Shown here piece after piece: positions 1 to 64,000 of a stretch of 64,000 bases of DNA. Source of the DNA: Alphaproteobacteria bacterium (GTDB lineage: Bacteria > Pseudomonadota > Alphaproteobacteria > SHVR01); assembly GCA_009694185.1 (NCBI GenBank), contig SHVR01000001.1, forward strand, positions 62,001 to 126,000, given 5' to 3'. The translations under genes and the position numbers were made by a program. Under the pieces are notes generated by a model. It did no database searches. It was not told where the DNA came from and saw only the letters and a list, made by a program, of their open reading frames with translations. Within the stretch, counting starts at the first letter, position 1. Each line of letters starts with the position of its first letter.

Positions 1-516
1 GACCGGCACCACATAGTCGAAGCGCCGGCCATCGACGACGCCATCGCCGAAGGTCCAGGGCGCCCGGTCGTTGATCTCGGCCACCACGATGCGCGCATGC
101 GCCATGGCGGCGGGGAGATGGTGGACCGTCACACCAAGGCTGTGCCGGCCCTCGCCGTCGGCCGGCGTGGCTTGCAGGAAAACCACATCCGGGCGCAACA
201 GGCCGCGTTCGATGAGCTGGATGGGTTCGGAGAAATGCGCGGGGATGATCCGGAGCCGGCCCTTGTCCGCCAAATGGCGGTTGTTGCCATAGGCGCCGAG
301 CGAGACGAAACCAAGCGGCGTCGCGGCCGCCCGCTCGGGTGTCTCGGAAATCGTGTAGTCGAGGAACACCCGCACATTCGGGAGCGTCGCGGCCTGGTCA
401 ACGAGGGCCTGGGCGAGGCTGGTCGGCTCGGCTCCCACCTGGTCCAACAGCACCAGGTCGCCGGGCCTGAGGATGGTGGCGAGGTCGAGGCGGTCGGCAT
501 CGAGGGTGATCGCCAT
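1..516 (-). CDS. acetyl-CoA hydrolase/transferase (4-hydroxybutyrate CoA-transferase-like), 3' end outside window
   Basis: Minus-strand reading from ATG at 516: MAITLDADRLDLATILRPGDLVLLDQVGAEPTSLAQALVDQ...GFVSLGAYGNNRHLADKGRLRIIPAHFSEP; open to the window edge. Confidence 0.7.
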   Translation of the reverse strand, partial: MAITLDADRLDLATILRPGDLVLLDQVGAEPTSLAQALVDQAATLPNVRVFLDYTISETPERAAATPLGFVSLGAYGNNRHLADKGRLRIIPAHFSEPIQLIERGLLRPDVVFLQATPADGEGRHSLGVTVHHLPAAMAHARIVVAEINDRAPWTFGDGVVDGRRFDYVVPV

Positions 517-542
517 GGGGCTTGGTCCTACCCCCAATGTCC

Positions 543-1307
543 TCAGATCAGCCGGAAGCGCATGCCGGCGACCGTCACCACGTCGCCCGCGACGGCCGAG
601 CCCCGCGCCCGGGCCTGGTCGAGCACCCGCGCCCGGTCGGCCACGACAAGATCGAGGGCGCCGAGGCCCTCGCCCCGGCCATCGGTCATGGGCACGAAGC
701 GGAGCGTGGCGTCGTCGAGCCGGATTTCGGGCTGGCCCTGGGCGTTGGTCGCGACCGGCCGGTCGAGCACCCTTGCATAGCCCGCCGCGAGCTTGGCCGG
801 ATCGTCGCCCTGCAATTCGGCGGCGCGCATCTTGGTGGCGAGCTTGCTGGCCGGCGTCAGCCGCCAGTCGGGGCCGGCCGGATGCCAGGGACCGTCCGGC
901 GCGTCGCCGCCACCATCCCAGTCGACCGAGAGAATGGCGGGCGGCACGTCGCGGGGATGCAGTTGCAGGCCCTTATAGTCGCCGTGATCGGACTCATGCA
1001 CGATGCGGATGGCGAGCTCGCCGACCCGCCGCTTCAAGGGGGCCAGATCGTCGGTCTGGAGGATCACCATATAGCCGCCGTCACCCTGCCTTCGGTCGAG
1101 ATAGCGGCCCGCCGCCGTGCCGTCCTTGACCGGCGCCACCACTTCGAGAAAGTCGTTGCCGATGGGCATGAGGGCATTGTCGAGACCCCATTTGGCGACG
1201 CTCGGGTCCTTGTAGCAAACGCCGAGGCCGAACACCGCCGTGAGGTCGCCTACTGCCTGGTCGAGGTCGCGCGCGACGAGGCAGATCTGGCGCATCCGAA
1301 GCCGCAT
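543..1307 (-). CDS. VOC (glyoxalase-like) family protein
   Basis: MRLRMRQICLVARDLDQAVGDLTAVFGLGVCYKDPSVAKWGLDNALMPIGNDFLEVVAPV; typical glyoxalase-like pattern. Confidence 0.8.
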   Translation of the reverse strand: MRLRMRQICLVARDLDQAVGDLTAVFGLGVCYKDPSVAKWGLDNALMPIGNDFLEVVAPVKDGTAAGRYLDRRQGDGGYMVILQTDDLAPLKRRVGELAIRIVHESDHGDYKGLQLHPRDVPPAILSVDWDGGGDAPDGPWHPAGPDWRLTPASKLATKMRAAELQGDDPAKLAAGYARVLDRPVATNAQGQPEIRLDDATLRFVPMTDGRGEGLGALDLVVADRARVLDQARARGSAVAGDVVTVAGMRFRLI

Positions 1308-1397
1308 GGCTTGCTCCTACTTTCCCGGAATTGAGCAGGGTCAAGGCTAGGCGGCCCAGGGGATGCGATCAAGGTTGGCCACGAGGCGCAGTCAAAG

Positions 1398-1886
1398 GTG
1401 GATGCTATGCCGTGGGTAGGCGCATTGCTGATCTTGGCCATGGCGGGAGCCACGGCCTGCACCGGTCCGGAGGTCGAGGTTCGCGTGCGCCATCCCGCGG
1501 ACGGGTCAATCCGCGCCGAGGCGGCCGATCGCGAAGAACTGCCACCGTGTGTAGAGCGGTCCCCACTCCCCAGCGTCTCCCGCGGCCGCGAGCTGGCCGA
1601 GAGCCATTGTGCCTTCGGCCACCAGATCGCGCCCGACCGGCCGAGCGACATCGAAGCCGCCACCTTCAGCTTCATGGAGATCGCCAATCAGCGGGGCCGC
1701 GAACGCAACTATTTCCGCCGTTTCTTGGCGACACCCCATTGGATCGACACGGCGACCCCGCAGCCGATTATCATGCCGGCGTTCTATCTGAATGAGGCCG
1801 AGCGCGAAGACGTCATTGCCCTCATCCTCTCCTATCAGGCGCGCTTTCAACCGGGCAGGCCACAGCGCCTCACGCCCTTCGAGTAA
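1398..1886 (+). CDS. cytochrome c-like periplasmic protein with degenerate heme motif (CAFGH)
   Basis: N-terminal signal/lipobox-like segment, then GRELAESHCAFGHQIAP...TPQPIIMPAFYLNEAEREDVIALILSYQ, like class I cytochrome c but CxxCH is CAFGH. Confidence 0.6.
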   Translation: MDAMPWVGALLILAMAGATACTGPEVEVRVRHPADGSIRAEAADREELPPCVERSPLPSVSRGRELAESHCAFGHQIAPDRPSDIEAATFSFMEIANQRGRERNYFRRFLATPHWIDTATPQPIIMPAFYLNEAEREDVIALILSYQARFQPGRPQRLTPFE

Positions 1887-1937
1887 GCGTGGCCGGTTGC
1901 GTGCCAGTCGTCGGGCGGGCTACAAGCGCCCAGTCGG

Positions 1938-3230
1938 ATGTCGGTATTAGGTGGGGAACGGTGCATGGCTTTCGTGGCGGCGGCGGCCGAGGGCCTCAAG
2001 CGCGACGTGCGGGTGATGAGCCTGATCGGCACCGCACATTTCTCCAGCCATTTCTATCAGCTCATGCTGCCGCCGCTCTTTCCACTGCTGGCCGAGCGGT
2101 TCGGCGTGGGATACGCCGCACTCGGCCTGTTGCCGGCGACCTTCTTCACGGTTTCCGGCATATGCCAGACCATCGCCGGCTTCATGGTCGATCGTTTTGG
2201 TGCCCGCAACGTCCTGGTCGCGGGCCTGGCCGCGCTCGCCGCCGCCACCGCCGCCACCAGCCTGGTGACGGAATTCTGGATGCTGATCGTGGTCTCGGCG
2301 CTCGCCGGCATCGGCAACAGTGTCTTTCACCCGGCCGACTTCGCGATCCTCAATGCCTCGGTCGCGACGAACCGCCTCGGCCGCGCCTTCGGCGTCCATG
2401 GCATCGGCGGCAATCTCGGCTGGGCGGTGGCACCGGTTACGGTGGCGGCGCTCACCGCCCTCCTCGGCTGGCAGACGGCGCTCCTGATCCTGGGATCGCT
2501 CGGCCTCGTCATGGCGGCCTTCCTCTGGAGCCAGTCGGCGGTTTTCGTCGATCACCGCCACCCGAACGTGGCCGCGCCGGGCCCCCCCTCTTCCAGTCGG
2601 GCGGCGGCGCGGCCGGGCGCCGGGGAGTCGCGCCTCGGCGCCGACATTCGTCTGCTGACGACGGCGCCGGTGCTGCTCTGTTTTGCCTTCTTCACTATCT
2701 ACACCATGGCGTTCATCGGTTTGCAGACCTTTTCCGTGCCGGCGCTGATGGCGCTGGCGGATCTGCCGCTTGCCGTCGCGACCGGGGCGCTGACCGGCTA
2801 CGGCATCGGCGGCGTGCTTGGTGTGCTGGCCGGCGGCCTGATCGCCGACCGGTTCGGGCGCCATACGCTGGTGGCGGTGCTGGGCATGGCGGGCGGCAGC
2901 CTGTGCAGCCTGATGATCGGTCTCGGGCCATCGCTTGCCGCGTTCCTGGTGGTGATGATGACGGGCGCCGGGCTCTTTCTCGGGCTGATGGGGCCGTCGC
3001 GCGATTTGCTGGTGCGCGCGGCCGCACCGCCTGGCGCCACCGGCAAGGTCTATGGCTTCGTCTATTCCGGCCTCGATTTGGGCTCGGCGCTGGTGCCGCT
3101 CTTCTTCGGCTGGCTGATCGACAGCGACCTTCCGCGTGCCATGTACCTCGCCGCCGCCATCCTACTGCTGGTGACGATCGTCCCCATTTGGCAAGTTCAC
3201 CGTCAGGCCGTGGCCCGGGTCGCCGCGTAA
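1938..3230 (+). CDS. MFS transporter (fosmidomycin-resistance-like)
   Basis: Multiple TM segments; HFSSHFYQLMLPPLFPLLAERFGVGYAALG and FMVDRFGARNVLV motifs. Start could be 1965. Confidence 0.85.
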   Translation: MSVLGGERCMAFVAAAAEGLKRDVRVMSLIGTAHFSSHFYQLMLPPLFPLLAERFGVGYAALGLLPATFFTVSGICQTIAGFMVDRFGARNVLVAGLAALAAATAATSLVTEFWMLIVVSALAGIGNSVFHPADFAILNASVATNRLGRAFGVHGIGGNLGWAVAPVTVAALTALLGWQTALLILGSLGLVMAAFLWSQSAVFVDHRHPNVAAPGPPSSSRAAARPGAGESRLGADIRLLTTAPVLLCFAFFTIYTMAFIGLQTFSVPALMALADLPLAVATGALTGYGIGGVLGVLAGGLIADRFGRHTLVAVLGMAGGSLCSLMIGLGPSLAAFLVVMMTGAGLFLGLMGPSRDLLVRAAAPPGATGKVYGFVYSGLDLGSALVPLFFGWLIDSDLPRAMYLAAAILLLVTIVPIWQVHRQAVARVAA

Positions 3231-4379
3231 TCAGGTAAAGCGCTCGAACACGTCGAGGGTGGAGCAGACTTGCAGCTTGTCGAAATTCTCGGCGAGCCAG
3301 CGCTCGGTCGTCCGATAGCCCAGATCGTGCAGATGTTTAAGGAATTTCCAGTCGGTATTGAGTTTGCTGGACGCCCCGAGCTGTCCGAGTTCGACCTCGG
3401 CTTCGATCAGGTGAAAATTCACCCGGTCGTAGTTGGTGTTGGTCAACAAGCCGTCCTCGACGAAGCGCGAGACCGTGGCGATGCCGCGCATCTCGCGCAC
3501 GAGACTGGAGTTGAAGCTCATCTCGTTGATGCGGTTGATGATCTCCTTGGCCGAGCGGGGTATGTCCGGACGGTTCATCGGGTTGATCTGCACGATGATC
3601 ACATCATTGCTGATGCATTCGTGTATCAGCGGGTGGATCGCCGGATTGCCGAGATAACCGCCGTCCCAATAGGGCTCGCCGTCGATCTCGACGGTTTGGA
3701 ACATCATCGGCAAGCAGGACGTCGCCAGCAGCACCTGGGTCGAGAGTTCGCTGGTGCGGAAGACGCGCGGCTTGCAGGTGCGCACGTTGGAGGCGCTGAC
3801 GAAGACGTGCAGATCGTCGCGGGCGCGGAGCGCTTCATAGTCGATCAGCTCGTCGAGAATGTGGCGGAGCGGATTGACGTCGAGCGGATTGAGGTCGTAG
3901 GGCGATAGCAAGCGCGTCAGCAGGTCCATCATGACATAGCTGGGCGAGGCGTCGAGATTCCAGTTGTTCGGGCGATTGGGCAATTCGGGCGGGCGAAACA
4001 TGGCGCTCGCATGGGCGCTGCGGCTGACGCGCCGCCAGAAGGTTTCGAGGGCGTCGATGGCGCCCTGACGGCGGCCCTTCAAGAAGCCGTCGGCGAACAC
4101 GACCGCGTTCATGGCACCGGCGCTGGTGCCGCTCAACCCGTCGATGAACAGGCGCCGATCGCTCATCAGCCGATGCATGACGCCCCACGTAAAGGCGCCG
4201 TGCGCGCCGCCGCCCTGCAGCGCCAAATTGATGCGCCGCATGCCCGGCCGTTCCTTGTTCACGCGCTGGGCGCGGGCCGGGTCATGAGTGTGGATCGGCT
4301 CGCGCGCTTTCGGCGGTGCTTTCGGGCGATACTCCATGTCGAGGAGCATAGTCGAATTGACGTCGTCCGGTGCAGTCAT
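3231..4379 (-). CDS. patatin-like phospholipase
   Basis: INLALQGGGAHGAFTWGV (oxyanion), GLSGTSAGAMNA (GXSXG), DGGYLGNPA (catalytic Asp). Confidence 0.9.
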   Translation of the reverse strand: MTAPDDVNSTMLLDMEYRPKAPPKAREPIHTHDPARAQRVNKERPGMRRINLALQGGGAHGAFTWGVMHRLMSDRRLFIDGLSGTSAGAMNAVVFADGFLKGRRQGAIDALETFWRRVSRSAHASAMFRPPELPNRPNNWNLDASPSYVMMDLLTRLLSPYDLNPLDVNPLRHILDELIDYEALRARDDLHVFVSASNVRTCKPRVFRTSELSTQVLLATSCLPMMFQTVEIDGEPYWDGGYLGNPAIHPLIHECISNDVIIVQINPMNRPDIPRSAKEIINRINEMSFNSSLVREMRGIATVSRFVEDGLLTNTNYDRVNFHLIEAEVELGQLGASSKLNTDWKFLKHLHDLGYRTTERWLAENFDKLQVCSTLDVFERFT

Positions 4380-4459
4380 TGGATGGCTCCTTAGGCTGTG
4401 GATAATCCGCCAGGAGCCTTGCCAAGAACTTAACGTTATCCATACCGCCAATAGGTTGT

Positions 4460-4870
4460 TCAACCTAGTGGGGCGTCGGTCTCATGGCACCCATGTATGC
4501 CGAGTGCTCCAGGCACGCCAGTTACCGGGGTCCTGGCGCAGGCGTTCCGCCAGCCGTTCGGCGTACGCCAGCGCCGCCGCACGCAGCCGTGCAGTCGCCC
4601 GAGGAGTCTGGCCGCCTTTACCCAGTACCGGCGGGGTGTCACCAACGCCAGTACGAAACGGACAGCAAAAGTTGCCAGCGCCAGGAGATCGCCGATCCGA
4701 ACCAGGCCATTGGGTTGCACGCTCGCGAGGAGCGCCGGCCACCGGCCGGCCGGCGCCACCGTCGCCGGCATTTCCGCCGCAATCGCCCCCGTGGGACTTG
4801 CGCGATCGAGGCTTCCAGCGTCATCGGTCATTGTATATCGCCGGTATTCAATATGCGGGGTTGTCTCCAT
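4460..4870 (-). CDS. hypothetical protein, possibly frameshifted
   Basis: ORF METTPHIEYRRYTMTDDAG...VRIGDLLALATFAVRFVLALVTPRRYWVKAARLLGRL; the C-terminal part looks more protein-like in the overlapping minus frame (AAALAYAERLAERLRQDPGNWRAW). Confidence 0.4.
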   Translation of the reverse strand: METTPHIEYRRYTMTDDAGSLDRASPTGAIAAEMPATVAPAGRWPALLASVQPNGLVRIGDLLALATFAVRFVLALVTPRRYWVKAARLLGRLHGCVRRRWRTPNGWRNACARTPVTGVPGALGIHGCHETDAPLG

Positions 4871-4931
4871 TTCGACTTAATTCGCCAGGAAAAATTATCA
4901 ACCGTTGCCGTAAATTTTGCCAACCGGCTGG

Positions 4932-6080
4932 CTACTGTATTACGATCCGGGGCGGCGGCCGGGTCTGGCCGGTCAGGCGTTCGCTGGCCTTTTCCCACAC
5001 CCGTTGGGCGATGCGGCGATAGGCCTGGGCATGCGGGCTCGCCGGTTCCGATGCGACGATCGGCCGGCCGCTGTCCGACGTTTCCCGAATATCCATATGC
5101 AGGGGGATTTCGCCGAGAAACTCAACGTCGAGGCGTAGGGCTTCGGCGCGGGCCCCGCCATGGCCGAAGATATGGCTCTCATGACCGCAGCTCGGACATA
5201 GGAAATAGCTCATATTCTCGATGATGCCGAACACCGGCACATCGACCTGACGGAACATGTTGAGCCCCTTGCGGGCATCGAGGAGCGCGATGTCCTGGGG
5301 GGTCGAGACGATGACCGCCCCGGTCAGCGGCACGCGCTGGGCCATGGTAAGCTGGGCGTCGCCCGTGCCGGGCGGCAAGTCGACCACGAGCACATCGAGC
5401 GCGCCCCAGGCCACATCGGTCAACATTTGGTTAAGGGCGCTGATCACCATCGGCCCGCGCCAGATCATCGGCGTATCTTCCTCGACGAGGAAGCCGATCG
5501 ACATGCAGCTTACACCGTGATTTCGCATGGGAATCAGGCTGCGGCCATCGCGACTCTCCGGGCGGCCGCGGATGCCCATCATGCGGGGCATGGAAGGGCC
5601 GTAAATATCGGCGTCGAGCAGGCCGACGCCGAGCCCATCGGCCGCGAGCGCCACGGCGAGGTTGATCGCGGTCGTCGACTTGCCGACGCCACCCTTGCCC
5701 GAGGCGACGGCGATGATCGAGGCGATGCCCGGTAATTGCAGCATGCCGGACGCGCGGCCCTCCGCGCCCCGGCCCGGCGCCGCTGGCCGTTGTGCGGCCG
5801 CCGGCTTCGCTGGCTCGCCGCGATGGGCGGTCAGCACCGCCGTGACCGAGAGGACGCCCGGCACCCTGTCGACCGCTTTCTCGGCCGCCTGGCGCAGGGG
5901 CTCGAGCTTGGCGCCCTCGCTGGGGTCGACCTCGATGGCGAAATGCACATTGCCGTCCTTGATGGCGACGCCCGAAATCATGCCGGCGCTGACGACATCG
6001 GTGCGGCGGGTCGGATCCAGAACGGCGCGAAGCGCCGCCAGGATATCCGCTTCCGTGACCGGGGGCGTCGCGTTGGCCAT
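4932..6080 (-). CDS. apbC: Mrp/NBP35 family iron-sulfur cluster carrier ATPase
   Basis: IAVASGKGGVGKSTTAINLAVALA, DADIYGPSMPRMMG, YFLCPSCGHESHIFG. Confidence 0.93.
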   Translation of the reverse strand: MANATPPVTEADILAALRAVLDPTRRTDVVSAGMISGVAIKDGNVHFAIEVDPSEGAKLEPLRQAAEKAVDRVPGVLSVTAVLTAHRGEPAKPAAAQRPAAPGRGAEGRASGMLQLPGIASIIAVASGKGGVGKSTTAINLAVALAADGLGVGLLDADIYGPSMPRMMGIRGRPESRDGRSLIPMRNHGVSCMSIGFLVEEDTPMIWRGPMVISALNQMLTDVAWGALDVLVVDLPPGTGDAQLTMAQRVPLTGAVIVSTPQDIALLDARKGLNMFRQVDVPVFGIIENMSYFLCPSCGHESHIFGHGGARAEALRLDVEFLGEIPLHMDIRETSDSGRPIVASEPASPHAQAYRRIAQRVWEKASERLTGQTRPPPRIVIQ

Positions 6081-6265
6081 GTTTGAAAACTCCCCTCTCG
6101 CGCAATATTTGCCGGACTCTCCGGCCACGGGCTATGGTGGGTCGCTTGGGTCGCCGGATTGTCGCCATAATCTCGCGGCCATATCTAGGCTATATAGGCG
6201 CGGGCGCCCGGCAGCGGAAGCCATGATCGGGTCAGGTATCTAGGTATTAGAGGGAGCGTAATTTT

Positions 6266-7411
6266 ATGCCATGGCAAAATCAGGGTGGCGGCGGCCCCTG
6301 GGGCGGCGGGGGCGGCGGCGGCTCGTGGGGTGGCGGGCGCGGCTCCGGGCCCACGGGACAGCCACCCAACCTCGAAGAATTGTTGCGCAAGGGCCAGGAG
6401 CGAGTCCGCCAGATGTTGCCCGGCGGCTTTGGCAGCGGGCGCGGCTTCCTATTGGTCATCCTGGGTATCGTGGCGATCTGGCTGGCGAGTGGCTTCTACC
6501 GCGTCCAGCCGGACGAGCTCGGCGTGGTGACCCGGTTTGGCAAATATGTCGGCAGCGCCCAGCCTGGCCTCAATTATCGCCTGCCTTGGCCGGTCGACTC
6601 GGTGACGACGCCCAAGGTCACCCGCGTCAACCGGGTCGAGGTCGGCTTCCGCTCGGCCGGTGAATCGGCGAGCCGCGCCGATTCGCAGCGCCAAGTGCCC
6701 GAAGAAGCCCTGATGCTGACGGGCGACGAGAACATCGTCGACATCAACTTCGTCGTATTCTGGATCATTAAGGACGCCGGCGACTATTTGTTCAATGTGC
6801 GCCGCCCGGAAGTGATCGTGAAAGCGGCCGTGGAGGCCACCATGCGCGAGATCTTGGGCCGCACGCCTATTGCCTCCGCGCTCGCCGAGGGCCGCCGTCA
6901 GATCGAGGCCAGCGTCAAGGATATCCTGCAGGCAATTCTCGACGACTATAAGGCCGGCATCGCCGTCACTCAGGTCCAGTTGCAGAAGGTCGATCCGCCC
7001 TCCCAGGTGGTCGACTCCTTCCGCGACGTGCAGCGCGCCCGCGCCGACCAGGAGCGCTTGCGCAACGAGGCGGAAGCCTACCGCAACGACGTGATCCCAC
7101 GCGCGCGCGGCGACGGGGAACGCATCATCCAGGAGGCGGAAGCCTATAAGCAGGAAGTGCTGGCACACGCCCAGGGTGAGGCGCGCCGGTTCATCGACGT
7201 GTATGAGGCCTACAATGTGGCGCGCGAGGTGACGACGCGGCGCATCTATATCGAGACCATGGAGGAAGTGCTGCGCGGCGCCAACAAGGTGATTATCGAC
7301 AGGCCCGGCGAGGGGGGCACGGGCGTCGTGCCCTATCTGCCGCTGCCGGAAATCCACCGCCGGGCGACCCAGCCCGCTGCCCCCGGCGCGCGTAAGGAGC
7401 CAGGCCGATGA
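6266..7411 (+). CDS. hflK: FtsH protease activity modulator HflK
   Basis: Gly-rich N-terminus, GFYRVQPDELGVVTRFGKYV, SPFH domain; overlaps hflC start. Confidence 0.95.
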   Translation: MPWQNQGGGGPWGGGGGGGSWGGGRGSGPTGQPPNLEELLRKGQERVRQMLPGGFGSGRGFLLVILGIVAIWLASGFYRVQPDELGVVTRFGKYVGSAQPGLNYRLPWPVDSVTTPKVTRVNRVEVGFRSAGESASRADSQRQVPEEALMLTGDENIVDINFVVFWIIKDAGDYLFNVRRPEVIVKAAVEATMREILGRTPIASALAEGRRQIEASVKDILQAILDDYKAGIAVTQVQLQKVDPPSQVVDSFRDVQRARADQERLRNEAEAYRNDVIPRARGDGERIIQEAEAYKQEVLAHAQGEARRFIDVYEAYNVAREVTTRRIYIETMEEVLRGANKVIIDRPGEGGTGVVPYLPLPEIHRRATQPAAPGARKEPGR

Positions 7412-8292
7412 CCCGCGGCGCCCTCACCATCGCCGGCATTGTGTTCATCGTTGCCGGCGTGCTCGCCTTCAGCTCGATTTTCACCGTGCATCAGACCCAG
7501 CAGGCGCTGGTGTTGCAGTTCGGCCAACCGATTCGGGTCGTCAAGCAGGCCGGGATCGAGTTCAAGCTGCCGTTCATCCAAAACGTCGTCTATTTCGACA
7601 AGCGGGCGCTCGAATACGCGCCGCCGGCCGAGGAAATCATCGCCGCCGACCAGAAACGCATCGTGGTCGACACCTACGCGATCTTCCGCATCACGGATCC
7701 GCTGCTGTTCTTCCAGTCGGTCGGGACGGAAACGGGTGTCCGAGCACGGCTTTCGGGTATCATGAGCGCGAGCCTCCGGCGCGTGGTGGGCAATCAGACC
7801 ATGGGGGCGCTGCTCTCCGAGGAGCGCACGGAGATCATTCGCGAGATCCGCCAGGTGGTGAACGAGGCTGCCGTCAAGTTCGGCATCGACGTGCTGGACG
7901 TGCGCCTGCGCCGCGCCGATCTGCCGGAGGCCAATGCCCAGGCGATTTATGCCCGCATGCAGTCGGAGCGCGAACGCGAGGCGCGCGAGTTCCGCGCCCA
8001 GGGTGCCGAACTCGCCCAGCGCATTCGCGCCCGCGCCGACCGCGAGCGCACGGTGATCATCGCCGAAAGCCACCGCCAGTCGGAGACCCTGCGCGGCCAG
8101 GGCGACAGCGAGGCGATCGCCACCTATGCCAACGCCTACAATCGCGATCCGGAGTTCTATGGCTTCTACCGTTCCATGAAGGCCTACCGTGAAGCGCTGG
8201 GCGATTCGGACACCAGCTTCGTGTTGAGCCCGGACAGCGAATTCTTCCGCTATTTCGGTGCTTTGCCACGCCCGGGGCAGGGCAGCCGCTGA
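7408..8292 (+). CDS. hflC: protease modulator HflC
   Basis: FTVHQTQQALVLQFGQPIRVVKQAGIEFKLPFIQNVVYFDKR; SPFH/band-7. Confidence 0.95.
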   Translation: MTRGALTIAGIVFIVAGVLAFSSIFTVHQTQQALVLQFGQPIRVVKQAGIEFKLPFIQNVVYFDKRALEYAPPAEEIIAADQKRIVVDTYAIFRITDPLLFFQSVGTETGVRARLSGIMSASLRRVVGNQTMGALLSEERTEIIREIRQVVNEAAVKFGIDVLDVRLRRADLPEANAQAIYARMQSEREREAREFRAQGAELAQRIRARADRERTVIIAESHRQSETLRGQGDSEAIATYANAYNRDPEFYGFYRSMKAYREALGDSDTSFVLSPDSEFFRYFGALPRPGQGSR

Positions 8293-8335
8293 TCCGCCGC
8301 ACGCCCTCGCCGGCGCGCCCTCGCCAGGACGCCCC

Positions 8336-8521
8336 GTGAGCGACTTCGTGACGGCGCTCGGCCTCGTGCTGGTGATCGAGGGCATCCTCTACGCCCTCTT
8401 TCCCGAGGGCATGCGGCGCATGGTCGCCGACCTCTTGGCCCGGCCGGCCGAGACGCTCCGGGTCGGTGGCTTGCTGGCCGCGGCCCTCGGCCTGACCCTG
8501 GTTTGGCTGATACGCCACTGA
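8336..8521 (+). CDS. DUF2065 family small membrane protein
   Basis: GTG start; VSDFVTALGLVLVIEGILYALFPEGMRRMVADLLARPAETLRVGGLLAAALGLTLVWLIRH. Confidence 0.85.
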   Translation: MSDFVTALGLVLVIEGILYALFPEGMRRMVADLLARPAETLRVGGLLAAALGLTLVWLIRH

Positions 8522-8625
8522 ATTCGGCGAGCGAGCCAGCCAACGCCATATTTTTTCCTTGGTGTTGTGTCTAGACTCGCGATTGTCGGCCAAGAGGCGC
8601 CCCGGGGAGCCGGGGCGCGCGGAGA

Positions 8626-10155
8626 ATGACGGTGACGGAGGTTCATGTGAGTTGCGGGATGCGGCCCGTCGTGGCGCCCGGACGGGCGTCGCGCGCGGCC
8701 ATATGGATGATTCCTGGGGTTGCCATCCTGTTGGCATTGGCCCTGCCGCTTGAGGCGGCGGCGCGGGGAACGCCCGATGGTTTTGCCGACCTGGCGGAGC
8801 GCGCGTCGCCCGCGGTCGTGAACATATCGACGACCCAGGTGGTGCGCCGCGAGGAGAGCACCGGGCCGGAACGCCCGCAGTTCCCGCCGGGATCGCCCTT
8901 CGAGGAGTTTTTCCGCGAGTTTTTCGATCGCCAGGGCCGGTCGAACAACAACGCGCCGCGCCGCATCCAATCGCTGGGGTCCGGCTTCGTCGTCGACCCG
9001 GCGGGCTACATCGTGACCAATAATCACGTCATCAAGGACGCCGACGAGATCGTCGTCCGCTTCGCCGACGAGACCCAGCTCGATGCCAAGATTGTCGGCC
9101 GCGACGAGAAGACCGACCTCGCCGTGCTCAAGGTCGAGCCGAAAAAACCATTGATATCGCTGCGTTTCGGGGATTCCGATGCCACGCGCGTCGGCGACTG
9201 GGTGATCGCGATCGGCAACCCCTTCGGCCTCGGCGGCACCGTGACGGCGGGCATCATCTCGGCGCGCGGACGCGACATCAACGCCGGCCCGTATGATGAC
9301 TTCCTCCAGACCGACGCCTCGATCAATCGCGGCAATTCCGGCGGTCCGATGCTCAACCTGAACGGCGACGTCATCGGCATCAACACGGCGATCTTCTCGC
9401 CTTCGGGCGGCAGCGTTGGCATCGGTTTCGCCGTGCCGGCGGCGCTCGCCAAGTCGGTGGTCGAGCAGCTCAAGACATCCGGCAAGGTGCGGCGCGGCTG
9501 GCTTGGCGTGCGTATCCAGTCGGTCAATGATGAAATCGCCGAGAGCCTGGGCCTCAAGGACGGTGGCCGGGGCGCCCTGGTCGCGAGCGTCACGGGGGGC
9601 GGGCCGGCGGAAAAGGCGGGCATCGAGGCGGGTGACGTCGTCCTGAGCTTCGACGGCAAGAGCATCGGCAAGATGCAGCGCCTGCCCCGCGTCGTTGGCG
9701 ATACGGCCGTCGGCGCCAAGGTTCCGGTCGAGGTCTGGCGCAAGGGACAGTCGAAGAAGATCACGGTGACCGTGGGCGAGCTTCCCGAAGACGAGAAACT
9801 GGCGGCCGCTCCCGCGCGCGGCGGCGATCGCCGCGATCAGGGGACAAGCTCGGAAATTGCCGATCTCGGGCTCTCGCTCGCCAACTTGTCGGCGGAGCTC
9901 AGGACCCGCTTCGAGCTGGCCGCCAACGCCAAGGGCGTCGTCGTGACCGACGTGAAGGCCGGTGGTCCCGCGGCGGAAAAGGGGCTGCGGGTCGGAGACT
10001 TGGTCGTCGAAGTCAATCAGGAAGAGGTGAAGAACGCCGCCGACGTCATGGCGCGTGTCAAGGCGGCGCGCGATGGCGGTCGCAAGACCGTCCTCCTGCT
10101 GGTCGACCGCAAGGGCGATCTCAGCTTCCTCGCCGTGGGCATCCTGCGGGGGTGA
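8626..10155 (+). CDS. degP: DegP/HtrA (Do) family serine endoprotease with two PDZ domains
   Basis: TNNHVI, DLAVLK, INRGNSGGP catalytic motifs; two C-terminal PDZ repeats. Confidence 0.93.
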   Translation: MTVTEVHVSCGMRPVVAPGRASRAAIWMIPGVAILLALALPLEAAARGTPDGFADLAERASPAVVNISTTQVVRREESTGPERPQFPPGSPFEEFFREFFDRQGRSNNNAPRRIQSLGSGFVVDPAGYIVTNNHVIKDADEIVVRFADETQLDAKIVGRDEKTDLAVLKVEPKKPLISLRFGDSDATRVGDWVIAIGNPFGLGGTVTAGIISARGRDINAGPYDDFLQTDASINRGNSGGPMLNLNGDVIGINTAIFSPSGGSVGIGFAVPAALAKSVVEQLKTSGKVRRGWLGVRIQSVNDEIAESLGLKDGGRGALVASVTGGGPAEKAGIEAGDVVLSFDGKSIGKMQRLPRVVGDTAVGAKVPVEVWRKGQSKKITVTVGELPEDEKLAAAPARGGDRRDQGTSSEIADLGLSLANLSAELRTRFELAANAKGVVVTDVKAGGPAAEKGLRVGDLVVEVNQEEVKNAADVMARVKAARDGGRKTVLLLVDRKGDLSFLAVGILRG

Positions 10156-10159
10156 CCCC

Positions 10160-11053
10160 TCATCCCCGGATGTCGTCCCGACAGTAGCCCTGGAAATAGA
10201 GCAGGGCCGTCAGGTCGCCGTGGTCGACTCTGACCAGCACCCTGGCGGCCACCACCGGCTTGGCGCGGTAAGCGACGCCAAGGCCGGCCGCCTCCAGCAT
10301 CGCAAGGTCGTTGGCGCCATCGCCGACCGCCACGACGTCGCGGCGAGTGATGGCGAGCCGGGCCACGGCCCGGTCGAGGTGGGCGAGCTTGGCATCCTTG
10401 TCGAGGATCGGCTCCCTGACCCGCCCGGTCAGACGGCCATCGGCGATCTCCAGATCGTTGGCCTCGTCGCCGTCGAACCCGACTCGCTGGGCGACCCGGG
10501 TCGTGAAGTAGCGAAAACCACCCGAAACCAACAAAGTATGAGCGCCATGGTGGCGCATGGTTCGCACGAGCTGGCAGGCGCCGGGCATGAGCGCGAGGCG
10601 CTCGAGGGTTCGTTCCAGCGCCGCTACGGGCAATTGGGCGAGCAGGGCCACGCGCTCCTTGAGTGCCGTTTGGAATTCGATTTCGCCGTTCATGGCCCGG
10701 GCGGTCACGGCGGCGATCCGCTCCCCGAGGCCCGCCTGATCGGCAAGCTCGTCGAGGGTTTCGCCCATGACAATGGTCGAATCCATGTCGGCCAACAGCA
10801 GCCGTTTGCGCCGTCCAGCGACGGGCTGGATGGCGAAGTCGACCGGCTGGTTCTGAAGCCTGGCGGCGAGGAAGGCCATCGTCGGGGTGGCCTCGCAAGG
10901 GCCGATGGCGATGTCGCAAGCCAGCGCCGGGGCGAGCCAGTCCGGCACGCCGCAGCCGATGCCACTCGATTGCAAGGCGGCCGTGGCCGCGTCGACCAGC
11001 GTTTGAGCGAGCCCCGTTTGATGGGCGCCAACCAGGGTCAGTATTTGTTGCAT
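10160..11053 (-). CDS. serB: phosphoserine phosphatase
   Basis: LLLADMDSTIVMGETLDELAD, LVSGGFRYFT, VGDGANDLAML. Confidence 0.93.
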   Translation of the reverse strand: MQQILTLVGAHQTGLAQTLVDAATAALQSSGIGCGVPDWLAPALACDIAIGPCEATPTMAFLAARLQNQPVDFAIQPVAGRRKRLLLADMDSTIVMGETLDELADQAGLGERIAAVTARAMNGEIEFQTALKERVALLAQLPVAALERTLERLALMPGACQLVRTMRHHGAHTLLVSGGFRYFTTRVAQRVGFDGDEANDLEIADGRLTGRVREPILDKDAKLAHLDRAVARLAITRRDVVAVGDGANDLAMLEAAGLGVAYRAKPVVAARVLVRVDHGDLTALLYFQGYCRDDIRG

Positions 11054-11124
11054 GGCCGCATGATCCGGTGGCCGGGCCGGTTTTACAATCACACTCTGAA
11101 AGATCGCTGGGTGGAGGGCGGCTG

Positions 11125-12069
11125 GTGACCACTCCCCTGCTGGTGATCGCGGGTCCGACGGGCAGCGGCAAATCGGCGGCGGCGCTGGCGGTCGCCGAGG
11201 CCTTCACCGGCACCATCGTCAACGCCGACAGCATGCAGGTTTATCGAGATCTTCCGGTCATCACCGGCTGGCCTGACGCCGACACCATGCGCCGAGTGCC
11301 GCATCACCTCTATGGCGTGCTCGACGTGGCGGAGCGTTGCTCGGCCGCCCGCTGGTGCGAACTTGCAGGGGTCGAGATCGAGGCCGCCACCGCCGCCGGC
11401 CGGCTGCCGATTCTGGTCGGCGGTACCGGCCTTTATCTGAAGGCGATCGGTGAAGGCCTGGCAGCCGTTCCAACCATTCCCGATGGCCTCCGCGCCCTGG
11501 GAGCGGCGCGGCTCGAGGCCCTCGGCCGGGCGGGCTTCGCCGCCGAGCTGATGGCCCGCGACCCGGAAGGTTCCGAACGCATCCGCATCCTCGACCGGCA
11601 GCGGCTGTTGCGCGCCTGGGAGGTCCTGGAAGCGACCGGCCGGCCGCTCCGGGACTGGCAGCGCGCGGCCCCAAATGCGGCCAAGCCCAGGTGGCGGACG
11701 CTTACTTTGTTGCTGATGCCACCGCGCGGCCCCCTTTATGCCGCGTTGGATGCCCGATTTCAGGCCATGCTCCGAGACGGCGCGCTCGGCGAAGTGGCGG
11801 CGCTGGCGGCGCGGGACCTCGCCCCATCGCTCCCGGCCATGAAGGCCCTGGGCGTGCCGGCGCTGCTCGCCCATGTGGCGGGAGCGCTTTCGCTCGCCCA
11901 GGCGACGGCGGCGGCGCAACAGGCGACACGCCAATACGCAAAGCGCCAGACGACCTGGTTTCGGTACCAGATTCGCGACCCGGTTTCGGTCTCCGCGCAA
12001 TTTTCGGAAAGTTTGACTTCGGAAATCTTTTCGATAATTCGCCAGTTTATGTTGACCGAGTCGCGGTGA
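11125..12069 (+). CDS. miaA: tRNA dimethylallyltransferase
   Basis: GTG start; LLVIAGPTGSGKSAAALAVAE, NADSMQVYRDLPVITGWP, GGTGLYLKAI. Confidence 0.93.
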   Translation: MTTPLLVIAGPTGSGKSAAALAVAEAFTGTIVNADSMQVYRDLPVITGWPDADTMRRVPHHLYGVLDVAERCSAARWCELAGVEIEAATAAGRLPILVGGTGLYLKAIGEGLAAVPTIPDGLRALGAARLEALGRAGFAAELMARDPEGSERIRILDRQRLLRAWEVLEATGRPLRDWQRAAPNAAKPRWRTLTLLLMPPRGPLYAALDARFQAMLRDGALGEVAALAARDLAPSLPAMKALGVPALLAHVAGALSLAQATAAAQQATRQYAKRQTTWFRYQIRDPVSVSAQFSESLTSEIFSIIRQFMLTESR

Positions 12070-12100
12070 ACGACTAATTTTAGCCGCTTTTCGCGCCGCT

Positions 12101-12117
12101 GCGGGGCTTCGCCCCGC
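12101..12117 (+). terminator. stem-loop between miaA and ilvB (GCGGGGC-TTC-GCCCCGC)
   Basis: Perfect 7-bp inverted repeat with 3-nt loop; no downstream T-tract, so terminator function is tentative. Confidence 0.4.
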
Positions 12118-12164
12118 GTCACCCGAACCTTGCGGCGGCGTCCGCTTGCCAAGGAATATGAGGC

Positions 12165-13925
12165 ATGGCCACGATGCGTATGACCGGAGCCGAAATGGTC
12201 ATCCGGGCGCTGCTCGATCAGGGCGTGGATACCGTCTTCGGCTATCCGGGCGGCGCCGTGCTGCCGATCTATGACGCGCTCTTTAAGCAGAATGCGCTGC
12301 GCCACGTCCTGGTGCGCCAGGAGGGCGGCGCGGTCCATGCGGCGGAAGGCTATGCCCGCGCGAGCGGCAAGGTCGGCACCGTGCTCGTCACGTCGGGGCC
12401 GGGTGCCACCAACGCGGTGACCGGGCTCACCGATGCCTTGATGGACAGCATTCCCATCGTCTGCTTGACCGGCCAGGTGCCGACCCACTTGATCGGCAAC
12501 GATGCCTTCCAGGAGGCCGATACCACCGGGATCACCCGGCCTTGCACCAAGCATAACTACCTGGTCAAGGACGTGAACGATCTCGCGCGCGTCATGCATG
12601 AGGCATTCTATGTGGCGCGCAGCGGCCGCCCCGGCCCCGTCGTCGTCGATCTGCCGAAGGACATCCAGTTCCAGGAAGGCGAGTATGTCGGCCCGGAGCA
12701 TGTCTTGCACAAGACCTACCGGCCCCAGACACAGCCGGACAAGGCGCTGGTGGCCAAGGCGGTCGAACTCATGGCCGGCGCCAAGCGACCGCTGTTCTAT
12801 GTCGGCGGCGGCGTGATCAATGCCGGTCCCAAGGCGGTCGCCCAGCTCACCAAATTGGTGCGCATGACCGGCTTTCCGTGCACCCAGACATTGATGGGCC
12901 TCGGCGCCTTTCCGGCCTCCGACCCGCTCTCCCTCGGCATGCTCGGCATGCACGGCATGTACGAGGCTAACCTCGCCATGAACCAGTGCGACGTGATGAT
13001 CGCCATCGGGTCGCGCTTCGACGACCGGGTGACGGGCCGCCTCGATGCCTTCGCGCCCAACTCCAAGAAGATTCACATCGACATCGACCCCTCGTCGCTG
13101 AACAAGAATGTGGCTGTCGACCTCGGCATCATCGGCGACGCCGGTCTCGCGGTCGAGGAGATGAGCCGCCAATGGCGCGCCGGCAAGATCGCGCCCAACG
13201 CCCGCGCGCTCAAGGCCTGGTGGAGCCAGATCGCGACGTGGCGCGCCCGCCAGTGCCTGCGCTATCGCCAGAGCGACACGGTGATCAAGCCGCAATTCGC
13301 CCTCGAGCGCCTCCAGGCGGCCATCAAGGGACGCGATGACGTGTACATCACGACCGAAGTGGGTCAGCACCAGATGTGGGCGGCGCAGTTCCTCAAGTTC
13401 GAGCGGCCCAACCGCTGGATGACCTCAGGCGGTCTCGGCACCATGGGCTATGGCCTGCCGGCGGCGATCGGGGTGCAGATGGCCTTTCCCGATGCGCTCG
13501 TCATCGACGTGGCGGGCGAGGCATCGATCTTGATGAACATTCAGGAGATGTCGACCGCCGCGCAGTATCGTCTGCCGGTCAAGGTGTTCATCATGAACAA
13601 CCAGTGGATGGGCATGGTGCGTCAGTGGCAGGAACTGCTGCACGGTGGGCGCTATGCCGAGAGCTACACGGCGGCGCTGCCGGATTTCGTGGCGCTCGCC
13701 GAGGCGTTCGGGTGGAAGGGCATGCGTCTCGAGGCGCCGGGCGACGTGGACCGGGTTATCGCCGAGATGATCGACCATAAAGGCCCGGTGATGGTGGATG
13801 TCGCCGTCGACCCCAAGGAGAATTGCTTCCCGATGATTCCGTCCGGCGCGGCGCATTGCGACATGCTGCTTGGCCCCGAAGACAAGGCCGAGGTCGTCTC
13901 CGAAGACGGCATGGTTCTCGTCTAA
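12165..13925 (+). CDS. ilvB: acetolactate synthase large subunit
   Basis: ALLDQGVDTVFGYPGGAVLPIYDAL, ThDP-binding GLGTMGYGLPAAIG, PMIPSGAAHCDMLL. Confidence 0.95.
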   Translation: MATMRMTGAEMVIRALLDQGVDTVFGYPGGAVLPIYDALFKQNALRHVLVRQEGGAVHAAEGYARASGKVGTVLVTSGPGATNAVTGLTDALMDSIPIVCLTGQVPTHLIGNDAFQEADTTGITRPCTKHNYLVKDVNDLARVMHEAFYVARSGRPGPVVVDLPKDIQFQEGEYVGPEHVLHKTYRPQTQPDKALVAKAVELMAGAKRPLFYVGGGVINAGPKAVAQLTKLVRMTGFPCTQTLMGLGAFPASDPLSLGMLGMHGMYEANLAMNQCDVMIAIGSRFDDRVTGRLDAFAPNSKKIHIDIDPSSLNKNVAVDLGIIGDAGLAVEEMSRQWRAGKIAPNARALKAWWSQIATWRARQCLRYRQSDTVIKPQFALERLQAAIKGRDDVYITTEVGQHQMWAAQFLKFERPNRWMTSGGLGTMGYGLPAAIGVQMAFPDALVIDVAGEASILMNIQEMSTAAQYRLPVKVFIMNNQWMGMVRQWQELLHGGRYAESYTAALPDFVALAEAFGWKGMRLEAPGDVDRVIAEMIDHKGPVMVDVAVDPKENCFPMIPSGAAHCDMLLGPEDKAEVVSEDGMVLV

Positions 13926-13952
13926 GGCGATACGGGACAGGGAGCGGGGCGC

Positions 13953-14462
13953 GTGAAAAGCGGCGCCGTCAAACGACACACGATCGCCATAATGGTCGAT
14001 AACGAGCCGGGTATCCTTGCCCGCGTCGTCGGCCTGTTTTCGGGGCGTGGCTACAATATCGAGAGCCTGACGGTCGCCGAAGTCGATTCCAGGGAGCGGG
14101 TGTCGCGGATCACCGTCGTCACCGTCGGCACGGCGATGATTATCGAACAGATCAAGGCGCAGCTCTCCCGTCTGGTGCCGGTCAGACGGGTCTCGGATCT
14201 GACCGAGGAGGGCCCGCATCTCGAACGCGAGTTGGCGCTCATCAAGGTGGCGGGCAAGGGCGAGAAGCGGGTCGAGTCCCTGCGTATCGCCGACATCTTC
14301 CGGGCGCGGGTGGTCGACAGCACGATCGGATCTTTCGTCTTCGAGATGACCGGGTCGACCGAGAAACTCGAGGCTTTCATCCGATTGATGGAACCGCTCG
14401 GCCTGGTCGACGTGGCGCGCACCGGCGCGGTCGCGATCTCGCGCGGGCCGAAGGCGATCTGA
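13953..14462 (+). CDS. ilvN: acetolactate synthase small subunit
   Basis: GTG start; HTIAIMVDNEPGILARVVGLFSGRGYNIESLTV ACT domain. Confidence 0.95.
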   Translation: MKSGAVKRHTIAIMVDNEPGILARVVGLFSGRGYNIESLTVAEVDSRERVSRITVVTVGTAMIIEQIKAQLSRLVPVRRVSDLTEEGPHLERELALIKVAGKGEKRVESLRIADIFRARVVDSTIGSFVFEMTGSTEKLEAFIRLMEPLGLVDVARTGAVAISRGPKAI

Positions 14463-14534
14463 TATCATTTGACGCGGCGGAGACTCGGGGCTATGCGCCG
14501 CGAGCAAACGCCGCCATGAGGGAAAGGGACTGCC

Positions 14535-15554
14535 ATGCGTGTCTATTATGATCGCGACGCCGATTTGAACCTGATCAAAGCGAAGAAGGTCGCCATCATC
14601 GGCTATGGCAGCCAGGGTCATGCCCACGCCAACAATCTGCGCGACAGCGGCGTCAAGGACGTGGTCGTCGGGCTGCGTCCCGGCTCCGACAGCGCGCGCA
14701 AGGCAAGTGCCGCCAATTTCAAGGTGATGAGCGCGGTCGACGCCGCCAAATGGGCCGACGTGGTGATGATCCTCACCCCCGACGAAGGGCACGCCCAGCT
14801 CTATACCGCCGATCTCAAGGACAATATGCGCCAGGGCACGGCGCTGGCCGTCGCGCACGGCCTCTCCATCCACTTCAATCTGATCGAACCGCGCCCCGAT
14901 CTCGACGTCTTCATGGTGGCGCCGAAGGGTCCGGGCCACTTGGTTCGCTCGGAATATGTGCGTGGCGCCGGCGTGCCCAGCCTGATCGCCATCCACGGCG
15001 ACAAGTCGGGCAATTGCCGCGATATTGCACTGTCTTATGCCTGCGGGCTCGGCGCTGGCCGGGCGGCCGTGCTCGAGACCAATTTTCGCGAGGAATGCGA
15101 AACCGACCTGTTTGGCGAACAGACCGTTCTCTGCGGCGGCCTTTCGGCGTTGATCCTGACTGCCTATGAGACCTTGGTCGAGGCGGGCTACGCGCCCGAA
15201 ATGGCCTATTTCGAGTGCCTGCATGAAGTGAAGTTGATCGTCGATCTGATCTATGAGGGCGGCTTGGCGGAGATGCGCTACTCGGTGTCGAATACCGCCG
15301 AATATGGCGACTATTCGCGCGGGCCCCGGGTCATCGACGACAGCGTGCGCGCCCGTATGAAGCAGATCCTGGCCGAGATCCAGTCGGGCCAGTTCGCGCG
15401 CGAGTGGGTGCTCGAGTGCCAGGCCGGCCAGCCGAGTTTCAAGGCGCAGCGCCGGCGCGCGGCCGAACACCCGATCGTCAAGGTCGGCGAGGACTTGCGC
15501 GCCATGATGCCCTGGATCGGTCAAAACCGCCTGGTGGATCGCTCGCGCAATTAA
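14535..15554 (+). CDS. ilvC: ketol-acid reductoisomerase
   Basis: [60 protein letters not shown]. Confidence 0.97.
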
Positions 15555-15648
15555 AGCGGCGCCGACGGGTTCGCCGAAGCCCGGAGCCCCTGACGATGTA
15601 GGTTTATTGACCGAATTCGTTTATACACTGGACGCAGCAAAAGGTTAG

Positions 15649-16797
<1,149 letters not shown>

Positions 16798-16846
16798 GCA
16801 TCGGGGAAGATAGTCTCGGCAGCCTTTTGGGGAGGGTTGGCGGCGC

Positions 16847-17704
16847 GTGTGGCGAAAGGCAGGGCCAGAGGTTCGCGCGGCGGCGACCACCAGGGCGCTG
16901 GTTCAGCGTCTTGCCTATGGCGGACTGGTCGTGGCGGCGGCGCTCCTGATGCTGATTGGCAAGATCGAGACCGTGCTCGTTGAAGAAATGCGTGCCCGGG
17001 TCGGGGATGCCGTGGCGCCGCTCCTCGGTGCGATCTCCAGACCCATCGCCACGGTCAAGCGCGTCGGTGAGCAGGTGGACGAACTCGTCAGCCTCAGGCT
17101 GGAGAGCGAGCGCCTGCGCGACGACAATGCCCGGCTCTTGATGTGGCAGGCCCTCGCGCAACGTTACGAGGTGGAAAACCGGCGCCTGCGCGATTTGCTG
17201 AATCTTGTGCCCGACCCCGCCGCCAGCTTCGTGACCGCGCCGGTCATTGGCGACACCGGCGGCCCGTTTCTGCGCAACCTGCTGCTTGGCGCGGGTGCGC
17301 GCGACGGTGTCCAGCGCCTCAACGTGGTCATGTCCGGCCAGGGTGTGGTCGGTCGCATCCTCCAAGTGGGCGAGCGCTCGGCGCGTGTTCTTCTGTTGAC
17401 GGACCTCAACTCCCGCATTCCGGTTCTGGTTGGCGGCGGCGGCGAGCGAGCCGTTCTCGCGGGCGACAACACGGACCAGCCGCAACTGTTTTATTTGACT
17501 AGCGAAGCCGAGATCGCGGTCGGCGATCGGGTCGTGACGTCCGGCCTTGGCGGCGTGTTCCCGGCGTACCTGCCGGTTGGCGTGGTGACGCGGGTAACGG
17601 GGAGGACGGCACGCATCCAGCCTTATGTCGATGGCCGGCGGCTCACCTATGTGCGCGTTGTCGACTATCGTATTGTACCGCCTCCCGAAGCGGGCCCCAG
17701 GTGA
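16847..17704 (+). CDS. mreC: rod shape-determining protein MreC
   Basis: GTG start; coiled-coil then VTAPVIGDTGGPFLRNLLLGAGARDGVQRLNVVMSGQGVVGRI. Confidence 0.92.
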   Translation: MWRKAGPEVRAAATTRALVQRLAYGGLVVAAALLMLIGKIETVLVEEMRARVGDAVAPLLGAISRPIATVKRVGEQVDELVSLRLESERLRDDNARLLMWQALAQRYEVENRRLRDLLNLVPDPAASFVTAPVIGDTGGPFLRNLLLGAGARDGVQRLNVVMSGQGVVGRILQVGERSARVLLLTDLNSRIPVLVGGGGERAVLAGDNTDQPQLFYLTSEAEIAVGDRVVTSGLGGVFPAYLPVGVVTRVTGRTARIQPYVDGRRLTYVRVVDYRIVPPPEAGPR

Positions 17705-17708
17705 GAGC

Positions 17709-18224
17709 ATGGATACTGTGTTCCTCAGGTGGGCGGAGGTCTCGGCACGTCACGCGACGCCGGTGGTGCTGGCGTTTCTGATCGTCCTATTCGGCACCTT
17801 GCCTTGGCCGCTGCCCGCGGCCGTGCCGAAGCCCGCCATTTTGATCTTGGCGGCCGTCTACTACTGGGTCTTGCACCGGCCGGAGTTGTTCCGGCCGCTG
17901 GCGGTTTTTTTCCTTGGGCTCGTCCAGGATCTCTTGAGCGGCGGCGCGCTCGGCCTCAATGCTTTCGTGCTGTTGCTGGTGCATGAGGCGGTGCGCACAC
18001 AGCGCAAGACGCTCGCCAACAAGCCGTTCTTCGTGCTCTGGGGGGCATTTGCCGTTATCGCGGCTGGCGCGGCCATCGTTACATGGATCTGCGGCTCGCT
18101 GTACTATGTCCAGTTGCTGTGGCCGGAGACGGTAATCGTGCAATATTTGTTCAGTGTGGCGCTCTATCCCGCCGTGGCGTGGTGCATGATGCGCGTCAAT
18201 CTCGCGATCCTGCGTCCGGCGTGA
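17709..18224 (+). CDS. mreD: rod shape-determining protein MreD
   Basis: Small polytopic protein, VFFLGLVQDLLSGGALGLNAFVLLL; between mreC and mrdA. Confidence 0.88.
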   Translation: MDTVFLRWAEVSARHATPVVLAFLIVLFGTLPWPLPAAVPKPAILILAAVYYWVLHRPELFRPLAVFFLGLVQDLLSGGALGLNAFVLLLVHEAVRTQRKTLANKPFFVLWGAFAVIAAGAAIVTWICGSLYYVQLLWPETVIVQYLFSVALYPAVAWCMMRVNLAILRPA

Positions 18225-18225
18225 C

Positions 18226-20097
18226 ATGCGGCGCGACCGGGACCGTTATCGCCTCTTCACCCGCCGGGCGGCCATGCTCGGCGCCGGCAAGGTTGGGCTG
18301 TTCGGGCTGCTGGCCGCCCGCCTGTATTATTTGCAGGTGGTCGAGTCGGATCGCTACACGATGCTGGCCGAGGACAACCGGATCTCGGTGCGCCTGATGC
18401 CGCCCTCGCGCGGCGCGATCGTCGACCGGCATGGCGAGCTCTTGGCCCTCAATCAGCAGGCATTTCGCGTCCAGATCGTCCCCGAGCAGGCGCGCCGGCT
18501 GGAAGCCGTGTTGAACGCGCTCGGCGATGTCATTGAAGTGCCGGAGCACGAGATCGCGCGGGTGCTCAGGTCCGCTCGCCGCCAGCGGGCCTTCGTTCCG
18601 ATCACCGTGCGCGAGGGATTGAGTTTCGAGGAAGTCTCCAAGGTATCGCTGCACGCCCCCGAACTGCCGGGTGTCCAGATTGACGTGGCCCAGAGCCGCT
18701 TTTACCCGGCGGGCGGCGCGGCGGCCCATGTGCTGGGCTATGTGGGCGCCGTCGCCGAGGCGGATTTGACTGGCGAGCCGGTCTTGACACTGCCGGGCTT
18801 TCGTATCGGCAAGGCCGGGATCGAGCGCGCGCACGACTTGGCGCTCCGCGGTCGCGCCGGAACCAGCGAGGTCGAGGTCAATGCCGTCGGCCGCGTGGTG
18901 CGCGAGCTCTATCGTCGTGAAGGCGACGTCGGCCAAGAGCTGATGCTGTCGATCGACGCGGAATTACAGGCCTTCACGGCTGCCCGGTTCGGCGATCAGA
19001 CTGGCGCCGCCGTGGTGATGGACGTCCATACCGGGGAGGTGCTGACGCTGGTTTCCGCGCCCAGCTTCGATCCCAACCTGTTCAGCCAGGGAATCCGGGC
19101 CGAGGATTGGCGAGGCCTTATCAATCATCCCTATAAACCGCTGACCAACAAGGCGATCGCCGGCCAGTATTCGCCCGGCTCGACGTTCAAGATGGTGGTT
19201 GCCATGGCGGCGCTGGAATATGGCATCGCCACACCGAGCCAGACCTTCTCGTGCCGTGGCGATGTGGCGCTCGGCGAGGCGATATTCCATTGTTGGAAGA
19301 AGGGCGGGCACGGCACACTCGACATGCACGGCGGAATCCAACAGTCGTGCGATGTGTATTTTTACGAGCTGGCGCGCCGCGTCGGCGTCGAGCGGATCGC
19401 CCAGATGGCGTATCGGCTGGGCTTTGGCAACCCGCTCGACATCGAGCTGCCGGGCGAACAGCCGGGCATCGTGCCGACCAACGAATGGAAGAAGGCGCGC
19501 ATCGGCGTGTCCTGGCAGCTTGGCGAGACGCTGGTCGTGGGCATCGGGCAAGGCTATCTGCTGGCAACGCCGCTGCAGCTCGCCACCATGACGGCGCGCC
19601 TGGTGAATGGCGGCCGGGCGGTCACGCCGCGTCTCACGCGCCGCCTGGGCAGCGCCGCCAAAACAATGCCGGCGCCGGCCGAACTCGGCTTCCAGCGCGC
19701 GAACCTGGCCACGATCGAGCGGGCAATGGCGGCGGTCACGGGGCCGGGTGGTACGGCCTATCGCGCGCGCATCGAACTGGCGGGCATGGCCATGGGCGGC
19801 AAGACGGGCACGTCGCAAGTTCGCCGCATCTCCTTGGCGGAACGGCGAACCGGCGTCCGCAAGCACGAGGACCTGCCTCGCGAACAGCGCGACCATGCGC
19901 TCTTCGTCGGCTATGCGCCGATCGAGGCACCGCGCTATGCGGTCGCCGTCATCGCCGAGCATGGCGGTGGTGGCGCATCCGTCGCGGCGCCCATCGCGCG
20001 CGACGTGCTGATCGAGACCCAGCGGCGGGGCACCCTCCCGCGCGGTGGCACGCCTCAGGCAGCGGCCCCCGCGACGCGTCCAGGGGATCGAATTTAG
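18226..20097 (+). CDS. mrdA: penicillin-binding protein 2
   Basis: PPSRGAIVDRHGELLALN; YSPGSTFKM (SxxK); GGKTGTSQV (KTG). Confidence 0.95.
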   Translation: MRRDRDRYRLFTRRAAMLGAGKVGLFGLLAARLYYLQVVESDRYTMLAEDNRISVRLMPPSRGAIVDRHGELLALNQQAFRVQIVPEQARRLEAVLNALGDVIEVPEHEIARVLRSARRQRAFVPITVREGLSFEEVSKVSLHAPELPGVQIDVAQSRFYPAGGAAAHVLGYVGAVAEADLTGEPVLTLPGFRIGKAGIERAHDLALRGRAGTSEVEVNAVGRVVRELYRREGDVGQELMLSIDAELQAFTAARFGDQTGAAVVMDVHTGEVLTLVSAPSFDPNLFSQGIRAEDWRGLINHPYKPLTNKAIAGQYSPGSTFKMVVAMAALEYGIATPSQTFSCRGDVALGEAIFHCWKKGGHGTLDMHGGIQQSCDVYFYELARRVGVERIAQMAYRLGFGNPLDIELPGEQPGIVPTNEWKKARIGVSWQLGETLVVGIGQGYLLATPLQLATMTARLVNGGRAVTPRLTRRLGSAAKTMPAPAELGFQRANLATIERAMAAVTGPGGTAYRARIELAGMAMGGKTGTSQVRRISLAERRTGVRKHEDLPREQRDHALFVGYAPIEAPRYAVAVIAEHGGGGASVAAPIARDVLIETQRRGTLPRGGTPQAAAPATRPGDRI

Positions 20098-20099
20098 CC

Positions 20100-21248
20100 A
20101 TGAGCACGGCCTTCGATAATGCGCGCGCGAGCCGGGTCACGATTGCCGGCAAGCTGTTGCTGTTGAGTTGGCCGCTGGTGCTGTTGATCTCTCTGTTGTT
20201 CGCGATCGGCTTCGCGATGCTCTTTTCGGCGGCTGGCGGAAAGGTCGAACCCTGGGCCGGTCGCCAGGCAGTGCGTTTCGCAATCGGCCTTTGCCTTATG
20301 CTGGGCGTCGCGCTTGTCGACATTCGCTTTTGGTTCCGTCATGCCTACAGCTATTACGGCTTTGTTCTGCTTCTGCTCCTCGTGGTCGAGATCGCGGGTG
20401 ACATTGGCATGGGCGCCAGGCGCTGGATCGATTTCGGACCGGTCTCGCTGCAGCCCTCGGAGATGATGAAGGTCGGCATCGTGCTGGCGCTGGCGCGTTA
20501 CTTCCATGCCATGGACGAAGCACGGGCGAACCGCCTGCCCAGCCTCGTGCCACCGCTGGTGCTGATTGCCGTGCCCGCGGCGCTGATTGTTCGTCAACCC
20601 GATCTCGGCACAACCATTACCGTAGTCTTGTGCGGGACGGCCATGCTTTTCCTGGCCGGCGTCGCGATCTGGAAATTCGTGGTGGTGGGCCTCGCCGGCG
20701 CCGGTCTCGTTCCGGTGGTGTGGCAGTTTCTGCGCGAATATCAGCGGCAGCGGGTGTTGACCTTCCTCGATCCCAGCCGCGATCCCCTTGGCGCCGGCTA
20801 CCACATCACCCAGTCGAAGATCGCCCTTGGCTCCGGGGGCATCGCCGGCAAGGGGTTTCTCGATGGCACGCAGTCGCATTTGAACTTCCTGCCGGAGAAG
20901 CAGACCGATTTCATCTTTACCATGCTGGCCGAGGAATTCGGTCTGATCGGAAGCCTCACGCTGCTGATGCTGTTTCTCGTGGTCATATTCTATGCCCTGT
21001 TGATCGCGCTCCGGAGCCGTAACCAGTTTGGCCGGCTCTATGCCGCGGGCTTTGCCGCGACCCTGTTCATCTATGTCTTCATCAACACGGCCATGGTGAT
21101 GGGCCTGCTGCCGGTGGTGGGCGTGCCGCTGCCGTTTATCTCTTTTGGCGGTACCCATTTGTGGACGGTCTTGTTCGGTTTCGGCCTGCTGCTCAGTGTC
21201 TCGATTCACCGCCACACCGAGATCGGTCGTCTCGGATACGCGGATTGA
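20100..21248 (+). CDS. rodA: rod shape-determining protein RodA (SEDS)
   Basis: ARRWIDFGPVSLQPSEMMKVGIVLALARYFH; FLPEKQTDFIFTMLAEEFGLIGS; PLPFISFGGTHL. Confidence 0.95.
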   Translation: MSTAFDNARASRVTIAGKLLLLSWPLVLLISLLFAIGFAMLFSAAGGKVEPWAGRQAVRFAIGLCLMLGVALVDIRFWFRHAYSYYGFVLLLLLVVEIAGDIGMGARRWIDFGPVSLQPSEMMKVGIVLALARYFHAMDEARANRLPSLVPPLVLIAVPAALIVRQPDLGTTITVVLCGTAMLFLAGVAIWKFVVVGLAGAGLVPVVWQFLREYQRQRVLTFLDPSRDPLGAGYHITQSKIALGSGGIAGKGFLDGTQSHLNFLPEKQTDFIFTMLAEEFGLIGSLTLLMLFLVVIFYALLIALRSRNQFGRLYAAGFAATLFIYVFINTAMVMGLLPVVGVPLPFISFGGTHLWTVLFGFGLLLSVSIHRHTEIGRLGYAD

Positions 21249-22645
21249 TGGGGCGGCTGTCGGTGACACGGATCCATGGCACGGCGGTTGCCTTCGAGGG
21301 CATGGGCGTTCTCCTCCGGGGCGCCTCCGGCAGCGGCAAGTCCGATCTCGCCTTGCGTCTCGTCGAGGCGGGGGCCGTGCTCGTGGCGGACGACCAGGTG
21401 GAGATCGAATGCCAGGCCGGGCGCCTGGTGGCCTCGCCGCCCCCGACCATCGCCGGACGCCTGGAGGTTCGCGGCATCGGTATCGTGCCGATCGACCATC
21501 GGCCGTCGGCGGCAATCCGGCTCGTGGTGGACCTGGTGTCGCCGGAGGAGGTCGAGCGCCTGCCCATGGCGAAGCGTGTGGACATTGCCGGCGTGAGCCT
21601 GCCCGCTGTTGCGATGGCACCGTTCGAGGCCGCGGCGGTCGCCAAGGTTCGTCTTGCGCTCCGTCGGGCAGCTGCCGATAGTGCCGCCTCCAGCGACGAG
21701 ATCGCCGATCATTTGTCTGGTTCAGCCAACATTCGGCCGGATATGGCGGCGCTGCGGCGCGCCGTCGTGCTGGTCACGGGTCTGTCGGGTGCCGGCAAGA
21801 CAACCGCGCTCAAGGCGTTCGAGGATATGGGGCACGAAACCGTCGACAATCTGCCGGTCTCGCTGCTCGGCGCCCTGGTCTTGGCCGAGGCGCCGCCCGA
21901 TCGGCCGCTCGCCATCGGCATCGACGTCCGCACGCGCGATTTCGACGTGGCGGCCATCCGGCGCGAGATCGATCGCCTGGGATCGGAAGCCGGCGCCGAC
22001 GTGCATTTGTTGTTCCTGGATTGCGACGACGACGTGCTGGCGCGCCGCTACACCGAGACCCGCCGGCGCCATCCGCTCGCCCCGGACAGGCCGCTCATGG
22101 ACGGTATTCGGCGCGAACGACACCTGATTGCCGCACTGCGCGACCGGGCCGATACGGTGATCGACACCACCAGCCTGACGCCCGGCGACATGCGGGGGCG
22201 GCTGGAGGCCTTGCTCGATCCCAGTCTGCGCCCACGGCTGGTGGTTCTCGTGACGTCGTTCGCCTATCGGCACGGCTTGCCCCGGGACGCCGATCTGGTG
22301 TTCGACGTCCGCTTCCTCGCCAATCCCCATTACGACCCCGCGCTCCGGCCCTTGAGCGGGCAGGAGCCCGCCGTTCGCCGGCATATCGAGCGCGACCCGA
22401 ATTTTCGCCCCTTTATCGACCATCTTGAAGCGTTGCTGGGATTCCTGTTGCCGCGTTATGCCGGCGAGGGCAAGAGCTACTTGACCATCGCCTTCGGCTG
22501 CACCGGCGGTCGGCACCGATCGGTGGCGCTGGCGGAGATGGTTGTCCAATGGCTCGCCCTCAGCGGCGAGCGCGTCAGCGTTTTCCATCGCGACATCGAC
22601 CGTACCGCCAATTCCGGCCCCGCGTCGCATCAGGAGCGTTCATGA
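21248..22645 (+). CDS. fused HPr kinase/phosphorylase (HprK) - RNase adapter RapZ
   Basis: One 465-aa ORF. Residues 1-~150: HGTAVAFEGMGVLLRGASGSGKSDLALRL, VADDQVEI, IAGRLEVRGIGIV (short alpha-type HprK). Residues ~166-465: VVLVTGLSGAGKTTALKAFEDMGHETVDNLP...TSFAYRHGLPRDADLVFDVRFLANPHYDPALRPLSG...YLTIAFGCTGGRHRSV (complete RapZ). Confidence 0.93.
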   Translation: MGRLSVTRIHGTAVAFEGMGVLLRGASGSGKSDLALRLVEAGAVLVADDQVEIECQAGRLVASPPPTIAGRLEVRGIGIVPIDHRPSAAIRLVVDLVSPEEVERLPMAKRVDIAGVSLPAVAMAPFEAAAVAKVRLALRRAAADSAASSDEIADHLSGSANIRPDMAALRRAVVLVTGLSGAGKTTALKAFEDMGHETVDNLPVSLLGALVLAEAPPDRPLAIGIDVRTRDFDVAAIRREIDRLGSEAGADVHLLFLDCDDDVLARRYTETRRRHPLAPDRPLMDGIRRERHLIAALRDRADTVIDTTSLTPGDMRGRLEALLDPSLRPRLVVLVTSFAYRHGLPRDADLVFDVRFLANPHYDPALRPLSGQEPAVRRHIERDPNFRPFIDHLEALLGFLLPRYAGEGKSYLTIAFGCTGGRHRSVALAEMVVQWLALSGERVSVFHRDIDRTANSGPASHQERS

Positions 22646-23046
22646 TCGGCCTTGTTCTGGTGACCCACGGCCGGCTCGCGGCCGAACTCCTCGCGGCGGT
22701 CGAGCATGTGGTTGGGCCGCAGCCGCGGACGGCAGCCATCTGCATCGGTCCGGACGACGATATGGAGGCCCGCCGCCAGGAAATCGTCGACTCGGTCGCG
22801 GCCGTCGATGACGGCGGCGGCGTCGTTGTCATGACCGATATGTTCGGCGGCACACCCTCAAATCTCGCCATCTCGGTCCTGGCGGTGGGCCGGATCGAAG
22901 TGATCGCCGGGGTCAATCTGCCGATGCTGGTCAAGTTCGCCCGGGTGCGCAACCAGTCGGTCACGGCGGCGGTGCAAGCGGCCGAGGACGCGGGTCGCAA
23001 ATATATCCAGGTGGCGTCGCGGTTGCTGGCCGAAGAGAAGTCATGA
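22642..23046 (+). CDS. PTS mannose-type EIIA domain protein
   Basis: MIGLVLVTHGRLAAELLAAVEHVVG; VVMTDMFGGTPSNLA; ATGA overlap with upstream gene. Confidence 0.92.
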   Translation: MIGLVLVTHGRLAAELLAAVEHVVGPQPRTAAICIGPDDDMEARRQEIVDSVAAVDDGGGVVVMTDMFGGTPSNLAISVLAVGRIEVIAGVNLPMLVKFARVRNQSVTAAVQAAEDAGRKYIQVASRLLAEEKS

Positions 23047-23330
23047 ACGAGCCACCGGCGGATGTCGTTACCCGCCGCCTGACCGTGCTGAACAAGCGGG
23101 GATTGCATGCCCGTCCCGCCGCCAAATTTGTCAAGCTCGCCGAACAGTTCGCCTCGTCCATTACGGTGACATATCAGGGTACGACCGTGTCGGGGCTCTC
23201 GATCATGGGTCTCTTGATGCTGGCGGCACCCCATGGCGGCGAGATCGATGTCTCGGCCGATGGGCCCGATGCCGACCTGGCCATGGCCGCCATCGGCAAG
23301 CTCATTGCCGAGCGTTTCGGCGAGGCGTGA
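23043..23330 (+). CDS. HPr family phosphocarrier protein
   Basis: NKRGLHARPAAKFVKLAEQF (His15 region) and VSGLSIMGLLML (Ser46 region). Confidence 0.94.
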   Translation: MNEPPADVVTRRLTVLNKRGLHARPAAKFVKLAEQFASSITVTYQGTTVSGLSIMGLLMLAAPHGGEIDVSADGPDADLAMAAIGKLIAERFGEA

Positions 23331-23338
23331 CAACAGTT

Positions 23339-23752
23339 CTAAAGGTCGACCACGATGTAATGCTGGTCGACCGTCACCGACACGGTGTCGGCGACGAAAG
23401 GACCCTTGGCCAAGGTCTCGCCGGGCTCGACGCTCACGGCGTAGCTGCGCACGCGCACATTGTCGGGATCGCACCATGACTGGCCGGTGCGGATGTCGAA
23501 CTCCCAGCCATGCCACGGACAGCGCAGCATCTCGCCCGGCCGCGTGAGACGATACTGGCCCGGTGCCGCGGCCTCCATGCGGCCATGAATGCGGCCGCGA
23601 CAGAGGGGTGCGCCCCCGTGCGGGCAGCGATTGATCAGGCCATAGAACTGGCTGGCCACGTTGAAGATGCCGATCTCGCGCCCGGCCACCGTCACGATCT
23701 TGCAGGTGCCGGGCGCGATCTCGTCGAGCGTGGCGACGACATGTCGGGCCAT
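23339..23752 (-). CDS. Rieske (2Fe-2S) domain protein
   Basis: CPHGGAPLCRG ... LRCPWHGWEFD. Confidence 0.8.
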   Translation of the reverse strand: MARHVVATLDEIAPGTCKIVTVAGREIGIFNVASQFYGLINRCPHGGAPLCRGRIHGRMEAAAPGQYRLTRPGEMLRCPWHGWEFDIRTGQSWCDPDNVRVRSYAVSVEPGETLAKGPFVADTVSVTVDQHYIVVDL

Positions 23753-23756
23753 CGTT

Positions 23757-24869
23757 TCAAGCAAAACCGTAAAGGGCCCGTGCGTTGTCGCGGAACAGCA
23801 TCCGTTTCTTGTCCGCCGGCAGGTTGACCTTGATGGCGAAACGCGGGTCGTCCTGATCCCAGTGCGGATAGTCGGTCGAGAACATGACTTGGTCCCAACC
23901 GATCCACTCGAAGGTGTGCATGAGGTCTTGCGGCCGCTCCGGCTCCTCGATCGGCTGGGTGGTGACCCAGATATGTTCGTGGATATATTCCGAGGGCGGG
24001 CGCTTCACATGCGGCACCTCGGCGCGGAGGCGCTCCCAGTGCTTGTCGAGGCGCCAGGTGAGGGCGGGCAGCCAGGCAAAGCCGCCCTCGACCAGCACCA
24101 CCTTAAGCGTGGGCACATGCTCGAAGACGCCTTCGATGACGAGGCTGGTGACCAGCGCCTCCATGCTCTGCACATAGGAGGGATGTTCCTCGTGATAGAA
24201 GGAGGGCCAGCCGCTGCCCGTCGATGCATGGCCGCTGCTGCCGCCGAGATGCAAGGCGACCGGAAATCCGTTCGCCGCCGCCGCCTCGAAAATAGGCCAG
24301 TAGCGACGCCGACCCAAGGGCTCCAGGCCGCGCGGCGGAAGCTGAACTTGGGCGAAGCGCCGGTCGCCGGCCCGGTGCTCGATTTCGGCAATGGCCGCCG
24401 CCGGGTCCTCGGCGGTCACTTGGATCGAGCCTCTGAGGCGCGGCTCGGGGTCGCTCCAGCAATGCGCCATCCAGTCATTGACGGCCCGCGCCATGGCCAC
24501 GCCGAACTCCACATTGCGCTCGTCGGACGCGCGGCCCAAGAGGGGGAGCATGATGCCGCCGGTCACACCGAACTGGTCGAGCAACTGCTCCCGCATGAAG
24601 GCGAGGTCGGAACCGGGTACGCCGCCACCGGGCGGCCAGCCATCGAGGCGCATGCCATTGGCGGGCGACATGCGCGGGTAGGCGGCGGTGTAGGCGAGAC
24701 CCTGGCGGCCGCGGCTGCCGATGGTGCGGCGATGCTCGCGCCAGCGCGCCGACAAGAACGGGTCAAGCTCGCCGGGCGCCTTCATATAGGGGTGGATGTC
24801 GCAATCGACGAAGCCGAGCTTGGTCTCAATGCTGGCTTCCGGGGCACGCTCCACAACCATGCTCGTCAT
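23757..24869 (-). CDS. amidohydrolase family protein
   Basis: FVDCDIHPYM; VALHLGG; FSTDYPHWDQDDP. Confidence 0.88.
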   Translation of the reverse strand: MTSMVVERAPEASIETKLGFVDCDIHPYMKAPGELDPFLSARWREHRRTIGSRGRQGLAYTAAYPRMSPANGMRLDGWPPGGGVPGSDLAFMREQLLDQFGVTGGIMLPLLGRASDERNVEFGVAMARAVNDWMAHCWSDPEPRLRGSIQVTAEDPAAAIAEIEHRAGDRRFAQVQLPPRGLEPLGRRRYWPIFEAAAANGFPVALHLGGSSGHASTGSGWPSFYHEEHPSYVQSMEALVTSLVIEGVFEHVPTLKVVLVEGGFAWLPALTWRLDKHWERLRAEVPHVKRPPSEYIHEHIWVTTQPIEEPERPQDLMHTFEWIGWDQVMFSTDYPHWDQDDPRFAIKVNLPADKKRMLFRDNARALYGFA

Positions 24870-25945
24870 CGCACAGGCTCCTTGCTGAGGCGCGAATAGG
24901 TTTTCAGGGGATTGTCGACCAAGAGCTTCCGCATCAGATGCGCCGGCATGCCGTCGGGGATGGCATCGGTGCCGTCGAAATGCCAATGCGGATAGTCGGT
25001 CGAGAACAGCAGCATTTCGTCCGAGCCGATCTGCTCGATGATGCGCTCGAGCTGGCGCTGCTCAGGTGGCTGGTCGAAGGGCTGAATGGTGAGCCGCACA
25101 TGCTCGCGGATATAGTCGGCGGGCGCGCGGTCGAGCCACGGCACCTCCGCCCTGATACCGCGCCAGGTCTTGTTGAGGCGCCAGAGATAGGCCGGCAGCC
25201 AGGTCACGCCCGATTCGAGCAACACGACGCGGAGACTCGGGAACTCGACGAACACGCCCTCGGCGACCAGGCTGCTGAGGGTCGTGGCGAAACCGGCGCT
25301 TTGGGCGACATAGTCCTCAAGCAGGTAGGAGGGCCAGCCGATCGAGGTGGGGGGGTGGCGATAGGCGCTGCCGGCATGGATGCCGATCGGCAGGTCGTGG
25401 CGCTGGGCGGCGCGATAGATCGGCCAGTTCGCGCGCCGGCCGAGCGGCATCTCGGCCATCGCCAGCATGAGCACCTGGACGAACCGCCGATCCTCGGCCT
25501 TGCGCTCGATCTCCTGGGCGGCAAGTTCCGGGCTGTGAATGGGCACGACGATCGAGGCGCGCAGCCTGGGGTCCCGGTCGAGCCATTCCGCCGCGATCCA
25601 GTCGTTGATCGCCCGGCAGAGTGCCGCCGAAAGGTCCTCGCTGAACATGATCTGGGCGCCGTGGATGACGTTCAGGATGGCGAAGCGCGTCCCGAACCCG
25701 TCGAGCGCCTGTTTGCGGAGAAGGCCCAAGTCGCTGCCGGGATCGCCCTTGGCCGGGCGCCAGTCCGGCCGGCCGCTGATCGGCGCGCCCGGCGGATAGT
25801 TGCTGGTGTTCAGATTGTCGTGGTCGAGGCCGCGCATGACGACATGCTCGCGCCAGTAATCGTCGAGATAGGGCAACAGCACATGGGTGCCCGGAAGGGC
25901 CGCATGGACGTCGCAATCGATGGCGCCGGCTGCTGGACTGGTCAC
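24866..25945 (-). CDS. amidohydrolase family protein (paralogue of neighbour)
   Basis: AIDCDVHAALPG; IGIHAGSAYRHPPTSIGWPSY; LLFSTDYPHWHFDG. Confidence 0.88.
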   Translation of the reverse strand: MTSPAAGAIDCDVHAALPGTHVLLPYLDDYWREHVVMRGLDHDNLNTSNYPPGAPISGRPDWRPAKGDPGSDLGLLRKQALDGFGTRFAILNVIHGAQIMFSEDLSAALCRAINDWIAAEWLDRDPRLRASIVVPIHSPELAAQEIERKAEDRRFVQVLMLAMAEMPLGRRANWPIYRAAQRHDLPIGIHAGSAYRHPPTSIGWPSYLLEDYVAQSAGFATTLSSLVAEGVFVEFPSLRVVLLESGVTWLPAYLWRLNKTWRGIRAEVPWLDRAPADYIREHVRLTIQPFDQPPEQRQLERIIEQIGSDEMLLFSTDYPHWHFDGTDAIPDGMPAHLMRKLLVDNPLKTYSRLSKEPVR

Positions 25946-26100
25946 GAAGCCCTATCCTTGATCGGTTCCCAGGATAGGCGCGAATGGCTGGCTGAGCAAT
26001 GCGCGTGGCCGCTACGGAGCCGACCGCTGTCGCGCCGCCTCCCTATGTTTTCCCGGCCTATTCCGCCCTGCCCCCGCGTGCTATGTCTCGAGCCGCATGG

Positions 26101-26124
26101 TGTGGTCCTAGGTGTGGTCCTAGG
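26101..26124. repeat. tandem duplication, 2 x 12 bp (TGTGGTCCTAGG)
   Basis: Two perfect adjacent copies 15 bp upstream of the ABC substrate-binding reading frame. Confidence 0.9.
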
Positions 26125-26138
26125 GCGAGGAGAGTGAC

Positions 26139-27090
26139 ATGAGGCGGCGCAAGTTCATCACGTTGGTTGGCGGCGCGACGCTTGCATTGCCGCTCGGGGC
26201 GCGCGCGCAGCAGCCCAAGCTGCCCCGCATTGGCGTCCTCATCCTTGCCAACACCGAGCCGTTCTGGGGCGAGTTCCGGGAAGGCCTGCGCCGGCATGGC
26301 TATATCGAGGGACAAAACATTCAATTCGAGTTTCGCTCGGCGGAGGGCAAGCCGGACCTTCTGCGTGGGCTGGCCGATGAACTCGTCCGGTTGAAGGTCG
26401 ACATCATCGTTGCGCTGTTTACGCCGGCCGTCACCACGGCAAGGCAGGCGACGAGCGAGATTCCGATCGTCATGATGGCGGGCGCCCCGGTCGAAACGGG
26501 TCTTATCTCCAGCCTGGCGCGGCCGGGCGGCAACATCACCGGATTGTCCGGTACGGGCCCGGAGCTCGGCGCAAAACTCCTCGAAATTACCCGCGACATG
26601 CTGCCGTCCACGCGTCGCGGTTCTGGCCAATGCGACCGATCCCTTTACCAAGCCGTTCCTCGAGCAGATCGAGCAGGGCGGCCGCACCCTGGGCATCGCA
26701 ATCCAGGCGATCCAGGTCCGCGGCGTGGCGGAGTTCGGCGCGGCGTTCGCCGCCATGGACAAGGAGCGGGCGGATGCCGTCATCGTGCAGCCGAGTCTAC
26801 AGCGCAAGGCTGCTCTCGATTGGGCGCTCAAATATCGCCTGCCGGCGGTCTCATTCATCCAGTCGTTTCCGAGCGAGGGAGGCCTGATGGCCTACGCCGC
26901 AAACCAAAACGACTTGTACCGGCGCGCGGCCTACTACATCGATCGGATTCTCAAGGGCGCGAAGCCCGCCGACCTGCCGGTGGAGCAGCCGACCAGGTAC
27001 GAGCTTGTTATCAATCTCAAGACCGCCAAGGCGCTCGGCATTACGATTCCAGAGTCCTTCCTGGCTCGCGCCGACGAGGTGATCGAATAA
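26139..27090 (+). pseudogene. ABC transporter substrate-binding protein, frameshifted near 26610
   Basis: MRRRKFITLVGGATLALPLGARAQQPKLPRIGVL... homology moves to another frame at ~26610 (RVAVLANATDPFTKPFLEQIEQGGRTLGIAIQ...YELVINLKTAKALGITIPESFLARADEVIE). Confidence 0.8.
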
Positions 27091-27112
27091 CTTCAGTCAT
27101 GTCGCTTGTTGG

Positions 27113-27148
27113 CCCATCGCGTCGGCCTGCCGGCCTCCCCGCAATGAC
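27113..27148. repeat. REP-like intergenic palindromic element
   Basis: Reverse complement GTCATTGCGGGGAGGCCGGCAGGCCGACGCGATGGG, like the GTCATTGCGaGG-type dispersed repeats seen in many Proteobacteria. Confidence 0.5.
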
Positions 27149-27172
27149 AAAAAGGAGTTGTTCAACAGCCGG

Positions 27173-27814
27173 CTATAGCCCCGGATAGGCCGCGCCCCAA
27201 CGGTCTTTGTAGACGAACTCCGAGAGCTTGCCGCGCCCGACGGGGCCGAACTTGCCCAGGGGATAGCCCACCGGCAGGATCGCGTAGGAGCGCACACCCG
27301 GCGGCAGGCCCAAGGCGCCGTCCGCCGCCTTCTCGAAGAAGAGATGGCGGGTCGTGAGTGTCGCGCCCAGGCCGAGGGCGCGCGCCGCTAGCAGCATGTT
27401 CTGGACGGCGGGATAGATGGAGGAGCCGGCCCAGCGCGGCGGCGGCTCGGCGCCTTCCTCGAGGCAGGCGACGATCCACACCGGCGCCTCGTGGAAATGC
27501 TCGGTCAGATATTCGACCGCCGCGTGTTGGCGGCGATATTTCTCGGCCGTCACGCCGGGCGGCGGCTGGCTCGCCAGATAGCGTGGCCCGATGATCTCGT
27601 CGAAGGCGCGCTTGTAATGCACCTGGACCGCCTGCTTGATCTTGGCGTCCTTGACCACCAGGAAGCGCCAGCGCTGGGTATTGCCACCATTGGCCGCCCA
27701 GAGGCCGGCTTGCAGGATCTTGGCGATCAGCGCTTCCGGCACCGGGTCCGGCTTCAGGCGCCGCATGGCCCGGGTCGTCTGCATGATCTCGAACAGGCCG
27801 GGGTCATCGGACAT
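27173..27814 (-). CDS. nitroreductase family protein
   Basis: IMQTTRAMRRLKPDPVPEALIAKILQAGLWAANGGNTQRWRFLVV. Confidence 0.9.
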   Translation of the reverse strand: MSDDPGLFEIMQTTRAMRRLKPDPVPEALIAKILQAGLWAANGGNTQRWRFLVVKDAKIKQAVQVHYKRAFDEIIGPRYLASQPPPGVTAEKYRRQHAAVEYLTEHFHEAPVWIVACLEEGAEPPPRWAGSSIYPAVQNMLLAARALGLGATLTTRHLFFEKAADGALGLPPGVRSYAILPVGYPLGKFGPVGRGKLSEFVYKDRWGAAYPGL

Positions 27815-27903
27815 GGCGTCCTCCTTTGCATGCGTCTGGGTTATTATAGAGGGCAGTCCGTGCCGGCCAAGCCCGGCGATCGGGCGAGGAGGAGGAAGCC
27901 TTT

Positions 27904-28782
27904 ATGGCCATCAGCATCCGCCAGGTCGGTCCCTGTTTTGCGGGCGAAGTCACCGGCGTCGACATCGCCAAAGGGGTGTCGAGCGACGAAGCGGCTGAGA
28001 TCGATGCCGGCATGGATCGCCATGCGGTCCTCGTCTTCCGCGACCAGGTGATCGACGACGACCGGCAATATGCCTTTTCGTGCCATTTCGGGCCGATGGA
28101 AACGGCGACCGGCGACATTGCCCAGGCGGAAGACCGGCGCCTGCCCATGAATATCAACGACATCTCCAATCTGGACAAGCGCGGCGAGGTGCTGGCCCGC
28201 GACGACCGCCGGCGCCTCTTCAATCTCGGCAACATGCTCTGGCATTCCGACAGCTCGTTCAAGCCGACCCCGGCCAAATTCTCGCTGCTGTCGGCGCGCG
28301 CCATCCCGGGCGAGGGCGGCAACACGGAATTTGCCGACATGCGCGCCGCGTGGGATGCACTCGATGCCAAGACCCAGGCCGAATGCCGCGATCTGGTGTG
28401 CGAGCATAGCCTGCTCACCTCCCGGAGCCTCTTGGGCTTCGCCGAGTTCAACGCCGAGGAACGGTTAAAATGGCAGCCGGTGCCCCAACGCCTGGTGCGC
28501 CGTCACCCACGCTCGGGCCGGCTCTCGCTCTACCTGGCCTCCCATGCGGGTGCCATTCGCGGCTGGCCGGTGCCCGAGGCGCGCACGTTCATCCACGACC
28601 TGACCGAGCACGCGACCCAGCGCCAGTTCGTCCATGCCCACCAATGGCGGCAATGGGACCTGGTGATGTGGGACAACCGCACCGTCATGCACCGCGCCCG
28701 GCGCTATGACCATACTCAGGTGCGCGACCTGCACCGGACTACCGTCGCCGACTCAGGCCCGACCCTCGAACAGATGGCCTGA
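27904..28782 (+). CDS. TauD/TfdA family Fe(II)/2OG dioxygenase
   Basis: GEVTGVDIAKGVSSDEAAEIDAGMDRHAVLVFRDQ; LWHSDSSF; WDNRTVMHRARRYD. Confidence 0.92.
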   Translation: MAISIRQVGPCFAGEVTGVDIAKGVSSDEAAEIDAGMDRHAVLVFRDQVIDDDRQYAFSCHFGPMETATGDIAQAEDRRLPMNINDISNLDKRGEVLARDDRRRLFNLGNMLWHSDSSFKPTPAKFSLLSARAIPGEGGNTEFADMRAAWDALDAKTQAECRDLVCEHSLLTSRSLLGFAEFNAEERLKWQPVPQRLVRRHPRSGRLSLYLASHAGAIRGWPVPEARTFIHDLTEHATQRQFVHAHQWRQWDLVMWDNRTVMHRARRYDHTQVRDLHRTTVADSGPTLEQMA

Positions 28783-28788
28783 CGACCC

Positions 28789-29664
28789 TCAGTCGTGCGC
28801 GCCGGCGGCGAGGCCGTCGAAGCGCGCGACCTGTTCGTTATAGGCCACTCGGTATTGCACATAGGCCGCCTTGTGTGCCGCCTGGGCCGCCGCGTCGAAG
28901 TCGCCGCCGGGCGGCGTCTCCAAGTCGAAATGGCCGAACCGGTCGGTGCCGCGCGCCAGCATGGCCGGCACGCGCACGCTCCCCACATGGCGCACGCCTG
29001 TCGGGATATAACTCACGCCATAGCCGATGCGCCGGTGGGCGGAATGATTGGGCTCCGAGCGATGCACCAGCAGGGTGTTGTGGAACGAGAACTCGCCCGG
29101 CTTCAGTGGCGCGTGAATGGCCTTGCTCGCGTCAAGGGCGACCGCGATCTTCTGGGCGCCGCCATTGATGCTATGGGCATGGGCCTTGCTCTTGTGCATG
29201 AGCTGGCCCATGGCGGGGCTCCCCGGAATGAACTCCATGCAGCCGCTCTCGGCCGATGCGTCGGTGAGCGCCACCCACGCCGTCACATGCTCATGGGGCT
29301 CGAGGCCGAAATATGTGGCGTCCTGGTGCCAGGCGGCGATCATCGGCGTCTTGGGCTCTTTGATGAAGAGCGTGCTGGTATAGATCAGAATGTCGGGGCC
29401 GAGCAGATCCTCGACCGCGTCCAGGACCGCGCCATGGGTCGCGATTTCATAGGCCCAGCGGAAGAGTGCATGGACGCGCAGGCGATAGCTGTTGCCCGGC
29501 GTCGACAGCAGCATGCCTTGAGCGGCCTCGAAGGCCTCGAGTTTAGCCCGATAGTGTCGCGCTTCGTCGGGCGTCAGCCCCGGCACCGGGAACAGGCAGC
29601 CGTCGCGGCGATATCGGGTGACTTCGGCCTCGCTTAGTTTTTTTCCCATGGGCTGGGTCTCCAC
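28789..29664 (-). CDS. phytanoyl-CoA dioxygenase (PhyH) family protein
   Basis: YRRDGCLFPVPGLTPDEA; AAWHQDATYFGL; HNTLLVHRSEPNHSAHRRIGYGVSYIPTG. Confidence 0.9.
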   Translation of the reverse strand: METQPMGKKLSEAEVTRYRRDGCLFPVPGLTPDEARHYRAKLEAFEAAQGMLLSTPGNSYRLRVHALFRWAYEIATHGAVLDAVEDLLGPDILIYTSTLFIKEPKTPMIAAWHQDATYFGLEPHEHVTAWVALTDASAESGCMEFIPGSPAMGQLMHKSKAHAHSINGGAQKIAVALDASKAIHAPLKPGEFSFHNTLLVHRSEPNHSAHRRIGYGVSYIPTGVRHVGSVRVPAMLARGTDRFGHFDLETPPGGDFDAAAQAAHKAAYVQYRVAYNEQVARFDGLAAGAHD

Positions 29665-30534
29665 TTAATGGGCCGCGAGGATGTCCATGAACATGGCGTT
29701 GAAGGTCTCGGCCGCCTCATAGGCGACCCAGTGGCCGGCGCCCGCAATCACCTGGAACTTGGCCGGCGGCGACAAGCTCTCGAACAATTGCCGGCGCGCC
29801 TCGAGATGGGGGCCGGCGGTCGAGTCCTTCCCGCCCCAGATGCCGAATATCGGCACCCGGAGTTGGTCGAGCGCAAGCTTCAGCGTGTCGCCGCCAGGGA
29901 TGGCGCCGCTACGGATGCGTGCCCGCCCGGTGTTTTCGACCTGGATGTGGAGGGCCAGCGGGTCGATGCGCCGCTCGTCCCCGAACATGACGATGGCCAG
30001 ATTCTGCCGGTGGATGTCGAGGACTTCAGCCGCCGTCATGGCGCGGTTGGGCTTGGCGAGCGCCGGGCGCTTCGCCATGGGGAGGCCGAGCGCGTTGGAG
30101 CCCACCAATGTGAAACTCCGGACCCGTGCTCCGAGGCGCGAAGCCGTCGGTCCGCCGACGATGCCGCCGAAGGAAAAGCCGGCAAGATGAAAACCCATGG
30201 GCGCCGGTAGGATGGCCTCGATGCCGGCCGCCACGATTGCCGCGAGGCTCGTCGCATCGAAGGGGAGCGGTGGGGTATGGGAATCCCCCATGCCGGGCAG
30301 GTCGGCCGCCACCACCATCCAGCGTTGGGCGAGTATGGGAATGTTGCGCACCCAATGGGTCCAGGAGCCGAAGCTGCCATGCAGCAGGACGACCGGTTCT
30401 CCAGTGCCCCAGACGTGCCAGACCATGTGGCCCTCGCCCGAGGGCGTCTCGACGCGCCGGGCGTCGGCCACCAGGCGCGCCAGGCTGGCGCTCGGGGGTT
30501 CGCTGGTGTGGATGTTGGTGACGTCGTTCGGCAT
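29665..30534 (-). CDS. alpha/beta hydrolase
   Basis: PVVLLHGSFGSWTHWVRNI; HLAGFSFGGIVG; AGHWVAYEAAETFN. Confidence 0.9.
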   Translation of the reverse strand: MPNDVTNIHTSEPPSASLARLVADARRVETPSGEGHMVWHVWGTGEPVVLLHGSFGSWTHWVRNIPILAQRWMVVAADLPGMGDSHTPPLPFDATSLAAIVAAGIEAILPAPMGFHLAGFSFGGIVGGPTASRLGARVRSFTLVGSNALGLPMAKRPALAKPNRAMTAAEVLDIHRQNLAIVMFGDERRIDPLALHIQVENTGRARIRSGAIPGGDTLKLALDQLRVPIFGIWGGKDSTAGPHLEARRQLFESLSPPAKFQVIAGAGHWVAYEAAETFNAMFMDILAAH

Positions 30535-30635
30535 GCTATGGCTCAGGCGGCTTGCGGGGTGGCGTAACGCTATCCGGCATCGCCCATCACCCGCAATGCT
30601 ACATTGCGGCCAATGATAAAGGGGAGAAGCTGCCC

Positions 30636-31859
30636 ATGCCGTCCGCCGGTCCGCTCGCGGGCATCCGCGTCATCGATTTCACCCGCGTGCTCGCCGGTCC
30701 CTATTGCACCATGACCTTGGGCGATCTCGGCGCCGAGGTCATCAAGGTCGAGAGCCCGGCGGGCGGCGACGATACGCGCAACTTCCGGCCACCCGAGGTG
30801 GGCGGCGAATCGACTTATTTCTTGATGATGAACCGCAACAAGAAAAGCCTCGCCCTCGACATCGCCAAGCCCGAAGGCCAGGCCGTGGTGCGCGATCTGG
30901 TGGCCGGCGCCGACGTGGTGATCGAGAATTTCCGCACCGGCGTTATGGCGCGGCGCGGCCTCGACTATGCAAGCCTCGCCCTCGTGAATCCCCGCCTCGT
31001 CTATTGCTCGATCTCGGGCTATGGCCGGACCGGGCCGTTCGCCGAGCGGGCGGGCTATGATCCGATCGTCCAGGCGGAGGCGGGCTTCATGGCGCTGAAT
31101 GGCGAACCCGACGGCGAGCCGCTCCGGACCGGCATCTCGATCATGGATATCATTACCGGCCTCTTCGCCGCCCAGGCGATCCTGGCCGCCATCATCCAGC
31201 GCGGGCCCACGGGCGAGGGCCAGCGCATCGACGTGCCGCTCTACGATACCGCCCTCAATATGCTGGGCCAAGCGGCGAGCGCTTATCTCAATACGGGCCA
31301 TGTCATGGGCCGGGCCGGCAACAGCAATCTGGTGGCCCAGCCGGTCGGCGCCTTCGAGTGCGCCGACGGTCTGGTCATGCTGGCCATGACCACCGATGCC
31401 CTCTTCCGGCGCTTCGCCGACGAGGTGCTGGGCGACGCCAGTTTCGCGCGCCGTCCGGAATTCGCCGACAATTCGGCGCGCCTTGCCAATCGGGCGCTTT
31501 TGACCGCCGAACTCAACCGTATTTTGAAGGGCGACCGGCGCGATGCCTGGATCGCCAAGGCGCGCATGGCCGGCATTCCGGCGGGGCCGATCCGCGGCGT
31601 CGACGAGGCGCTCGACTCGGACGAGACCCGCCGCCGCGAACTCATCGTCGCGATGGACCACCCGACGGCGGGCCGCGTCAAGGGCCTCGCCTCGCCCATG
31701 CATCTTTCGAAGACGCCTGTGCGCGAACCCGTGGCGGCACCGCTCTTGGGCCAGCACACGGCGCTGGTCCTCAGCGAGGTGGCGGGCTACGACCCGGCGC
31801 GCATCCAGGCGCTCGTGGCGGCCGGGGTGGTACCATCCTCGGCCATCGAGGTCGAATGA
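30636..31859 (+). CDS. CaiB/BaiF CoA-transferase
   Basis: LAGIRVIDFTRVLAGPYCTMTLGDLGAEVIKVESPAGGDDTRN. Confidence 0.95.
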   Translation: MPSAGPLAGIRVIDFTRVLAGPYCTMTLGDLGAEVIKVESPAGGDDTRNFRPPEVGGESTYFLMMNRNKKSLALDIAKPEGQAVVRDLVAGADVVIENFRTGVMARRGLDYASLALVNPRLVYCSISGYGRTGPFAERAGYDPIVQAEAGFMALNGEPDGEPLRTGISIMDIITGLFAAQAILAAIIQRGPTGEGQRIDVPLYDTALNMLGQAASAYLNTGHVMGRAGNSNLVAQPVGAFECADGLVMLAMTTDALFRRFADEVLGDASFARRPEFADNSARLANRALLTAELNRILKGDRRDAWIAKARMAGIPAGPIRGVDEALDSDETRRRELIVAMDHPTAGRVKGLASPMHLSKTPVREPVAAPLLGQHTALVLSEVAGYDPARIQALVAAGVVPSSAIEVE

Positions 31860-31863
31860 CGAC

Positions 31864-32493
31864 CTAGCCGCCGGCTATGTGTTTGCGGATGGTCGCGGCC
31901 ATGGTCTCGGGCTTGGTGTTGGGCCCGAAATGCGCGAGGTAGCGGCCGTCCGGTCCCATCAGATAGACAATCGAGCTGTGGTCCATCAGATATTGGCTGG
32001 CGTCGCGGGCATCGTTGCGCCGGTAATAGACCCGGTAGGCCTTGGCCGCCTTGGCCACCGCCTGGGCGCTGCCGGTCAGGCCGATCAGGCGGGGATGGAA
32101 GTTACCCACATAGTCCTTCATGGCCGCCGGCGTGTCGCGTTCGGGATCGATGGTGATGAAGAGGGGCTGGACGGACTCGGCCAGGGGGCCGAGCCGGTCG
32201 AGGGCGGCACTCATGACCTGGAGTTCGGTCGGGCACACGTCGGGGCAGAAGGTGAAACCGAAATAGACCAGCAGGTGGCGGCCGCGAAACTCGCCCTCGC
32301 TGCGTTCGACGCCCTCGCCGTCGATGAGCGTGAATGGCCCGCCAATCTGGGCTTCGCCAAGGGTCGCGACCGTTCGCACGCTGGCGACCGGCGCATTTGT
32401 CAATTTATGGACGACCACGAAGGCGAATGTGCCGACGGCGAACAGGGCGGCCCCGATTAGACCCCACACGACGGAGCGCGGCACCGGCGCCAT
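31864..32493 (-). CDS. SCO family protein (SCO1/SenC)
   Basis: YFGFTFCPDVCPTELQVMSAAL; ITIDPERDTP; DHSSIVYLMGPDG. Confidence 0.92.
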   Translation of the reverse strand: MAPVPRSVVWGLIGAALFAVGTFAFVVVHKLTNAPVASVRTVATLGEAQIGGPFTLIDGEGVERSEGEFRGRHLLVYFGFTFCPDVCPTELQVMSAALDRLGPLAESVQPLFITIDPERDTPAAMKDYVGNFHPRLIGLTGSAQAVAKAAKAYRVYYRRNDARDASQYLMDHSSIVYLMGPDGRYLAHFGPNTKPETMAATIRKHIAGG

Positions 32494-32497
32494 CAGG

Positions 32498-32908
32498 TCA
32501 TTGCACCAGGCTGATCAGCACGCCGAGGCTGGCGAACAATTGGGCCAACGCGATCAACACGCTGAGGCGATGCAGTTTCTCGAACCATTCCCGCGTCTTC
32601 GAAGAGCCATCCTCGCGCCGATCGTAGAGCCGATTGACGATCGGCATCAACAATTGCCGGTTCAAGACGAATCCGCCGGCCACCAAGGCCATGATCGCGG
32701 CCTCTTGCGGTCGCTTTGTCGCCAGCAGGGCGGCACCCAGCGCGGCGAGGATGGCCATGACCAGGTAATAGATCGCAAAGATGCCTCGCACGAAGGAATC
32801 CGCCACCTCTTTCGGTAAGCGCGCGAAGGCGAGCGGCGTGAAAAACGCAGAGAAGGTCAGCATGCCGCCCAGCAGAATGGCGCAGGCGATGATCGCGGCG
32901 GTTATCAA
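32498..32908 (-). CDS. DUF4149-like small membrane protein
   Basis: ILLGGMLTFSAFFTPLAFARLPKEVADSFVRGIFAIYYLVM; likely TTG start (ORF runs to 32980). Confidence 0.65.
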   Translation of the reverse strand: MITAAIIACAILLGGMLTFSAFFTPLAFARLPKEVADSFVRGIFAIYYLVMAILAALGAALLATKRPQEAAIMALVAGGFVLNRQLLMPIVNRLYDRREDGSSKTREWFEKLHRLSVLIALAQLFASLGVLISLVQ

Positions 32909-33069
32909 TTGGCCCTCCCCAGGGTGCGGCCTCGTCCTAACTACCTGGATTCGCCCGGCCGCGAAACGCCGTTCAGCCACTGTTAACCGAGACGGGGCTT
33001 TCCTGTGGCCGCATGAGCCGGTATAGGTGCCGTGGCTCCCGGATGGCGGGGCCGGCCAGGAGACACGGG

Positions 33070-34020
33070 ATGCGGCAGGCGTTGTTCCGATGGGGGATCA
33101 TGGCGTTGGCGGCCGTGGCGGTTGCCCCGCCGGTTGACGCATCCGGCACGATTTACGATCTCGGTCCCTATATCGCCCAATTGCCGCCATCCTGGTGGGT
33201 GGCGCCAAGTCGCACCGGCACGGTACCGCTGCCCGCTCCGGCCCCGGCGGTACCCGTATCGGTACCGGCCCCGAGTGTCGCGGCGCCACCCGAGGCGCTG
33301 ATCGCGCAAACCCGCGAGGTACCGCCGCCGCTCGCCCCGGCCACGACCCAAGGCCGGGAATCGCCGCCGCCGCCGCCGCGCCTGGTAGACCAGCCCCGGG
33401 TGGTCCTACCTGTCACGGCGCCCGACGCCGGACCGCGCGGCCCCCTCAGCCGCCCGGCGCCGCCACCGCCCGGCGCCAAGGTGCTTTGGCCGCCGATCGC
33501 CGGCCATGTGGGGCGGCAAGTCTCGCAATTGGAGCGCTTTGTCGACCGACCACCCTGGGTATCCGAAATCCGGACGGGCATCATGTTGCACGACATCGGC
33601 CTCGATGGCCGCACGGAAGAGGGCGGGTTCGATTTCAATGGCGAGTTGCTGTTCCAGGCGCCCGCTTGGATGCGGGCGATCGGCGCGCCCCGGCCGCACC
33701 TTGGCGCCAATGTGAACAGCGACGGCGACACCAGCCTGTTTTATGCCGGCCTGACTTGGACGGCACAGTTTTCCGGTGGCGTTTTCTTCGAGGGTAGCCT
33801 TGGCGCCGCACTGCATGACGGCGTGGAAGAAGACCCGCGCGGCCGGCAGCGGGAACTCGGTTGCCGCGTGCTCGCCCGAGTCGCGGTGACGGCCGGCTAT
33901 TTATTCGACGGGGGGCCGCACAGCCTGTCGCTCATGCTGGAACATGTCGACAATCTGGGCGCCTGCGATCGCAACGAGGGCCTCGACAATTTCGGCATGC
34001 GTTACGGGTACAGGTTCTAG
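33070..34020 (+). CDS. outer-membrane beta-barrel protein, PagL-like (acyloxyacyl hydrolase-like), with Pro-rich N-terminal linker
   Basis: Signal peptide; Pro-rich 40-160; beta-strand-rich C-terminus ending SLSLMLEHVDNLGACDRNEGLDNFGMRYGYRF with terminal Phe. Confidence 0.55.
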   Translation: MRQALFRWGIMALAAVAVAPPVDASGTIYDLGPYIAQLPPSWWVAPSRTGTVPLPAPAPAVPVSVPAPSVAAPPEALIAQTREVPPPLAPATTQGRESPPPPPRLVDQPRVVLPVTAPDAGPRGPLSRPAPPPPGAKVLWPPIAGHVGRQVSQLERFVDRPPWVSEIRTGIMLHDIGLDGRTEEGGFDFNGELLFQAPAWMRAIGAPRPHLGANVNSDGDTSLFYAGLTWTAQFSGGVFFEGSLGAALHDGVEEDPRGRQRELGCRVLARVAVTAGYLFDGGPHSLSLMLEHVDNLGACDRNEGLDNFGMRYGYRF

Positions 34021-34054
34021 CCCAGCTATTCCGGCGGCCCAGCTATTCCGGCGG
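34021..34054. repeat. tandem duplication, 2 x 17 bp (CCCAGCTATTCCGGCGG)
   Basis: Two perfect adjacent copies between the convergent gene ends. Confidence 0.95.
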
Positions 34055-34885
34055 CATGGCGCGGCGCAAGAGGGCGCAAATCGGCACCATGCGGCCGATC
34101 GGCCCGCGCACGAACATGGTCATGGCGGTGCGAGTCTTGTCATGTATATCCGTGGGCAAACTCGGCATCGGACCGAGCTGATCGAGGAGGGCGTCGGCCT
34201 CGACGCGGCTTGCGGCGGCGGCCGCCCGGATCGCTTCCGTCAGCCGGCCGTCGGCGGCAAGCGGCGTCAGCAGCGTGTGCGCAAGGGCGAGGAAGCCCGG
34301 CCAATGGGCCAGGTGGCGATACATGCTGGCAAGGACGCCGTCGTCGAGTCGGGCGCCGAGCCGGTCGATCTGTTGCACCAGGGCCGCCGTCGCGGGCGCC
34401 ATCTCGGCCAAGGCCAGCAGCTTCGGCAACGGCCCGAGCGGCGCCTCGATGTTCGGGCTGCGCGGCTCGCTCGGCGGGCCGGGGGCGGCCTTGCCGTCGA
34501 GTTTGAGCAGAAGCGTGGTCAAGGCGGCCAGATTGACCGCATTGCTGCGATTGTATGAATCAAGCACGTTCAGGATCGAGACTTCCTCGGCTTCGAAGAT
34601 GCCCAACACCTCGAGCGCGGCGCGCGAGAGCGACGGCAAATCGGGGAGCGGCAGGCGCCGGCGGAGCGCGTTGCCGGCGGCCATGGCGGCACCCGACTCG
34701 TAGATCGGCCTCACCGCCGCCCAGCTACAGGCCAACGCGCCCGGCAGAAGCGCGATGTGCCGCCACACCAGGTTGACGACTTGCACCCCGGTCACATGGC
34801 GGATATCGGTGAACAGATCGGCGATGTCGCCGGTTGCCGAATCCTCCGGAATGGCGGTGACGGGATCGCCCGTTTCGATGGCCAT
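34043..34885 (-). CDS. DehI-like (group I haloacid dehalogenase family) protein
   Basis: DIADLFTDIRHVTGVQVVNLVWRHIALLPGALACSWAAVRPIYESG resembles DehI-family repeats; family call by eye. Confidence 0.5.
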   Translation of the reverse strand: MAIETGDPVTAIPEDSATGDIADLFTDIRHVTGVQVVNLVWRHIALLPGALACSWAAVRPIYESGAAMAAGNALRRRLPLPDLPSLSRAALEVLGIFEAEEVSILNVLDSYNRSNAVNLAALTTLLLKLDGKAAPGPPSEPRSPNIEAPLGPLPKLLALAEMAPATAALVQQIDRLGARLDDGVLASMYRHLAHWPGFLALAHTLLTPLAADGRLTEAIRAAAAASRVEADALLDQLGPMPSLPTDIHDKTRTAMTMFVRGPIGRMVPICALLRRAMPPE

Positions 34886-34925
34886 GGAGGGTTGGTCACT
34901 CCCTGGTGGGCCGCGCGGCCCCTGT

Positions 34926-34946
34926 CAATCGATAGAGCATCGATTG
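34926..34946. promoter_or_regulatory. perfect palindrome CAATCGAT-AGAGC-ATCGATTG in divergent intergenic region
   Basis: 8-bp perfect inverted repeat, 5-bp spacer, between divergent genes at 34885 (-) and 35084 (+). Confidence 0.6.
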
Positions 34947-35083
34947 TCTCGCCTCCCGGATGCTGTGGCAACCGTGGGCGATCGGCGCCATGCTGGCGGC
35001 TGCCGGCGGTCCGGCCGACGGGCTTGGGGCGGCGGTCGACGAACGCCTGTTCTGCAACTTCTGCAACGGCCTGATAGACCCTG

Positions 35084-36010
35084 ATGCTGTTCACCGTCTG
35101 GCCCGGGTATGCGGCACTGAACCCTTTTGCGGTTGCCTTGGCGGCCCTGCTCGCGGACGCCTTGTTCGGCGATCTCAGGCGGCGTGCCGAATGGCTGCCG
35201 CGCCCCCGCCGTTGGCTCCAGCGCCTTGCGGTGGTGTTCAGGGACCGGCTCAATCGACCCAACCGCTCGTCCGCCGACCTCGCCGGCCGGGGCCGTCTCG
35301 TCCTCCTAGGTCTGGTGTCGTTCGCGGCGCTGATGGGTGTCGGGCTTGGCTGGCTCGCGGTGATGCTGCCGGGCGGCGCGCTTCTGGAAGTGGTGATGGT
35401 CGCGGCGTTCCTGCGCCAGCGCGGCCTCTTTGGCCAACTTCGTGGCGTTGCCCGGGGCATGACCACGCGCGCGTCCTCGAAAGGCGATTCCCATACCCTG
35501 GCGCGCCAAGCGGTCGAGGCGGCGGCCGACGGCTATGCGAGCCGCGTCATTCTGCCCGTGCTGCTCTATCTATTGATCGGTATGCCCGGCCTCTGGGCTG
35601 GGGCGGCGCTCGGCGCCCTCGTCCAGGCCGGCCAGCCCGGCGAGGCATTCACCAATTTGGCGCGCCTCTTGCACGGCGTGCTGGTGGCCGTTCCGGCCCG
35701 CATCGCCGCCTTGCTCCTGGCCGCCGGCGCCCTGTTCACGCCCGGCGGTCGGCCGGGCGCCGCCAGCCGGAGCCTGCTTCGCCACGGCAACAGCGGTGAG
35801 ACGGCCCCGCGTGCCGCCCTTGCCGGGGCCTTGGACATGGCGCTCGGCGATCCACGCGCCGACGGCGGCACGCCCGCCTGGCTCGGCGACGGGCGCGCCC
35901 GTCTGGTCGTCTCGGACTTGCGCCGGACGGCGTTCCTGTTCGCGGTTGCCTGCTTGGTGCATGCCGCATTCGTGGCCCTTGGCGGGGCGATATGGATAGC
36001 TGCTCAATAA
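35084..36010 (+). CDS. CobD/CbiB-like membrane protein (adenosylcobinamide-phosphate synthase family)
   Basis: NPFAVALAALLADALFGDLRRR; ASRVILPVLLYLLIGMPGLWAGAALGALVQ; AALAGALDMALGDPR. Confidence 0.6.
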   Translation: MLFTVWPGYAALNPFAVALAALLADALFGDLRRRAEWLPRPRRWLQRLAVVFRDRLNRPNRSSADLAGRGRLVLLGLVSFAALMGVGLGWLAVMLPGGALLEVVMVAAFLRQRGLFGQLRGVARGMTTRASSKGDSHTLARQAVEAAADGYASRVILPVLLYLLIGMPGLWAGAALGALVQAGQPGEAFTNLARLLHGVLVAVPARIAALLLAAGALFTPGGRPGAASRSLLRHGNSGETAPRAALAGALDMALGDPRADGGTPAWLGDGRARLVVSDLRRTAFLFAVACLVHAAFVALGGAIWIAAQ

Positions 36011-36687
36011 CGCGCCAGCACTTGGCGCAACGGGTCGGCATTCGGGTTCGTCACCGCATGGTCGAGCACGATCGATTTCGGCGCCACGGCGCGGCCATAG
36101 AATTGCTGGTTCAAATCCTCGCGGCGCGCGATCACCGAGCCCTCGAACGAGCCGCCGAAGAACAGCCCGGCGGTCAACGAGTAGCTGTAGAAATCGGCGT
36201 TCAGGTGGGTCCCGGCGGAGCCTTCCACCCCGACGCCGACGGGGCCGATGGCGATGCTGGCATCCACGCCAAGCTTCACTTGGTCCTCCATCACCGCCTT
36301 CAATCCCCGCTCCGACATGATCAGCAGGACGGCTTCCGACGACTGACCGCCGATCTGCAGGCCGAACGAGAAAGAGCCCACAGTATAGAACGCGGGATAA
36401 CCCCATTTGTTATTGCGATCGCGAGCGATCAAGAGGCCGGTGCCGCCCTCGCCGCCGAAGATGAACGCGCCTTTGAGGAGCATGGGAAAGATCAGCACCG
36501 CCTTGGCCCGCTTGAGCAGGGCCGGAAACGGCTCGACCTCCTTGGTACGGACCATTTTCTCGAGCGTGAGCCGGGCCTTCTCGACCAGTTCCTCCGACGT
36601 GTTATCGGCCGCCCGCGTCGGGCCGCCCGCCGATAGCAGGCCGGCAATCACGAGGCCGATCGCGAGAATGCGGTTGGGCTGAATCAT
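36004..36687 (-). CDS. YSC84/SYLF-domain lipid-binding protein
   Basis: Signal peptide; AKAVLIFPMLLKGAFIFGGEGGTGLLIAR; GFYxVGSFSFGLQIGGQSSEAVLLIM; SYSLTAGLFFGGSFEGSVIARR. Confidence 0.88.
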   Translation of the reverse strand: MIQPNRILAIGLVIAGLLSAGGPTRAADNTSEELVEKARLTLEKMVRTKEVEPFPALLKRAKAVLIFPMLLKGAFIFGGEGGTGLLIARDRNNKWGYPAFYTVGSFSFGLQIGGQSSEAVLLIMSERGLKAVMEDQVKLGVDASIAIGPVGVGVEGSAGTHLNADFYSYSLTAGLFFGGSFEGSVIARREDLNQQFYGRAVAPKSIVLDHAVTNPNADPLRQVLARY

Positions 36688-36770
36688 TGCCTTCTCCTGG
36701 AGTTGCCGCGGTACGGGCGGGCCTTCTCCTTGAATGATACATGCGGCACCGCCTCGGCTACCAGACTCGG

Positions 36771-38177
36771 CTAATACCCAGTCAGGCCGCCGAGATGCAG
36801 GGCGACGCCGATGCCCGCCGAGGCCAAAAGCGTCGGGATCATGCCGACCTTGAACCGGAAGACGGCGATGACCGCCGCGAGGGTGAGCAGCAGGGCGGCA
36901 ACATTCACGGAGGCGAGCACCGGCGCATCGAGGGCCATGAAGAAGGGTCGCGTCTCGGCAAAGAGCGTGTGCAGGGCAAACCATACCGCCAGATTCAGGA
37001 TCACGCCGACCACGGCGGCGGTGATGGCGGCGAGCGCGCCACTCAGCGCCTTGTTGCCGCGCAACGCCTCGATATAGGGGGCGCCGAGGAAAATCCAGAG
37101 AAAGCAGGGCGCGAAGGTGACCCAAGTGGCGAGCAAGCCGCCGAGCGTGCCCGCCAGCATCGGCGGCAGCCCGGATGCGTCGCGAAACGCCGCGAGAAAA
37201 CCCACAAATTGCACCACCATGATCAGCGGGCCGGGCGTGGTCTCGGCCATGCCGAGGCCGTCCAGCATCTCGCCCGGCTTGAGCCAGCCATAGGTCTCGA
37301 CCGCCTCCTGCGCCACATAGGCCAGCACCGCATAGGCGCCGCCAAAGGTGACCACGGCCATCTTGCTGAAGAAGACGGCTACTTGGGCATACACATTGCC
37401 AGCGCCGAGCAACAGGATCAGGGCCGCGACCGGCAACAACCAAAGGGCGGCGAAGATCGCCGATATCTTCAGCGACCAGGCGAGCGTCGGCCGGGCATGG
37501 TCGGGCATGGTCTCGCCGAGCGCGGAATCCGCGTCCTTGACCTCTTTGCCGCCAGCCTTGCCGTGACCGCCGCCGACCATAAACGCCGCGAGGCCGGCAC
37601 GCGCGCCGGCGAAGCCGATCAGGCCCGCTCCCAGCACGATCAGCGGGAAGCCGATACCGGCGACGAAGATGCCGAGGAAGGCAGCCACCGCGATGGCAAC
37701 CATGACGCCGTTCTTCAGCGCCCGCCGGCCGACCCTGAGGACGGCCTCCAGCACGATCGCCAGCACCGCGGCCTTGAGGCCGAAAAAGAGCGCCTGGACG
37801 ATGCCCGCCTTGCCGAGGCCGGCATAGAGCCAACTGAGCGCCATGATGGAAACGATTCCGGGCAACACGAAGAGGGTGCCGGCAACGAGCCCGCCCTTGG
37901 TCTTGTGCAGCAGCCAGCCGATATAGGTGGCAAGCTGCTGCGCCTCGGGCCCCGGCAGCAGGGTGCAGTAGTTGAGGGCGTGCAGGAAGCGGGTCTCGCC
38001 GATCCAGCGTTTCTCCTCTACCAGGATGCGGTGCATGACCGCGATCTGGCCGGCCGGCCCACCGAAGCTGAGGGCGGCGATGCGGACCCACACACGCACC
38101 GCCTCGCCGAAGGCAATGCCATGGGCGGGTGCCGCCGGGAGCGCCGCCGGTTCGATCGTCGCATCCACATTGGCCAT
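36771..38177 (-). CDS. chrA: chromate efflux transporter (two-domain ChrA)
   Basis: ALSFGGPAGQIAVMHRILVEEKRWIGETRFLHALNYCTLLPGPEAQQLATYIGW; second CHR domain FGGAYAVLAYVAQEAVETYGWL. Confidence 0.95.
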   Translation of the reverse strand: MANVDATIEPAALPAAPAHGIAFGEAVRVWVRIAALSFGGPAGQIAVMHRILVEEKRWIGETRFLHALNYCTLLPGPEAQQLATYIGWLLHKTKGGLVAGTLFVLPGIVSIMALSWLYAGLGKAGIVQALFFGLKAAVLAIVLEAVLRVGRRALKNGVMVAIAVAAFLGIFVAGIGFPLIVLGAGLIGFAGARAGLAAFMVGGGHGKAGGKEVKDADSALGETMPDHARPTLAWSLKISAIFAALWLLPVAALILLLGAGNVYAQVAVFFSKMAVVTFGGAYAVLAYVAQEAVETYGWLKPGEMLDGLGMAETTPGPLIMVVQFVGFLAAFRDASGLPPMLAGTLGGLLATWVTFAPCFLWIFLGAPYIEALRGNKALSGALAAITAAVVGVILNLAVWFALHTLFAETRPFFMALDAPVLASVNVAALLLTLAAVIAVFRFKVGMIPTLLASAGIGVALHLGGLTGY

Positions 38178-38191
38178 GGTCTTCTCTCCCG

Positions 38192-39178
38192 TCATGCCAA
38201 CCGGCACCGCGTGCCGCGGCCGGCTTCAAGCGCCAACTCATAGGCCCGGGCGGCGGCGGCTACGTCCTGGATGCCGGTCCCGGTACTGTCGAAGATCGTG
38301 ATCTCGTCACCGCGCGTCCGGCCGGGCCGGCGGCCGCCGACCAGATCGGCGAGCTCGCCATGGACGTCGCCCTCGCGCATCGCGCCAGCCGCGAGCGCAT
38401 GATGGAGATCGCCCATGGCGACGCACTGGGCGAGCATATCCGCGACCACGGTCGCTTGGGCCATGAGCGCCGGCGCAATTTCCCTCTTGTCCGGATTGTC
38501 GGCGCCGATGGCCGCGATGAATGTACCGGGCCGAACGTCGTCGATGCCGAGGAAGGGTTCGCTTGCCGTGGTGCAGGTGGCTATCACGTCGCTCTGGCGG
38601 GTGGCCGGGCGGTGGTCGGTGACCGCCACCACCTTGATCCCGAGCTCGGAGGACATCTCTCGCCCATAGCCGGCCGCCGCATCGCCATCCACGTCCCAGG
38701 CGAAGGCGCGACGGAGGCCAAGGCTATGGTGGAGGGCCTTGAGCTGGATGCGGCCTTGCGCGCCGCAACCGCACACGGTCGCGGTTGCGGAGTCTGGGCG
38801 CGCGAGATGGCGGGCGGCGATCGCCGTTGCCGCCCCGGTTCGCTGGATCGTGATTTCGATCGAATCCAGGAGGGCGAGCGGCGTGCCATTGGCACCATCC
38901 AAGAGCAGTACGGCGCCCTGGATGGTCGGCAGGCCGAACCGGCGCCGGTTGCCTGGAAAATTGGCATTGACCTTCACCGCCACATAGGGCCGGCCGAGCG
39001 TCAGGCCGGCGGCCTTGGCGTGGAAGCCGCCATCCTCGGCCTGAATGTGGAGTGGCGGCGGCGATGCGGATCGGCCTTCGGCATGCAGCCGGAAGGCCTG
39101 GTCAACGGCCTCTACATAGTCGGCGAACCGCATCACCGCCTGGAGGTCCCGGCGCGACAGGATCAGGATATCGCTCAT
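38192..39178 (-). CDS. ornithine cyclodeaminase / mu-crystallin family protein
   Basis: HAKAAGLTLGRPYVAVKVNANFPGNRRRFGLPTIQGAVLLLD; TVCGCGAQGRIQLKAL; GTFIAAIGADNPDKREI. Confidence 0.92.
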   Translation of the reverse strand: MSDILILSRRDLQAVMRFADYVEAVDQAFRLHAEGRSASPPPLHIQAEDGGFHAKAAGLTLGRPYVAVKVNANFPGNRRRFGLPTIQGAVLLLDGANGTPLALLDSIEITIQRTGAATAIAARHLARPDSATATVCGCGAQGRIQLKALHHSLGLRRAFAWDVDGDAAAGYGREMSSELGIKVVAVTDHRPATRQSDVIATCTTASEPFLGIDDVRPGTFIAAIGADNPDKREIAPALMAQATVVADMLAQCVAMGDLHHALAAGAMREGDVHGELADLVGGRRPGRTRGDEITIFDSTGTGIQDVAAAARAYELALEAGRGTRCRLA

Positions 39179-40131
39179 GACCGTGCCGCCAGGCCGCCGA
39201 ACGAACGATAGAGATCCTCGAACAAGGCGCCACCACGGTGAAGACGCTCGTCATCGTCCGACGTCTGGGCGTAAATTCCGGCGAGCAGCCGGCCGATCCC
39301 GGTTGCCTCCTCGCGGGCGAATTTGCCGTCCTTGAGGTCGAGATCGTGGACGATCTCGGCGATCGACTGTAACGCCGGGTCGGCCAAGCCGACCCTCGCC
39401 ATCAGCACCTCGAAGGTGCATTGCTCGCCGATATGGGTGATTTCGGCCTCGAACATGTCGAAGCGGACCTCGTCGGCCTGGCGGACATAGTCCTTGGTCG
39501 CCACGAACTTGAACCGCGCGGCCGGATCGACGCAGCGGCGCACCAGCCACGCCGACGCGATGCGGTCCACCTCGACGCCCCGCCGCGTCACCCAAACTTT
39601 GCCCGTGAGCGCGCCCGCTTTGGTCATGGCAGCCTCCTGTTCGGTGTCGGGAGCAGCCGGCTCGATACGCGCCTTGAGGGCGCCGAGCAGGCCCTCGACC
39701 ACCACCCGTCCGGTGGCGTCGAAGAAGTCGACGCGCGCCACATCGCGGAAGCGCCGTTCCAGCCTGCGCAGGGCGCTGGCAAGCTCAGCCTTTTCATGAT
39801 CGCCAAGGGCGCGTAGCTCGCGGGCGATCTCGTCATAGTCGGCGTCCCGGGCGGCGTTGAACAGGGCGCGGATGGCGGCATCGCCGAGGCCCTCGATGAA
39901 GCGCGCCTCGCAGAGTGTCGCCTCGGCGCCGCCTTCCACGATCTCGCGCCAGAGCCACTCGAAATCCTCCCGGGTCTGATCGCCGGCCGGCAGCACATAG
40001 ACCGAGTTTTTGAGCGCGATGGCGCCCAGACCCTGCAAGCGGCGCCAGATCTTGACCCGGAAATAGGCGGGCTTCGGTGGCAGTTGATGGATGAGAAGCA
40101 GCCATGGCGCCTCGCGGGGTTCGTCATTCAT
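39175..40131 (-). CDS. chrB: chromate resistance protein ChrB
   Basis: WLLLIHQLPPKPAYFRVKIWRRLQGLGAIALKNSVYVLP (N-domain); WVTRRGVEVDRIASAWLVRRCVDPAARFKFV (C-domain). Confidence 0.93.
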   Translation of the reverse strand: MNDEPREAPWLLLIHQLPPKPAYFRVKIWRRLQGLGAIALKNSVYVLPAGDQTREDFEWLWREIVEGGAEATLCEARFIEGLGDAAIRALFNAARDADYDEIARELRALGDHEKAELASALRRLERRFRDVARVDFFDATGRVVVEGLLGALKARIEPAAPDTEQEAAMTKAGALTGKVWVTRRGVEVDRIASAWLVRRCVDPAARFKFVATKDYVRQADEVRFDMFEAEITHIGEQCTFEVLMARVGLADPALQSIAEIVHDLDLKDGKFAREEATGIGRLLAGIYAQTSDDDERLHRGGALFEDLYRSFGGLAARS

Positions 40132-40154
40132 GGCGTTCTTGTATCACTTATCTG

Positions 40155-40185
40155 TTGATATAGCAACAACTGTATCATATATCAA
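40155..40185. promoter_or_regulatory. candidate operator TTGATATA-N15-TATATCAA in the chr divergent promoter
   Basis: 8-bp perfect inverted repeat in an AT-rich island within GC-rich DNA; GTATCA also repeats at 40141-40146 and 40172-40177. Confidence 0.6.
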
Positions 40186-40256
40186 TCGTCGTTCTTGAAA
40201 GGAGACCGACCGATGACACCATCCTTATCCTCGACTCTTTCCGCCGTGGTGACGCC

Positions 40257-40739
40257 ATGAAGTGGGTGACACGGGCGCGCCCGAAAATCGACCGCATCGC
40301 CTGCCCCTGGCTGATCACCCGCTTCATCGACCCAGCGCCGGAGTTTCTCTATGTGCCGAGCGAGCGCGTGCTTGCCATGGCTGACGAGACCGGCGCCACA
40401 CCCTATGACGTGCCCGGGGTCGAGTTCACCCATGTGGGCGAATTATGCAGTTTCGATGCATTCCTCGTCCGCTACAAGCTGAGCGACCCGGCGCTCGCCA
40501 GTTTGGCCTTGATCGTGCGCGGGGCGGACACTTCACGCCTCGATCTCACGCCCCAGTCGCCCGGCCTCTTCGCCATGTCGCTTGGCCTCTCGGCCTGCTT
40601 TGCCGACGACCATGAGATGCTGAAGCACGGCATGGTCATGTATGACGCGCTCTATGCCTGGTGCCGAAGCCTGCAAGGCGAGACCCATGCCTGGCCGCCG
40701 GCCGACTGGCCCCCCGTTCGATCGCCGGCAAAGGAGTAA
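40257..40739 (+). CDS. ChrB C-terminal-domain protein (stand-alone)
   Basis: MKWVTRARPKIDRIACPWLITRFIDPAPEFLYVPSERV; parallels the ChrB C-domain. Confidence 0.88.
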   Translation: MKWVTRARPKIDRIACPWLITRFIDPAPEFLYVPSERVLAMADETGATPYDVPGVEFTHVGELCSFDAFLVRYKLSDPALASLALIVRGADTSRLDLTPQSPGLFAMSLGLSACFADDHEMLKHGMVMYDALYAWCRSLQGETHAWPPADWPPVRSPAKE

Positions 40740-40744
40740 GACCG

Positions 40745-41659
40745 ATGATCTACGCCATCAAGCCGCTACCCTTCGAACCGGAGGCCGTGACGTTACTCTC
40801 CGAGAAGCTCGTCCAGAGCCATCACGCCAACAATTATTCGGGCGCGGTCAAGCGCCTGAACGCGCTGCGCGCCGAGTTCGCCCGGCTCGATTGGACCAAG
40901 GCCGCCAATTTCACGCTCAACGGCCTGAAGCGCGAGGAATTGATCGCCGCCAATTCGGCGTTCCTGCATGAGCTGTATTTCGAGAGCATCGGCGCTGGCT
41001 CGGCGCTCAAGCCCGGCGGCCTCGCGGTCGCCTTCGCGCGGGACTTCGGCGCCTTCGAGCGCTGGCGGGATGAATTCACCGCCATGGGCAAGGCGCTCGG
41101 TGGCGGCTCGGGATGGGTATTGTGCTCGTGGTCGAGCCAGGAGAACCGCCTCGTCAACCAATGGGCCGCCGACCATGCCCACCTTCTGGGCGGGGCCACG
41201 CCCATACTGGCACTCGACATGTATGAGCATGCCTATCACATGGATTTCGGCGCCAACGCCGCCCTCTATGTGGACACCTTCATGGCCAATATCGACTGGG
41301 AGAAGGCGAACGCCCGCTATGGGGCGGCCATCCACCATGCGACTTCCGATTTGGCCATGCCCAGCGCGGAGGTGCTCGGCGACAGGGACAAGATCATGCT
41401 GGTCGACGTCCGCCGCCAGGGCACCTTCGCGGCGGCCAAGGAGATGATCGCCGGCGCCACTTGGCAAGACCCTGAAAAAGTCGAGACCTGGTCGAGCACG
41501 CTCCCCCCGGCTAAGCCGGTGGTGGTCTATTGCGTCTATGGCCACGAAGTGGGGCAGTCGACCGCCGCGATCTTGCGCGCCAAGGGTATCGACGCGCGCT
41601 TCCTCGCGGGCGGTATTCACGACTGGCTGGCCGCCGGTCGGCCGATCCAGAAGAAGTAG
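40745..41659 (+). CDS. fused Fe/Mn superoxide dismutase - rhodanese (ChrC-ChrE-like) protein
   Basis: SOD part: SHHANNYSGAVKRLNAL, AFLHELYFESIG, ILALDMYEHAYHMDFG; rhodanese part: LVDVRRQGTF, PVVVYCVYGHEVGQSTAAILRAKGIDARFLAGGIHDWLAAG. Confidence 0.93.
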   Translation: MIYAIKPLPFEPEAVTLLSEKLVQSHHANNYSGAVKRLNALRAEFARLDWTKAANFTLNGLKREELIAANSAFLHELYFESIGAGSALKPGGLAVAFARDFGAFERWRDEFTAMGKALGGGSGWVLCSWSSQENRLVNQWAADHAHLLGGATPILALDMYEHAYHMDFGANAALYVDTFMANIDWEKANARYGAAIHHATSDLAMPSAEVLGDRDKIMLVDVRRQGTFAAAKEMIAGATWQDPEKVETWSSTLPPAKPVVVYCVYGHEVGQSTAAILRAKGIDARFLAGGIHDWLAAGRPIQKK

Positions 41660-41682
41660 GCGTTACACGGAGGAGTCTCGCG

Positions 41683-42609
41683 ATGGCGATGAAGAATGTC
41701 GGTTATATCGACCTGCCAGAACATCGCGGCGCGGGTGGTTTCGACCATGCCGATATTCACGCGCCATCCGACCGTCTCTACGTCGCGCATACCGCCAACG
41801 ATGCGCTCGACGTGATCGACAGCGCACGGGATCGATACATCGAATCGGTATCCGGGCTGAAGGCGGTAGCCGGTGCGCTTGTGTCCGAAGCGCGCGGATT
41901 AGTCTTCACATCCAATCGTGGCGAGAACACGGTCTCGGTGTTTCAGCCACATGCCGAGCGGGACGCTTTCAAGATCGCCGTCGGCATGCAGCCCAATGGA
42001 CTCGCGTTCGACTCCGCGCGTGGCATTCTGATCGCCGCGAACGTGGGCGATCCCGCGATTCCGGGTTCGCATACGGTATCGGTCGTGGATATCGCGCGTC
42101 GCAAGCGGATCGCCGAGATCGAAGTCCCCGGCCGCACGCGCTGGGCGATTTACGACGGGGCGCTCGAGGTGTTCTTCGTCAATATCGCATCTCCGGCACG
42201 GATCGTCGTTATTGACGCCCGTGACCCGACCAAGGTCTCGAAGGCCTACGAGGTTCCGGCGGCAGGCCCGCACGGACTGGATATCGATCTCGCCACGGGG
42301 CGGTTACTGTGCGCCTGCGATGCCGGTGTGTTGCTCGCTATTGACGCCGTTTCGGGTCGTGTGCGCGGCGAAGTTTCCCTGAGCGGCGTGCCGGACGTCA
42401 TTTTCCACAATCCGCGATCCGGGCGCCTTTATGTCGCCATCGGCGATCCCGGGGTCATGGACGTGGTCGATATTGGCGCCATGCGCCGGGAGGAAGTGGT
42501 GCCGACGGAAGCCGGCGCGCACACGCTGGCGCTCGACCGGAAGAGAAACAAAGTCTACGCGTTCCTGCCGCAATCCCATCGTGCCGCGGTGTTCCAGGAC
42601 ACTGTTTGA
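41683..42609 (+). CDS. YncE-like beta-propeller repeat protein
   Basis: Repeated blades: RLYVAHTANDALDVIDSARDRYIESV, GLVFTSNRGENTVSVFQP, RLYVAIGDPGVMDVVDI. Confidence 0.85.
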   Translation: MAMKNVGYIDLPEHRGAGGFDHADIHAPSDRLYVAHTANDALDVIDSARDRYIESVSGLKAVAGALVSEARGLVFTSNRGENTVSVFQPHAERDAFKIAVGMQPNGLAFDSARGILIAANVGDPAIPGSHTVSVVDIARRKRIAEIEVPGRTRWAIYDGALEVFFVNIASPARIVVIDARDPTKVSKAYEVPAAGPHGLDIDLATGRLLCACDAGVLLAIDAVSGRVRGEVSLSGVPDVIFHNPRSGRLYVAIGDPGVMDVVDIGAMRREEVVPTEAGAHTLALDRKRNKVYAFLPQSHRAAVFQDTV

Positions 42610-42625
42610 CGGCAGCCCGGATAAC

Positions 42626-43831
42626 TCAGGACGCCTTGCGGGCGCTGATCCGCCCGCCGACCACCTTGAGGGCGGCGAGTTCGGCGATGTCGGCCTCGCC
42701 ATAGCCGTGCTCGCGGAGAATGGCCTCGCTGTCCTGGCCGAGCGAAGGCGCCGTCGCGCGCGCCGTGCCGGAGACGAGCGGCAGGGTGCCGGGGATATTG
42801 GGCACCGGCACGGGATCGGGGGCACCGGGTTGGTCGAGCCAGGCGATGAGGCCGGTCTCGCTCACTTGGCGGTGATCGAGGAAATCCCGATAGTCGTTGA
42901 CCTTCTCGTGCAGGATGCGGGCGCGGGTCAAGCGCTCGCACCACTCCGCCGTCGCTCGCGTGGCGAAGGTCGCCGTGACCGTGTCGTTGACCAGCGCCGC
43001 GTGTTGGAGGCGCCCGGCATTGGTGGCAAAACGCGGATCGTCCTTGAGTGCACCGAGCTCCATGGCGTCACAGAATGGCTGGAACTCCCGGTCATGGAGG
43101 ATGATCGCCATGATCCAACCGTCGGCCGTCCGGAAGGTGCCGGCGGGCGCGCGACCCGGAGGCAGGGTCCAGTTCTCCAGATAGGAACCCAGCATGCGCA
43201 CCACCTGTAGATTGGCGCCGGTCTCCAAGAGGCTCGCCTGGATGTGGCGACCGGTGCCGCCGGCGTCGCGCCGCGCGTAGAGGGCGGTCGCCAAGGCTTG
43301 GTAGGCATAGAGGCCGGTGCCCATGTCGATGGGGATCACGTTGCTGCGATGGGGAATGCCGTCGAAGCCCTTGTTCTCCGCGAGCATGCCGGTGAAGGCT
43401 TGCAATACCGGATCGAGGGCCGGCCGTTCGGCGAGCGGCCCGGTCTGGCCGAAGCCCGAGACCGAGAGGTAGAGGATGGCGGAATTGGCCGCCGCGACCG
43501 CTGGGTAGGCGAAGCCGAGCCGTTCCATGACGCCCGGCCGGAAGCCTTCGATGAACACATCGGCGCCGTCGATCAGCCGCCACAGAACCTGCCGGCCGGC
43601 CTCATGCTTGAGGTCGAGGACGATGCTGCGCTTGCCCAAATTGCCGGCGATGGAGAAGGCCGTGTGGTCGCCAAGGCGCTTGGAGAGCGTGCGCGCCCAG
43701 TCGCCTTCGGGCGGCTCCACCTTGATCACGTCGGCGCCGTATTGCGCCAGCAGCATGGCGCAATAGGGGCCGGCGATCCCCTGGCTGAGATCGACCACCT
43801 TGAGGCCGGCGAACGGCCGGGCGTAGCTCAT
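42626..43831 (-). CDS. CaiB/BaiF CoA-transferase
   Basis: FAGLKVVDLSQGIAGPYCAMLLAQYGADVIKVEPPEGDWAR. Confidence 0.95.
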   Translation of the reverse strand: MSYARPFAGLKVVDLSQGIAGPYCAMLLAQYGADVIKVEPPEGDWARTLSKRLGDHTAFSIAGNLGKRSIVLDLKHEAGRQVLWRLIDGADVFIEGFRPGVMERLGFAYPAVAAANSAILYLSVSGFGQTGPLAERPALDPVLQAFTGMLAENKGFDGIPHRSNVIPIDMGTGLYAYQALATALYARRDAGGTGRHIQASLLETGANLQVVRMLGSYLENWTLPPGRAPAGTFRTADGWIMAIILHDREFQPFCDAMELGALKDDPRFATNAGRLQHAALVNDTVTATFATRATAEWCERLTRARILHEKVNDYRDFLDHRQVSETGLIAWLDQPGAPDPVPVPNIPGTLPLVSGTARATAPSLGQDSEAILREHGYGEADIAELAALKVVGGRISARKAS

Positions 43832-43877
43832 CGGCGTCTCCTCTCGGGCCGTCCGTCTCCAGCGCCTCGGCCCGGCT

Positions 43878-44798
43878 TCAGACCGGCTCCCAGTTGAACA
43901 CGTCGCCCGAGCGGTCGAGGGGCGTGAAGCTCGCCTTCATCGCCGGGGCGGCATGCTCGGCGATGGTTTGCGGGCTCCAGCCTTCGCTGCGATGGACGGA
44001 CCGGATCGGCCGGTTCTGGTTGAAGAGATAGATCTCGTTCATGCGCACACCGAAGATCTGGCCGCTCACTCCCTTGGCGAGGTCGGACAAGAGGAACACC
44101 ACCATCGGCGCGATGTGGGCGGGTGTCATGTTGTTTTTGATGCGCTCGATGCGCGCCGCCTGCTCCGGAGAATTTATCGGTATGGTGCCGATCATGCGAC
44201 TCCAGGCAAAGGGCGACATGCAATTGGAGCGCACGTTAAAGCGCTGCATGTCGAGGGCGATCGAGCGCGACAGGCCGACGATGCCGAGCTTCGCCGCCGA
44301 GTAATTCGCCTGGCCGAAATTGCCGACGAGGCCCGAGGTCGAGGTGAAATGCACCATCGCCCCGCTTTCCTGCTGGCGGAAATGGTCGGCGGCGTTGCGT
44401 GCCACGTTGAACGAGCCGTTCAGGTGCACATCGACGACCTGGTTCCAGTCCTCCGGGGTCATCTTGTGGAAGATGACGTCGCGCAGGATGCCGGCCACGT
44501 TCACCACGCCGTCGATGCGCCCGAAAATGTCGACCGCTTGCTGGATCATGGCCTTGGCGGCCTTGAAGTCGGTGACGCTATCGCCATTGACAATGGCTTC
44601 GCCGCCGGCCTGCTTGATGATCGCCACTGTTTCCTGGGCCGGCGTGGCGTCCTTGCCTTCGCCGGTCACCGAGCCGCCGAGATCGTTGACGACCACCTTG
44701 GCGCCTTCGCTCGCGGCGAGGATCGAGATTTCACGGCCGATGCCGCGGCCGCCGCCGGTCACGAGAACGACTTTGCCTTCGAGTGCTCTATCCGCCAT
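43878..44798 (-). CDS. SDR family oxidoreductase
   Basis: VVLVTGGGRGIGREISILAASEGAKVVVNDLGG; YSAAKLGIVGLSRSIA. Confidence 0.95.
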   Translation of the reverse strand: MADRALEGKVVLVTGGGRGIGREISILAASEGAKVVVNDLGGSVTGEGKDATPAQETVAIIKQAGGEAIVNGDSVTDFKAAKAMIQQAVDIFGRIDGVVNVAGILRDVIFHKMTPEDWNQVVDVHLNGSFNVARNAADHFRQQESGAMVHFTSTSGLVGNFGQANYSAAKLGIVGLSRSIALDMQRFNVRSNCMSPFAWSRMIGTIPINSPEQAARIERIKNNMTPAHIAPMVVFLLSDLAKGVSGQIFGVRMNEIYLFNQNRPIRSVHRSEGWSPQTIAEHAAPAMKASFTPLDRSGDVFNWEPV

Positions 44799-44866
44799 GC
44801 GCCGGTTCCCTTCTTTCTTGCCAGGCGAACTCTAATGCACTGGTCCACCGAATTGAAGCACTGCGA

Positions 44867-46057
44867 TCAGATCACCCCGGCCTGGCGGAGCCGGGCGATG
44901 CGGCTCGCGTCATAGCCGAGCGCCTGGAGGACCGCGTCCGTATCGCCGCCCAATTCCGGCGCGGGACGGCGAGGGGGTGCCTCGCCCGCCGAGCGGATAG
45001 CGGGCGCCACCATGCGGAGGCGCCCGGCCGGATGGTCGATCTCCATCACCCGGTCCGTGCCCTTGACGAAAGCGCTGTCGAGGGCGCTCGCGATGTCGTT
45101 GACGGGCGCCGCCGGCACCCGCCCCGCGAAAATGTCGAGCCACTCGGCCGTCGTCTTTTCCATCAGCGCTTCATCGAGGAGGCGGGTCAGCAGCGCGCGA
45201 TGCTCTAGGCGCTTGGCGAAGCTCTCGAAGCGCGGGTCGGTGGCCCATTCCGGCCGGCCGAGGCAGGCGGTCAATTCCGGCCAGAACTTGTCCTTGTTGC
45301 ACATGATGAAGATCCAACCGCCCGCCGTGCGGTAGAGCTGGCTCGGCGTGATGTTGGGATGGCTGGAGCGCGGCTCGCGGCCCTGGTTGATGCCGGCCGA
45401 GAGATACCAGGTGGCGACATAGCTGAGATTGGCCAAGGCGGTATCGAAAAGGCTGACATCCAGGTCGCGCCCCTCGCCGGTGGCGCGCGCCGCCAGGATA
45501 CCGCTCACCATGGCGAGTGCCGCTTGCACGCCGGTCGAAAAATCGACGAGAGAAAGTCCCATGCGGGTCGGCGGCCCCTCGGGCTCGCCGGTGAGGGCGA
45601 GATAGCCCGCCTCCGCCTGCATCAGATAGTCGAAGCCAGGCCAACCGGCGCGCTTGCCCTCACGGCCATAGGCCGAGAGATGCACGGCGACGATCCGGGG
45701 ATTGGCGGCCTTGAGGTCCGCGTAGGTGAGACCGAGCTTCGCCGGCTGGTCGCCGCGCAGATTGTTGAGCACGCCATCGGCGCCCCGCGCCAGATCGTGC
45801 AGGACGGTCTGGCCCTCGGCATGCTTGAGATCGAGGGTGATCGAGCGCTTGTTGCGGTTGAACGACTGGTAGAAGAGGCTATCGCCCTGGGGCAGGAAGT
45901 CTTGGCCATGGCGCACATGCCGGCCGAGTTCGCCGCCTTCGCGCTTGTTCTCGATCTTGATGATTTCGGCACCCATGTCGGCAAGCTGCAAGGTGCCGAA
46001 CGGCCCGGCGCCATATTGTTCGACCGCGATGATGCAAACACCTTGAAGGGGAAGCAT
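44867..46057 (-). CDS. CaiB/BaiF CoA-transferase
   Basis: LPLQGVCIIAVEQYGAGPFGTLQLADMGAEIIKIENKREGGELGRH. Confidence 0.94.
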   Translation of the reverse strand: MLPLQGVCIIAVEQYGAGPFGTLQLADMGAEIIKIENKREGGELGRHVRHGQDFLPQGDSLFYQSFNRNKRSITLDLKHAEGQTVLHDLARGADGVLNNLRGDQPAKLGLTYADLKAANPRIVAVHLSAYGREGKRAGWPGFDYLMQAEAGYLALTGEPEGPPTRMGLSLVDFSTGVQAALAMVSGILAARATGEGRDLDVSLFDTALANLSYVATWYLSAGINQGREPRSSHPNITPSQLYRTAGGWIFIMCNKDKFWPELTACLGRPEWATDPRFESFAKRLEHRALLTRLLDEALMEKTTAEWLDIFAGRVPAAPVNDIASALDSAFVKGTDRVMEIDHPAGRLRMVAPAIRSAGEAPPRRPAPELGGDTDAVLQALGYDASRIARLRQAGVI

Positions 46058-46217
46058 GGGGACTCGTTGACGGTTAGGGCAATGACCGCTTGCGTGTGGG
46101 AGATTAGCGGATCGGACCAGGACGTACAAAGGCCGGCGTATCCTTATATCGGACCACCAATCCTCGGCTGGGACAGACTCCGCGCGCCGGCCGCGCCGAC
46201 GGTACCGCCCGCATCGC

Positions 46218-46931
46218 TCAGGTCGCGGGTTTTCGGAGCACGACAAACAGCCAGCCGCGCACGAACTTGAAGGCGGGCACGGCGATGATCAACTTCTCGT
46301 ACAGCGAAGCCAGGAAGAATAGTGGCGCGCTGAAGGTGAAATAGGACGGATACTGGCCAAGAAAGTCGACGCGCTCGATGTCGAAGCCGGTCTGGTGCGC
46401 GAGACGCCGGACCGCGTGCCGGGTGTTGGCGCGGTAGGCGGTGGGGAAGACGTCGGCTTCATCGCGCCCTTCAGTGAAGCGCACGATCCGGCCGTGATAG
46501 CGGTTCGGCACGAGGCGGGCGATGATCGAGGCATAATCCCACTTGTTGGCTGTCAGAAAGATCATGTGCCCGCCGGGCTTGAGCACGCGGAATGCCTCCG
46601 CGATCACCGCTTCCGGTTGGGTAACATGTTCCATCACGCTCCGCGAATAGATCACGTCGACGGAGGCATCGGCGAGCGGTAGGTGGCCAATGTCGGCACG
46701 CTTGAGATCGAGTTCCGGGTCGGTGTTCCGGAAATCGACGACGTCAAGCCCGATCAGGCGGAGGCCCCGGCCCTTGAGCTTGGCCAGCACGGGTGCTTCG
46801 TAGCCGCAACCCGAATCGACGAAGGTCCGACCCGGCGACGCGAGGCCGTCCAGAGTCTCTTCCAGAACCCGATAGGGATGCTTGGATTTCTGCCAGAACC
46901 ATTTGTAGATTCTCTGAACGCTCGGCTTCAT
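46218..46931 (-). CDS. class I SAM-dependent methyltransferase
   Basis: RTFVDSGCGYEAPVLAKLKGRGLRLIGLDVVDF; DVIYSRSVMEHVTQPEAVIAEAFRVLKPGGHM. Confidence 0.88.
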   Translation of the reverse strand: MKPSVQRIYKWFWQKSKHPYRVLEETLDGLASPGRTFVDSGCGYEAPVLAKLKGRGLRLIGLDVVDFRNTDPELDLKRADIGHLPLADASVDVIYSRSVMEHVTQPEAVIAEAFRVLKPGGHMIFLTANKWDYASIIARLVPNRYHGRIVRFTEGRDEADVFPTAYRANTRHAVRRLAHQTGFDIERVDFLGQYPSYFTFSAPLFFLASLYEKLIIAVPAFKFVRGWLFVVLRKPAT

Positions 46932-47025
46932 TTCCGGGATCTTTCCCAGCCGGTGTGGCTCGTCACTATTAACCTGGATTTCATAACGAAGGGTAAGCGC
47001 TCGGGCGGCGCCTCCCGGAGGGCTT

Positions 47026-48195
47026 CTATGCCGGATTCCGCTCGATGAGCTGGCGGGCGATGATGAGCCGTTGCAGCTCGTTGGTGCCTTCGCCGATGGC
47101 CAAGAGCGGTGCGTCGCGGTAATAGCGCTCGATATCGAATTCCGTCGAATAGCCATAGGCGCCATGGATGCGCATGGCCTCAAGGGAGTTTTCGACCGCG
47201 GCCTCGGAGGCGAACAGCTTGGCCATGCCGGCTTCCATGTCGCAGCGTTCGCCCTTGTCGTAAGCCTGGGCAGCCGAGCGCACCAGGAGGCGCGCCGCCT
47301 CCACCCGGGTTGCCATGTCGGCGAGCTTGATCTGGATCGACTGGTGCTGGCCGATGGGCTTGCCGAAGGTCTCGCGGATCTGGGCGTATTTGACCGAGGC
47401 GTCGAGTGCGGCCTTGGCGACGCCGACACCACGCGCCGCCACATTGATGCGGCCGAGTTCGAGCCCGCCGAGCGCGTGGCGGAGGCCCGAGCCCTCGGCG
47501 CCGCCGATCAGCCGGTCGGCCGGTATGCGATAGTCGTCGAAGATCAACTCGGCGCTGTCGATGCCCTTGTAGCCGAGCTTCTCCAGCTTGCGGCCAACGG
47601 TGAAGCCCGGTCCCTTCAGGGCGAGGAAGAGGCTCATGCCGCGATGGCGGGGCTTGGCGCCAGGGTCGGTCTTCACCAGAAGGGCAAAGCAGGAGCCAAA
47701 AATGCCGTTGGAGATCCAGGTCTTGGTGCCATTGATCACATAGTGATCGCCGTCGCGCTTGGCGGTCATGCGGATCGCCTGCAAATCGGTGCCGCAATTG
47801 GGCTCGGTCAAGGCCAGCCCGCCCCGGATTTCGCCCATGGCGAACTTCGGCAGATAAGTCCGCTTCTGCTCGTCCGTGCCGAAGCGGAGCACGGCGGCCG
47901 ACATGATGAGATGGGAATTGAAGATGCCGGAGAGGGACATCCACACCGCCGAGACCGTCTCGACGATCTTGGCGTATGTCGTGGCGCCGAGGCCGAGACC
48001 GCCATATTCGGCCGGGATGATGGCCCCAAAGAGGCCGAGCTCCTTCATGCGCGCGACGATCTCATGGGGATATTCGTCGGCATGCTCGAGCGCATGGACA
48101 TAGGGTTTCACGTCGCGCGCGAGGAAGTTCTCGATCGTATCGAGGATGAGGCGGTCGGTCTCTTCGCGGGCGTCGTCGACGGTGTCCATTGTCAT
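47026..48195 (-). CDS. acyl-CoA dehydrogenase family protein
   Basis: ALTEPNCGTDLQAIRMTAKRDGDHYVINGTKTWISNG; IHGAYGYSTEFDIERYYRDAPLLAIGEGTNELQRLIIARQLI. Confidence 0.95.
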   Translation of the reverse strand: MTMDTVDDAREETDRLILDTIENFLARDVKPYVHALEHADEYPHEIVARMKELGLFGAIIPAEYGGLGLGATTYAKIVETVSAVWMSLSGIFNSHLIMSAAVLRFGTDEQKRTYLPKFAMGEIRGGLALTEPNCGTDLQAIRMTAKRDGDHYVINGTKTWISNGIFGSCFALLVKTDPGAKPRHRGMSLFLALKGPGFTVGRKLEKLGYKGIDSAELIFDDYRIPADRLIGGAEGSGLRHALGGLELGRINVAARGVGVAKAALDASVKYAQIRETFGKPIGQHQSIQIKLADMATRVEAARLLVRSAAQAYDKGERCDMEAGMAKLFASEAAVENSLEAMRIHGAYGYSTEFDIERYYRDAPLLAIGEGTNELQRLIIARQLIERNPA

Positions 48196-48302
48196 GTCCC
48201 CTTGGGGCGACCTCGCGTGAGGGCCGCGATGCTTTCCCGCTCGGGCTCGCCGAACATCATGGCGGCCAGCGCCGAGGCATCGATGACTTTAACGCTCGTC
48301 AC
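48192..48302 (-). pseudogene. truncated PIN-domain (VapC/FitB-like) toxin remnant, 36 codons
   Basis: GTG start overlapping antitoxin stop: VTSVKVIDASALAAMMFGEPERESIAALTRGRPKGT*, i.e. only the N-terminal Asp motif of a PIN domain. Confidence 0.65.
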
Positions 48303-48588
48303 GGTCCTTCCGCATCATCTCCGCCGATTCCGATGGTGTCGCTATGCCGAGGCGCCGAGCCTCGGCTAGCAGCTCGTCCACGGTCATCGGTTTCGGCTCG
48401 GTCGGCAGCCCCCGCCGGCGGACTTCGGCCTGGAATTCTTCGATCGTCATCGGTCTGGGCTCGCGCACGGCCTCCTCGATGATCGCCAGCAACTCCCCTT
48501 GCAGGGAGCGGTGATTGCGTCCCGCCCGTTGCTTCAACCGCCAGACCACGTCATCCGGCGCGTTTTTGATCGAGAGATTGACAGGCAC
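48289..48588 (-). CDS. FitA/Arc-like ribbon-helix-helix antitoxin
   Basis: GTG start; VPVNLSIKNAPDDVVWRLKQRAGRNHRSLQGELLAIIEEAVRE. Confidence 0.8.
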   Translation of the reverse strand: MPVNLSIKNAPDDVVWRLKQRAGRNHRSLQGELLAIIEEAVREPRPMTIEEFQAEVRRRGLPTEPKPMTVDELLAEARRLGIATPSESAEMMRKDRDER

Positions 48589-48665
48589 GGGTGGCTCCAA
48601 AATGGCGCCAATTTGGAGCAATATAGGAGCCGCCCCGGCGACCGTCAACCCGTGAAGGCCGGCTC

Positions 48666-50093
48666 TTATCCCGCCAGGAGGGCGGCCCATTGCCGCGTAT
48701 CGTCGAACTTGTCGAGGCCGAGCACGGCGTCATGCACGCGCTCGGCGCGCTCGGGGCTCGCGACCAGATGGGCATTGTCCCTGAACTTGGCGACGATGTC
48801 CTGGGACGAGAGCGGCCGGTCGCCGGCACCCCGGTTCTTGGCCTCGCGATAGCGCAGTTCGCGCCCGTCGATGGTCTTGACGATCACCTCGCCCGAGAAA
48901 TAGTCGGGGAATGTGGCGTCGGGGTCGATCTGGTAGCCGACCTTCTGGGCGAGGGCACGGATCTTGGGATCGTTGAGGGCGTCGTTCTCGAGTTCGGCAA
49001 GGCCGAACTTGCCGCGCACGCAGCTCGCCGCCACCGTGTAGGGGATGCTGAATTGCGCCTCGTAGGCGTTCTGGGGCGCGCGCTTGGCCTCGATCGGCTC
49101 GCACACCACCGGCAGGGATTCTTTCGGCATCAGCACGGTCACCTGGGCCACCTGCTCGGCCTTGAGGCCATGTTCGCGCACCAGCGCCAAGGTGGCGTCG
49201 GCGGTGGCATGGTTGAAATGGCAGGCCGGGAACGGCTTGACCGCGACCCGGCCCACTTCCCAGCGCTGATGCAGCTCGGCGACCGCGCGCGAGAGATCGA
49301 GGCCCTCGGCGAGCGGCCCCAAATGAATGTTGTAGAAGCCGAAGCGGCCTTCATAGGGCCGGCGCGGACCCTGGAAGCCCTGCTTCGCCAAGGCCGCCGC
49401 GTTGATGCCGGAAACCGCCGCCCAGCCCGGATGCATGCGCTTGGTCCAGGCGCCGTCATTCAGGAATTCCATGCTGCCCGAGGCCATGGAGAGGGCAATG
49501 CCCTGGGCCATGGCGAGCTGCTCGTCCGAGAGGCCGAACAATTTGCCGGCCACTATGGCGCAGGCGAAGGTGCCCACCACGCCGGTCGGGTGCCAGCCGA
49601 TCTTGTGCCACTCGCCCTGTTGGGTGACCGAGCCGATGCGCCCCGCCACTTCAATGCCAGCCACGAAAGCGGCCAAGAGGTCGCGGCCCGAAAGACCGCG
49701 CTCGCTGGCCACGGCAAGCGCCGCCGGCAGCATGCTGCAAGTCACATGGGTCGCCGCCTGGATATGGGTGTCGTCATAGTCGAGGCCGTGAATGAGCACG
49801 CCGTTCACCAACGCCGCGTCGCGCATGGCAAGCCGGCTCGACATGCCGATCACCACGCTGTTGCCGCCGCCCATGCCCGACATGGCCGAGAGCGTGCGGT
49901 GGGCAAAGTCGTATTTGGTCGACGCCATGGCGATGCCGATCGAATCCAGCATCAGATGCTTGGCGCGCTCGCGCACCGCGACGGGAATGCGATCATAGGT
50001 CAGCTCGTTGGCGAAGGTCGCCAGCGTCGCGGCAATCGGCGCGTTGGGGACCGGAGCGGCTGCCTGTGGGGGCGTGCTGATAGCGGTGGTCAT
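48666..50093 (-). CDS. MmgE/PrpD family protein
   Basis: HLMLDSIGIAMASTKYDFAHRTL; LVNGVLIHGLDYDDTHIQAATHVTCSMLPAALA; KRMHPGWAAVSGINAAALA. Confidence 0.95.
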   Translation of the reverse strand: MTTAISTPPQAAAPVPNAPIAATLATFANELTYDRIPVAVRERAKHLMLDSIGIAMASTKYDFAHRTLSAMSGMGGGNSVVIGMSSRLAMRDAALVNGVLIHGLDYDDTHIQAATHVTCSMLPAALAVASERGLSGRDLLAAFVAGIEVAGRIGSVTQQGEWHKIGWHPTGVVGTFACAIVAGKLFGLSDEQLAMAQGIALSMASGSMEFLNDGAWTKRMHPGWAAVSGINAAALAKQGFQGPRRPYEGRFGFYNIHLGPLAEGLDLSRAVAELHQRWEVGRVAVKPFPACHFNHATADATLALVREHGLKAEQVAQVTVLMPKESLPVVCEPIEAKRAPQNAYEAQFSIPYTVAASCVRGKFGLAELENDALNDPKIRALAQKVGYQIDPDATFPDYFSGEVIVKTIDGRELRYREAKNRGAGDRPLSSQDIVAKFRDNAHLVASPERAERVHDAVLGLDKFDDTRQWAALLAG

Positions 50094-50178
50094 AGGTTCC
50101 TCCGGCTGGGTGGGCGGGTCATTGGGGTGGCGTCTTGGCAATCATATGTCCTGCCGGAGAGGGTGGGAGTCAACGAGT

Positions 50179-51006
50179 TTAAGGCCGCCGGCCGACAGCG
50201 AGCACGGCCGGCGTCTTCAGCTCGACGATGCCGCCCTTGGCAAGGGCGCGGGCGCGCGCCAGCACGGCTGCCCGGATCTTGACCTGGGCGTCCGGCGTCT
50301 GCGCGGCGACCAGCATCTGGGTGCGCACCGTCGCCTTGGTCAGGGTGTCGAGGAAGGCCTCGGGCGCGAAACGGCGGATCAGCGGCAGCTCGCTGGTCTC
50401 AATGTCCGTGAAGCCGATGCGGGCGAGGGTTTGCCTGGCTTCCTCGGGATCGGCGAAGCGGAACATATCGGGTGAGGGCGGCAGCGCCACGTCGAGCGAG
50501 CCATGCTCGGCGACAGCCGCGCGAAAGATGGCGAAATGCTCCGCCTTATCCGGCGTGCACCAGGCGGTGAAGGCAAAGCGCCCGCCCGGGCGCAGCACCC
50601 GATGGGCCTCGGCGATGGCCCGGTCGGGGTGGGCGAAATGCAGGATGCCGAAGGCGCACATGACGGCATCGAAGCTCTGGTCGGGGAAGGGCACCGCCTC
50701 CGCGTCACCCTCTTGGAAGCGGGCCTCCGGATATGTGGCTTGCGCCTCGGCCACCATGGCGGCCGCGAAATCGAGGCCGATGGCCTCGGCGCCGCGCTCG
50801 GCCGCCTGGCCCGCGCCATAGCCGGGGCCGGTCGCGACATCGAGCAGCCGCATGCCCGGCGCCAGGCGAACGGCGTCGAGGAGGTAGCGGGCCGCGTGCC
50901 GGGTCGTGTGCTGGGTTACCTCGTGATAGGAGCCGGCGAGCCGGCTCCAGCCGGCATGCTCGGTCGCTTTGAAGAGGCTGTAGTCCGGTGCCGGGATGGT
51001 GGTCAT
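50179..51006 (-). CDS. class I SAM-dependent methyltransferase
   Basis: [66 protein letters not shown]. Confidence 0.9.
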
Positions 51007-51078
51007 GGTTTGGGGCGCTCTCCCATTGGCCAATATGCTAGCCGCTTGCTACGATGCCCGAAGCAACAGGCGGGGGCC

Positions 51079-51591
51079 ATGCTTTACATGGTGGAGTGCG
51101 GGTTCGCCGATGCGGCCCGCGAGCGCGAATGGTCCGACTGGTATGGCGGCCCGAAGCTGGCAGCGCTCCTCGCTTTGCCCGGCTGGCGCTCCTCGCAGCG
51201 CTTCAAGGCGGTGGCGCCGATTGCGGCACCCTGGCTCGCGATCCACTCCGTGCCGGGCCCGGCCTTCTTCACCGGGGCCGCCTATCGTAACGCCGGCGGC
51301 GGCAATTTCGCCGACTGGGGTCCCTTGATCACCAACTGGTCGCGCAATCTCTTTGACGGCCTGGACCTGGCGCCGGCGGTGCCCGAGGACGCCTGGCTTG
51401 CCGTCGCCGACATGCCGCCCGGCGAATATGGCCTGCGCGGTATCCCATTCACCTGGCTCGGCAGCGCCGGCCTCGACAACAAGGTGCCCGACCGGGGTAT
51501 CGCCATCCTGGATGGCGCGGCGGCAGCCCGCGCTCCGGCGGCGGTCCGGCTCTACCGTCCGATCTCGCCCCGGCTGGAGGGCCGGGCCTGA
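51079..51591 (+). CDS. hypothetical protein
   Basis: MLYMVECGFADAAREREWSDWYGGPKLAALLALPGWRSSQRFKAVAPIAAPWLAIHSV; EthD/DUF4286-like flavour. Confidence 0.7.
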   Translation: MLYMVECGFADAAREREWSDWYGGPKLAALLALPGWRSSQRFKAVAPIAAPWLAIHSVPGPAFFTGAAYRNAGGGNFADWGPLITNWSRNLFDGLDLAPAVPEDAWLAVADMPPGEYGLRGIPFTWLGSAGLDNKVPDRGIAILDGAAAARAPAAVRLYRPISPRLEGRA

Positions 51592-51612
51592 AGCCTGGAG
51601 GACAAGCCCGTC

Positions 51613-52691
51613 ATGCAATTCGGCTCCTGTTCACCTCGCACCCCAATGCCGCGCTGGAGCCCTACCCGCACCAGGGCATGCATGCGCGCGTCACCCGCGA
51701 GATTCTGGAGGCGGACCGGCTCGGTTTCGACACCGCCTGGATCGCCGAGCATCATTTCAGCAGTCAGTACGGCATCATGCCGGACCCCTACGCCTATATG
51801 GGCTATCTGGCGGCCAAGACCGAGCGCATTCGGCTGGGCACGACGGTGATGACCGTGCCGTTCTACGATCCGATACGCATCGTCGAGAACACCGCCTTTA
51901 TCGATATCTTGTCTGGGGGGCGGATCACCCTCGGTCTCGGGTCCGGTTACCGCCCCTATGAGTTCCAAGGGCTCGGCATCGACTTCGAGGCCAGGCGCGA
52001 CATCCAGGAAGAAGGGATCGGCATCATTCTGGAGGGCTTCCACAAGCGCCGCATCCACCATGCCGGCCGGTATTTCAACCGCCGGATCGACGGCGAGTAT
52101 GAGCTGTTGCCGGTGAGCGTCCAGCAACCCCATCCGCCGCTCTACATGGCTGCCGGCACCGAACGCTCCATGACCTTCGCGGCCCGACACGGCTTCGGCC
52201 TGATGCTGTCGACGCTGCCGGGCTTCGAAGTCTTGGCGGGCCAGCTTGCGACATATCGCCGCCACCTGGCGACGTGCCCGGCGCCCTTCGACAAGAATCC
52301 GGCTTTCGGCCATGTCGACATCGCGCGCTCGGTCTATGTGGCCGAGAGTGACGCCAAGGCCAAGGCGGATACGGAGGCCGGCATCCTCCGCCATCTGGCG
52401 CAGTTTATGGGTCCTGGGACAGCGGGCTATTTGGGTTCGGTCTCGGAAAAGGGCGACGGCAGGGCGCTCGACTATGACACCCTGGCGGCGACGACCTTGA
52501 TCCATGGCTCGCCCGATACGGTGATCCGGCGCCTGAAGCAATTACGGGCCGCGACCGGCATGACCTCGCTGTTGCTGCACTATCCGCCTGATTACGGGCT
52601 GGAGAAGGTGCTCGCCATGCTGCGCCTGTTTGCCGCGACCGTGATGCCGGAATTCCAGGGCGATCCACCCAGCCGCGTGGCGGCGGAATAG
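51613..52691 (+). pseudogene. LLM class flavin-dependent oxidoreductase, apparent 1-nt frameshift near 51625
   Basis: ATG CAA TTC GGC then homology in another frame: LFTSHPNAALEPYPHQGMHARVTREILEADRLGFDTAWIAEHHFSSQYGIMPDPYAYMG. Confidence 0.75.
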
Positions 52692-52701
52692 AGCCCCGGG
52701 G

Positions 52702-53730
52702 TTAGAACCAGCTCATCTCCGTCTTGAAGCGCTTGTTGCCGCCAGCCTTGTTCGCGCCAGGACCGATCTGGGTGAGCAGGACCCACTCGTCGACCTGCAT
52801 GAAACGCGGTGCCAGAAAGCGGTAGGTCTTGCGCAGCAGGTTGGCGTTTGCCTCGGAGCGTTCCATTCGCACGGGAAGCCAGAGGGTGAACATCTCGTCC
52901 CAGACAACGAGGCGACGATGGAGATTGTCGCGCACGCCGCGGATATAGGCGATCTGAGGCTGGAGATTGCGCAGCACGCCAATGATTTCGCTGGTATTGG
53001 CGTCGATGTCGTTAAAGATGTCCTGGAAGGTCTTGGTGGCAACCTCGATCAACCGGGCGACGGGATCGGCGATCTCGAGGACGCTTCGTTCCTGACCGAA
53101 CATGCGTCGCAGCGCCTGGATCTTCTGCTGCATCAATTGCACGCTTTTGAACTTCTCGCGCAGCGCCTCGATAAATGCAAATTCCTCGGCGAGCTCGTGA
53201 ATAAAGCCGGTCACTTCCTCGCGCCGCTCGCGCCCGAGTCCCAGGCTGACGGCGGCCTGCCCGAAGGCTTCGTTTACCTTGCGCTTGGTCTCGGGATCGC
53301 TGACCAGCTTTTTGATGGCGTTCGGATCGGTCTCGACGGTCTCATTGCCCGAGACCCAGCCCACGAGTTGCAGGGTGATGCGCTGGAAGGCGATCTCCCG
53401 ATGGTGCGGCTGCACCTCCCAGGACGCTTCGCCGGTGGTCACCTCTGGTGGCAGCGAGTCGCCCAGGCGCAGCAGACGCACGAAGGTCAAGCTCTCCTGG
53501 ACCAGATCGAGCATGCGGCCATCGGCGGATTCGGCGGCGATGGCGAACTCGCGCCGAATGCCCGGGAGGGGCAGGGTTGCCTGTTGCTCGCCGTGCATGA
53601 AGGCGAAGACCGGTTCGCGGCCGGTCTCGGACATGCGAAAATGCCCGCCCTCCATCTTGCGGAACAGGGGGTGCTCGAAATTAACGATGCTAGGCACAAC
53701 CTCAGAATCGGGTGGCAAGATTTCAACCAT
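52702..53730 (-). CDS. uncharacterised 342-aa protein, helix-rich
   Basis: Long ORF with dispersed charged helices: EEFAFIEALREKFKSVQLMQQKIQALRRMFGQERSVLEIADPVARLIEVATKTFQDIFNDIDANTSEIIGVLRNL. Confidence 0.75.
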   Translation of the reverse strand: MVEILPPDSEVVPSIVNFEHPLFRKMEGGHFRMSETGREPVFAFMHGEQQATLPLPGIRREFAIAAESADGRMLDLVQESLTFVRLLRLGDSLPPEVTTGEASWEVQPHHREIAFQRITLQLVGWVSGNETVETDPNAIKKLVSDPETKRKVNEAFGQAAVSLGLGRERREEVTGFIHELAEEFAFIEALREKFKSVQLMQQKIQALRRMFGQERSVLEIADPVARLIEVATKTFQDIFNDIDANTSEIIGVLRNLQPQIAYIRGVRDNLHRRLVVWDEMFTLWLPVRMERSEANANLLRKTYRFLAPRFMQVDEWVLLTQIGPGANKAGGNKRFKTEMSWF

Positions 53731-53838
53731 CGGTTGGGCCTTCTCAAAACGTCGTTTGATCGACGAGATTGGCGCCGAAAGATTGCCAATCGGTTATCGG
53801 GGTGCCAGGGTGGCGGCGAAGTTCGTGGGGAGGACAGC

Positions 53839-54576
53839 GTGGCCTTGATCGAAAAGGACGTCGTTATCACGACCAAATATGGCCGCATGCCGGCTTTTGC
53901 GGCCTGCCCGGACGGGCTCGGCGCCTTTCCCGCGATCATTTTCTATATGGACGCGCCCGGCTTTCGCGAAGAGCTCTGCAACATGGCGCGGCGCATCGCC
54001 AAACAGGGCTATTTCTGCTTGCTGCCCGACATGTATTACCGCATGGGCCTGCTGCGCTTCGATTTGCCCAGGCGCAACGATGCCATGTCGGCGGTCATCC
54101 GCGCCGCCATGAACCATTTGAGCAATGCCGACGTGGCGGAAGACACCGGCGGCCTCATCGCCTGGCTCGACGCCCAGGACGAAGTCAAGGCCGGGCCGAT
54201 CGGCTGCGTCGGCCACTGCATGAGCGGCCGCTATATCACCACGGTCGCCGCGCGCTATCCGGCGCGCATCAAGGCGGCCGCGTCGCTCTATGGGGTCGGC
54301 ATCGTGACCGACCAGCCCGACTCGCCCCACCTCATCGTCGACCAGATCAAGGGCGAACTCTATTACGGTTTCGCCGAGACCGACGCGACGGTGCCGGAGC
54401 ATGTCATTCCGGCGCTGAGGAAGGCGCTCGACCGTGCCGGGACCAAGTACAAGCTCGAGATTTACCCGGGCTCCCAGCATGGCTTCATGTTCGCCGAGCG
54501 GGCCGCGTTTCAGCCCGAGGGCACCGCTCTGGCCTGGCAGCGGCTGTTCGATCTCTGGGACCGGAACCTCAAATAG
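53839..54576 (+). CDS. dienelactone hydrolase family protein
   Basis: GTG start; FPAIIFYMDAPGFREELCNMARRIAKQGYFCLLPDMYYR; GPIGCVGHCMSGRY; YPGSQHGFMF. Confidence 0.9.
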   Translation: MALIEKDVVITTKYGRMPAFAACPDGLGAFPAIIFYMDAPGFREELCNMARRIAKQGYFCLLPDMYYRMGLLRFDLPRRNDAMSAVIRAAMNHLSNADVAEDTGGLIAWLDAQDEVKAGPIGCVGHCMSGRYITTVAARYPARIKAAASLYGVGIVTDQPDSPHLIVDQIKGELYYGFAETDATVPEHVIPALRKALDRAGTKYKLEIYPGSQHGFMFAERAAFQPEGTALAWQRLFDLWDRNLK

Positions 54577-54588
54577 GACGCCGGCGCC

Positions 54589-55482
54589 TCAGCGGGTCTT
54601 GGGGATCTCGAACCCGGCCGCCCGCTCGACGAATTTGACGATGTTCGTCAGGTCGTCCTTGCCGGCGCCCTGGAAGACCGCGTGTTTGTAGACCAGGCGC
54701 GCGGCCTGGCAGACCCACATCGGCACCCCCAGCGCCTCGCCATGTTGGATCGCGAGGTCGATATCCTTCATCAGGATGTCGGTGGTGGCGCCGAAGTCGA
54801 AGCTGCGTGTCAGCACGGCCACCGGGAACTTGGATTCGGTGGCACTGTTCCGGCCGCTGCCCGCATTGATGGCAGCGACCATCACTTCGGGATCAAGGCC
54901 GCTCTTGGCACCCATGACGAACGCCTCGGCCGTTGCCGCGAGCGCCACGGCCGACAGGATGTTGTTGGTAAGCTTGAGCACCTGCGCCGCGCCGGGCTTG
55001 TCGCCGGCGACCGTCAGCGTCGGACCCCAGAGCGAGATCATCGGTCGGATTCTCTCTATCGCCTCGGGCTTGCCCGACACCATCACCGAGAGCGTGCCGG
55101 CGCGGGCACCGGGCGGCCCGCCGGAAATCGGGCAGTCGACGACGGTGATGCCCCTGGCGGCCATGGCGGCGGTAATCTCGTCGACGAAGGGCACGCCGAT
55201 GGTGCAGGTGTTGACCAGAATCTTCATGGCGCTGCCGTTGATGAGGCCCTCGGCGCCAAAGGCCACCTCGCGAAAGGCGGCGAGCGTCGGCAACGAAACG
55301 AACACAATCTCGGCAGTGTCGGCCAGGTTTTTGGGCGATGTGGCGCGGCGCGCCTGGCGCTCGAGCAAGGGCCGCATGGCCGTCTCGCTGATGTCATAGA
55401 GCGTGAGCTGGTGGCCGCCGTCGATCAGCTTGCCGGCCATTGGTAAACCCATATTTCCGGTGCCGAGATATCCCGCGTCCAT
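54589..55482 (-). CDS. NAD(P)-dependent oxidoreductase (3-hydroxyisobutyrate dehydrogenase-like)
   Basis: GYLGTGNMGLPMAGKLIDGGHQLTLYD; DCPISGGPPGARAGTLSVMVSG; KLTNNILSAVALAATAEA. Confidence 0.94.
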   Translation of the reverse strand: MDAGYLGTGNMGLPMAGKLIDGGHQLTLYDISETAMRPLLERQARRATSPKNLADTAEIVFVSLPTLAAFREVAFGAEGLINGSAMKILVNTCTIGVPFVDEITAAMAARGITVVDCPISGGPPGARAGTLSVMVSGKPEAIERIRPMISLWGPTLTVAGDKPGAAQVLKLTNNILSAVALAATAEAFVMGAKSGLDPEVMVAAINAGSGRNSATESKFPVAVLTRSFDFGATTDILMKDIDLAIQHGEALGVPMWVCQAARLVYKHAVFQGAGKDDLTNIVKFVERAAGFEIPKTR

Positions 55483-55558
55483 CCCGTGTTCCTCCCTGGC
55501 ATCTCGCCGCGCCGCCGAAGCGACCGGCGCGGCTAATTCCTGGCGTCGCGCCCGGACA

Positions 55559-56314
55559 TTAACGCCATGTAACGTTCGTCGCCAGCATATAGCCGACGCC
55601 GCGCACCGACTTGATGAGCGTCGACGGTGCGTTGCCGCCGCCGAGCTTGCGCCTGAGACGGCCGACCAGCACATCCATGGATCGGTCGAACAGGTTGGCT
55701 TGGCGGCCATACACCAGGTCGAGCAACCGGTCGCGGCTCAAACTCCGCTGGGGATGTCGCGTCAGCACCTCAAGGAGGGAGAATTCCGCCGTTGTCAGGG
55801 TGACTTCCATGCCTTCGGACCGGCCCAGGCGGCGCTCGTTGACATCCAGGGTCCAGCCGGCGAAGGCGGCGGTCGTCCGGGTCCCGACGTGCTCGCCGTC
55901 CAGGGTCTTCCGCCGCCGGCGCAGCACGCTGCGCGCGCGGGCCAGCAGTTCGCGCAGGCGCACCGGCTTGGTCAGATAGTCGTCGGCGCCGAGCTCGAGG
56001 CCGACCACGCGGTCCACTTCGTCGTCCCGGCCCGTGAGGACGATGACCGCCGCGTCGGAGTGGTTCGCGAGATAGCGCAGCAGGTCCAGCCCATCCTCGT
56101 CGGGTAGGCCCAGATCCAGGATGACGAGATCGGGCTTGGCGCCGCGTTCAAGCGCTTGGCGCAAGGCGATGCCGGCATGCAACGCGGCGACGACGAAGCC
56201 GGTATCGCCAAGATAGCCAGCGACCGCGGCGGTCAAGTCGGGATCGTCGTTGACCACCAGGATTTGCCCGAAAGGCGGCCTGGACGGGTCATCCATCCGG
56301 TTCTGAGTCATCAT
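55559..56314 (-). CDS. OmpR-family response regulator
   Basis: QILVVNDDPDLTAAVAGYL; DLVILDLGLPDEDGLDLL; LTKPVRLRELLARARSVLRR; winged helix SLLEVLTRHPQRSLSRDRLLDLVYG...LIKSVRGVGYML. Confidence 0.94.
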   Translation of the reverse strand: MMTQNRMDDPSRPPFGQILVVNDDPDLTAAVAGYLGDTGFVVAALHAGIALRQALERGAKPDLVILDLGLPDEDGLDLLRYLANHSDAAVIVLTGRDDEVDRVVGLELGADDYLTKPVRLRELLARARSVLRRRRKTLDGEHVGTRTTAAFAGWTLDVNERRLGRSEGMEVTLTTAEFSLLEVLTRHPQRSLSRDRLLDLVYGRQANLFDRSMDVLVGRLRRKLGGGNAPSTLIKSVRGVGYMLATNVTWR

Positions 56315-56331
56315 CGATTCCGAATGCACCG

Positions 56332-56371
56332 ATTTCGACACAAATCGTTACAAATCAAGGTAATTTCGACA
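56332..56371. promoter_or_regulatory. phased direct repeats upstream of the response regulator
   Basis: ATTTCGACA at 56332-56340 and 56363-56371 (31 bp apart); CAAATC at 56341-56346 and 56351-56356 (10 bp apart). Confidence 0.45.
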
Positions 56372-56447
56372 AACTCGTGAAACATTCCTAGGCCAGTATG
56401 GCCGCTCGCTCCGGGTCGCGATGCCGGCACCAAACTGTGAGGGTTCA

Positions 56448-56654
56448 ATGCGTACGTCACCGAGCTTCCCCGATCCCGACTTGATGCCCGCCTTGCCGGA
56501 CAGCCTTCGCCAAGGGCCGAGTAAATTGGGGCCGGAAGCCCGTTCCGGCTTGCTCCAAATCGCCACCGACGTCCGGCGCCTGGCCCACGACAATCCCCAA
56601 GATGGTAAGTTCCTCAAGTCCCTAGCCGCGTTGATGGAGGCCGTGGCGCGCTAG
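56448..56654 (+). CDS. hypothetical small protein (68 aa)
   Basis: MRTSPSFPDPDLMPALPDSLRQGPSKLGPEARSGLLQIATDVRRLAHDNPQDGKFLKSLAALMEAVAR, divergent from the response regulator; no homology recognised. Confidence 0.4.
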   Translation: MRTSPSFPDPDLMPALPDSLRQGPSKLGPEARSGLLQIATDVRRLAHDNPQDGKFLKSLAALMEAVAR

Positions 56655-57383
56655 CCTCGGCCGCCCGATGGCACGGGGTTGGCCGCGCGGCAGAAGCAGG
56701 GTCACACGGGTGCTGCCATGCCGACCGCGCGCCTGCGATACCCGGCCGCCCGCCGGGCGAACGAAAAGGATAGCGTTGGTGAGATCGCTGGGGAGGCCGA
56801 GGCCGGGACCCGCCCGCCCTCTGGCCAGTTCCAAAGCCACATAGTCTCCGGGCAACGGGCCCTTGGTCCCCCTTGCGCCGCGGATCGTCCGGTTGGCCGT
56901 TCTGATACGGATCGTGCCGCCATCGGCCAGCGTGTCCCGCGCCTTCAGTAACAGATCGAGGATGATGGCCTCGATCCGGAAGCGGTCGCCTTGGGCGCGC
57001 CAGAGCGGCGTCGCGCCGGCGAACTCCAACCTGATCGACGATGGCAGGATCGGCCGCAATACCCGGACCGCGTGCCGCGCCAATCCGTTAAGATGGACCG
57101 GCTCGCGCCGTTCCGACGGCCAATTCGCGAGCGCCGACAAATGTCTGGTCAGGGCGGCGGCCGCCTCGGCCGCCTCGGCCGCCCTGAGCGCGCGACCAAT
57201 GGTTGCTCCAAGCGCGGGGTCGGCGGCCCCGGCGCGCTTTCGGGCCATGCCCAGGTTGGCCTCGACGACCATCAGCAAATGATTGAATTCGTGAGTCAAG
57301 GCGGCGCCGATCCGAACCACCAAATGGGTCAAGTCCACCGGCGGATGGGCGGGTTGCGGCGGCGTTACCGGATTCTGCTGCAT
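56622..57383 (-). CDS. histidine-kinase-like protein with degenerate catalytic domain
   Basis: H-box-like GAALTHEFNHLLMVVEANLGMARKR; N-box position LDLLLKARDTLADGGTIRIRTANR lacks the Asn; no DxGxG G1 box. Confidence 0.65.
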   Translation of the reverse strand: MQQNPVTPPQPAHPPVDLTHLVVRIGAALTHEFNHLLMVVEANLGMARKRAGAADPALGATIGRALRAAEAAEAAAALTRHLSALANWPSERREPVHLNGLARHAVRVLRPILPSSIRLEFAGATPLWRAQGDRFRIEAIILDLLLKARDTLADGGTIRIRTANRTIRGARGTKGPLPGDYVALELARGRAGPGLGLPSDLTNAILFVRPAGGRVSQARGRHGSTRVTLLLPRGQPRAIGRPRLARHGLHQRG

Positions 57384-57390
57384 TATACAG

Positions 57391-57462
57391 ATATTATTAC
57401 CTCAGTTACGTGGGATATGCAACTTTGGCATACCATTTGAAAAATATTACACTCAGTTGCGT
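57391..57462. promoter_or_regulatory. imperfect direct repeats ATTAC(a)CTCAGTT(A/G)CGT in the fhs divergent promoter
   Basis: Copies ATATTATTACCTCAGTTACGT (57391-57411) and AAAATATTACACTCAGTTGCGT (57441-57462), about 51 bp apart. Confidence 0.5.
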
Positions 57463-57521
57463 TTGACCACAAGCAGGCGCTAACTGACACCAAATGCCGG
57501 TGCGGGAGGACGGGGGCACCC

Positions 57522-59204
57522 ATGGCCAGCACGATGCAAAGCGACATCGACATTGCCCGCGCGGCCACCCTCAAACCGATTTCGGCGATCGGCGAGCGAC
57601 TGGGTCTCGCGGCCGATTCCCTGATCCCCTATGGCCGCAACAAAGCGAAGCTCGAGCCGGCGGCGCTCGCGGGCCTAGGCGGTCGGCCGGATGGCAAGCT
57701 GATCCTGGTGACCGCCATGACGCCGACGCCGGCGGGCGAGGGCAAGACGACGACCACCGTTGGCCTCGGCGACGCCTTGAACCGGATCGGCAAGCGGGCC
57801 GCCATTTGCCTGCGCGAACCCAGTCTCGGCCCCTGCTTCGGGCAGAAGGGCGGCGCCGCCGGCGGCGGCTACGCCCAGGTCGTGCCCATGGAAGACATCA
57901 ACCTGCATTTCACCGGCGATTTTCATGCCATCGGGGCAGCCCACAACCTGCTCGCCGCCATGCTCGACAACCATGTTTATTGGGGGAACGCGTTGGCGCT
58001 CGACACCAGGCGCATCACCTGGCGGCGGGTGGTCGACATGAACGACCGCGCCCTCCGCGACATCGTCGCCTCGCTCGGTGGTGTCGCCAACGGCTTTCCG
58101 CGCCAAACGGGGTTCGACATTACGGTCGCCTCGGAAGTCATGGCGATCCTGTGCCTCGCGACCGGTCTCGACGACCTCGAACGCCGGCTCGCCGCCATCG
58201 TGGTGGGCGAGACACGCGAGCGTCAGGCCGTCACGGCGGGCGACCTGAAGGCCGCCGGCAGCATGGCGGTCCTCCTCAAGGACGCCTTGTTGCCCAATCT
58301 GGTCCAGACCCTGGAAAACAATCCGGCCTTTGTGCATGGCGGCCCCTTCGCCAACATTGCCCATGGCTGCAATTCGGTGATGGCGACCCGGACGGCCCTC
58401 AAATTGGCCGACTATGTCGTCACCGAGGCCGGTTTCGGGGCCGATCTCGGCGCCGAAAAGTTCTTCGACATCAAATGCCGCAAGGCGGGCTTAAGCCCTG
58501 ACGCGGCGGCCCTGGTGGCGACCGTGCGCGCCCTCAAGATGCATGGCGGCGTGGCGCGCGAGGCACTCGGCCGGGAAGACGTGCGCGCGGTCGAACGCGG
58601 TCTCGCCAATCTCGGCCGCCATCTCGCCAACATGCGCCGCTTCGGCGTGCCGGTCGCGGTCGCCATAAACCGCTTTGTCGACGATACCCCAGCGGAACTC
58701 GAGGCCGCGCGCCGTTTCTGCCAGGCCCAGGGTGTCGAAGCCCATGTTTGCACGCACTGGGCCGAGGGTGGCGCCGGCGCCGAAGCGTTGGCGCGCACCA
58801 TCGTCGGCCTAGCCGAATCGGCTACCCAGCGCTTTAAACCCCTTTATGGCGACGACATGCCGCTCTGGGATAAGGCCCGGACCATCGCCCAGTCGATCTA
58901 TGGCGCCGCCGACATTGCCGCCGACGCCGCGGTCAAGAACCAGTTCGAGCGCTATCAGAGGGCGGGATATGGCTGGTTTCCCGTCTGCATGGCCAAGACC
59001 CAATACAGCTTCTCGACCGACCCGAACGCCAAGGGTGCGCCCGAGGGCCATGTCATCCAGATTCGCGAGGCGCGATTGGCGGCGGGGGCCGAGTTCATCG
59101 TGGCCATTTGCGGCGACGTCATGACCATGCCGGGCCTACCCCGGGTGCCGGCGGCCGAGGCCATCCGGCTCGACGAGCGGGGCCAGGTGCGAGGGCTCTT
59201 CTGA
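57522..59204 (+). CDS. fhs: formate--tetrahydrofolate ligase
   Basis: [83 protein letters not shown]. Confidence 0.97.
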
Positions 59205-59250
59205 CGCGCCCGAACATTACAAAGAATCCACTTCTATTTTAATCAAGTCA

Positions 59251-59383
59251 CCGGTAAGAGTCCGGTCGCGACGGGGTGGAAAATTCGCGCACCGCCAGAA
59301 GTGACGCGCGGTGCGGTAGACGGGCGGGGTTTCAAGTCGATAACCGGCAACTCTGGCCGGGCCGTAACGGGAGTTGGAGGACG
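59251..59383 (+). ncRNA. candidate structured 5' leader of the glucan synthase gene (unassigned class)
   Basis: Long-range stem AGAGTCCGGT (59257-59266) / ACCGG-CA-ACTCT (59343-59354) enclosing hairpin CGCACCGC (59288-59295) / GCGGTGCG (59308-59315); 278-nt gap before the ATG. Confidence 0.4.
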
Positions 59384-59482
59384 CGGCGGCCGCGAGGTGC
59401 CCGCGAGACGGGTGAAGTGCGGATCATGGGGGCCAAGTGGCGCCGAGGTCAGGGTCTGAAAGGACACCCGGACGAACCGACA

Positions 59483-62089
59483 ATGACGATGAATAAGTTG
59501 AATGCGGCCATCGTTTCCCTGCTCTTGATCGCGACCGTCGCCGGTTGGGGTGCCCCGCATTGGCTGGCGCCCGAGACGCCGTCGGTCGCCAAGTTGCGCG
59601 GCCTTTCCTTCAGCCCCTACCGCGATGACCAATCGCCGCAAGCCGATCGCCACCCGGACCCCTTGGAGATCGACCGGGACTTGCGGCTGGTGAAGCCGAT
59701 CGCCAATCAGGTGCGCACCTACAGCATGCTGGACGGGCTCGGCGATATTCCGCGCCTCGCCCAGAAGCACGGCATGACGGTCACCGCGGGTGCGTGGATC
59801 GACGGGCGGGGCGAACGCAACGAGCGCGAATTGCACGGCCTGGTGCAAGCCGTCCGCCAGAGCCCGAACATCAAACGGGCCTTGGTCGGCAACGAGACGC
59901 TGCTGCGCAACGACGTGTCGGTGGCCGAGCTCATCCGCTATATCCGGCGCGCGCGCCTCGCCGTCGACGTCCCCGTCAGCACCGCCGAGACATGGCATAT
60001 CTGGCTGAAATACCCGGCGCTGGCGGCGGAAGTGGACTATATCACGGTCCACATCCTGCCCTACTGGGAAGGCATCCCGGTCGTCGACAGCATTGCCTAT
60101 ATCGACATGCGCATGCGGCAATTGCGCGCCGCCTATCCGAACAAGCCAATCGTTCTCGGCGAGGTGGGCTGGCCGAGCCAGGGCCGCGACCGGCGCCAGG
60201 CGCAAGCGTCGCCCGAGAATCAGGCTTGGTTCCTCGATGCCTTCGCCCGCGACGCGGAGAAGAAGGGTTACGACTATTTCGTCATCGAGGCGTTCGACCA
60301 GCCCTGGAAAGCCGGCAGCGAGGGCGCGGTCGGCATGTATTGGGGTCTTTTTGACGGGGCGCGTAACGCCAAACTGGCGCTCGGCCCCTATGCGGCGCCG
60401 GAACCGGTTTGGCCGAAGCTTGCCGCCTGGACGATCCTGATCGCCATCGGCCCGCTGCTGTTGTTCTTGCATGCCCAGCGCCATATGCGGCCCGTGGGCC
60501 GCGCCTTCGTCGCGGTCGCGATCCAGGCGGTCGCGGGATTCTTGGTTTGGGCTGTCCACGTAGCAACCAGCGAATATCAGACGACGGCAACGATTGCGAC
60601 CTGGGTCTTGTTGTCGCTCTTCCTTGTCTTGCTGCTCGTTTATCTTCTGGTCGAGGCGTTTGATACCGCCGATCTGATGTGGCGCGAGCGCCGGCTGCGC
60701 CACTTCCCGTCCGTGGCACCCAACCGCGATGGGCCGCGGCCTAGGGTATCGATCCATGTGCCGATCTATAACGAGCCGCCGCAGATGGTGATCGAGACCC
60801 TGCGGGCGCTCCGGGCGCTCGATTATCCCGACTATGAGATCCTGGTGATCGACAACAACACCAAGGACCCGGCGGTGTGGCGTCCGGTCGAGGCCTATTG
60901 CGCCGGTCTCGGCGACAATGTCCGCTTCTTCCACCTCGATCATTGTCCCGGCTTCAAGGCGGGTGCCCTCAACTATCTCCTGGCCCAGACCGATCCCGCG
61001 GCCGAGATCGTCGCCGTCATCGACAGCGATTACATCGTCGATCCGACATGGCTGGATTCCCTGGTGCCGTATTTTGCCCGGCCGGAGGTCGGCCTGGTTC
61101 AGGCGCCGCAGGATTACCGCGACGGCCCCGAGAACCCCTTCAAGACGCTCTGCGACTGGGAATATGCCGGCTTCTTCCGTATGGGCATGGTCCAGCGCAA
61201 CGAGCACAACGCCATCATCCAGCATGGCACCATGACCATGATCCGCCGGACCGCCCTCGATGCGGTCGGCGGCTGGGGCGAGTGGTGCATCACCGAGGAC
61301 GCGGAACTTGGCCTCAAGCTGTTCGCGGCCGGCTGGGAAGCGGTCTACACACCCGAGAGCTATGGTCGGGGCCTCACTCCCGACAGCTTCGCCGCCTATA
61401 AGAGCCAGCGTTATCGCTGGGCTTATGGCGCGGTCCAGATCATGAAGCGGCATTTGGACTGCCTGCTGACCGGCGCCGGCACAAAGCTCACCGGATGGCA
61501 GCGCTGGTACTTCGTCGCCGGCTGGGCGCCCTGGCTGGTGGACGGGTTGAACCTGGTTTTCACCGGATTGGCGCTGGTCTGGACCCTCGGCCTCCTGGTC
61601 GTCCCGGCTTATGTCGACACCCCCCGCACGCTTCTGATGGCGGCACCCCTCGCCTTGTTCGCCTTCAAGCTCGCGAAGACGGGCTATGCCTATTCGGCGC
61701 GCGTGGGTGCCGGTTTTGGGCAGAGTCTGGGCGCGGTGTTCGCCGCCACCGCCCTCTCGCACGCCATCTCCCGGGCGGTGATCGCGGGCGCGTTCACGTC
61801 CAACAGGCCGTTCCTGCGCACTCCCAAATGCCAGAACCGGCCGGCGATCGTCCAGGCACTGGCGGCGGCGCTGGAGGAGTGCGCCTTGCTCGCTCTCCTG
61901 CTGGCGGGTGCCGCCGGGACATGGATCATGCATCGCTGGGAGCGGCCGGAGTCAATGCTTTGGGTTGTCTGTCTGCTGGTGGCGGCCGTGCCCTATGCCT
62001 CGGCCCTGGGGATGGCGCTCGTAAACGCCCTGCCATCGCTCGGTTGGGCGCGCGCGCGGCTGCCGGTCTTTGCCTCGGAGGCCCGCTAG
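59483..62089 (+). CDS. GH17-like glucanase domain fused to GT2 family glucan synthase (NdvB/NdvC-like)
   Basis: GH17-like N-part: LRGLSFSPYRDD, ALVGNETLLRND, VLGEVGWPSQGR; GT2: VSIHVPIYNEPPQMVIETLRAL, VIDSDYIVDPTWL, ITEDAELGLKL, QRYRWAYGAVQ. Confidence 0.9.
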   Translation: MTMNKLNAAIVSLLLIATVAGWGAPHWLAPETPSVAKLRGLSFSPYRDDQSPQADRHPDPLEIDRDLRLVKPIANQVRTYSMLDGLGDIPRLAQKHGMTVTAGAWIDGRGERNERELHGLVQAVRQSPNIKRALVGNETLLRNDVSVAELIRYIRRARLAVDVPVSTAETWHIWLKYPALAAEVDYITVHILPYWEGIPVVDSIAYIDMRMRQLRAAYPNKPIVLGEVGWPSQGRDRRQAQASPENQAWFLDAFARDAEKKGYDYFVIEAFDQPWKAGSEGAVGMYWGLFDGARNAKLALGPYAAPEPVWPKLAAWTILIAIGPLLLFLHAQRHMRPVGRAFVAVAIQAVAGFLVWAVHVATSEYQTTATIATWVLLSLFLVLLLVYLLVEAFDTADLMWRERRLRHFPSVAPNRDGPRPRVSIHVPIYNEPPQMVIETLRALRALDYPDYEILVIDNNTKDPAVWRPVEAYCAGLGDNVRFFHLDHCPGFKAGALNYLLAQTDPAAEIVAVIDSDYIVDPTWLDSLVPYFARPEVGLVQAPQDYRDGPENPFKTLCDWEYAGFFRMGMVQRNEHNAIIQHGTMTMIRRTALDAVGGWGEWCITEDAELGLKLFAAGWEAVYTPESYGRGLTPDSFAAYKSQRYRWAYGAVQIMKRHLDCLLTGAGTKLTGWQRWYFVAGWAPWLVDGLNLVFTGLALVWTLGLLVVPAYVDTPRTLLMAAPLALFAFKLAKTGYAYSARVGAGFGQSLGAVFAATALSHAISRAVIAGAFTSNRPFLRTPKCQNRPAIVQALAAALEECALLALLLAGAAGTWIMHRWERPESMLWVVCLLVAAVPYASALGMALVNALPSLGWARARLPVFASEAR

Positions 62090-62158
62090 ACCGTTCGCTG
62101 GGCGTCGTTTGGCGGCCACGGCATCGCCCGCGGGCTGATCGCCTTATGCCTTTGGGCC

Positions 62159-63847
62159 ATGCCGGTCATGGCCCAGGACCGCGCCGAGCCCGAGGGGCCG
62201 GGCGGCGGGTGGGCCAAGCCTGCCGTCGCGGGCTTCCGGCACATGATCGTGGCCGCCCACCCGCTCGCCGCCGGCGTGGGGCTCGCCACGCTCAGGGCCG
62301 GTGGCAGTGCCGCCGATGCCGCCATTGCCGCCGCTGTGGCCCTGACGTTGGTGGAGCCGCAATCCTCGGGCATCGGCGGCGGCGGCTTTCTCCTCCACTA
62401 CGATGCCGGCCGGCGGCAACTCGCGTCCTATGACGGCCGCGAGACGGCGCCGGCCTCGGCGACGCCCGATCTCTTCCTCGACCCGGCGGGCCTGCCGCTG
62501 GCTTCCGCCATCGTCATGTCGAGCGGCCGGTCGGTCGGCGTGCCGGGTCTGTTGCGTCTCCTGGAAGCGGTCCATCGCCGGCATGGGCGCCTCGCCTGGC
62601 CCGACCTGCTGCGCCCGACCATCGAACTCGCCGAGGCGGGCTTTCCCATCTCGGAGCGTCTCAGCCGTCTGATCAGGGTCACGCCCGGGCTCAAGGAGAA
62701 CCCCAGGGCGGCGGCCTATTTCCACGCGCCCGACGGTGCGCCGCTCGCCCGGGGCAGCCGGCTCCGCAATCCCGAACTGGCCGCGACGTTGCGGCAGGTC
62801 GCCCGGGAAGGGGCCGACGCCTTCTATAATGGCGCCATCGCGCGGGACATCGTGGCGGACGTGGCGGCGGCACCCTTGCCCGGCCGCATCAGCCTCGACG
62901 ATCTGCGGGACTATCGGGCAAAGGCCCGTCCGCCCGTCTGCGGCACTTATCGTGCCTGGCGGCTCTGCGGCTCCGGCCCACCCTCGTCGGGCGGCATCGC
63001 CGTCCTGCAGATCCTGGCCCTGGTCGAGCCGTTCGATGTCGGCGCCCTCGGCCCCGATACGCCGGCGGCGATCCATCTTTTGGCCGAGGCGAGCCGGCTT
63101 GCCTTCGCCGATCGCGATCAGTACCTCGCCGATCCCGACCGCGTTGCCGTGCCCATGTCAGGCTTGCTCGATCGCCACTATCTCGGGGCGAGGGCCAGGC
63201 TCATCGATCCGGTACGGAGCCTGGGCGTGGCACCACCCGGCGATCCACCCGGCCGGCAAGGCCAGTGGCTGGCACCCGACGCGGGCGAACGCCAGTCCGG
63301 CACGACCCATGTGGCCGTCGTCGATGGGGCGGGCAATGTCGTCGCCCTGACGGCCAGCGTCGAAGGGGCCTTCGGCAGCGGCCGGATGGTGCGGGGTTTC
63401 CTCCTTAACAACCAATTGACCGACTTCGCCTTCGAGTCCGCGCGGGGCGGTTTGCCGGTCGCCAACCGAGTGGAGGGGGGCAAGCGACCGCGCAGCTCCA
63501 TGGCGCCCATGATCGTCTTCGACGACAGCGGCCGGCCGGTCTTGACCCTGGGCTCGCCCGGCGGCGCCCAAATCATCCCTTATGTCGTCAAAGTGCTCAC
63601 GGGCCACCTGGACTGGGGCTTGACCCTCGATGCCGCCCTTGGCCTGCCCAACTGGGCCAATGCCAACGGCGACACCGTGCTGGAACAGGGCACGCCGATC
63701 GCCCGGCTCCGATCGGCGCTGGAGGCACTCGGTCACCAGGTCGTGGAACGCCCGCTCACCAGCGGCCTGGCCGCCATCGCCATTTCGCCGACGGGCCTCG
63801 TCGGCGCCGCCGATCCCAGGCGCGAGGGCGTGGCGCTTGGGGATTGA
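62159..63847 (+). CDS. ggt: gamma-glutamyltransferase family protein (start may lie upstream)
   Basis: MIVAAHPLAAGVGLATLRAGGSAADAAIAAAVALTLVEPQSSGIGGGGFLLHYD; SGTTHVAVVD nucleophile Thr; GSPGGAQII. Confidence 0.93.
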   Translation: MPVMAQDRAEPEGPGGGWAKPAVAGFRHMIVAAHPLAAGVGLATLRAGGSAADAAIAAAVALTLVEPQSSGIGGGGFLLHYDAGRRQLASYDGRETAPASATPDLFLDPAGLPLASAIVMSSGRSVGVPGLLRLLEAVHRRHGRLAWPDLLRPTIELAEAGFPISERLSRLIRVTPGLKENPRAAAYFHAPDGAPLARGSRLRNPELAATLRQVAREGADAFYNGAIARDIVADVAAAPLPGRISLDDLRDYRAKARPPVCGTYRAWRLCGSGPPSSGGIAVLQILALVEPFDVGALGPDTPAAIHLLAEASRLAFADRDQYLADPDRVAVPMSGLLDRHYLGARARLIDPVRSLGVAPPGDPPGRQGQWLAPDAGERQSGTTHVAVVDGAGNVVALTASVEGAFGSGRMVRGFLLNNQLTDFAFESARGGLPVANRVEGGKRPRSSMAPMIVFDDSGRPVLTLGSPGGAQIIPYVVKVLTGHLDWGLTLDAALGLPNWANANGDTVLEQGTPIARLRSALEALGHQVVERPLTSGLAAIAISPTGLVGAADPRREGVALGD

Positions 63848-63908
63848 ATGTGCCACGCCATTCGCTGTTATGGTGACGCCTAACGCAAGCAATAGGCGGA
63901 CCTAGCCA

Positions 63909-64000
63909 ATGCGCTTCGCGTCTCTCGTCGAACGTATCGCCGGCCCCGGGGCCGGGGCATGGCGTGTCCATACCCGCGCCCGCGAGCTCGCCGCCGAAGG
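63909..64000 (+). CDS. PLP-dependent aminotransferase class I/II, N-terminal fragment
   Basis: MRFASLVERIAGPGAGAWRVHTRARELAAEG; cut by the window end. Confidence 0.55.
   Translation, partial: MRFASLVERIAGPGAGAWRVHTRARELAAE

Follow-up and report, generated by a model that had tools for sequence, protein, structure and literature searches.

A ChrC-like superoxide dismutase and a ChrE-like rhodanese are encoded by a single reading frame in an alphaproteobacterial chromate locus

Organization of the chr locus

The genes considered here lie in a 64,000-nucleotide stretch of contig SHVR01000001.1 from an alphaproteobacterium, referred to below as the window, and are arranged in two divergent arms. 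The minus-strand arm comprises the regulator gene chrB (39178..40131; Pfam ChrB_N and ChrB_C), a gene of the ornithine cyclodeaminase/mu-crystallin (OCD) family (38195..39178; Pfam 2.6e-62), and chrA, which encodes the chromate efflux transporter (36774..38207; two Pfam Chromate_transp matches and TIGR00937 above its cut-off), with the OCD gene placed between chrB and chrA. The plus-strand arm comprises chrF, which encodes a stand-alone ChrB_C protein of 160 amino acids (40257..40739; Pfam ChrB_C 2e-49; 76% identity to CH34 chrF), the chrC-chrE fusion gene (40745..41659), and a YncE-like β-propeller gene (41683..42609) that is recognized by weak Pfam and NCBIfam propeller matches and shares 55% identity with a propeller gene in a Reyranella locus (L109). 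Both the chrA transporter and the chrB regulator of a chr determinant are thus present, and the Pfam and NCBIfam matches to chrA, chrB, and chrF, all near the fusion, bear out its initial annotation as part of a chromate locus. Relatives of the OCD gene also occur near two other fusion loci, L105 and L111, and a second chrF-like (ChrB_C) gene is found elsewhere in the source genome (G000:C21:28199-28621).

The chrB/chrF intergenic region contains two GTATCA direct repeats, 31 bp apart (40141..40177, plus strand), and a perfect inverted repeat, TTGATATA-N15-TATATCAA (40155-40185). No GTATCA pair at this spacing is expected in shuffles of the window. Among 146 loci, with two pieces of the same contig set aside, the GTATCA pattern recurs only in L109, L115, L130, and L135, always beside the start of chrB. 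The repeat pair is a candidate ChrB operator; compared by eye, the published operator of TnOtChr is unlike these repeats (PMC3817168). The same region contains a 15-codon open reading frame (40214-40261) with a good Shine-Dalgarno sequence, the stop codon of which overlaps the chrF start (ATGA) and which could be a leader peptide or a product of chance.

A close counterpart is the chr1 determinant on plasmid pMOL28 of Cupriavidus metallidurans CH34, in which chrC is followed by chrE; chrB, chrA, and chrF are in the vicinity, and a YncE gene lies at a greater distance. In pMOL28, chrC and chrE are distinct genes in different frames with 17 bp between them, whereas the window has one open reading frame; pMOL28 also has a single operon and no OCD gene, whereas the window locus is divergent and includes one. 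In a plasmid-collection search, the pMOL28 chrC and chrE products together span the entire window protein (100% coverage, 57% identity). Similar to the window, Pseudomonas sp. JS3066 (WP_330115695.1), Acidovorax sp. T1 (WP_087745642.1), and Rhizobium bangladeshense (WP_207603764.1) each have a fused SOD-rhodanese open reading frame beside chrB, chrA, and chrF, although the gene order differs and the fusions are 48-58% identical to that of the window.

Domain architecture of the fusion protein

The fusion gene begins at an ATG (40745) that lies 5 bp beyond the end of chrF and is preceded by a strong Shine-Dalgarno sequence, AAAGGAG. As initially annotated, it is a single frame joining an Fe/Mn SOD to a rhodanese: 304 residues are encoded without interruption, and both domains are recognized by Pfam and NCBIfam. 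The N-terminal SOD domain (residues 1-196; 40745..41332, plus strand) is 64% identical to CH34 ChrC over 195 residues and falls in the ChrC clade of the tree described below, which supports the proposed ChrC type. The C-terminal rhodanese domain (residues 208-303; 41366..41653, plus strand) is 45% identical to CH34 ChrE and contains the CVYGHEV loop with Cys263. Of the architecture first proposed (Sod_Fe_N and Sod_Fe_C plus Rhodanese), Pfam places Sod_Fe_C (7.6e-22, residues 92-191) and Rhodanese (3.6e-09, residues 213-296) in one frame, and Sod_Fe_N is not among the matches at E ≤ 0.001. The Rhodanese match (PF00581) scores 37.4 bits, above the cut-off of 22.2, and the active-site cysteine is present. 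The top NCBIfam match is ChrE (NF033833), followed by a SOD model over residues 6-198. Because the ChrE match, at 100.1 bits, falls below the curated cut-off of 120, the rhodanese is referred to here as ChrE-like only, in keeping with its initial assignment.

An AlphaFold2 model of the fusion (62 homologues) has a mean pLDDT of 93.4 and a pTM of 0.89. The SOD part adopts a SOD fold, with target-normalized TM scores of 0.78-0.91 against solved SODs; a SOD-rhodanese pair is absent from the PDB entries among the matches listed. In the model, a single continuous helix, residues 185-203 (41297..41353, plus strand), runs from the SOD toward the rhodanese. In 58 of 62 homologues, the spacing between Trp185 and Asp221 falls within 31-38 residues.

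An internal start within the fusion gene would yield two separate products, an outcome that the initial annotation recognized as incompatible with its reading. In favor of such a start, an AGGGA sequence lies 7 nt upstream of the ATG at codon 218. However, this codon is ATG in only 4 of 62 homologues and the other in-frame internal candidate, codon 205, in 2 of 62, and a product starting at codon 218 would be a rhodanese fold without its first residues. Because the internal ATGs are so rarely kept, a separate rhodanese product is very unlikely.

Distribution and evolution of the fusion

Searching a genome collection with the fused protein gave 371 loci, and the analysis covered the best 80. 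The SOD and the rhodanese are in one frame in 78 of these 80, a share that is overstated because loci were ranked by their similarity to a fused query; the exceptions are a Cupriavidus locus with separate genes (L110) and a broken locus (L098). The initial annotation held that the two proteins are normally separate. Among these matches the reverse is found, and separate, adjacent chrC and chrE genes are seen only in Cupriavidus. The idea that the fusion is a rarity was rejected on the same count, and an assembly error was rejected as its origin since the same open reading frame recurs in the close loci and on complete plasmids. The 80 loci are mostly from Burkholderiales, and in 75 of them chrA and/or chrB lies nearby in the flanking DNA examined. 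Four near relatives with some flanking sequence (L034, L035, L107, and L112) have neither chrA nor chrB in the flanking DNA examined. For L034, L035, and L107, two of which are among the closest relatives, this covers ~6 kb on each side, which indicates that the fusion can exist outside chr clusters. Of 399 genomes drawn evenly across the phylum, eight, including the window's own genome, have a strong match, and in three of the eight the match covers both parts.

A tree of the SOD part places the fused, separate, and solo ChrC proteins in a single clade, distinct from ordinary SODs (support 100/100). The window SOD falls in this ChrC clade and has chr genes beside it. Fused forms sit on several deep branches, and the window protein falls within a supported group whose 17 members are all fused and mostly from Betaproteobacteria. 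The best tree implies three changes between separate and fused forms, and one is also compatible. In the Reyranella locus L109 (2791-9733), a single divergent chr cluster has a solo ChrC on one arm and a fused ChrC-ChrE on the other; this cluster also carries chrF and the propeller gene.

These data bear on whether the tether matters at all. The fusion could be a neutral merger of neighboring, co-regulated genes, with the domains working independently, exactly as ChrC and ChrE do. The 17-bp spacing of chrC and chrE in C. metallidurans is what such a merger would start from, and separate and fused forms do share one clade, in which a single fusion origin is neither demanded nor contradicted. 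However, the fusion has been kept on several deep branches despite large divergence (identities down to 45%), and its linker is of near-constant length. A neutral merger therefore strikes us as a genuine possibility, albeit one that we would not expect to hold; it assigns the same functions to the two domains as the explanation preferred below and differs from it on the importance of the tether.

In public records, the name given to the fused protein is simply “Fe-Mn family superoxide dismutase”, with no mention of the rhodanese, and no description of a ChrC-ChrE fusion was found in the open-access literature, the part of the literature that the search mainly covered, subscription papers being largely outside it. 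The fusion is thus a widespread and apparently undescribed variant of known chr parts.

The rhodanese has a second fusion partner. In SMc00911 (“SodM-like”) of Sinorhizobium meliloti, as in the window, a rhodanese is fused to another Chr part, but in SMc00911 that part is a ChrF-like ChrB_C protein and there is no SOD domain (PMC3462710). Of 143 genomes of the class, 12 have a near full-length match to such a rhodanese-ChrB_C protein, interrupted by an in-frame stop in two cases, and in L008 the rhodanese-ChrB_C fusion (443-1294) lies beside separate chrC and chrA genes. That the rhodanese joins ChrC in some genomes and ChrF in others argues that ChrC, the ChrE-like rhodanese, and ChrF act in one process, as we infer here. 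The reading frame of the chrC that follows the L008 fusion opens with a twin-arginine-like leader, and the solo ChrC proteins of L119, L120, L126, and L133 likewise have extended N termini; some ChrC proteins may therefore be exported.

Active site of the SOD domain

The metal ligands, as identified by alignment, are His26 (the first His of SHH), His75 (FLHELYF), and Asp158 and His162 (LDMYEHAY). All are kept in 84-85 of 85 fused homologues, in agreement with the initial annotation of these motifs; Cys263 and Gly266 of the rhodanese are kept in 85 of 85. The second shell is another matter, and its departure from ordinary SODs had been overlooked. The gateway residues His30 and Tyr34 are highly conserved in Fe/Mn SODs, although they are not universal by definition. 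In the fused homologues, position 30 is Asn in 84 of 85 and position 34 is Ala in 85 of 85, and the window protein has the same residues. Relative to ordinary SODs, the second-shell changes are His to Asn30, His to Tyr31, Tyr to Ala34, Gln to Ser71, and Trp to Tyr160. These residues are fixed or nearly so in the 85 fused proteins, nearly so in nine shorter ones, and unlike those of ordinary SODs from the same class. Across 62 fused proteins, Asn30, Tyr31, Ala34, Ser71, Leu74, His144, and His165 are invariant, and most of them are unlike their counterparts in ordinary SODs.

Part of this pattern matches SodFM4, a little-studied subfamily described as tetrameric, in which the last His of the HXXXHH motif is lost and a C-terminal, water-coordinating His is present (PMC10172142). 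The fusion has both marks, HHANNY and His144, and is assigned to the subfamily by these residues rather than by a tree. His144 aligns with the corresponding His of the Pyrobaculum SOD and is likely a water ligand. Asn30 and Ala34 of the ChrC group depart further from ordinary SODs than the SodFM4 mark itself, and the Aquifex SOD (1coj), the best match among solved SODs, retains His and Tyr at these positions.

The His30/Tyr34 gateway matters for fast proton transfer. In human MnSOD, k1 is 0.25 for Y34A and 0.21 for H30N, compared with 1.5 for the wild type, so the first step is partly kept; for Y34A, k2 is <0.02, and the fast second step is nearly gone (PMC9208312). By analogy with these rates, SOD activity of the fusion is plausible but would be expected to be slower or differently gated. 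With its gateway replaced, the enzyme may be slow or may do something else.

A biochemical precedent is ChrC of Ochrobactrum tritici, which, similar to the window protein, is the SOD of a chr operon, that of TnOtChr (PMC4779226). The purified protein is an Fe-SOD and a tetramer (PMC4779226). Unlike the window protein, it is about 22 kDa, and therefore has no rhodanese, and is predicted to be periplasmic (PMC4779226). ChrF from the same operon has been reported as a Mn-SOD (PMC4779226). A plasmid locus, L117, shares the O. tritici layout (chrB-chrA-chrC-chrF, with a Tn3 transposase) and has the Asn30/Ala34 signature; O. tritici is likened to it by layout. By analogy with the separate O. tritici ChrC, Fe-SOD activity and a tetrameric assembly are plausible for the fusion.

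The same active site invites a more radical reading, in which the SOD-fold half is no longer mainly a dismutase and the gateway opened by Asn30 and Ala34 admits a larger substrate, such as a Cr(V)/Cr(VI)-thiol complex or a persulfide that the rhodanese generates. The fusion would then be a two-step chromium-sulfur detoxifying enzyme, a re-tooled ChrC SOD with a tethered rhodanese, rather than a SOD with a passenger. The invariant second shell and the joining of the rhodanese to ChrB_C proteins, which marks it as a partner of several Chr parts, are consistent with such an enzyme. On the other hand, the ChrC of O. tritici, which is encoded in a comparable operon (likened by operon rather than by sequence), is an active Fe-SOD, and no structure or assay points to an alternative substrate. 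A two-step enzyme therefore appears improbable.

The source assembly, which is 77% complete, yielded no Fe/Mn SOD other than the fusion, but it does contain a Cu/Zn SOD. Given that completeness and the Cu/Zn enzyme, the idea that the fusion is the only SOD of the cell was dropped.

Proposed function

The account that we favor, and consider probable, is that the ChrC-ChrE fusion is a single cytosolic accessory protein of the chr (chromate efflux) determinant, an Fe-SOD tethered to a rhodanese that handles persulfides or thiols. Cr(VI) entering the cell would pass through Cr(V) as thiols and flavoproteins reduce it, forming superoxide, and the N-terminal, tetramer-type iron SOD (SodFM4 subfamily, ChrC branch) would remove that superoxide. 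The C-terminal, single-domain rhodanese would carry a persulfide on Cys263 and act on a thiol or a chromium-thiol species. ChrB probably controls both the efflux arm (chrB-OCD-chrA) and the accessory arm (chrF, the fusion, and the propeller gene) from the shared intergenic region, and the tether probably fixes both the ratio of the two activities and their location on one tetrameric core. The rhodanese chemistry, the control by ChrB at this locus, and the benefit of the tether are inferred. The initial annotation thus stands as an observation, and its interpretation is partly supported. The types of the two domains, the chr locus, and a single frame kept across many taxa are borne out, and a coupling of superoxide removal to sulfur chemistry during Cr(VI) reduction is a possibility.

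Chr determinants act mainly by efflux. Under chromate, a chrC mutant of O. tritici accumulates ROS (PMC4779226), and deletion of chrC in C. metallidurans has a slight phenotype, lowering the chromate limit from 0.35 to 0.3 mM only (PMC2751784). Together, these phenotypes point to an accessory role that is protective and modest.

What the accessory chr genes do is a long-standing question. The widespread ChrC-ChrE tether and its sister fusion of rhodanese to ChrB_C suggest that the three parts act together, and the tethered form offers a single protein with which to test this idea. In addition, the conserved loss of the His30/Tyr34 gateway throughout ChrC provides a natural test of the role of those residues in SODs.
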